Positions 1 to 22,328 of a stretch of DNA of 22,328 nt are shown one piece after another. Made by a program: the position numbers and the translations under genes. Within the stretch, counting starts at the first letter, position 1. Each line of letters opens with the position of its first letter. This DNA comes from a virus, in the IMG/VR virus record IMGVR_UViG_3300011189_000052, positions 1-22,328 of that record. The stretch is one strand, 5' to 3'. Under the pieces are notes generated by a model. That model did not search any database and was not told where the DNA came from. It saw nothing but the letters and a program-made list of their open reading frames with translations.

Positions 1-1
1 T

Positions 2-466
2 ATCGACGTCAAGGAATTACTGACGTTCAATAGGATGCCCAACCGGGCAGAAATACAAGTGGTTGCCCGTGAATTGGCGGCGATCGCCGACTTGTCGGGG
101 GCGGAGGGCGCCCTCATCGGTGGCCCCATTCCTGATGGGGCCGCCGGAGACAGCCCTCGCGGAGCGGGGGATAGCACCGTTGTATGCGTTCTCCATGAGG
201 GAGAGCGCAGAAGAGACACAAGCTGATGGAACGGTTATTAAGAAAAACAGGTTCAAACACCTGGGCTTTGTGGGACTCCTCGAAGAGGAGCTCAGGGAGG
301 CAGTGGCGGGGAAGCTTCAAGAGTTGCTGGAAACCTCCCCGGCCTCTTTGTTTACGAGGGCTTCAAAGGCGTGGACAGGATGTCCCTTAAAGAGATGGCC
401 GCTGACATAATAGACTGGGAAGAGAAGTTCGGGGGCTTGATGGACGACATCAAGAAGTTGCCCTAA
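2..466 (+). pseudogene. 3' part of a broken unknown gene with two frame shifts
   Basis: The gene runs in from the left edge; codons are in phase with base 2. Three frames carry one plausible protein in turn. Frame 2 reads up to a GALIGGP motif. The third frame then continues from about 124-127 with PFLMGPPE, GIAPLYAFSMRES and FKHLGFVG. Frame 2 resumes after about 331-340 with LPGLFVYEGFKG and ends KKLP at TAA 464-466. Removing one C from the CCCC run at 124-127 and adding one A at AAA 331-333 (or one C at CCCC 337-340) restores a single reading frame of about 154 codons. The core (IGG.PFLM, L...GI.PLYAFS.RES, DG.V.K, F.H.GF) resembles a conserved small protein family that I cannot name with certainty. 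Either the gene is decayed or the sequence has homopolymer errors. A terminator follows directly. Confidence 0.6.
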
Positions 467-472
467 GCCGCG

Positions 473-501
473 ACCACTGACCCTTCGGGGCTGGTGTTTT
501 T
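473..501 (+). terminator. Rho-independent terminator after the first gene
   Basis: CCC-TTCG-GGG stem with a tetraloop, extended outward by ACCA/TGGT across a small internal loop, and followed directly by five T. It lies seven bases after the stop at 466 and separates the broken first gene from the small-gene operon that follows. Confidence 0.7.
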
Positions 502-525
502 CTGCGAAATAAACGCGGGAAATAA

Positions 526-568
526 GGTATCTTATATGATATCACAATCAGACCCCCTAACGGGGTTT
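526..568 (+). promoter_or_regulatory. AT-rich dyad and leader hairpin before the first small-gene operon
   Basis: Bases 526-543 form an AT-rich dyad, GGTATC-TTATAT-GATATC, containing a TATGAT hexamer (535-540) that could be a -10 box; no good -35 is visible 16-18 bases upstream. Downstream, ACCCC-CTAAC-GGGGT-TT (552-568) is a compact hairpin that could be a weak terminator, an attenuator or a protective 5' end. The AAAGGAG ribosome site of the 590 gene follows. A start of transcription here is an inference from position between a terminator and an operon. Confidence 0.3.
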
Positions 569-589
569 AAAAATCAAAGGAGTCTTATC

Positions 590-790
590 ATGACCATCGC
601 AATCGTAACCATCATCGCAATCGTATTGATCAATGTCGTCACGCACGTGGTACTCAACTGGGAACGCGCACCGAAGCGCACCACCCCCGCAAACTTCTTC
701 AACAACCTCGCGGATAACGTACCGGAACACCCCCTCCGCGACTTCGCGGAGCACGGCTCCGTGATCGAAGGTGAATCCACACGAGTCTAG
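590..790 (+). CDS. Small single-pass membrane protein, unknown
   Basis: 66 residues. A good ribosome site (AAAGGAG, 577-583) lies ahead of this ATG, so it is preferred over an in-frame start further upstream with no such site. Residues 3-24 are strongly hydrophobic (repeated I/V/A) and predict one membrane helix. The rest is hydrophilic and proline-containing (KRTTPANFF, PEHPLRDF). It is the first gene of a run of three small genes, with ten bases to the next. Phages often carry such small inner-membrane proteins early, for host takeover or superinfection exclusion, but nothing here fixes a role. Confidence 0.65.
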   Translation: MTIAIVTIIAIVLINVVTHVVLNWERAPKRTTPANFFNNLADNVPEHPLRDFAEHGSVIEGESTRV

Positions 791-800
791 GAGAGATAAC

Positions 801-1034
801 ATGCTTCCTTATATAGGAGTCGCATGGCTCATAGCCCTAATGTGGGTGATGAGCATGGAAGAATCACCCGCCATCGTCGAGAAGGCGAAAGCGGGCGAGG
901 TGCATCTGTCTTGTTTATTCGAAGACGGATGGAGAGCAGTCCCTGCCGACAAGGTGGTCGGACTAGAGGGCAGCCGGTGGCTGTTCACGAACGGCTCCGC
1001 AGGGAGCTGTAATACAACACAAAAAGGTGAATAA
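801..1034 (+). CDS. Small conserved phage protein with N-terminal hydrophobic anchor
   Basis: 77 residues. The start is chosen by TAGGAGAG immediately upstream. Residues 4-18 are hydrophobic and could be a signal anchor. After a charged linker comes a compact part with Cys38 and Cys70 in the pattern C-(L)F-DGW-(R)-V, then W-LFTNGSAGSC. I recognise this C...GW...V...W.F(T/V)NG.A..C arrangement from small uncharacterised proteins in other phages. A disulfide between the two cysteines outside the cytoplasm is an inference. The gene ends one base before the next start codon, suggesting coupled translation. Confidence 0.65.
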   Translation: MLPYIGVAWLIALMWVMSMEESPAIVEKAKAGEVHLSCLFEDGWRAVPADKVVGLEGSRWLFTNGSAGSCNTTQKGE

Positions 1035-1035
1035 T

Positions 1036-1353
1036 ATGTCAATGCGCGACAAAGTAAAGAGGGATATCAAAGATCGGAAATTCGCAGAGAAGGCATCCCG
1101 CGCCGGAAAAGCGACGGGCAGTGCGTTACTAAGCACGCTCGTGATGGCCACTTTCGCGGCGGGCATTATCGCCGCAGTAGTGTATTTCAATGCCCCAAGT
1201 ATTTTTGGGTTCGTAATCTTGTTACCAAGCGTCATCGTCAGTGCCTGGGTGGCGCTGGGGGTAGTGTCAGGATTTTACTTCGTTTTGTCATGGGTCACAG
1301 GTTGGCTCCATTTTGGACAAAAGGCAGTGAAGGTAGAAGAGACGGCCCGCTGA
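1036..1353 (+). CDS. Two-helix membrane protein, unknown
   Basis: 105 residues from the ATG at 1036, supported by AAAGGTGA at 1023-1030; an in-frame GTG at 1027 lies inside that ribosome site and is unlikely. A basic N-terminus of about 28 residues is followed by two long hydrophobic stretches (about 29-50 and 54-84), then a short charged tail. A cytoplasmic, positively charged N-terminus with a helical hairpin is the likely topology. The size and topology could suit a holin, but no lysis gene is nearby, so I do not call it one. A strong terminator follows seven bases after the stop. Confidence 0.65.
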   Translation: MSMRDKVKRDIKDRKFAEKASRAGKATGSALLSTLVMATFAAGIIAAVVYFNAPSIFGFVILLPSVIVSAWVALGVVSGFYFVLSWVTGWLHFGQKAVKVEETAR

Positions 1354-1359
1354 CGGGCA

Positions 1360-1413
1360 CCTCCTCCAACCTTCGGGTTGGGGGAGGCTTTCATCCACTT
1401 TTTTTTTTTTTTT
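1360..1413 (+). terminator. Strong Rho-independent terminator with 15-T tract
   Basis: A 12-base-pair stem (1360-1371 with 1376-1387, one T-G wobble) closes a TTCG tetraloop. Eleven bases later a run of 15 T extends from 1399 to 1413. The stem alone is enough for termination; the long T tract is unusually long and displaced. It ends the small-gene operon before the RNA polymerase gene. Confidence 0.85.
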
Positions 1414-1445
1414 AAGCATGACTCAAGCATGACTAAGGCAGACTA
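1414..1445 (+). repeat. Three tandem 10-11-base repeats upstream of the RNA polymerase
   Basis: AAGCATGACTC, AAGCATGACTA and AGGCAGACTA lie head to tail, the third degenerate with one base missing. They sit directly after the T tract and about 40 bases before the small gene that precedes the RNA polymerase. The 10-11-base period would place each copy on the same face of the helix, as expected for a protein-binding array or promoter element. Function is inferred from position only. Confidence 0.5.
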
Positions 1446-1483
1446 TATGACGAGACTAAAAATGAAACAAATCTGAGGTAACG

Positions 1484-1615
1484 ATGACTAAAAAGCAGGC
1501 TGGCTTAGCTTTCAATGTTTGTATCGCAATTATTTTAGTGGCACTGACGGCTAAGGCCGCTGCTTACGTGGCTGTTGGAGTAGCTGGCTATATATTGTAC
1601 AAGGGTCTCAAATAA
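1484..1615 (+). CDS. 43-residue membrane peptide upstream of the RNA polymerase
   Basis: The ATG at 1484 has a GAGGTAAC ribosome site just upstream. The product starts basic (MTKKQ), then is almost entirely hydrophobic (residues 6-23 and 26-39), ending in YKGLK. It predicts one or two short membrane helices. The stop codon overlaps the RNA polymerase start (TAATG), so the two are probably translationally coupled. It may matter mainly as a translational leader for the polymerase, or be a small membrane effector; the sequence does not decide. Confidence 0.6.
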   Translation: MTKKQAGLAFNVCIAIILVALTAKAAAYVAVGVAGYILYKGLK

Positions 1616-3849
1616 TGGCATTTGAAAAGATTTTGGTGAGTTTGAAGAGACGATTGTCTGACGAGGTATCTCCTAGAAATCCCCTGAAGTATCTCAACGA
1701 TGTGGACTTCGAAGATCATATCAACGATATCGTGGGCACGGTTTACTTATACACCCGTCCCAAAAAAGGCACGCACCCTCAACCGCTGTATCTAACTGAG
1801 ACTATCTGTGCTCTGGGTCGAAAGCTCCTTTCCAGAGAGAGTCGTCCGAAAGATACCTCCTTGGCGGCTAAGACGGGTGCGTTCATACTCTACACGTTCG
1901 AAGAGTTGGGTTACATCCGAGTATCCAAATCACCGGGCGGCAGAGGCCGTCACGCGACGTACACCATTGAAGCTCTGGACGACGACGCAATACAGAAGAT
2001 GTGGGCGGAGTTGCCTCCGGCGACCATTCAGAAGATCCCTTCCATCACCCCCTACGCCGACTGGGAAGGCTACAGGCACGAGACCGGCGCATTGCTGGTG
2101 AAGACAAACCACAAGATCCGCAAGACATTGAAACCTGAAACACACCCCCTTGTGTTTGAGGCGATAAACCGTTCGCAGAAGGTCGGATGGCGCATCAACC
2201 CAGACATCTACGAACTTCATCTTTGGGCTTTCAGAAACAAAGCCAGAGCGTTTGACGATATCTGGAATGCGCACAGCGGAGAGGCGCGCGCAACAAAGAT
2301 GCGAGAGACCCGCGCGATAAGTAACATCGCTGCCAGATTCCTGCACACCACTTTTTGGCACATGTACTATTATGACTTTCGAGGGCGCAAGTACGTTGCA
2401 ACCGCGTACCTCAACGAGCAAGGCTCAGATCTCGCAAAAGGGCTGCTCTTACGTGAAGACAAGAAAGCCATCGGAAGGGGCGGTTTCTTCTGGATGTGCG
2501 TCAGTATCGCTTCAAACTGGGCCGGAGACGCCGGACGAGAAGATGGAGCGAAGACAGACAAGATACCGCTGAAAGACAGACAGATGTGGGTTCTGGATAA
2601 CGAAGAGATCATCGTAGCTTATGCTGAAAACCCTAAGATAAACCAAGGGTGGATGCAAGCTGACAAGCCTTGGCAGTTCCTCGCTGCATGTCTAGAGTTC
2701 TTGGCTTTCAGGATTCACCAGGCAGGAGACTTCAACGATTACTCTTACGAATCAAGCTTGGAAGCATACGTGGACGGAACCAACAACGGGAGTCAACATC
2801 TATCAGCATTGATGCTGGATGAAGTGACCGCGCCTCACGTCAATTTAGTACCCTCCGAACTGCCCGGTGATCTGTACATGTTTGTGGCGGATCATCTGTG
2901 GGTGAGACTGGCAAACGCCGTCAGAGAAATGACGCCCAAGGCGATCAGAACAGCGGACACTTGTATTGATACCATCATCGATATGAAGAAACAGATCTCA
3001 CAAACGGAACCGAGAAGCGAGTTGCGTAAAGAGCTGGTAGAGAAATTGATGGCGTATCGAGAAAAGTACAGAGCGATTCTCGTGAGAGCGGCCCCCGTGT
3101 TTTGGCTGAGAATTGAAGACGCAAAGCACAAGCGTAAAATTGTGAAGAGAGGTACAATGACATTACCCTACGGAGCCAAGCCGTACGGTCTTGGAGAGCA
3201 AGTGATCGGTGACTGTCGCAAACACGGCATAGAGTTACTGATGCACATGGAGCACTCGTGGGGTGCTTATTTAGGTAGAGAGTTGTTCAGCGTCTGTGAA
3301 GCCTGTCTCGAAAGGCCGATGCGCCTGTTATCCACGTTTGAAAACGCGGGCAAGCGAGCCGAAGATGCAGGTGAATTTCTCAGCTGGACGGTGCCCATCA
3401 CTAATTTCCCGGTGGTGCAGCATTACGTAGAAGGGGAAGTGAAGAAGACGTGGGTGCAGTACGGTGCACCCTTCGGAAAGAAAAAGAAGACGGGTTACTT
3501 TGAAAACACCCTCCAGCTCTCGGTTTCTTACCTTGAGTTACCAATACCCTCGAAAAGAAAGCAAGCACAAGGCGCTTCACCGAATGCCATCCACAGCCTG
3601 GATGCGGCGCATTTGGTGATAACAAGCTGTCGTGCTGACTTCCCCGTGACCACAGTTCACGATTCTTTCGGTGCCCTGCTGGGAGACGTAGACGGCCTCT
3701 ATACAGGAGTTAGAGAAGCCTTCCTTGAGCTGTATCGCACGGACCCTCTGTCAAGGTTATTCGAAGACATGGATATCGACATGAGTGGTCTGAATAAAGG
3801 AAAACTGAACCTGTCGCTCATCTTAGACTCGGAGTATTGCTTTTCATGA
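1615..3849 (+). CDS. T7-type single-subunit DNA-dependent RNA polymerase
   Basis: 744 residues. It synthesises phage mRNA from phage-specific promoters. Motif A is DGTNNGSQH with the catalytic Asp387 (T7 D537). Motif B is RKIVKRGTMTLPYG, with Arg507, Lys511 and Tyr519 at exactly the spacing of T7 R627, K631 and Y639. Motif C is HDSFG with Asp683 (T7 D812). YYYDFRGRKY (251-260) matches the T7 DWRGR segment, SPNAIHSLDAAHL (655-667) the T7 PNFVHSQDGSHL segment, and the C-terminus KLNLSLILDSEYCFS the T7 end. The segment at about 605-650 corresponds to the promoter specificity loop and differs from T7, so its promoters should differ too. The protein is about 140 residues shorter than T7 polymerase (883), with the deficit in the N-terminal domain. 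It overlaps the next gene by ATGA. Confidence 0.98.
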   Translation: MAFEKILVSLKRRLSDEVSPRNPLKYLNDVDFEDHINDIVGTVYLYTRPKKGTHPQPLYLTETICALGRKLLSRESRPKDTSLAAKTGAFILYTFEELGYIRVSKSPGGRGRHATYTIEALDDDAIQKMWAELPPATIQKIPSITPYADWEGYRHETGALLVKTNHKIRKTLKPETHPLVFEAINRSQKVGWRINPDIYELHLWAFRNKARAFDDIWNAHSGEARATKMRETRAISNIAARFLHTTFWHMYYYDFRGRKYVATAYLNEQGSDLAKGLLLREDKKAIGRGGFFWMCVSIASNWAGDAGREDGAKTDKIPLKDRQMWVLDNEEIIVAYAENPKINQGWMQADKPWQFLAACLEFLAFRIHQAGDFNDYSYESSLEAYVDGTNNGSQHLSALMLDEVTAPHVNLVPSELPGDLYMFVADHLWVRLANAVREMTPKAIRTADTCIDTIIDMKKQISQTEPRSELRKELVEKLMAYREKYRAILVRAAPVFWLRIEDAKHKRKIVKRGTMTLPYGAKPYGLGEQVIGDCRKHGIELLMHMEHSWGAYLGRELFSVCEACLERPMRLLSTFENAGKRAEDAGEFLSWTVPITNFPVVQHYVEGEVKKTWVQYGAPFGKKKKTGYFENTLQLSVSYLELPIPSKRKQAQGASPNAIHSLDAAHLVITSCRADFPVTTVHDSFGALLGDVDGLYTGVREAFLELYRTDPLSRLFEDMDIDMSGLNKGKLNLSLILDSEYCFS

Positions 3850-4268
3850 AGATCTTAACAACAAAAGCGGAAATAGAAGCCATACCGGATGAAAGCGTCC
3901 GCGCCGCCATATTATTGGCTTACGAAAACTGTTTCGAAGAGCTCGTCGGAGAGGGGCCGTATGAATTGGATGACATGGTCTGGTTGGTGTGGATGGAGAC
4001 CGGCGAAGATCTGCGAATCGAAAAAGAGACAGGGATGTTGCTACACCAACATGACAAGCTTGAGGACGGTGACGCTTGCCGAACAGACTGGGAGCACGCT
4101 TTTCTGGATAACGGAATCTGGGAAATCGTGTACTTAGTCAATGACGAGTTCGGTCACATGTACTTCCTCCGGGATGATCTGGACATGCCGGCGGATTTAC
4201 GTTCAGCATTGGATGCTGAGATGGCAGTCAACGCAACTGCTTTGTTTCCCGGCGTCAGCGTTAGCTGA
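3846..4268 (+). CDS. Acidic 140-residue protein of unknown function
   Basis: The start is the ATG that overlaps the polymerase stop (ATGA). The protein is strongly acidic, with aromatic-rich segments (DDMVWLVWMETGEDL at 42-56, GIWEIVYLVNDEFGHMYF at 90-107) that suggest an alpha/beta fold, and no membrane segment. I do not recognise a family name. The fixed position between RNA polymerase and SSB, and the acidity, would suit a polymerase inhibitor or a DNA-mimic antirestriction protein; this is speculation from charge and context. Confidence 0.75.
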   Translation: MKILTTKAEIEAIPDESVRAAILLAYENCFEELVGEGPYELDDMVWLVWMETGEDLRIEKETGMLLHQHDKLEDGDACRTDWEHAFLDNGIWEIVYLVNDEFGHMYFLRDDLDMPADLRSALDAEMAVNATALFPGVSVS

Positions 4269-4294
4269 AGTCGTTAGCTTAACCCGATAACGGG
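4259..4294 (+). promoter_or_regulatory. Direct repeat and small hairpin before the SSB gene
   Basis: CGTTAGCT occurs twice (4259-4266, 4272-4279) with a five-base spacer, the first copy inside the end of the preceding gene. A small hairpin CCCG-ATAA-CGGG follows (4283-4294). The SSB start is 35 bases downstream. It could be a phage-polymerase promoter, an operator or an RNA-processing site; I see no second copy elsewhere in the window that would settle this. Confidence 0.3.
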
Positions 4295-4329
4295 CACACC
4301 CCTTAAAACCGTGAAAATGGGATGAAAGT

Positions 4330-4923
4330 ATGATTTTGAAAAATTGTTTGATTTGGTATCCGCGTCTCGATCCAGAAAAGCCGAACAACAGGTTAGACAA
4401 ACAACGGCCCTCCTGGGATATCCAAATTCGAACGTCCAGCAAAGAGCAAAAGAAAGAGTGGGAGGCAGCTAATCTGTCCGTAAAGATCGACATGAGCGAA
4501 GATGAGAAACCATACTTCTACGTGAACTTGCGTAAGCGTTCGGTGAAGGCGGACATGTCTAAGGGGGCGCCGCCCAAAATCGTGGACGGCAACCTGGATG
4601 ACGTGGACGGCAAAAGCATAGGCAACGGCTCCATTGGTAACATCCGAATCTACCAGTACGAGTCACCTCTGCCGGACGGCGGCACCAAACTGGTGGCGGT
4701 GCTCATGGGTATTCAGCTGACCCACCATGTTGTGTTCGAACCGAAGCCCAGAGACGATGATTTCGAACAGCTCGAAGGAGGCACTAAGGTAGTGACCTCT
4801 GAAGGGGAGTATCAGAGGAACGAGGAGAATTTCACGAAACAGCCCACCCGAGGCTCCCAGTCGGAAGAGGACCGTGGTCCTAAACCGAACTCGGATATGG
4901 AGCGTGAAACGCCGCAGTTCTGA
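4330..4923 (+). CDS. T7 gp2.5-like single-stranded DNA-binding protein
   Basis: 197 residues. It coats ssDNA at the fork and coordinates polymerase and helicase. The body has the pattern I know from gp2.5-like/DUF2815-type phage SSBs: IWYPRLDPEKP (8-18) and RPSWDIQIRT (26-35), then YFYVNLRKRSVKAD with VDGNLDDVDG, IGNGSIGNIRIYQY, and LVAVLMGIQLTHHVVFEPKPRDDDFE. These are the beta strands of an OB-fold. The C-terminal 50 residues are polar and acidic and end in phenylalanine (ETPQF), as gp2.5 does; there the aromatic tail contacts polymerase and helicase. A GGGATGAAAG sequence just upstream supplies a weak ribosome site. A stable hairpin follows the stop. Confidence 0.85.
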   Translation: MILKNCLIWYPRLDPEKPNNRLDKQRPSWDIQIRTSSKEQKKEWEAANLSVKIDMSEDEKPYFYVNLRKRSVKADMSKGAPPKIVDGNLDDVDGKSIGNGSIGNIRIYQYESPLPDGGTKLVAVLMGIQLTHHVVFEPKPRDDDFEQLEGGTKVVTSEGEYQRNEENFTKQPTRGSQSEEDRGPKPNSDMERETPQF

Positions 4924-4932
4924 CACACTCCA

Positions 4933-4953
4933 GCCGACCCCTTGAGGGTCGGC
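4933..4953 (+). terminator. Hairpin after the SSB gene
   Basis: A perfect eight-base-pair stem GCCGACCC/GGGTCGGC with a five-base loop, ten bases after the SSB stop. There is no T tract (ACCTCCTCT follows), so it may be a weak terminator, an mRNA 3' protector or an RNase III-type processing site. The AAGGTGA ribosome site of the next gene lies just downstream. Confidence 0.45.
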
Positions 4954-4972
4954 ACCTCCTCTAAGGTGAACA

Positions 4973-5800
4973 ATGAAATATACGATCGATGTATTTAAGC
5001 AAAGTGATTACCTGCGCGTGGGCACAACAACGGACCCGTACTTGACTGACATTCTGGAAGATCAAGGTTTCAATGACGTCAGCAGTCTGCTGCAAGATTA
5101 CTTCATTGAAGTCACTAACAATTTCGACGCAGGCGGCAGTTTCAAGATCAGCAGTCCGAGTGCTTACGACAGTTGGATCGAAGGACTCCAGAGAATCACA
5201 GCATGGAGAGACGCCACGTCGCGGACAGAGTTCGCAGAAGGAGACTTCGTCCCCGGTATCCCCTATGGACGCTGGCATATCGCCGCCATAGAGCGAGCAT
5301 CCAGGAGGCACATCGCCAACACCTCCGACATTACGCTGGCAGACCTGCGGAACAGACTGGCGCTTCCGACGCTGGAGGAGTTCTTCGAAATATATTATAT
5401 CAACATTCGTAACAAAGAGACGGACGAGATTTTTGAGCATGTGGGATTGAACGATTTCTCGGTGTGGATTAAGGGAGAAAACACGATAAATAAGGCGGTC
5501 AACCCCTCTCACTACCGGGGCCTCCTTGAGGGCATTCCCGGTCTGGGTTGGCTCGACGTAGAGAGTCGTAAGGAGAAGTATTCTGATCCCAAAGTATTTC
5601 TGGGAGCGATCGACTTGCAAGAGAACAAATACATGGAACGTCTAGGTAAAAAAGATGATCCTTTGCAGGAGCGTAAGAAGAGTCTCTTCTACAAGGCCTA
5701 CGCCATTCTATATATGGAAAATGGATGTAAGCCTATAAAGGCAGATTTGGTGCACGAATGGATGGCGAAAATGCCCGAGATGCCCGGTCACTGTCTATAA
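4973..5800 (+). CDS. Protein with C-terminal T7 gp1.7/DUF3310-like region
   Basis: 275 residues, start fixed by AAGGTGA four to five bases ahead. Residues 177-250 look like the DUF3310 region that T7 gp1.7 (a nucleotide kinase) carries: NPSHY at 177-181, then about 35 residues later a helical segment with KYMERLGKKDD (219-229), ERKKSLFYKAYAILY (233-247). T7 gp1.7 has KPSHY, ILKYRLRAGKK and ADFYKELF at matching spacing. The first 170 residues do not resemble gp1.7 as I know it and look like an unrelated mixed alpha/beta domain. A role in nucleotide metabolism is therefore tentative. The gene lies between SSB and DNA polymerase. Confidence 0.65.
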   Translation: MKYTIDVFKQSDYLRVGTTTDPYLTDILEDQGFNDVSSLLQDYFIEVTNNFDAGGSFKISSPSAYDSWIEGLQRITAWRDATSRTEFAEGDFVPGIPYGRWHIAAIERASRRHIANTSDITLADLRNRLALPTLEEFFEIYYINIRNKETDEIFEHVGLNDFSVWIKGENTINKAVNPSHYRGLLEGIPGLGWLDVESRKEKYSDPKVFLGAIDLQENKYMERLGKKDDPLQERKKSLFYKAYAILYMENGCKPIKADLVHEWMAKMPEMPGHCL

Positions 5801-5812
5801 ACAACGATGAGG

Positions 5813-5834
5813 AAGGAGGGCGAAAGCTCTCCTT
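5813..5834 (+). promoter_or_regulatory. Hairpin burying the only good ribosome site of DNA polymerase
   Basis: AAGGAGGGC (5813-5821) pairs with GCTCTCCTT (5826-5834) across a GAAA loop: nine base pairs with one G-T wobble, extendable. The AAGGAGG inside the left arm is the only strong Shine-Dalgarno match near the polymerase start at 5841, but is 21 bases from it and hidden in the stem. TTTATAA follows. It may be a translational control hairpin or a weak terminator. Confidence 0.55.
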
Positions 5835-5840
5835 TTATAA

Positions 5841-7787
5841 ATGAGCAGATGGCTATTTGATATCGAGACGGATAATCTTCTCTGGAAATGCACACGTTGC
5901 TGGATCGTCTATTTGAGGCATCTGGACACCGGCGAAAAGCATTATTATCTGGAGGGCGACGAAGGCTGGCGAGAACACCTGGGCGCGGCGACGTTGGTGG
6001 TTGGTCACAACATCATCGATTTCGACATTCGCGCTCTTCGAAAGTTATTCGGTTTCGAGCTGAGAAAAGATTGTCGCATTCACGACACACTGGTGATGAG
6101 TCGCGTGTTGGACTACCGGCGGTTCGGTGACATGGGACATTCGTTAGGCGTGTGGGGCACTTACTTCGGCTACCCTAAGCTGGAGTTTGAAGATTTCTCG
6201 CAATACACCCCTCAGATGCTGACTTACTGTGAACGCGACGTGGACTTGAACATGAAAGTCTATGAACATGTCATGTCAGAATTCACAGGGTTGGCCGAAT
6301 CCGATGAACGGGTTGTACATTATCTGAAAGCAGAGCACGCGATCTCCAAGTGGTGTGCGGAAGCAGAATGGCACGGATGGCCCTTTGACGTAGAATCAGG
6401 CACATGGCTATTCTCTGAGATGAGCAGTAAGCTATACGCGACGACGGCGATCCTGGAAAGCAAGCTGGGTCGCAAAACAGTCGCTGTGGACAAATGCAAA
6501 GGCGAGATCGACGTCAAAAAACCTAAGTGGAAAATGGACGGCGACTACAGCCATCACACCGCGAAATGGTTCGAGATCGGCCCCGAGGAAGGTCAGGAAG
6601 ATGCATCGCGTCCAATCGACGGCGAGTACTGCCGCGTGGATTTCCCTCTCCTGAAACTCAGCTCTGTGCACGACGTGAAGATCTTTTTGTTCCGCAACGG
6701 ATGGGTTCCCACGCAATATAACTTCAAGCAGAATCCCGTGACATTCGAGAAGGTGCGCACGTCACCTAAGATTACGGAGGACTCATTGGAGTTTCTGGGA
6801 GGCGACGGCAAGCTGTACATGGAGTATCTCACCATCAAGTCTCGTTACGGAATACTGAAGACTTGGCTCCAGAATGTCGGCGCAGACGATTGTCTCAGAG
6901 GAGAATGCATAACCATCGGCACCCCGAGCATGCGAGCGCGACACAAGATCATCGTGAATGTTCCCTCCGAAGACTCTCTCTACGGGCCTGAATTGAGACG
7001 TCTTTTCACTTGCAAGAAAGGCTGGAAGCTGATCGGCTGTGATTCCGCAGGCAACCAAGCAAGGGGTCTCGCTCACTACCTGAACAACGATGAATTCACG
7101 CAGACTCTTTTGCACGACGATATTCACGATTACAACGCGCAGAAGCTCAAAGAAGTTCTCGCAAGCATGGGCATTGATTGGGACAGGTACCTGTCTTCCG
7201 AAGGCAGAGTCGTGCCCGAGGCAGGTCACACGCTGGCGCAGGCCATCAAAGCTAAACAGAGGTCAACTGCTAAGCGAATCCTCTATGCATTCTTGTTTGG
7301 CGCATCCGGCGAGAAACTCTGGGGCTATATCTTCGGACACCCTAAGCAAAAGCAGGGAAACACTCTCAAGAAAGGCTTCACCGCCGCCGTCCCAGGCTTC
7401 AAAGATCTCCTGGACAAGCTCGCCAGAGTCTACCGCTCGACATCTAGCGGGCACAACAAAGCGGACGGTTACATCCCTTCCATCGGTGGCATTCGTATCT
7501 ATGTGGACTCCTTCCACAAACTGCTGGTGTACCTGCTGCAATCCTGCGAGAAAGCCACCTGTGCCGGTGCTTGCTTGTTATTGATGCAGTACCTCGAAGA
7601 AGAAGAAATCCCCTACGTCCCTTGCATATTCATGCACGATGAATTAGATTTCCAAGTACCGGAAGAGCATGCGGAGAGAGCCGCAGAGTTGGGACAGAAA
7701 GCGTTCCAAGAAGGGCCGAAACTGTTTGGTATCACGATCATGGACGGTGACGGCAAAATCGGAATGAATTGGATGGATGTTCACTGA
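5841..7787 (+). CDS. T7 gp5-like family-A DNA polymerase with 3'-5' exonuclease
   Basis: 648 residues (T7 gp5 has 704). The exonuclease motifs are FDIETD with Asp7 and Glu9, HNIIDFDIRAL with Asp62, and YCERD with Asp133, matching T7 D5, E7, D65 and D174. Polymerase motif A is LIGCDSAGNQARGL with Asp401 (T7 D475). Motif B has Arg474, Lys478 and Tyr482 at the same spacing as T7 R518, K522 and Y526. Motif C is HDE at 599-601. The C-terminus GKIGMNWMDVH matches T7. All catalytic residues are present, so it should be active. Residues about 205-275 (KKPKWKMDGDYSHH region), just before GWVPTQY, occupy the place of the T7 thioredoxin-binding insertion. No earlier start is possible without losing the exonuclease motif position. 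The stop overlaps the next gene (TGATG). Confidence 0.97.
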   Translation: MSRWLFDIETDNLLWKCTRCWIVYLRHLDTGEKHYYLEGDEGWREHLGAATLVVGHNIIDFDIRALRKLFGFELRKDCRIHDTLVMSRVLDYRRFGDMGHSLGVWGTYFGYPKLEFEDFSQYTPQMLTYCERDVDLNMKVYEHVMSEFTGLAESDERVVHYLKAEHAISKWCAEAEWHGWPFDVESGTWLFSEMSSKLYATTAILESKLGRKTVAVDKCKGEIDVKKPKWKMDGDYSHHTAKWFEIGPEEGQEDASRPIDGEYCRVDFPLLKLSSVHDVKIFLFRNGWVPTQYNFKQNPVTFEKVRTSPKITEDSLEFLGGDGKLYMEYLTIKSRYGILKTWLQNVGADDCLRGECITIGTPSMRARHKIIVNVPSEDSLYGPELRRLFTCKKGWKLIGCDSAGNQARGLAHYLNNDEFTQTLLHDDIHDYNAQKLKEVLASMGIDWDRYLSSEGRVVPEAGHTLAQAIKAKQRSTAKRILYAFLFGASGEKLWGYIFGHPKQKQGNTLKKGFTAAVPGFKDLLDKLARVYRSTSSGHNKADGYIPSIGGIRIYVDSFHKLLVYLLQSCEKATCAGACLLLMQYLEEEEIPYVPCIFMHDELDFQVPEEHAERAAELGQKAFQEGPKLFGITIMDGDGKIGMNWMDVH

Positions 7788-7920
7788 TGACTGATACACT
7801 AGATAGAGGCTGTTCCTGTCACTATTGCGTCGAAACTTACGAGTGCGATTCAAGAGTGGAGGCGGAAGAACAGCTGAAAAGTGCTTGTGCAGCGAGTGTC
7901 ACATGAGGGTCGCCGTATGA
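7787..7920 (+). pseudogene. Small zinc-ribbon gene split by a -1 shift
   Basis: The ATG at 7787 overlaps the polymerase stop. In its own frame the product begins MTDTLDRGCSCHYCVETYEC and stops at 7906 after 39 residues. The -1 frame carries FKSGGGRTAEKCLCSECHMRV and ends at TGA 7918-7920, which overlaps the next gene's ATG at 7917. Joined, the two give CxxC...CxxC, a zinc-ribbon plan that neither half has alone. One missing base restores it: an A in AAAA 7877-7880, or a G near 7850 (GAGTGC to GAGGTGC). No canonical slippery site is present, so a mutation or sequencing indel is more likely than programmed shifting. Confidence 0.6.
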
Positions 7921-8114
7921 TATACATAAACATAATTGAAGACTTGGATGGTACTTGTAGATTGACTTCCGATGATACCGAAGGAGAAATGGCTGAGATG
8001 GAAGGTTGCAGGGTGGTATTCAATGCAACTGAAAAAGATGTTTCAGACGAACTCTGCACAACAGTTTCCGAAGCGAGGGATTTGATACAGGAGGCTCACG
8101 ACTGTGGGAGATGA
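7917..8114 (+). CDS. 65-residue acidic protein, unknown
   Basis: The chosen ATG at 7917 overlaps the corrected end of the zinc-ribbon gene (ATGA), which supports both calls. The product starts MIYINIIEDLDGTCRL and continues with an acidic stretch, then VVFNATEKDVSDEL and an amphipathic helix SEARDLIQEAHDCGR. It reads like a small two-layer alpha/beta protein. It overlaps the exonuclease start by 11 bases, and its end contains the exonuclease ribosome site. I recognise no family. Confidence 0.65.
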   Translation: MIYINIIEDLDGTCRLTSDDTEGEMAEMEGCRVVFNATEKDVSDELCTTVSEARDLIQEAHDCGR

Positions 8115-8928
8115 GCTGATAATCCTGGACGGGGATGTGGTCGCTCACATCGCCTGTGAAAGAGCCTGGAAAGAGAAAGTCGAATACTTCAAAGTACACG
8201 GCATTGACATGGATCAGTTCAAGGGAGCGAAAGAGATACCCGGCTACGAGCCGCACAAGGACGAGAAGACTTTAGAGAAGTGTGTGCAGATGTTCCGCAG
8301 AGAAATGGATATCCTCTCCGAAGAGCTGTACAGCGACAATGTAATCATGGCAGTCAAGTCTGGGAAGAACTTCAGAGATGAGATCTACTCCGACTACAAA
8401 AGAGACAGGGGAAAGTGGAAAATCCCCAACCCATTCGTGGATATGATACGAAGCTACGCCGTCGAACAATCTTTCGCGACGTTCGCCGGGGATAAAGAAG
8501 CCGATGATCTCATAAGGATCTGGGCGGAAGAGGCGCGGAAGCATGACGTACCGTTTGTGGTCGCCTCTATTGACAAGGACCTGCGATGCATACCTGGCAG
8601 GCATTGGAACATCAAGAAGAAAATATTGGACACGGTCACAGAGCATGACGCCATGCAGCTTTACTATTCACAGCTGTTATCAGGTGACCCAACTGACTTT
8701 ATTCCGGGACTTCCAGGCATCGGTCCCAAGAAGGCAGTAAACGCCATCCTCCACTGCACCACGGAAGAAGAGTGTCAAGAGATCGTTTGCGCCATGTATT
8801 TCGAGGCTTATGGTCCCGAGTGGGAAACTTATCTGCTTTCGAACGGCAAGATGATACACATTCAGCGAGACTGGAATGATTACTTCACACTCAAAGAATG
8901 GGCTTTCGTGAGAGACCTGCGGGGATGA
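8104..8928 (+). CDS. T7 gp6-like 5'-3' exonuclease (FEN/PIN superfamily)
   Basis: 274 residues. It removes RNA primers and degrades DNA 5' ends, in T7 also host DNA. GTG start with AGGAGG eight bases ahead. LIILDGDVV (5-13) carries the first acidic residues. DYKRDRGKWKIPN (98-110) is the conserved basic segment. GDKEADDLI (129-137) and SIDKDLR (155-161) supply the metal-binding acidic clusters. GDPTDFIPGLPGIGPKKA (194-211) is the helix-3-turn-helix DNA-binding element with its acidic residues. All key acidic positions are present. It lies directly downstream of DNA polymerase, as gene 6 follows gene 5 in T7. Confidence 0.93.
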   Translation: MGDELIILDGDVVAHIACERAWKEKVEYFKVHGIDMDQFKGAKEIPGYEPHKDEKTLEKCVQMFRREMDILSEELYSDNVIMAVKSGKNFRDEIYSDYKRDRGKWKIPNPFVDMIRSYAVEQSFATFAGDKEADDLIRIWAEEARKHDVPFVVASIDKDLRCIPGRHWNIKKKILDTVTEHDAMQLYYSQLLSGDPTDFIPGLPGIGPKKAVNAILHCTTEEECQEIVCAMYFEAYGPEWETYLLSNGKMIHIQRDWNDYFTLKEWAFVRDLRG

Positions 8929-8952
8929 AACCTTCTCGAGAAAGGGCCGAAT

Positions 8953-9414
8953 ATGAACTTCCCGAAACCACCTGAGAGCTTTCAATCGAGCCTCCCTAAG
9001 CATAATAACGGGCATTGGTTGTTTCCTGAGCAAATGGGCAAAGGCTCCGGATTCATTTATGTGATTCGTGATAATGTACTTGAAAGATTTTACCTGGGTA
9101 AAAAGAGCTTCAAGACAGCTTCGGGCATCGACACCAATTGGCGGCGTTACACATCTTCCTCTAATCTCTTGAATGAGATGCTCGAAGAACGTCCCATCGA
9201 AGAGTTCGAATTCTTCTGTCTAGAACAGTACAAGAGCCGAGGAACTGTCAGCTATGCGGAGACGTGGTCACTGTGTCTGGTGGAAGCTCCAACCACGAAG
9301 ACGTGGTACAACACGCGGATTGAAAAAGTGACGTGGAATGTCAGGGAAATGATCACTCACCGTCACAAAACCCGGTTGTCCAGAATTCTCAGTATGGGGA
9401 ATCCCGATGATTAG
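8953..9414 (+). CDS. GIY-YIG-like endonuclease
   Basis: 153 residues, start preceded by AGAAAGGG. GFIYVIRDNVLERFYLGKKSF (33-53) matches the GIY...YIG core: FIY, then about ten residues to YLG. It is followed by WRRYTSSS (63-70, the W-YYGSS-like segment) and FEFFCLEQY, then YAETWSLCLVEA with Glu103 as the likely metal-binding acid, and WYN (118-120). I know this arrangement from uncharacterised phage GIY-YIG-like proteins. It might resolve branched DNA, nick host DNA or be a homing enzyme. It lies between exonuclease and primase-helicase, and no T7 gp3-type endonuclease I is in the window, so a replacement role is possible but unproven. Confidence 0.7.
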   Translation: MNFPKPPESFQSSLPKHNNGHWLFPEQMGKGSGFIYVIRDNVLERFYLGKKSFKTASGIDTNWRRYTSSSNLLNEMLEERPIEEFEFFCLEQYKSRGTVSYAETWSLCLVEAPTTKTWYNTRIEKVTWNVREMITHRHKTRLSRILSMGNPDD

Positions 9415-9586
9415 TTTCATAGCGAAATCAATAGTAGTCGTAGGCGTGTGTCTGCTCATCCTGGGGAACGGTCTCCTGCTTCTTGAAATACTCCATTTAG
9501 TGGAAGACACGGGGTTGGCCAGTCTCAAGATCGCACTGGCGGGTATCACGACCACGGTGATGGCACAATCAATCAAGGTCAAGTAG
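9407..9586 (+). CDS. 59-residue two-helix membrane protein
   Basis: The ATG at 9407 overlaps the end of the nuclease gene by eight bases. Residues 4-27 (IAKSIVVVGVCLLILGNGLL) and about 39-54 (SLKIALAGITTTVMAQ) are hydrophobic and predict two membrane helices, with a basic tail SIKVK. It ends three bases before the primase-helicase start. Its small size and helical hairpin resemble small phage membrane proteins, including some holins, but the position in the replication block does not support a lysis role. Function unknown. Confidence 0.65.
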   Translation: MISFIAKSIVVVGVCLLILGNGLLLLEILHLVEDTGLASLKIALAGITTTVMAQSIKVK

Positions 9587-9589
9587 TAC

Positions 9590-11311
9590 ATGGGAACCAT
9601 AGTTGAAAAGAATCAACCTTGCCTCTCCTGTTCATCTTCAGACGCGATGCAGATATACGCAGACGGCGGAGCCAAATGCTTCTCTTGTGAAAAAGCTTTC
9701 TCGGCAACGGAAATAGAGAACGGCTCAGAAAAGAAAATACCAAACGTCCGCAACTTTGGTTTCAAGAAACAAAGATCGGCGGAAGAGATCTCTTCATTCA
9801 AAATCCGAGGTTTCGAAGCAAGGGCCATCACCAAAGCCGTCACGACTTTCTACGGGGTTAGGATCTCCTATAATTCCGACGGGAACATCGATCATCATTA
9901 TTATCCGTATGAGTCGATGGCCAAGTATAAAGTGCGGAAGTTGCCGAAGGAATTCAGTTGGGTTCCCAGCGGCTCTAAGATGCTGTTTGGACAGGAGCAT
10001 TTCAACGGCGGCGGTAAACGTCTGATTATTTGTGAAGGAGAGTGCGACACATTGGCCGTGGCTGAAGCATCGTATGCCCGGTACAATAAATTCTACCCCA
10101 TCGTGGGTTTGTCTTCGTCGGCGATGGCGGAGCATCTAGTTGAACAGAGGAGTTGGGTCAGGTCATTTAAAGAAGTCGTGTTGTGTTTCGACGAAGACGA
10201 CGCCGGGTACAAGGCGCAAAAGATCGCAGCTAAGATAATCGGCTACGACAAGGTCAGGATGACCAAGCTCCCGAAGAACGACGCCAATGACGTATTGGTG
10301 GAGCTGGGCGGCAAAGCAGTGATGGAGTGTATCTTCGATGCACAGCAGTACACCCCGGCAGGTATCATAAAGAAGAAGCAAATATGGGAAGCACTGGAGG
10401 CTGCGGAGAACACTCCGAGCGTGCCATATCCCCCATGTTTGGCCGGAGTGAACTCAAAACTGAAAGGCATTCGAGGCGGTGAAATAACTCTCTTGATATC
10501 TGGGACGGGTAGCGGCAAGTCCACGATTCTCAGAGAAGTCGGCTTACATATCTTGGAGACCACACCCGACAAAATCGGGGTGATCAGTCTTGAGGAGTCG
10601 CCCGCCGAGACTGCTCGTAAGTTCTCAGGGATGGCGTTACATCGAAATCCTGCCATGGAAGACATCTCTTTAGCGGAGCTCAGGCCGGGTTTCGACAAAG
10701 TGTTCGGAGATGACCGCGTCGAGCTGTTGGACCATCAAGGTTCCATGAATGACGGCGGCATCCTGGACAAACTGGAGTACATGTGCCTAGTTGGTTGTAA
10801 GTATCTCTTCGTGGATCACATAACGATCCTGGTGTCGGAGGGTGTGGACAACCTGCAGGGAAATGAGGCACAAGACAAGGTCATGAACGACCTCCTCAGA
10901 CTGGTCAAGCGGTACCCTGATGTGTGGATCGGTCTCGTATCTCACCTGCGTAAAACTCCCACCGACAAGAAATCATTCGAGGAAGGACGCCTCCCGTCTC
11001 TCGATGATATCCGAGGTTCAGGCTCGATCAAGCAAATCACGTTCGATATCATTGCGTTCGCCAGAAACATGTCTGCCACCAGTGACGCCGAAAGAAACCT
11101 GATTAAGATGGCTGTCCTGAAAGCTCGTTTCTCTGGTCTCACCGGCTTAGTTGCAGGAGCTCGTTTTGATGCTAATACCGGCAGGTTATCAGCAGTTGAT
11201 GAAATTGTGGAAGAAGCTCCGCGAGTTACGAAAGAAGATAATGAAGTTGACTTCAAGAAACTCGGAGGAGAAACAGTACCCTGGGAAGGAAGCCCTGCGG
11301 AAATATTGTGA
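9590..11311 (+). CDS. T7 gp4-like bifunctional primase-helicase
   Basis: 573 residues (T7 gp4 has 566). It lays down primers and unwinds the fork as a ring. The zinc-binding domain has Cys11, Cys14, Cys30 and Cys33. The TOPRIM primase core has ICEGECD (147-153) with Glu149 and Asp153, and CFDEDDAG (199-206). The helicase has Walker A GTGSGKST (305-312, Lys310), the catalytic Glu335 in SLEES, Walker B YLFVDH with Asp409, GLVSHLRK (448-455), DIRGSGSIKQ (473-482), and an arginine finger Arg513 in RFSGLTG, matching T7 RFTGDTG. The C-terminus is acidic (about 541-555) but lacks the typical terminal phenylalanine. No clear ribosome site precedes the ATG, so translation may be coupled to the membrane protein ending three bases before. 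The last 71 bases overlap the next gene. Confidence 0.97.
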   Translation: MGTIVEKNQPCLSCSSSDAMQIYADGGAKCFSCEKAFSATEIENGSEKKIPNVRNFGFKKQRSAEEISSFKIRGFEARAITKAVTTFYGVRISYNSDGNIDHHYYPYESMAKYKVRKLPKEFSWVPSGSKMLFGQEHFNGGGKRLIICEGECDTLAVAEASYARYNKFYPIVGLSSSAMAEHLVEQRSWVRSFKEVVLCFDEDDAGYKAQKIAAKIIGYDKVRMTKLPKNDANDVLVELGGKAVMECIFDAQQYTPAGIIKKKQIWEALEAAENTPSVPYPPCLAGVNSKLKGIRGGEITLLISGTGSGKSTILREVGLHILETTPDKIGVISLEESPAETARKFSGMALHRNPAMEDISLAELRPGFDKVFGDDRVELLDHQGSMNDGGILDKLEYMCLVGCKYLFVDHITILVSEGVDNLQGNEAQDKVMNDLLRLVKRYPDVWIGLVSHLRKTPTDKKSFEEGRLPSLDDIRGSGSIKQITFDIIAFARNMSATSDAERNLIKMAVLKARFSGLTGLVAGARFDANTGRLSAVDEIVEEAPRVTKEDNEVDFKKLGGETVPWEGSPAEIL

Positions 11312-11459
11312 GGGGTGCAACGGTGATACGTTCACCAGGATATCATCTCAGAACCTCAAGAAGTGCGTAGACTGCGGGCTGGAAGCACCGTGGAATCTAG
11401 ACAAGGGACAACCATCCCTTCTTATCAAAAATCTAAAAGGCGGTAAAAATGTTATTTGA
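11241..11459 (+). CDS. Small zinc-ribbon protein overlapping primase-helicase and ligase
   Basis: A second frame is open across the primase-helicase end and continues 148 bases past it. Cys23, Cys26, Cys42 and Cys45 (numbered from 11241) form CEGC...CVDC, followed by APWNLDKGQPSLL. I recognise the zinc ribbon plus W-L-(x)-GQ-(x)-LL tail from small proteins of other phages. The start is unclear. The only nearby ATG is 11241 with a weak site (GAAAGAAG). A non-standard CTG at 11295 has AAGGAAG right before it and would give a 54-residue protein, closer to the usual size. It overlaps the ligase start by 11 bases. Zinc binding is likely; the partner is unknown. Confidence 0.7.
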   Translation: MKLTSRNSEEKQYPGKEALRKYCEGCNGDTFTRISSQNLKKCVDCGLEAPWNLDKGQPSLLIKNLKGGKNVI

Positions 11460-12819
11460 TTCTTCAGACGACTTGTTTGATGTGCTCAGCTATATGGAAG
11501 AAATGTCCTCCACTAAAGAGAAGACTCAAATCCTCGCGGATTGTTTCGAGGATGAATCCTTCCGTAATGTTATTGCACATGCCGTCGATCCTCTGAGAAC
11601 TTACGGAGTCCTCAAAACTCCCGGAATCACTTATGGCCGTACGGGCCACTTCACCGTGGATACCTGGAAAATTTTGAAAGATCTGCAAGAGCGGCGACTT
11701 ACGGGTCATGACGCCCGCGATACTTTGATCGAAGAGTTCCGGCGACTCACTCCCAATTCACAGGAGCTGCTGCGGCGCATCATCACGAAAAATCTCAAGA
11801 TAGGCGTGGGTGCGATAACGGTCAATAAGGCGGCAAAACTGGCGGGACTTCCGGAGCCGCTAGTAACCACTCTGGCGTACATGCGATGCTCATTGCCGAA
11901 GCACGTGAAGACTTTTGATGACTGGCCCTGGGCAGAAGGTGTCGCCAGTGAAGTCAAGATGGATGGAATGTTCGCCAGCCTGTCGCTCCCCGAAGGTGAA
12001 CCGAATCGACTGCTCACGCGGAAAGGCCAAGAGTTTGGAATGGAAGGGAGGGCATGGGCGGCGCTTCGTCGTGATCTCTTCACGCTACCGAGAGGGTACC
12101 GATTTGAGGGTGAATTGACGGTGGTCAAATATGGCAGAGCCTTACCACGTAAGATTGGTAATGGCCTCCTCAACAGTCTCCTCAGTGGACATGATGCGCT
12201 TCCCGACGACTGTCACATTGAGTATATCGTGTGGGATTGTGTGCCGCTGGTGGATGTGGCCAAGAGAGTGTATAACGTATCGCGTAAAGAGCGAAGAAGA
12301 ATGGTGAACAAATTCATCGCCACAGTGCCCGAGACGACCATCTTCCCGGTGGAAACACGCATCGTGCACAGTTTGGATGAAGCCAAGGCGCATGCCGCAG
12401 AAATACAAGCCGAAGGGGGAGAGGGGACAGTCTTCAAACACCCTGAGGGTATCTGGAAAGACGGCACCTCAGAGTATCAGATCAAGCTGAAATGTGAGCA
12501 CACGGCAGATTTGAGAATGTTGGAATTGGTACCCGGCACGGAAGGCAAGAAGAATGAGCACCTGTTTGGGTCCATCCGATGCGGCACTGATGACGAGCTT
12601 GTGTTCGTAGACGTTTCAGGATTCAGTGATGAACTTCGGAAAGATATCTTCCATAACTGGAGCACGGTCTACGAAGGCCGGCTCATGGCGGTTCTCTTTA
12701 ATGAGGTGATCAATGCCCGCAGCCGTGAGACGTTCTCGCTATACCTCCCGCGCTTCGATGAATTCAGGTTCGACAAAGACGAGACCGACACATATGCCTC
12801 GATCTCCGCAATGCTATAA
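11449..12819 (+). CDS. ATP-dependent DNA ligase
   Basis: 456 residues. It seals nicks in phage DNA using ATP. The adenylation domain has motif I EVKMDG with Lys170 as the adenylated lysine, motif III FEGEL (219-223), motif IV EGTVFKHP (325-332) and motif V YQIKLK (343-348). A C-terminal OB-fold-like region follows (about 350-456). Unlike T7 ligase (359 residues), it carries about 150 extra N-terminal residues, mostly helical, including a KIGVGAITVNKA segment (117-128) like the N-terminal helical domains of some larger phage ligases (T4 type). AAAAGGCGG lies upstream of the ATG. All five motifs seen are intact. Confidence 0.95.
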   Translation: MLFDSSDDLFDVLSYMEEMSSTKEKTQILADCFEDESFRNVIAHAVDPLRTYGVLKTPGITYGRTGHFTVDTWKILKDLQERRLTGHDARDTLIEEFRRLTPNSQELLRRIITKNLKIGVGAITVNKAAKLAGLPEPLVTTLAYMRCSLPKHVKTFDDWPWAEGVASEVKMDGMFASLSLPEGEPNRLLTRKGQEFGMEGRAWAALRRDLFTLPRGYRFEGELTVVKYGRALPRKIGNGLLNSLLSGHDALPDDCHIEYIVWDCVPLVDVAKRVYNVSRKERRRMVNKFIATVPETTIFPVETRIVHSLDEAKAHAAEIQAEGGEGTVFKHPEGIWKDGTSEYQIKLKCEHTADLRMLELVPGTEGKKNEHLFGSIRCGTDDELVFVDVSGFSDELRKDIFHNWSTVYEGRLMAVLFNEVINARSRETFSLYLPRFDEFRFDKDETDTYASISAML

Positions 12820-12973
12820 GACTTTCTCAGGACACACTTGGTATGTCGATCGAGGTGCTATTTGCTTCGAACAGCTGATGATGGACTTGGAGCTGGATGC
12901 AACGGACCTTAGAAAGATGCAAGAGAAGCTGGAAACAACTGAACCCGCCCCACCGCTGCCTACGGAGTACTGA
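12794..12973 (+). CDS. 59-residue protein overlapping the ligase end, unknown
   Basis: The ATG at 12794 is inside the ligase gene (26-base overlap); its ribosome site is poor (GAGACC), so coupling to ligase translation is probable. The product has an aromatic N-terminal part (GHTWYVDRGAICFEQL) followed by an acidic helix (MMDLELDATDLRKMQEKLE) and a proline-rich tail (PAPPLP). The stop overlaps the next start (TGATG). I recognise no family. Confidence 0.55.
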   Translation: MPRSPQCYKTFSGHTWYVDRGAICFEQLMMDLELDATDLRKMQEKLETTEPAPPLPTEY

Positions 12974-13291
12974 TGAAAACCAAGACTAACACTCAATTCG
13001 TTCACGACCTCATGGAGTTCTCGAACGCCGGAGGCTTGTCGCAGGCGGCCATACTTGAAGCCATTCGGTTCTACACAGAAATGGTCACGCACAATCCTCG
13101 CCCCCACCACGGCTAACGAGCAATTCATTTCAGATCAACTGTGGTGGGATGTCAGCGCAGATATTTACCGCAAGGTCATGGAGCGTATGCATCCCGAGAA
13201 GATTGAAGCAGACTTGCGTGAACGCACCGGGATTGAAAGTGTAGGCAAGCTATTTCGGGTAGAAGCCTGGAAAGCGCACTCCAAGAAGTAA
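12973..13291 (+). pseudogene. Conserved small phage gene split by a +1 shift at CCCCC
   Basis: From the ATG at 12973 the frame runs 47 residues (FVHDLMEFSNAGGLSQA, ILEAIRFYTEMV) and stops at 13116. The FV..LMEFS..G...QA start is one I recognise from many phage proteins of 70-110 residues, whose second half normally has FI.(G)..W..V...I. That half is present in the +1 frame (EQFISDQLWWDVSADIY) and runs to TAA 13289-13291. Removing one C from CCCCC (13101-13105) joins them into a 105-residue protein. A decayed gene or a homopolymer error is the likely cause; +1 slippage on a proline codon is possible but lacks other support. Confidence 0.65.
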
Positions 13292-13298
13292 TGACGAC

Positions 13299-13321
13299 GC
13301 CCCTCTCCGGAGGGGCTTTTT
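13299..13321 (+). terminator. Rho-independent terminator after the replication block
   Basis: A perfect seven-base-pair stem GCCCCTC/GAGGGGC with a TCCG loop, followed by five T. It lies seven bases after the stop at 13291 and closes the core replication transcription unit. Confidence 0.9.
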
Positions 13322-13338
13322 GAAGAGAGGTTGTCGAA

Positions 13339-13743
13339 ATGATGAAAATAACAATGACCGACGGTGACACTTATTACGTGGTAGACCCGGTCTCGGAGGC
13401 AGATCACATGGGTTTCGTGTTGCACAACGCGTTCGCGGTGATAACCAGAGACGGCCAAGTGAAGAAGCAGCCCACGCACCCGTTACCGATGCTCAGAAAG
13501 CTGTTGGTGGAAGAAACTTCGAGCTCCAACATGGCCATTCACTGTGAACTACTGAGAGGGGGCATTCATTATTTCGTGCCCGTGGCGGCAGTGGGCGAGC
13601 TCGCCGAAACGCCAACAGAATCTAACTATCAAAAATTAGCCAGCGCAACGGTCGGAAGAACAAGTATTATACATAAGCTCAGGTTCGACATGGCTGCGAT
13701 GCTCGAAGCCTACCTTGAGGAGATTGTTAAATACGATGCTTGA
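13339..13743 (+). CDS. 134-residue protein of unknown function
   Basis: The first gene after a strong terminator, with GAGAGG upstream of ATGATG. The N-terminus looks beta-rich (MKITMTDGDTYYVVDPV, HNAFAVITRDGQV), the middle is LPMLRKLLVEE and GGIHYFVPVAAVGEL, and the C-terminus is helical (MAAMLEAYLEEIVKYDA). There is no membrane segment. It overlaps the HD nucleotidase start by eight bases. I recognise no family. Confidence 0.7.
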   Translation: MMKITMTDGDTYYVVDPVSEADHMGFVLHNAFAVITRDGQVKKQPTHPLPMLRKLLVEETSSSNMAIHCELLRGGIHYFVPVAAVGELAETPTESNYQKLASATVGRTSIIHKLRFDMAAMLEAYLEEIVKYDA

Positions 13744-14281
13744 CATTCACACTCGGATCAAAGCACTCCGCGAAGGCGGACAAGTCAAACGGGCACATGC
13801 GAAACAACTCCATCGAGAATACACCGTAGGTACCCACACCTATAACATGCTGGGTCTTCTCGAAGTGTTACACCCCAGCCCCTCGTTGGCGCTGTATCGG
13901 GCAATTCTCTGGCATGATGTCCCTGAACGATGGACAGGGGATATCCCCACACCGGTAAAGAAGGCGAGGCCGCGTATCAAAAAAGAGTTGAAAGAGCTGG
14001 AGACGGATATATTATCTCAGCTCGGAGGCCTCTTTGTCTTGACGGAGGGCGAAGAAATCTGGATGAAAGCGATCGACATGACCGAGCTTTGGCTGTGGGC
14101 GCGGGAAGAGATATCGATGGGGAATAGTTCCGTCATCGATTTACACGACGAGTGCTTAGGGATCATCGAAGCGCTGTTCGCCTCAGGCCGCATGCCCTCG
14201 CCTGTGGGTCGCTTCGTTGATCAAGAGAAGACTCGCCCGCATCGGTTCCTGAGTGACGTCCCAGAGAGAGTATTCGAATGA
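13736..14281 (+). CDS. YfbR-like HD-domain 5'-nucleotidase
   Basis: 181 residues from the ATG at 13736; an earlier in-frame start lies deeper in the previous gene and is unlikely. The HD phosphohydrolase metal ligands are visible: His34 in GTHTYNM, His60-Asp61 in LWHDVPERWTGDIPTPVKK, and a distal Asp114 in AIDMTELW. The segment HDVPERWTGDIPTPVK is very close to YfbR HDASEVLTGDLPTPVK; YfbR removes phosphate from deoxynucleoside monophosphates. Phage homologues may adjust dNMP pools or clear unwanted nucleotides. It is coupled to both neighbours (eight-base and ATGA overlaps). Confidence 0.85.
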   Translation: MLDIHTRIKALREGGQVKRAHAKQLHREYTVGTHTYNMLGLLEVLHPSPSLALYRAILWHDVPERWTGDIPTPVKKARPRIKKELKELETDILSQLGGLFVLTEGEEIWMKAIDMTELWLWAREEISMGNSSVIDLHDECLGIIEALFASGRMPSPVGRFVDQEKTRPHRFLSDVPERVFE

Positions 14282-14724
14282 AATTCAGCAGTGACCCCAA
14301 CAGCCGGCTCAATCTGCTGAGGATAGCTCACATGGAAGCGCTGGAAATGCTCAGGACGGCGAACAAGGAAAGGTCGCCCTACAGAGGCAAGGCTCTGGCG
14401 AACTATAAGAAGGCCAGACTAGACTTGAAGTATTTCGTGGAAGGCCGAGAAAGACCAAAGAAACATGCAATTGATTTCAGCGTAACGATCGGAGGGATAC
14501 CTGCGGGAATATCTCTGTTGTCATACACGGGCGCTAAGCCCCTCAAGCAGTACACGTTTCCCGGAGCAGGGCCGGGGGACTACGAACCCCCCGAAGAGGC
14601 AGAGGCGACGTTTGTGGTGACGGATCGCCACGGATATGAAGCGAAATGGCTGAGACGCAAGGCGAACGAATCTCGGCTGGAGCAGGAGGTAATCAACCTA
14701 GTGGAGAAAGGCAATGGCGAGTAA
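14278..14724 (+). CDS. 148-residue protein of unknown function
   Basis: ATGA overlap with the nucleotidase. The N-terminal 60 residues are helical and basic (LLRIAHMEALEMLRTAN, ANYKKARLDLKYFVEGRERPKK). A beta-rich middle follows (IDFSVTIGGIPAGISLLSYTG), then a glycine/proline linker (PGAGPGDYEPPEEAEATF) and a second short strand-rich part (FVVTDRHGYEAKWLRR). The PE-rich linker between two structured parts suggests two small domains. No family is recognised. It overlaps the next gene by 11 bases. Confidence 0.7.
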   Translation: MKFSSDPNSRLNLLRIAHMEALEMLRTANKERSPYRGKALANYKKARLDLKYFVEGRERPKKHAIDFSVTIGGIPAGISLLSYTGAKPLKQYTFPGAGPGDYEPPEEAEATFVVTDRHGYEAKWLRRKANESRLEQEVINLVEKGNGE

Positions 14725-15016
14725 TCCCGACAGGCATGGATTCGAATGCCTCGTGAAGGAGAACTTCCGCGTACCCGATAAGGAGTTCCTAGCCAGGAAG
14801 CGCAACGGCTATTATTACGGGCACCTGGATGCTTATTTTAAACTCTATAAAGCGATGAAGGAGAAACAAGCAGCTGAAATAGAGACCTTGAAAGAGAATC
14901 TTTGGCAGATTCTCGAAGGTACCGCAGAAAGAAAAGCTACGTCCGACAGAGAAACGCTGATCAAACAGATCGTTGTTGATCTCCGGGCACATCTGGACGA
15001 CTTGAAAGGAAATTAA
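14714..15016 (+). CDS. 100-residue helical protein, unknown
   Basis: GAGAAAGG lies just before the ATG, within the end of the upstream gene. The N-terminal 45 residues are aromatic and basic (FLARKRNGYYYGHLDAYFKLY); residues 46-98 are charged and alpha-helical, probably coiled coil (KEKQAAEIETLKENL, LIKQIVVDLRAHLDDLK). No catalytic motif is visible. Confidence 0.65.
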   Translation: MASNPDRHGFECLVKENFRVPDKEFLARKRNGYYYGHLDAYFKLYKAMKEKQAAEIETLKENLWQILEGTAERKATSDRETLIKQIVVDLRAHLDDLKGN

Positions 15017-15018
15017 TC

Positions 15019-15231
15019 ATGGATTACGCGCTCGCTTCACAAATCATTCGTTTGAAATTGAAGCAGTCTTGCAGAGCAGATGTCATAGAAGGCGCGAACA
15101 TTTCGGGGAGCACCTACGACAGGTGGTCGCGGGATGAAGTGCACAAGCCCAGTCTGATGGTCTTCGTCAAGCTATGCATCTATTATGGCATCCAGGTAGA
15201 TTTGAAAGCATTGCGAAGCTTGACCTACTAA
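15019..15231 (+). CDS. Small helix-turn-helix protein, putative regulator
   Basis: 70 residues with AAAGGAAA upstream. The order is helix (ALASQIIRLKLKQS), then RADVIEGANISGSTYDRWSR, which fits the helix-turn-helix of Cro/phage-type regulators (recognition helix around SGSTYDRWSR), then a linker with PS and a last helix (LMVFVKLCIYYGIQV). This is close to the pattern of small Cro-like or XRE-like domains where an ISxSTYxRW helix is followed by KPSLxxFxxLCxxxGI. No dimerisation or cleavage domain is present. It could be a repressor of early transcription. A family match is suggested, not proven. Confidence 0.6.
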   Translation: MDYALASQIIRLKLKQSCRADVIEGANISGSTYDRWSRDEVHKPSLMVFVKLCIYYGIQVDLKALRSLTY

Positions 15232-15251
15232 CCCTTCACCGGAGAAATATT

Positions 15252-15497
15252 ATGAAAGTTGTCGTATTCAGCGGACCCGGATGTTCGGGCTGCGAAGCCT
15301 TGAAGACATCGTTGGAGGCCGCGCGAATCCCTTTCGAAGAAGTCAACGTCGACACACAAGAGGGAGCCAAGTCGGCGATAAAGCACGGCGTGAGGACGCT
15401 GCCGACGACGTTATTGATGGATCACGACGTGGTCGTGCAGAAATTCATCGGCTTCAACTTCCTGCATATCAAGGAAATCACGAGAGGGTTGAGATGA
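15252..15497 (+). CDS. Glutaredoxin/thioredoxin-like redoxin with CSGC active site
   Basis: 81 residues, ATG with GGAGAA ahead. It has the thioredoxin fold order: strand MKVVVFSG, active site GPGCSGCEALK (Cys10 and Cys13), helix, strand FEEVNVDT, helix, the conserved cis-proline loop TLPTTLL, strand VVVQKFIG and a last helix. The length is in the glutaredoxin/NrdH range rather than full thioredoxin (about 105). It would reduce protein disulfides or a ribonucleotide reductase. No reductase gene is in the window. Because T7-type DNA polymerase uses host thioredoxin as processivity factor, a phage-encoded redoxin is suggestive, but binding is not shown. ATGA overlap with the next gene. Confidence 0.85.
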   Translation: MKVVVFSGPGCSGCEALKTSLEAARIPFEEVNVDTQEGAKSAIKHGVRTLPTTLLMDHDVVVQKFIGFNFLHIKEITRGLR

Positions 15498-15982
15498 ATG
15501 CATTTACGACGAGCACAGATCCCGCAACGTTTGCCGACGAGATGTGTGATCTGCGCCTGATCGAAACAGCTGAGTCTTACGCAGTGCTGTTGGGCATGTG
15601 TCATCGTCTCATAGACGGTTTCGGCCCTCTCTGGGTCGCTCACGACGGCAACGCTCGCCGGTGGTGGGAGCACAAAACCGACACTCTTGATGGAAGCGGC
15701 AAGAGAGTCCGTCTGACGGGCTATGTTCTCCTGTCTTTCAGAGGGAGGAACGGAGACGAGGCTTTGCAATGGGTCCGTCGTAGCTCGCTGAACTATATTT
15801 GGTTGAGAGAGGTTTGGTGCGCGGTTCTGGACAATTACGAAAAAGCGCTGGGAGTTGAACATGAGTATGAGAAGCTCAGGACAGCTCTTCGAGAGCCGCC
15901 GGAAAAGCTGCGGGAGGCGCCCGAGGGTGGCAGTAGCTCTCGTATCAGGGTCCCCAAATTCACATTACCGAAGAAGGCATGA
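15494..15982 (+). CDS. Conserved phage protein with a WVR-S..NY.WL motif
   Basis: 162 residues from the ATG at 15494 (ATGA overlap with the redoxin gene). The N-terminal part (EMCDLRLIETAESYAVLLGM) and the later ALQWVRRSSLNYIWLREVW followed by LDNYEKALGVEHEYEKL match a pattern I recall in uncharacterised phage and bacterial proteins: a helix with HL/ET..A..L, then C..WVRES..NY.WL, then EY..R(Y)G..H. The C-terminal 35 residues are Pro/Glu-rich and basic, likely disordered. A DNA repair role has been suspected for some relatives because of their gene neighbours, but I cannot establish it here. Confidence 0.65.
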   Translation: MNAFTTSTDPATFADEMCDLRLIETAESYAVLLGMCHRLIDGFGPLWVAHDGNARRWWEHKTDTLDGSGKRVRLTGYVLLSFRGRNGDEALQWVRRSSLNYIWLREVWCAVLDNYEKALGVEHEYEKLRTALREPPEKLREAPEGGSSSRIRVPKFTLPKKA

Positions 15983-15986
15983 CTGA

Positions 15987-16403
15987 ATGAATAGGAACAT
16001 ACTCCACCGTTCTCAGCTGGAGGCGTTCAAAGTGTTCTTGGACGCCAAAGGTCGCCCTCACAGAGGAGGCAAGGGGGAGTACCAAGTGCTCCAAGTGAAG
16101 ATACCTGGACAGAGCTGGGAAGTGGTGTCCTCCAGGAATTTCATGCCTGATCACTTTACGGTGTCGTCAGGTCTGATGCCGTTAGTGAAGGAGTTTCTGA
16201 GAGGTTGCGACACCAGAGAGTTGACGACGTCGTGGGCGGAAGAGCTGGAGAAGCTCACGGATGATCTTCTTCAGCTGCTCTCCTCACGCCAGTCGCCTGA
16301 GGCGTTTGACATCATCAAGAGTGAGACGGAGCGGCGGAAGGCACTGGTGGAAACCAAAGTGAAAAGAGCATTCAGACGTAAGAGAGGAAAGATCAATGGA
16401 TGA
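15987..16403 (+). CDS. 138-residue basic protein, unknown
   Basis: AAGGC lies ahead of the start at close to normal spacing. The N-terminal half is an alpha/beta unit (LEAFKVFLDAKGRPHRGG, YQVLQVKIPGQSWEVVSS) ending in SSGLMPLVKEFL. The C-terminal half is helical and strongly basic at the end (RRKALVETKVKRAFRRKRGK), which could bind nucleic acid. It overlaps the next gene by eight bases. No family name. Confidence 0.65.
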   Translation: MNRNILHRSQLEAFKVFLDAKGRPHRGGKGEYQVLQVKIPGQSWEVVSSRNFMPDHFTVSSGLMPLVKEFLRGCDTRELTTSWAEELEKLTDDLLQLLSSRQSPEAFDIIKSETERRKALVETKVKRAFRRKRGKING

Positions 16404-16713
16404 AGAAGGCTATGTATTGGTGAGACACGACGGCCACTACGGTTACGGGAGCACGCCCTCAAAGGCCGCCAAGAATGCAAAGATGGGGCGGTCTTACGTG
16501 TCGGCGTATCTGTGTTACGCGGACCAGCGTTTCGTCAAAGGCGATCTGGATATCCCAGACCACGGCGGCGTCACGTGGTTCCTCACGAATGAGGCGCAAG
16601 AAGCGAGTTTCCGTTACCCGTGGCTGGGAGATTTTTTCGCAGACAACCTCGTAGTGGCGCGCGGTGAAATGCGTCTCGTCAAAGGTGTCCTTGAATGTAA
16701 AATGAGGCTATGA
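16396..16713 (+). CDS. 105-residue protein, unknown
   Basis: The start lies in the preceding gene (eight-base overlap), with GAGAGGAAAG just upstream. Features are GYVLVRHDGHYGYGSTPSKA, AAKNAKMGRSYVSAYLCYA, and a C-terminal LVVARGEMRLVKGVLECKMRL that looks like two beta strands. Small, soluble and aromatic-rich. ATGA overlap with the following zinc protein gene suggests joint expression. Confidence 0.65.
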   Translation: MDEEGYVLVRHDGHYGYGSTPSKAAKNAKMGRSYVSAYLCYADQRFVKGDLDIPDHGGVTWFLTNEAQEASFRYPWLGDFFADNLVVARGEMRLVKGVLECKMRL

Positions 16714-17114
16714 TTTGTGAAGACTGCGGGAATTCCGTAGAGTTGCTCTCCTTTGACGAGCTTTGTGCAGATTGCGAGTTCAAGGAGAAAACAAGGATGA
16801 GACAAAGCATGGAAGCGTTGGCGGCACGACTTCTGTATAAGGTGGAGGTGGTCGAGCACTTCCCCGAAAGGGAGCGAGCATTCATGCGACACTGTGACGA
16901 TTGCGTTCACGGCAGATCAGATGAGCTCGTCATGCGGATGGGTTGTGCCAAAAGTCATAGGCCGCGCTTTTTCCAGCCCAAGAGCGGTGACTTTACTTCG
17001 GGCCAATGGGGTTGGATGAGGAGTTGTAGAGACTTTAAATACAAGAAGATCGTCGAAGAACAGAAGATTAAAGACCTACTAAACAGGGGAAAAGAAAATG
17101 AGCAATTCAGGTAA
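16710..17114 (+). CDS. Protein with two cysteine-rich zinc sites
   Basis: 134 residues. The first site is CEDC...CADC (Cys3, 6, 19, 22), a classic small zinc ribbon. The second is CDDC (62, 65), then GC (79) and SC (106) around KSHRPRFFQPKSG and WGWMRSCRDF; I recognise this CxxC...GC...KPRFF...W...C.DF layout from uncharacterised phage proteins. The two sites are joined by a helical linker (28-50). It is likely cytoplasmic and nucleic-acid or protein binding. The start is the ATGA overlap with the gene before; the end overlaps the next gene by 17 bases. Confidence 0.75.
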   Translation: MICEDCGNSVELLSFDELCADCEFKEKTRMRQSMEALAARLLYKVEVVEHFPERERAFMRHCDDCVHGRSDELVMRMGCAKSHRPRFFQPKSGDFTSGQWGWMRSCRDFKYKKIVEEQKIKDLLNRGKENEQFR

Positions 17115-17440
17115 GTACGCGCAGCGGCGGTCAAGGGGCGCGAGAGAGGCCAGCCTCGTGGGCGTCGACGACGCCATGCCGTCGGTATCGCCTCCGCCGC
17201 CGAACATGCGCGGTGGTGCCCACAGAGCCGACATCGGCGGGTCTCCGTCCGGCAACGGCGAAATCCCCAACTTCACGGACGAGCACCCCCGCAAGAGTTT
17301 CGCGGATTTGGAACGAGAGGTGGCCGCACTCCTTGGGCCGCATGGGCCAGGAGGCCGTTGATTTAACCCTAGAATATAGTACGGGCGAACCGCGCTTTAA
17401 GCGCAATCCAGAAATCATGAGGAATTATCAGAATGACTGA
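17098..17440 (+). pseudogene. Small gene split by a +1 shift at GGG
   Basis: From the ATG at 17098 the frame runs 87 residues and stops at 17361 after a helix FADLEREVAALLG that is cut short as PHGPGGR. The +1 frame continues naturally as RMGQEAVDLTLEYSTGE with PEIMRNYQND and ends at TGA 17438-17440, overlapping the next gene's start at 17433. Removing one G from GGG at 17335-17337 joins them (ALLG-RMGQEAVDL), giving 113 residues. The N-terminal half is low-complexity, Pro/Gly/Ser/Arg-rich and more GC-rich than its surroundings. A free-standing 32-residue gene from ATG 17342 is the alternative. Confidence 0.55.
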
Positions 17441-18020
17441 ACTGAAGCAAGTGTATCAAGCAGCCGACGGAACCGTCTTTAACTCGAAGAGAGAAGCCGA
17501 AGATCACCAGCGGCGGCCTCAGCAGCGCACCGCGCTGATGACTCTTGTAGAAGGCAACGAGGAGCTGGCCGACTGGCTGCTTGAGCACAAGTCAGACTTG
17601 GAAGAGAACTTCGACATCGGCACAGTACGCCGGGTGACGAAAAGCGAAAGGAACAAGCTGACTAAGGCACTGGAAGCGCTCAAAGAAGAAGAGGGCGATA
17701 ACAAGAAGTACGCTTTCTTGATCGAGCACAGTGACGACATCATCAAGTCCTTCAAGTGGCCCGGTCAGAAGCGCCTCACCGGCGACGATAAAGACGCTGC
17801 CATCAAGGAAGCACTTACGGAGCTGGTCGGCGACGACAACCTGAAGCTGGCTGACTACATCGTGGCCAAGCGTGACGACATCGTCGAAGCTTTCAATGCG
17901 GGTAAGCCGAAACGTGAAGTCACTCCGCAAGCTCTGGAAGGTCTGCGTAAGTATCAAGAAAAGATGAAGGCTGAAAAAGAAGCCAAGAAAGCCGCCGAAG
18001 AGGCAGCTAAGGCAGAGTAA
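17433..18020 (+). CDS. Conserved phage protein built of three internal repeats
   Basis: 195 residues. The N-terminus (VYQAADGTVFNSKREAEDH) has the 'G.(V/I)F.(S/T)..EAE.(H/Y)' look of a family I recognise in other phages, without known function. Residues 38-83, about 86-131 and 132-175 are three copies of one unit: L(A)DxxxxxxDDI(x)xxFxxGxxKRxVT......L..AL. The repeats differ in detail (ENFDIGTVRRVTK, KSFKWPGQKRLTG, EAFNAGKPKREVT). The C-terminal 20 residues are Lys/Ala/Glu-rich helix. It may be an adaptor that bundles copies of a small helical domain. A hairpin-rich leader and a terminator follow the gene. Confidence 0.8.
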   Translation: MTELKQVYQAADGTVFNSKREAEDHQRRPQQRTALMTLVEGNEELADWLLEHKSDLEENFDIGTVRRVTKSERNKLTKALEALKEEEGDNKKYAFLIEHSDDIIKSFKWPGQKRLTGDDKDAAIKEALTELVGDDNLKLADYIVAKRDDIVEAFNAGKPKREVTPQALEGLRKYQEKMKAEKEAKKAAEEAAKAE

Positions 18021-18021
18021 C

Positions 18022-18109
18022 CACTGCCGCCGGAAGGCGGGTGTCATGCTCGCCTACCTCGCTTCACAAGACCCGCGAGAGTCTGAGGTGATGTTGACCC
18101 GTGTCACCT
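18022..18109 (+). other. Structured non-coding stretch with two hairpins before a terminator
   Basis: The 150 bases between 18021 and 18174 hold three hairpins. The first is CCGCC-GGAA-GGCGG with a CAC/GTG extension across a two-base bulge (18022-18043). The second is AGGTGA/TCACCT around a 12-base loop (18086-18109). The third is the terminator at 18119-18148. None is explained by a clear gene. A small RNA or a structured 3' end is possible. Confidence 0.4.
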
Positions 18110-18126
18110 TCTCGTACTGCCCCTGA
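18046..18126 (+). CDS. Possible 26-residue ORF in the structured gap
   Basis: ATG at 18046 with GGCGGGTG upstream, open for 26 codons (MLAYLASQDPRESEVMLTRV...), ending in the terminator stem. The residue composition is not clearly coding, and the frame lies across two hairpins. It is listed only because nothing else fills the gap. Confidence 0.2.
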   Translation: MLAYLASQDPRESEVMLTRVTFSYCP

Positions 18127-18148
18127 CAGAACACCGTCGGGGGCTTTT
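18119..18148 (+). terminator. Rho-independent terminator
   Basis: A nine-base-pair stem GCCCCTGAC/GTCGGGGGC (one T-G wobble), an eight-base loop and four T. It separates the 13339-18020 gene block from the next small operon. Confidence 0.88.
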
Positions 18149-18173
18149 AACAACAAACAAAAAGAGTACAATT

Positions 18174-18422
18174 ATGTTAAATAGATACCGCGAGGAGTTC
18201 GAGAGAGCCGCAAGCCATGAGACGCTCGACATCATGGTGAGGGCTAGAGCAAGACGTCTCGGCGTCGAGTATCAAGGGAGCGATCAGTATGCCACACACG
18301 CGGAGGCGTACCGTGGGGGCAATCAGGAAGTATATCAGATGTTTATTGCAGCTGAAACCCGTCTCAAACGAATCGAGGAAGACTTTAATGCATTACATGG
18401 TCCAAGCTATTTCTTTGGGTAG
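18174..18422 (+). CDS. 82-residue helical protein, unknown
   Basis: AAAAGAG precedes the ATG, in a short leader after the terminator. The product is mainly helical and charged (YREEFERAASHETLDIMVRA, AETRLKRIEEDFNAL). The C-terminus SYFFG is hydrophobic. First gene of a run of three small genes that ends at a terminator. No family recognised. Confidence 0.65.
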   Translation: MLNRYREEFERAASHETLDIMVRARARRLGVEYQGSDQYATHAEAYRGGNQEVYQMFIAAETRLKRIEEDFNALHGPSYFFG

Positions 18423-18621
18423 ACTCCACACACTCGGGGGGATTGAACTAGGTGAGTCTGACCCCAACTGGCTCATAGCCAGGAGCTTGGAGGAGCGCGA
18501 ATTTCTTCTGGATCGAAAGGTTATCATCAACCTTTCCAAGCGAAGAAAGACCATCGTCGTGTCGACGTTGGATGATGAACCAATCTTACTTTTAAGGAGA
18601 GAAGATGTACAGATTTGCTGA
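18388..18621 (+). CDS. 77-residue protein, unknown
   Basis: The start lies within the previous gene (35-base overlap). ATG 18388 is preferred because GAGGAA is seven bases ahead; ATG 18397 is the alternative. The product has a strand-rich part (KVIINLSKRRKTIVVST, EPILLLRREDVQIC) and an acidic middle (LEEREFLLDR). It overlaps the following gene's start by 17 bases. Confidence 0.6.
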   Translation: MHYMVQAISLGRLHTLGGIELGESDPNWLIARSLEEREFLLDRKVIINLSKRRKTIVVSTLDDEPILLLRREDVQIC

Positions 18622-18769
18622 ATTGAAAGGCGAAGCGTGTATCGTTGACGGAAAAGGTGCCATTTTCAAGTCCTATGGAGAGAACACCGAAACCATGGAG
18701 AACGTGGCCAAAGCACGGGTGGCCAGTCTCAACAAAGATCCCTTTGTTGAAGAAGAAGAAACCGAGTAA
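18605..18769 (+). CDS. 54-residue small phage protein with acidic tail
   Basis: AAGGAGAG lies immediately upstream of the ATG, in the end of the previous gene. The product starts MYRFAELKGEACIVDGKG and has a helix with alanines (ENVAKARVASL) and an acidic tail (EEEETE). The F(A)E..G..(A)(C)I.(D)G..G.I...Y layout is common among very short phage proteins of unknown function. A terminator starts eight bases after the stop. Confidence 0.65.
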   Translation: MYRFAELKGEACIVDGKGAIFKSYGENTETMENVAKARVASLNKDPFVEEEETE

Positions 18770-18777
18770 CCCTTTAC

Positions 18778-18799
18778 GCCCTCTTCGGAGGGCTTTTTT
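18778..18799 (+). terminator. Rho-independent terminator
   Basis: A perfect six-base-pair stem GCCCTC/GAGGGC with a TTCG tetraloop and six T. It closes the 18174-18769 operon; the next gene starts 15 bases later. Confidence 0.9.
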
Positions 18800-18814
18800 A
18801 TTCAAGAGGCGATA

Positions 18815-19281
18815 ATGATTGAGTATACCACGGTTGCAGCGATGTACTCGGGCGATCCCACCGTCTACACATTCTTGTGCAAGATGGAGCTGGCGGAAAA
18901 GCTCGTCCCGCAAGACAAGGTCGTAGCCAAGTCCGCCAGAGGTTTAGGTGTTGTCATGATTCTGGACGTCCACGACGTGCCCAGAGACACCGGCAACTTC
19001 AACTATCGCTGGGTGTTCCAGAAGGTGGACACGGATGAGATAGCGGAGCTGGAGAAAGCTCAGTTGAACAAAGACATAAAGCGGGCCAGTGAGGCCGAAT
19101 CCGAGCCGGAAGACGTGGCCGCGATCAAGGCCGCCGTGGGAGGGCTCGCGCCAAAAAAGCCGCCAGTGAAGATTCCGAGCGTGCCGAAACTCTGAAGTCG
19201 GATCTTGATCATCTGGAAGCCGAACTGGAAAAGATTCAGCTTCTGGTGATCTCCATAAAGAGAGGTCTCTATGGGGAATGA
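18815..19281 (+). CDS. Conserved phage protein with candidate programmed -1 frameshift
   Basis: The zero frame gives 126 residues (18815-19195). Its core (VYTFLCKMELAEKLVPQDKV, VVAKSARGLGVVMI, DVPRDTG, FNYRWVFQKVDTDE) is a pattern I recognise from small phage proteins of unknown function: a barrel-like beta domain followed by a helix. The zero frame ends weakly as PPVKIPSVPKL. At 19153-19159 the sequence is A_AAA_AAG in phase (cca-aaa-aag). A -1 slip leads into AASEDSERAETLKSDLDHL and EAELEKIQLLVISIKRGL, ending at TGA 19279-19281: a 155-residue product with a coiled-coil-like tail that fills the gap to the next start at 19271. GGGAGG at 19138-19143 lies nine bases upstream of the slip site. 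Alternatively one A is simply missing from the run. Confidence 0.75.
19138..19204 (+). promoter_or_regulatory. dnaX-like -1 frameshift signal
   Basis: In order: Shine-Dalgarno-like GGGAGG (19138-19143), nine-base spacer, slippery A_AAA_AAG (19153-19159), 11-base spacer, and a possible stem pairing GAT-CCGA (19171-19178, T bulged) with TCGGATC (19198-19204). E. coli dnaX has AGGGAG ten bases before the same heptamer and a stem-loop after it. The upstream two elements are clear here; the stem is modest (seven pairs, 19-base loop). Confidence 0.55.
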
Positions 19282-19447
19282 ATTCATCGTGCTGAACATC
19301 GGCGACGTGGCTAAATGTCTTGAAGCGAAGGACATAAACGCACTCGTGGAACTCGTCGACAAGTTTCAGAAGAAGTATAAAGAACTAAATCAAGGACGGT
19401 TGCCAACTTATGTAGTGCTACCGGAGAACATTGATGACGTATCTTAA
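19271..19447 (+). CDS. 58-residue protein, unknown
   Basis: The ATG at 19271 has AGAGAGG ahead and overlaps the -1 frame end of the gene before by 11 bases. The product has a short strand (EFIVLNIGDV), a helical middle (NALVELVDKFQKKYKELN) and a strand TYVVLPENI. Soluble and small. It overlaps the next start by 14 bases. Confidence 0.65.
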   Translation: MGNEFIVLNIGDVAKCLEAKDINALVELVDKFQKKYKELNQGRLPTYVVLPENIDDVS

Positions 19448-19616
19448 AGCAACGAAGGAAAGAGTTTTCATTTTACCGACACTGAATGGCGGCAGTACGC
19501 TCAATCCGGGGCAAGGATACGTTGATATCCTGATCCCCCGAGCGGGATTAAAGAACGGCAATAAAGCCGTAACCCAACGGGTCAAAACTTCCAGCATTGA
19601 GGAAGTGGCCTCATAA
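19434..19616 (+). CDS. 60-residue protein, unknown
   Basis: ATG at 19434 inside the end of the previous gene; GGAGAACATTG upstream provides a reasonable ribosome site. The product is beta-rich with glycines (RVFILPTLNGGSTLNPGQGY, VDILIPRAGLKNGN) and has a polar tail. I recognise no family. Confidence 0.6.
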   Translation: MTYLKATKERVFILPTLNGGSTLNPGQGYVDILIPRAGLKNGNKAVTQRVKTSSIEEVAS

Positions 19617-19629
19617 CCAAGGACGACCA

Positions 19630-19956
19630 ATGAGAGTTATAGAGTACATCCTACCGAACGGCAAGCAGCGTGTGCACAGGATCTCTCACGTGAGAAGGAC
19701 CGACAGAGATTTCTTCGAAGAGAATCGCATAACGATCTCCTATGAGAGGGATGGAAAGTTCCTTATAATGTACATTCAACTGAACAACTACTATATAAGA
19801 GGTGAAGCACCGGAAGAGTTACTGAAGATATTACCGGAGAAAACTCCGATCGTCAAGACCATGGCCCTTTGCCGAGAAATGGCAGAGAAATACATCAATA
19901 AGACCCTCGTGGAAGACTATAGGGTGATGAGGAGAAATGTCAAGATCAACCTATGA
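19630..19956 (+). CDS. 108-residue basic protein, unknown
   Basis: The ATG at 19630 is chosen because AAGGACG lies six bases ahead; an earlier in-frame start has none. Beta-rich and basic N-terminal part (VIEYILPNGKQRVHRI, NRITISYERDGKFLIMYIQ), then a helical part (EELLKILPEK, MALCREMAEKYIN). It overlaps the next gene by 20 bases. No family recognised. Confidence 0.65.
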   Translation: MRVIEYILPNGKQRVHRISHVRRTDRDFFEENRITISYERDGKFLIMYIQLNNYYIRGEAPEELLKILPEKTPIVKTMALCREMAEKYINKTLVEDYRVMRRNVKINL

Positions 19957-20224
19957 GTACCGGTATACCGTTAGAGGGTGGTATACCGAGTCCGCTCTGG
20001 CGGACGGCTTCGTCGAGAAAGCGAGCAGAGAACAATGGATGGTAACAATAACTGCATCGCTTCACGCAGGTTGGCGAGGCGTACATTTTTTCACTGTCAG
20101 ACTTACCAACGGTGACACGGAGATTCGAAATGTCAGAACTCCTAGATTGGCAGAGGCGCGAGCCCTCTTCCTGCGGCTGTGCGCTCAGCACAGATTGCAC
20201 CATAAAAGGTACAACCCGCAGTAG
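19937..20224 (+). CDS. 95-residue basic protein, unknown
   Basis: GAGGAGA lies directly before the ATG. The product is aromatic and arginine-rich (EYRYTVRGWYTESALADG, WMVTITASLHAGWRGVHFF, EARALFLRLCAQHRLHHKRY). It could bind nucleic acid by charge, but no motif is visible. Its stop is followed by a palindrome and a terminator. Confidence 0.6.
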   Translation: MSRSTYEYRYTVRGWYTESALADGFVEKASREQWMVTITASLHAGWRGVHFFTVRLTNGDTEIRNVRTPRLAEARALFLRLCAQHRLHHKRYNPQ

Positions 20225-20237
20225 TACCTCGAATGCC

Positions 20238-20254
20238 GCCAAACTCAGTTTGGC
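20238..20254 (+). promoter_or_regulatory. Perfect seven-base inverted repeat
   Basis: GCCAAAC-TCA-GTTTGGC, 13 bases after the stop at 20224, with no T tract after it. The terminator lies 55 bases further on, so this is a second structure. It could be an operator, a processing hairpin or a degenerate terminator. Confidence 0.45.
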
Positions 20255-20308
20255 CTCACGTATTTAGCCGGTGCTTTTTCAAAATCGTTCCCGGTGAAGG
20301 TCAACCAT

Positions 20309-20331
20309 GCCCCCTCTTTGAGGGGCTTTTT
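20309..20331 (+). terminator. Rho-independent terminator
   Basis: GCCCCCTC-TTT-GAGGGGC (one bulged C) followed by five T. It ends the 18815-20224 operon. Confidence 0.85.
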
Positions 20332-20358
20332 AATCAGTGTCTCGACGGGAGATTTGCC

Positions 20359-20535
20359 GTGCATATCATTTATTCGAAAGACCGAAAGACATTTCGCGTA
20401 ACTTTTCGCAGACTCAAGGCTTTAGACGCTGAATCAAAAGGGCATGAAGTGTGCTTCGATCAGACGACCGCCGATTTGAGGAAGCTGGGCTTCACCGATT
20501 CGGGCATCGAGACGCTCGCGAGGAAAATGAGATGA
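20359..20535 (+). CDS. 58-residue basic protein, unknown
   Basis: GTG start chosen because it lies after the terminator and has CGGGAGA seven to eight bases ahead; the in-frame ATG at 20233 would run through the terminator. The product is VHIIYSKDRKTFRVTFRRLK followed by a charged helix (TADLRKLGFTDSGIETLARK). Its length, basic charge and lack of membrane segments suggest a small soluble protein. Function unknown. Confidence 0.6.
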   Translation: MHIIYSKDRKTFRVTFRRLKALDAESKGHEVCFDQTTADLRKLGFTDSGIETLARKMR

Positions 20536-20564
20536 GTGATTCAATACAACGAGGAAACTAATTA

Positions 20565-20764
20565 ATGAAGATTTTTGACAAGCTATTCAAGAAAGAATCA
20601 CCCGACAGGCTGGAGCATGCGTCGGACGCTCTGGATCATATCCGCAGAAGCGTGGTCGGGAGTCGTTCTCAAACGCGGCGGCTGAGGTGAGAGCCACGGA
20701 TGGTATCGAGGGGACCGCCGTTCACAGGACCGTGGATCTGCCGAAGGCCGCCCCAGCGTCATGA
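20565..20764 (+). pseudogene. Small gene split by a -1 shift at GGG
   Basis: GAGGAAA precedes the ATG at 20565. Its own frame codes MKIFDKLFKKESPDRLEHAS followed by DALDHIRRSVVG and then an arginine-rich stop at 20690. The -1 frame continues as ESFSNAAAEVRATDGIEGTA and VHRTVDLPKAAPAS, ending at TGA 20762-20764. Adding one G to GGG at 20658-20660 joins them into a 66-residue protein with a helical N-terminal half and an Ala/Pro tail. No slippery site is present. The join is supported by composition, not by a known family. Confidence 0.5.
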
Positions 20765-20770
20765 AAGTGG

Positions 20771-20819
20771 AAGACAAGCTGCGATGTCTCAAAATATGAT
20801 GACATAGTTACTTTACTAT
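20771..20819 (+). promoter_or_regulatory. Candidate sigma70 promoter with overlapping dyad
   Basis: AAGACA (20771-20776), 18-base spacer, TATGAT (20795-20800), then ATAGT-TACTTT-ACTAT (20804-20819), an inverted repeat about where transcription would start. The -35 is imperfect (four of six). It lies at the start of the AT-rich block and before the AGGAG ribosome site of the 20840 gene. Confidence 0.35.
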
Positions 20820-20839
20820 CTGATAGCCAGGAGTAGTTC

Positions 20840-21190
20840 ATGATTACATTAGCAACACTAGATCAAGCAACTGAGCAAGAAGTGTTTGACCAAGTTAAAA
20901 ATCACCTGCTCACTCAAATGGCAAATAGCATTTTAGAGCCGGATAACGACATTTGTGCCTATCGAGGAGTAAACGGTCTTCAGTGTGCTGCTGGCTGTTT
21001 AATGAGTGATGAAGAAGCGACTAATATAATTGAAAAGACTAGTTGGCATTCATTGTCACGAAAAGGACTTGTCCCAAAATGTCATTTAGAGCTGATTAAC
21101 AAGCTCCAGGACATACATGACTTTGAGAACCCTGATGACTGGGCTAATTATTTGCAGAATCTGGCCCATGAACACGGTTTAACTTTTTGA
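20840..21190 (+). CDS. Conserved phage protein (LATLxQATxQEVFDQV family)
   Basis: 116 residues with AGGAG ahead of the ATG. The pattern LATLDQATEQEVFDQVKNHLL, CAYRGVNGLQCAAGCLM, then LELINKLQDIHDFENPDDW and LAHEHGLTF is one I recognise from many phage and prophage proteins of unknown function; the CxYRG..GL.CAAGCL segment may bind metal or be structural. Codon use is clearly more A/T-rich than in the replication block, and this gene marks the start of the AT-rich part of the window. Confidence 0.8.
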   Translation: MITLATLDQATEQEVFDQVKNHLLTQMANSILEPDNDICAYRGVNGLQCAAGCLMSDEEATNIIEKTSWHSLSRKGLVPKCHLELINKLQDIHDFENPDDWANYLQNLAHEHGLTF

Positions 21191-21292
21191 GAACTCTTCA
21201 AAAGTTTCACGGGACTTACCGAAGGCGGTTGGGGATTCTTAAGTTCTATATTGGCGGACATTGACCTTGGACAAAAAGGTTCTTTTGGAGAG
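21191..21292 (+). other. In-frame open extension after the 20840 stop
   Basis: After TGA 21188-21190 the same frame stays open for 33 codons (ELFKSFTGLTEGGWGF, ILADIDLGQKGSFGE) to TAA 21290-21292. There is no usable start codon with a ribosome site. It may be a remnant of another gene, a readthrough extension or chance; 33 open codons alone are not significant. Confidence 0.25.
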
Positions 21293-21297
21293 TAATT

Positions 21298-21510
21298 ATG
21301 ATTGTCTGGTACCCGGTTTTAAAGCTTTTCGTCTGCCTGGCCCTTCTGTTCTGGGCTTCATCGCCAATCCGAAAGCACTTCAAGCGGACTGGCCTGATAA
21401 GCCGAGACCCAGCCGCCTATGTGCGCCTGGCGATCACTCTGGCAGTGATAGCCATCACCCCGTTTCGGCTGCAGTCGCCCAGATGCGAATGTTCCAGAAG
21501 TAGCCACTAA
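21298..21510 (+). CDS. 70-residue membrane protein, unknown
   Basis: GGAGAG lies six to seven bases before the ATG at 21298. Residues 4-20 (WYPVLKLFVCLALLFWA) and about 41-56 (YVRLAITLAVIAITPF) are hydrophobic and predict two membrane helices with a basic loop between them. The tail is polar with two cysteines. An overlapping frame (to 21503) lacks a ribosome site and reads less like protein. A strong hairpin follows the stop. Confidence 0.55.
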   Translation: MIVWYPVLKLFVCLALLFWASSPIRKHFKRTGLISRDPAAYVRLAITLAVIAITPFRLQSPRCECSRSSH

Positions 21511-21511
21511 C

Positions 21512-21529
21512 GCGGGGCCGGAGCCCCGC
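21512..21529 (+). terminator. GC-rich hairpin, possible terminator
   Basis: GCGGGGC-CGGA-GCCCCGC, a perfect seven-base-pair stem two bases after the stop at 21510. No T tract follows; the next gene's ATG is two bases after the stem, so it may instead restrict access to that start. Confidence 0.45.
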
Positions 21530-21530
21530 C

Positions 21531-21764
21531 ATGGAGTTTGATGTGAAGACAATTTCAGAATTGGCGGAAGAGGTACACCCAGGACAGGTTTTCGATGCAG
21601 CCCTGCCCCAGCAGTGGGTCAATAACATGGCAGATCGGGGATTCGATGTAAGAGGTCACTTTGTAACTCTTTACCCTACCGGTTCCATGTTTGGTTTTTA
21701 CATGGCTCCTGTCACTAACGAAGGTATTGAAATGGCAGCAAGAGTTGCCTCAATGGAAGCTTAA
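21531..21764 (+). CDS. 77-residue protein, unknown
   Basis: Start uncertain: the ATG at 21531 touches the hairpin and has no ribosome site, while an in-frame GTG at 21543 has TGGAG six bases ahead and would give 73 residues. The product reads VKTISELAEEVHPGQVFDAA, WVNNMADRGFDVRGHFVTLY, then GFYMAPVTNEGIEMAARVAS. Soluble, alpha/beta by look. Codon use is A/T-leaning like its right-hand neighbours. Confidence 0.6.
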   Translation: MEFDVKTISELAEEVHPGQVFDAALPQQWVNNMADRGFDVRGHFVTLYPTGSMFGFYMAPVTNEGIEMAARVASMEA

Positions 21765-21778
21765 AGGAGTATAAAATC

Positions 21779-21946
21779 ATGAAAAAAGAAACAATTGTTA
21801 AAATTGTTCTGTGCCTGTCAGAAGAAGAAGCATTGTGGTTGCATGACATTATGCAGAACCCGTTGCATGGTCAACACCCTTCTGATGAAGACCCGTATGA
21901 TAGGGATATGCGTGAACAGTTTTTTGCCGCTACTGGCAAAAGTTAA
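21779..21946 (+). CDS. 55-residue conserved phage protein (LW..DIMQNPLHG motif)
   Basis: AAAGGAG precedes the ATG at 21779. The product (KIVLCLSEEEALWLHDIMQN, PLHGQHPSDEDPYDRDMREQ, FFAATGKS) follows a pattern I know from many short phage proteins: LT..EA.WL...(M/V)QNPL......ED..D..MR..(F/L)F.AL. Function unknown. It overlaps the next reading frame by 35 bases. If the TTTTTT run at 21920-21925 were one T shorter, this frame would fuse with the following one; the family's usual ending argues against that. Confidence 0.75.
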   Translation: MKKETIVKIVLCLSEEEALWLHDIMQNPLHGQHPSDEDPYDRDMREQFFAATGKS

Positions 21947-22073
21947 AGAATTCAGAGTAGGTGGAAACAGAGGGCGTTTGAAGAACTTTACCCAATACCC
22001 CTATAAGTTTGTCAAACTGGCTGACAGTATGAGCAGCAAAGAAATTGATGAATTTTATAAAGAGTATTTCTGA
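21912..22073 (+). CDS. 53-residue basic protein, start uncertain
   Basis: The frame is open well upstream, but the plausible start is GTG 21912 with TAGGGA ahead. The product (KVKEFRVGGNRGRLKNFTQY, PYKFVKLADSMSSKEIDEFY, KEYF) is clearly protein-like: a basic, glycine-containing N-terminal part, then an acidic helix. The stop overlaps the next ATG (TGATG), which supports this frame being translated. No family recognised. Confidence 0.55.
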   Translation: MNSFLPLLAKVKEFRVGGNRGRLKNFTQYPYKFVKLADSMSSKEIDEFYKEYF

Positions 22074-22150
22074 TGGATAGCAGGTCAGAGTTTGAGCAGT
22101 GGGCAACGGGATGCACAAGCTGTATGCCCAAAGCAGGAGGAAGACCATGA
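22073..22150 (+). CDS. Possible 25-residue ORF (MDSRSEFEQWA...)
   Basis: Starts at the TGATG overlap with the previous gene and ends at the ATGA overlap with the next, so its limits fit the local pattern. MDSRSEFEQWA looks like the start of a longer phage protein, but the frame closes after CTSCMPKAGGRP. It may be a coupling ORF or another gene cut by a base change. Confidence 0.35.
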   Translation: MDSRSEFEQWATGCTSCMPKAGGRP

Positions 22151-22328
22151 GGGATAAAAGAGAAATGGAAATTTCAGAATTTCTTAAGACAGTGCACAGC
22201 GAACTTGAGCTTTTCAGTTTGTTTTGTAAAGACAAAAATACGAAAAATGATGATAATTTTCCAAACACACTGACTGAAGAAGAGTGGTTAGAAAACTTAA
22301 TAGATTGGCTTTCGTGGAAGTTAGAAGA
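22147..22328 (+). CDS. N-terminal part of an unknown helical protein (runs off the window)
   Basis: AGGAGGAAG precedes the ATG at 22147, an ideal ribosome site. Sixty codons are seen before the right edge, all helical and acidic (REMEISEFLKTVHSELELFS, TEEEWLENLIDWLSWKLE). Codon use is strongly A/T-rich. No family can be named from this part. Confidence 0.65.
   Translation, partial: MRDKREMEISEFLKTVHSELELFSLFCKDKNTKNDDNFPNTLTEEEWLENLIDWLSWKLE

Follow-up and report, generated by a model that had tools for sequence, protein, structure and literature searches.

A small gene of the virus record IMGVR_UViG_3300011189_000052 is predicted, with good confidence, to use programmed -1 ribosomal frameshifting for the production of two proteins, and this gene is thereby a predicted new member, in an unusual gene context, of the known dnaX-like class of -1 frameshifts. 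Ribosomes staying in the zero frame would end at the TGA at 19193–19195 and make a 126-residue protein. A fraction of the ribosomes, held by pairing of an internal GGGAGG with 16S rRNA, would slip at the heptamer A_AAA_AAG into the -1 frame and read on to position 19281, giving a 155-residue form. The first 115 residues would be common to both products, and the longer product would continue into a short coiled coil, by which it may oligomerise or recruit a partner. Slippage itself and its rate are what we infer from the sequence.

The window, i.e., the whole 22.3-kb stretch (22,328 nucleotides) that was analysed, encodes a T7-type RNA polymerase (PF00940, E = 1.3e-60) and a family A DNA polymerase according to Pfam, together with a primase-helicase and many small genes. 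The gene, its signals, and the next gene are all on the plus strand. The zero-frame ORF covers 18815–19195, and its product has the C-terminus ...KIPSVPKL, which is kept by all close relatives. The -1 frame extension (19159–19281) consists of 40 heptad-patterned codons (19159–19278) and a TGA (19279–19281), and the peptide expected across the slip site of the fused product is APKKAASEDSER. The next gene, encoding 58 residues, lies at 19271–19447 with its ATG at 19271. The initial annotation of this DNA had derived two products of 126 and 155 residues from a -1 frame of 40 residues, and both the arithmetic and the presence of the frame proved correct. Its description of that frame as closing exactly at the start of the next gene is slightly loose: the frame does reach the start, but overlaps it from the ATG by 11 nt.

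A direct DNA search of phage genomes gave no matches to this gene, and when viral contigs were scanned with the single protein, the sole match was 3300011185_000017 (L001), which is 99.4% identical to the window over 7.7 kb with 21 mismatches. Distant relatives were reached via the neighbouring genes: scans with the ligase and the primase-helicase led to 3300028374_000775 (L007), and a scan with the gene at 17433 led to 3300035254_000241 (L084), 3300028410_000014 (L085), and 3300012269_000016 (L086). Further scans for relatives added nothing new, and a genome-contig match (L080) was discarded as a false positive, being a methyltransferase-like ORF by eye. The gene used in the latter scan (17433–18020, 195 residues) is itself conserved and unnamed, with 79 loci in one viral-contig scan and without a convincing Pfam match. 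L085 and L086 are close to one another; L007, L084, and the L085/L086 pair represent three independent lineages beyond that of the window, and their proteins are about 40–47% identical to that of the window, depending on the alignment. Five further contigs (four lineages including the window) close the zero frame with [IV]P[SH]V[PA]KL-stop, and in all lineages the -1 frame passes the stop by 20–29 codons to the next gene, which it overlaps by 4–11 nt. Thus, three further independent lineages have the tail in the -1 frame and not in the zero frame, with the zero-frame C-terminus kept as well. That such distant relatives keep the hidden tail marks it as a real coding feature, not a sequencing error. 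Two other ORFs were seen in these contigs: a second, longer ORF at 2636–3373 of L084 with a weak match (E = 2e-4) to the core-domain profile, and a 634-residue, reverse-transcriptase-like ORF (by eye) at 8628–10532 of L085, 3′ of the homologous region.

The putative slippery heptamer A_AAA_AAG (19153–19159) is in phase, the zero frame reading CCA AAA AAG, and GGGAGG (19138–19143) precedes it by nine bases, as had been noted at the outset. This hexamer is the core of an internal Shine-Dalgarno (SD)-like sequence, TGGGAGGG (19137–19144), whose pairing energy with the anti-SD, -10.4 kcal/mol, is within the top 0.5% among equal-sized stretches of the window contig. The genes of the window contain 15 in-phase X_XXY_YYZ heptamers in 5688 codons; the one at 19153–19159 is the sole A_AAA_AAG among them, and is one of only two with a -1 frame outrunning its gene. 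In the region 15246–15982, a glutaredoxin-like ORF (15246–15497) has an in-phase C_CCT_TTC at 15329, and the -1 frame there continues without a stop across the entire following gene, which is probably a gene overlap. A_AAA_AAG ranks in the top three heptamers for efficiency in E. coli (PMC4066793); slippage at it depends on the host and its lysine tRNAs.

Within its final 40 codons, the gene contains exactly one in-phase X_XXY_YYZ in the window (A_AAA_AAG), L084 (A_AAC_CCG), and L085/L086 (A_AAC_CCT), located 33, 36, and 39 nt, respectively, from the stop. The site of L007, G_GAA_AAG, is imperfect, leaving perfect heptamers in three of the four lineages; a G_GA first triplet is known at other frameshift sites (PMC5009743), and no tetramer is more slippery in E. 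coli than A_AAG (PMC4066793). When codons were shuffled, which keeps the Lys/Pro-rich composition of the ends, the probability of a heptamer in at least three of four lineages was 0.025, so that the recurrence is moderate support, short of proof. Heptamers with CCN are weaker on average in E. coli (PMC4066793), and A_AAC_CCG, with CCN and heterogeneous codons, should be a weak one. L084 has a second candidate, A_AAG in CCT AAA AAG, that is indistinguishable from A_AAC_CCG as a slip site. Strong anti-SD pairing is found 8–13 nt 5′ of the site in the window and in L085/L086 (top 1.2% of the contig), and the SD-like stimulator is weak in L007 and L084. Conservation among homologues therefore holds for the -1 tail, not for the exact heptamer, and for a strong SD-like sequence only in the window and L085/L086.

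Downstream RNA structure differs likewise between the lineages. The stem-loop that the initial annotation placed after the slip site would be formed by AAGATTCCGA and TCGGATCTT (about 19169–19206), but this weak stem is no better than chance: the minimum free energy (MFE) gave z-scores of -0.2 to +1.5 against shuffled sequences, and the stem was dropped as a stimulator. L007 has a strong hairpin about 8 nt 3′ of its site (MFE -20.3, z -3.3, top 0.7%), that of L084 is marginal (z -1.8), and none was found 3′ of the site in L085 by MFE against shuffles. A comparison with Rfam returned nothing near the gathering score. In short, a site is present in all four lineages, in most of them with one stimulator, which differs in type, SD-like in the window and L085/L086 and a hairpin in L007.

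How else could the tail be reached? No ATG, GTG, or TTG occurs as a tail start at a place common to the lineages, and the only one in the window is deep inside the tail. An internal ATG of L007 and L085, 32 nt past the stop, was considered and rejected: it is absent in the window and L084, and its use would lose about half of the heptads. An unlikely, though not negligible, alternative is stop-start coupling, in which ribosomes terminate at the zero-frame stop and restart at an overlapping -1 codon, CTG or TTG, to make a separate peptide of 20–30 residues. The -1 codon over the stop is indeed CTG in the window and L084 and TTG in L007, and the conserved part of the tail begins about at the stop. 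In L085 and L086, however, that codon is TTA, which is not a start; SD-like sequences are missing ahead of the overlap codon, apart from one of modest strength in the window (-5.4), and the strong SD-like sequences lie about 49–67 nt 5′ of the stop, beside the heptamers. Since the lineages have no common usable start codon for the tail, -1 frameshifting fits best.

The tail peptides themselves speak for translation. Past the stop, they read LKSDLDHLEAELEKIQLLVISIKRGLYGE in the window, LIARLEADLKQMQETIHLLKRESDDS in L007, LRAKVETVEALLSIIKQELK in L084, and LIAELERRVVNMQRVIEDLKNA in L085. The comparison of L007 with L085 gave a score of 36 against 17.3 ± 3.5 for shuffles, and the window resembles L007 (p = 0.013) and L084 (p = 0.018); the likeness is insignificant between L084 and L085 (p = 0.61) and between the window and L085 (p = 0.20). 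The same stretches in the other two frames score just 9–20. The coiled-coil look of the tail, proposed from the window alone, also extends to the other three lineages, as all four tails fit the heptad pattern better than their own shuffles (each p 0.0064 or less). Furthermore, L085 and L086 have about 4% base differences over a long alignment; they are identical at 7222–7332, a segment spanning the overlap, and the single change in their tails is synonymous in the -1 frame. It is very improbable, then, that the tail is untranslated and belongs to an intergenic stretch that merely carries the ribosome-binding site of the next gene and is open by chance. Openness taken alone would allow this, with shuffle probabilities of 0.15–0.43 per lineage (product 0.007) that make it weak evidence; yet the heptad pattern is present in four of four tails, the peptides are alike in the -1 frame and not in the others, and the stops sit at the start of the next gene in all lineages.

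That a single ORF was split by a base missing from a homopolymer, whether through a mistake in assembly or sequencing or through genuine frame loss, is barely credible: the site does consist of six consecutive A, and other ORF breaks of the window had been seen at homopolymers, but L001, a separate contig with its 21 other mismatches, has the same six A, and the -1 arrangement recurs together with the zero-frame ending in three other lineages with different site sequences, so that the earlier caution about a missing A falls away and the site is best read as a programmed -1 frameshift. A +1 shift of the RF2 type at CUU or CUC before the stop was also considered and discarded: in the window, L084, L085, and L086, the +1 frame ends within 7–13 nt of the zero-frame stop, and only in L007 is it open for longer (70 nt).

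The domain common to both products was expected to be beta-rich, and a structure model built from five sequences (mean pLDDT 71.5; 81–88 for the first 50 residues) indeed shows a small group of five strands and then a helix. The N-terminal domain of this predicted model (residues 4–79, 18824–19051) has a fold like the 3′-DNA-binding domain (3′BD) of PriA. When the Foldseek matches were re-examined, the top three were all PriA: 6dcr (Z 9.0, rmsd 2.6, 73 aligned), 4nl4 (Z 7.4), and 2d7e (Z 6.0), the last being the isolated N-terminal domain of E. coli PriA. The best non-PriA matches were tudor domains (Z 5.1), and the viral matches include proteins named primosomal. Searches by sequence, in Pfam up to E 10 and in the PDB, did not return PriA, so the domain is called PriA-like in fold only; Pfam gave nothing convincing for the protein as a whole. 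The family corresponds to phrog_13551 (E = 2.6e-9) and phrog_3489 (E = 8e-6), which are annotated without a function and are homologous in the N-terminal domain. Their members in isolated phages adjoin genes for DNA polymerase, RNase H, ligase, and the like. Probably, judging from the predicted model and the neighbouring genes, the shared domain is a nucleic-acid-binding domain of PriA 3′BD fold acting in phage DNA replication. The PriA-like fold of the core domain (18815–19051) is thus a lead on the function of phrog_13551 and phrog_3489.

Taken together, the full picture would be a replication accessory protein, PriA 3′BD-like, made in two forms that differ by a coiled coil, through -1 frameshifting retained in an entire phage group whose lineages have swapped both heptamer and stimulator (SD or hairpin); we give this picture about an even chance. 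Most of the phage frameshifts of which we found descriptions belong to genes for tail chaperones and coat proteins, and a conserved frameshift in a probable DNA-replication gene would be a dnaX-like case outside them, kept by selection though its slip site changes. It is also a warning that gene callers miss so small a tail.

Among the known systems, the closest is E. coli dnaX, which uses the same A_AAA_AAG and also a 5′ SD (PMC5009743), the SD-like sequence of the window being at nearly the same distance; dnaX is a replication gene, as the present gene probably is. The two genes are unrelated, however, and the shifted product is the shorter one in dnaX and the longer one here, although in a few bacteria dnaX is reported to have the reversed arrangement (PMC5009743). 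Of the features of the dnaX-like class, the window has the in-phase heptamer, the SD-like stimulator, and a -1 tail kept by homologues, and lacks a supported stem-loop such as dnaX has. Such a downstream structure is absent from some prokaryotic cases (PMC4066793) and hence optional; its absence counts against a strict copy of dnaX, not against frameshifting. Lambda G/GT and the other frameshifts of tail assembly chaperones resemble the present case in being phage genes with a -1 slip near the end and a C-terminal extension. In contrast to them, our gene lies among small genes downstream of DNA-metabolism genes and has a PriA 3′BD-like domain, and identity with G/GT was rejected, as none of the PHROG matches is a tail chaperone and the nearest named genes are for DNA metabolism. 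Gene 10 of T7/T3 (10A/10B) also has a -1 extension at its end in a phage with a T7-type RNA polymerase, but is a capsid gene with another extension and another slip site (first triplet G_GU in T7; PMC5009743). Finally, the phrog_13551 and phrog_3489 proteins of KPP25, AQKL99, Nipunavirus, and Korravirus have the homologous N-terminal domain, but their C-terminal helical part is encoded in the zero frame, and a heptamer close to the end is lacking. Homology of these zero-frame ends with the -1 tails could not be demonstrated. The position of this part in the zero frame suggests that the longer form is the usual shape of the family, and that the frameshift group would produce a short form alongside the long one.
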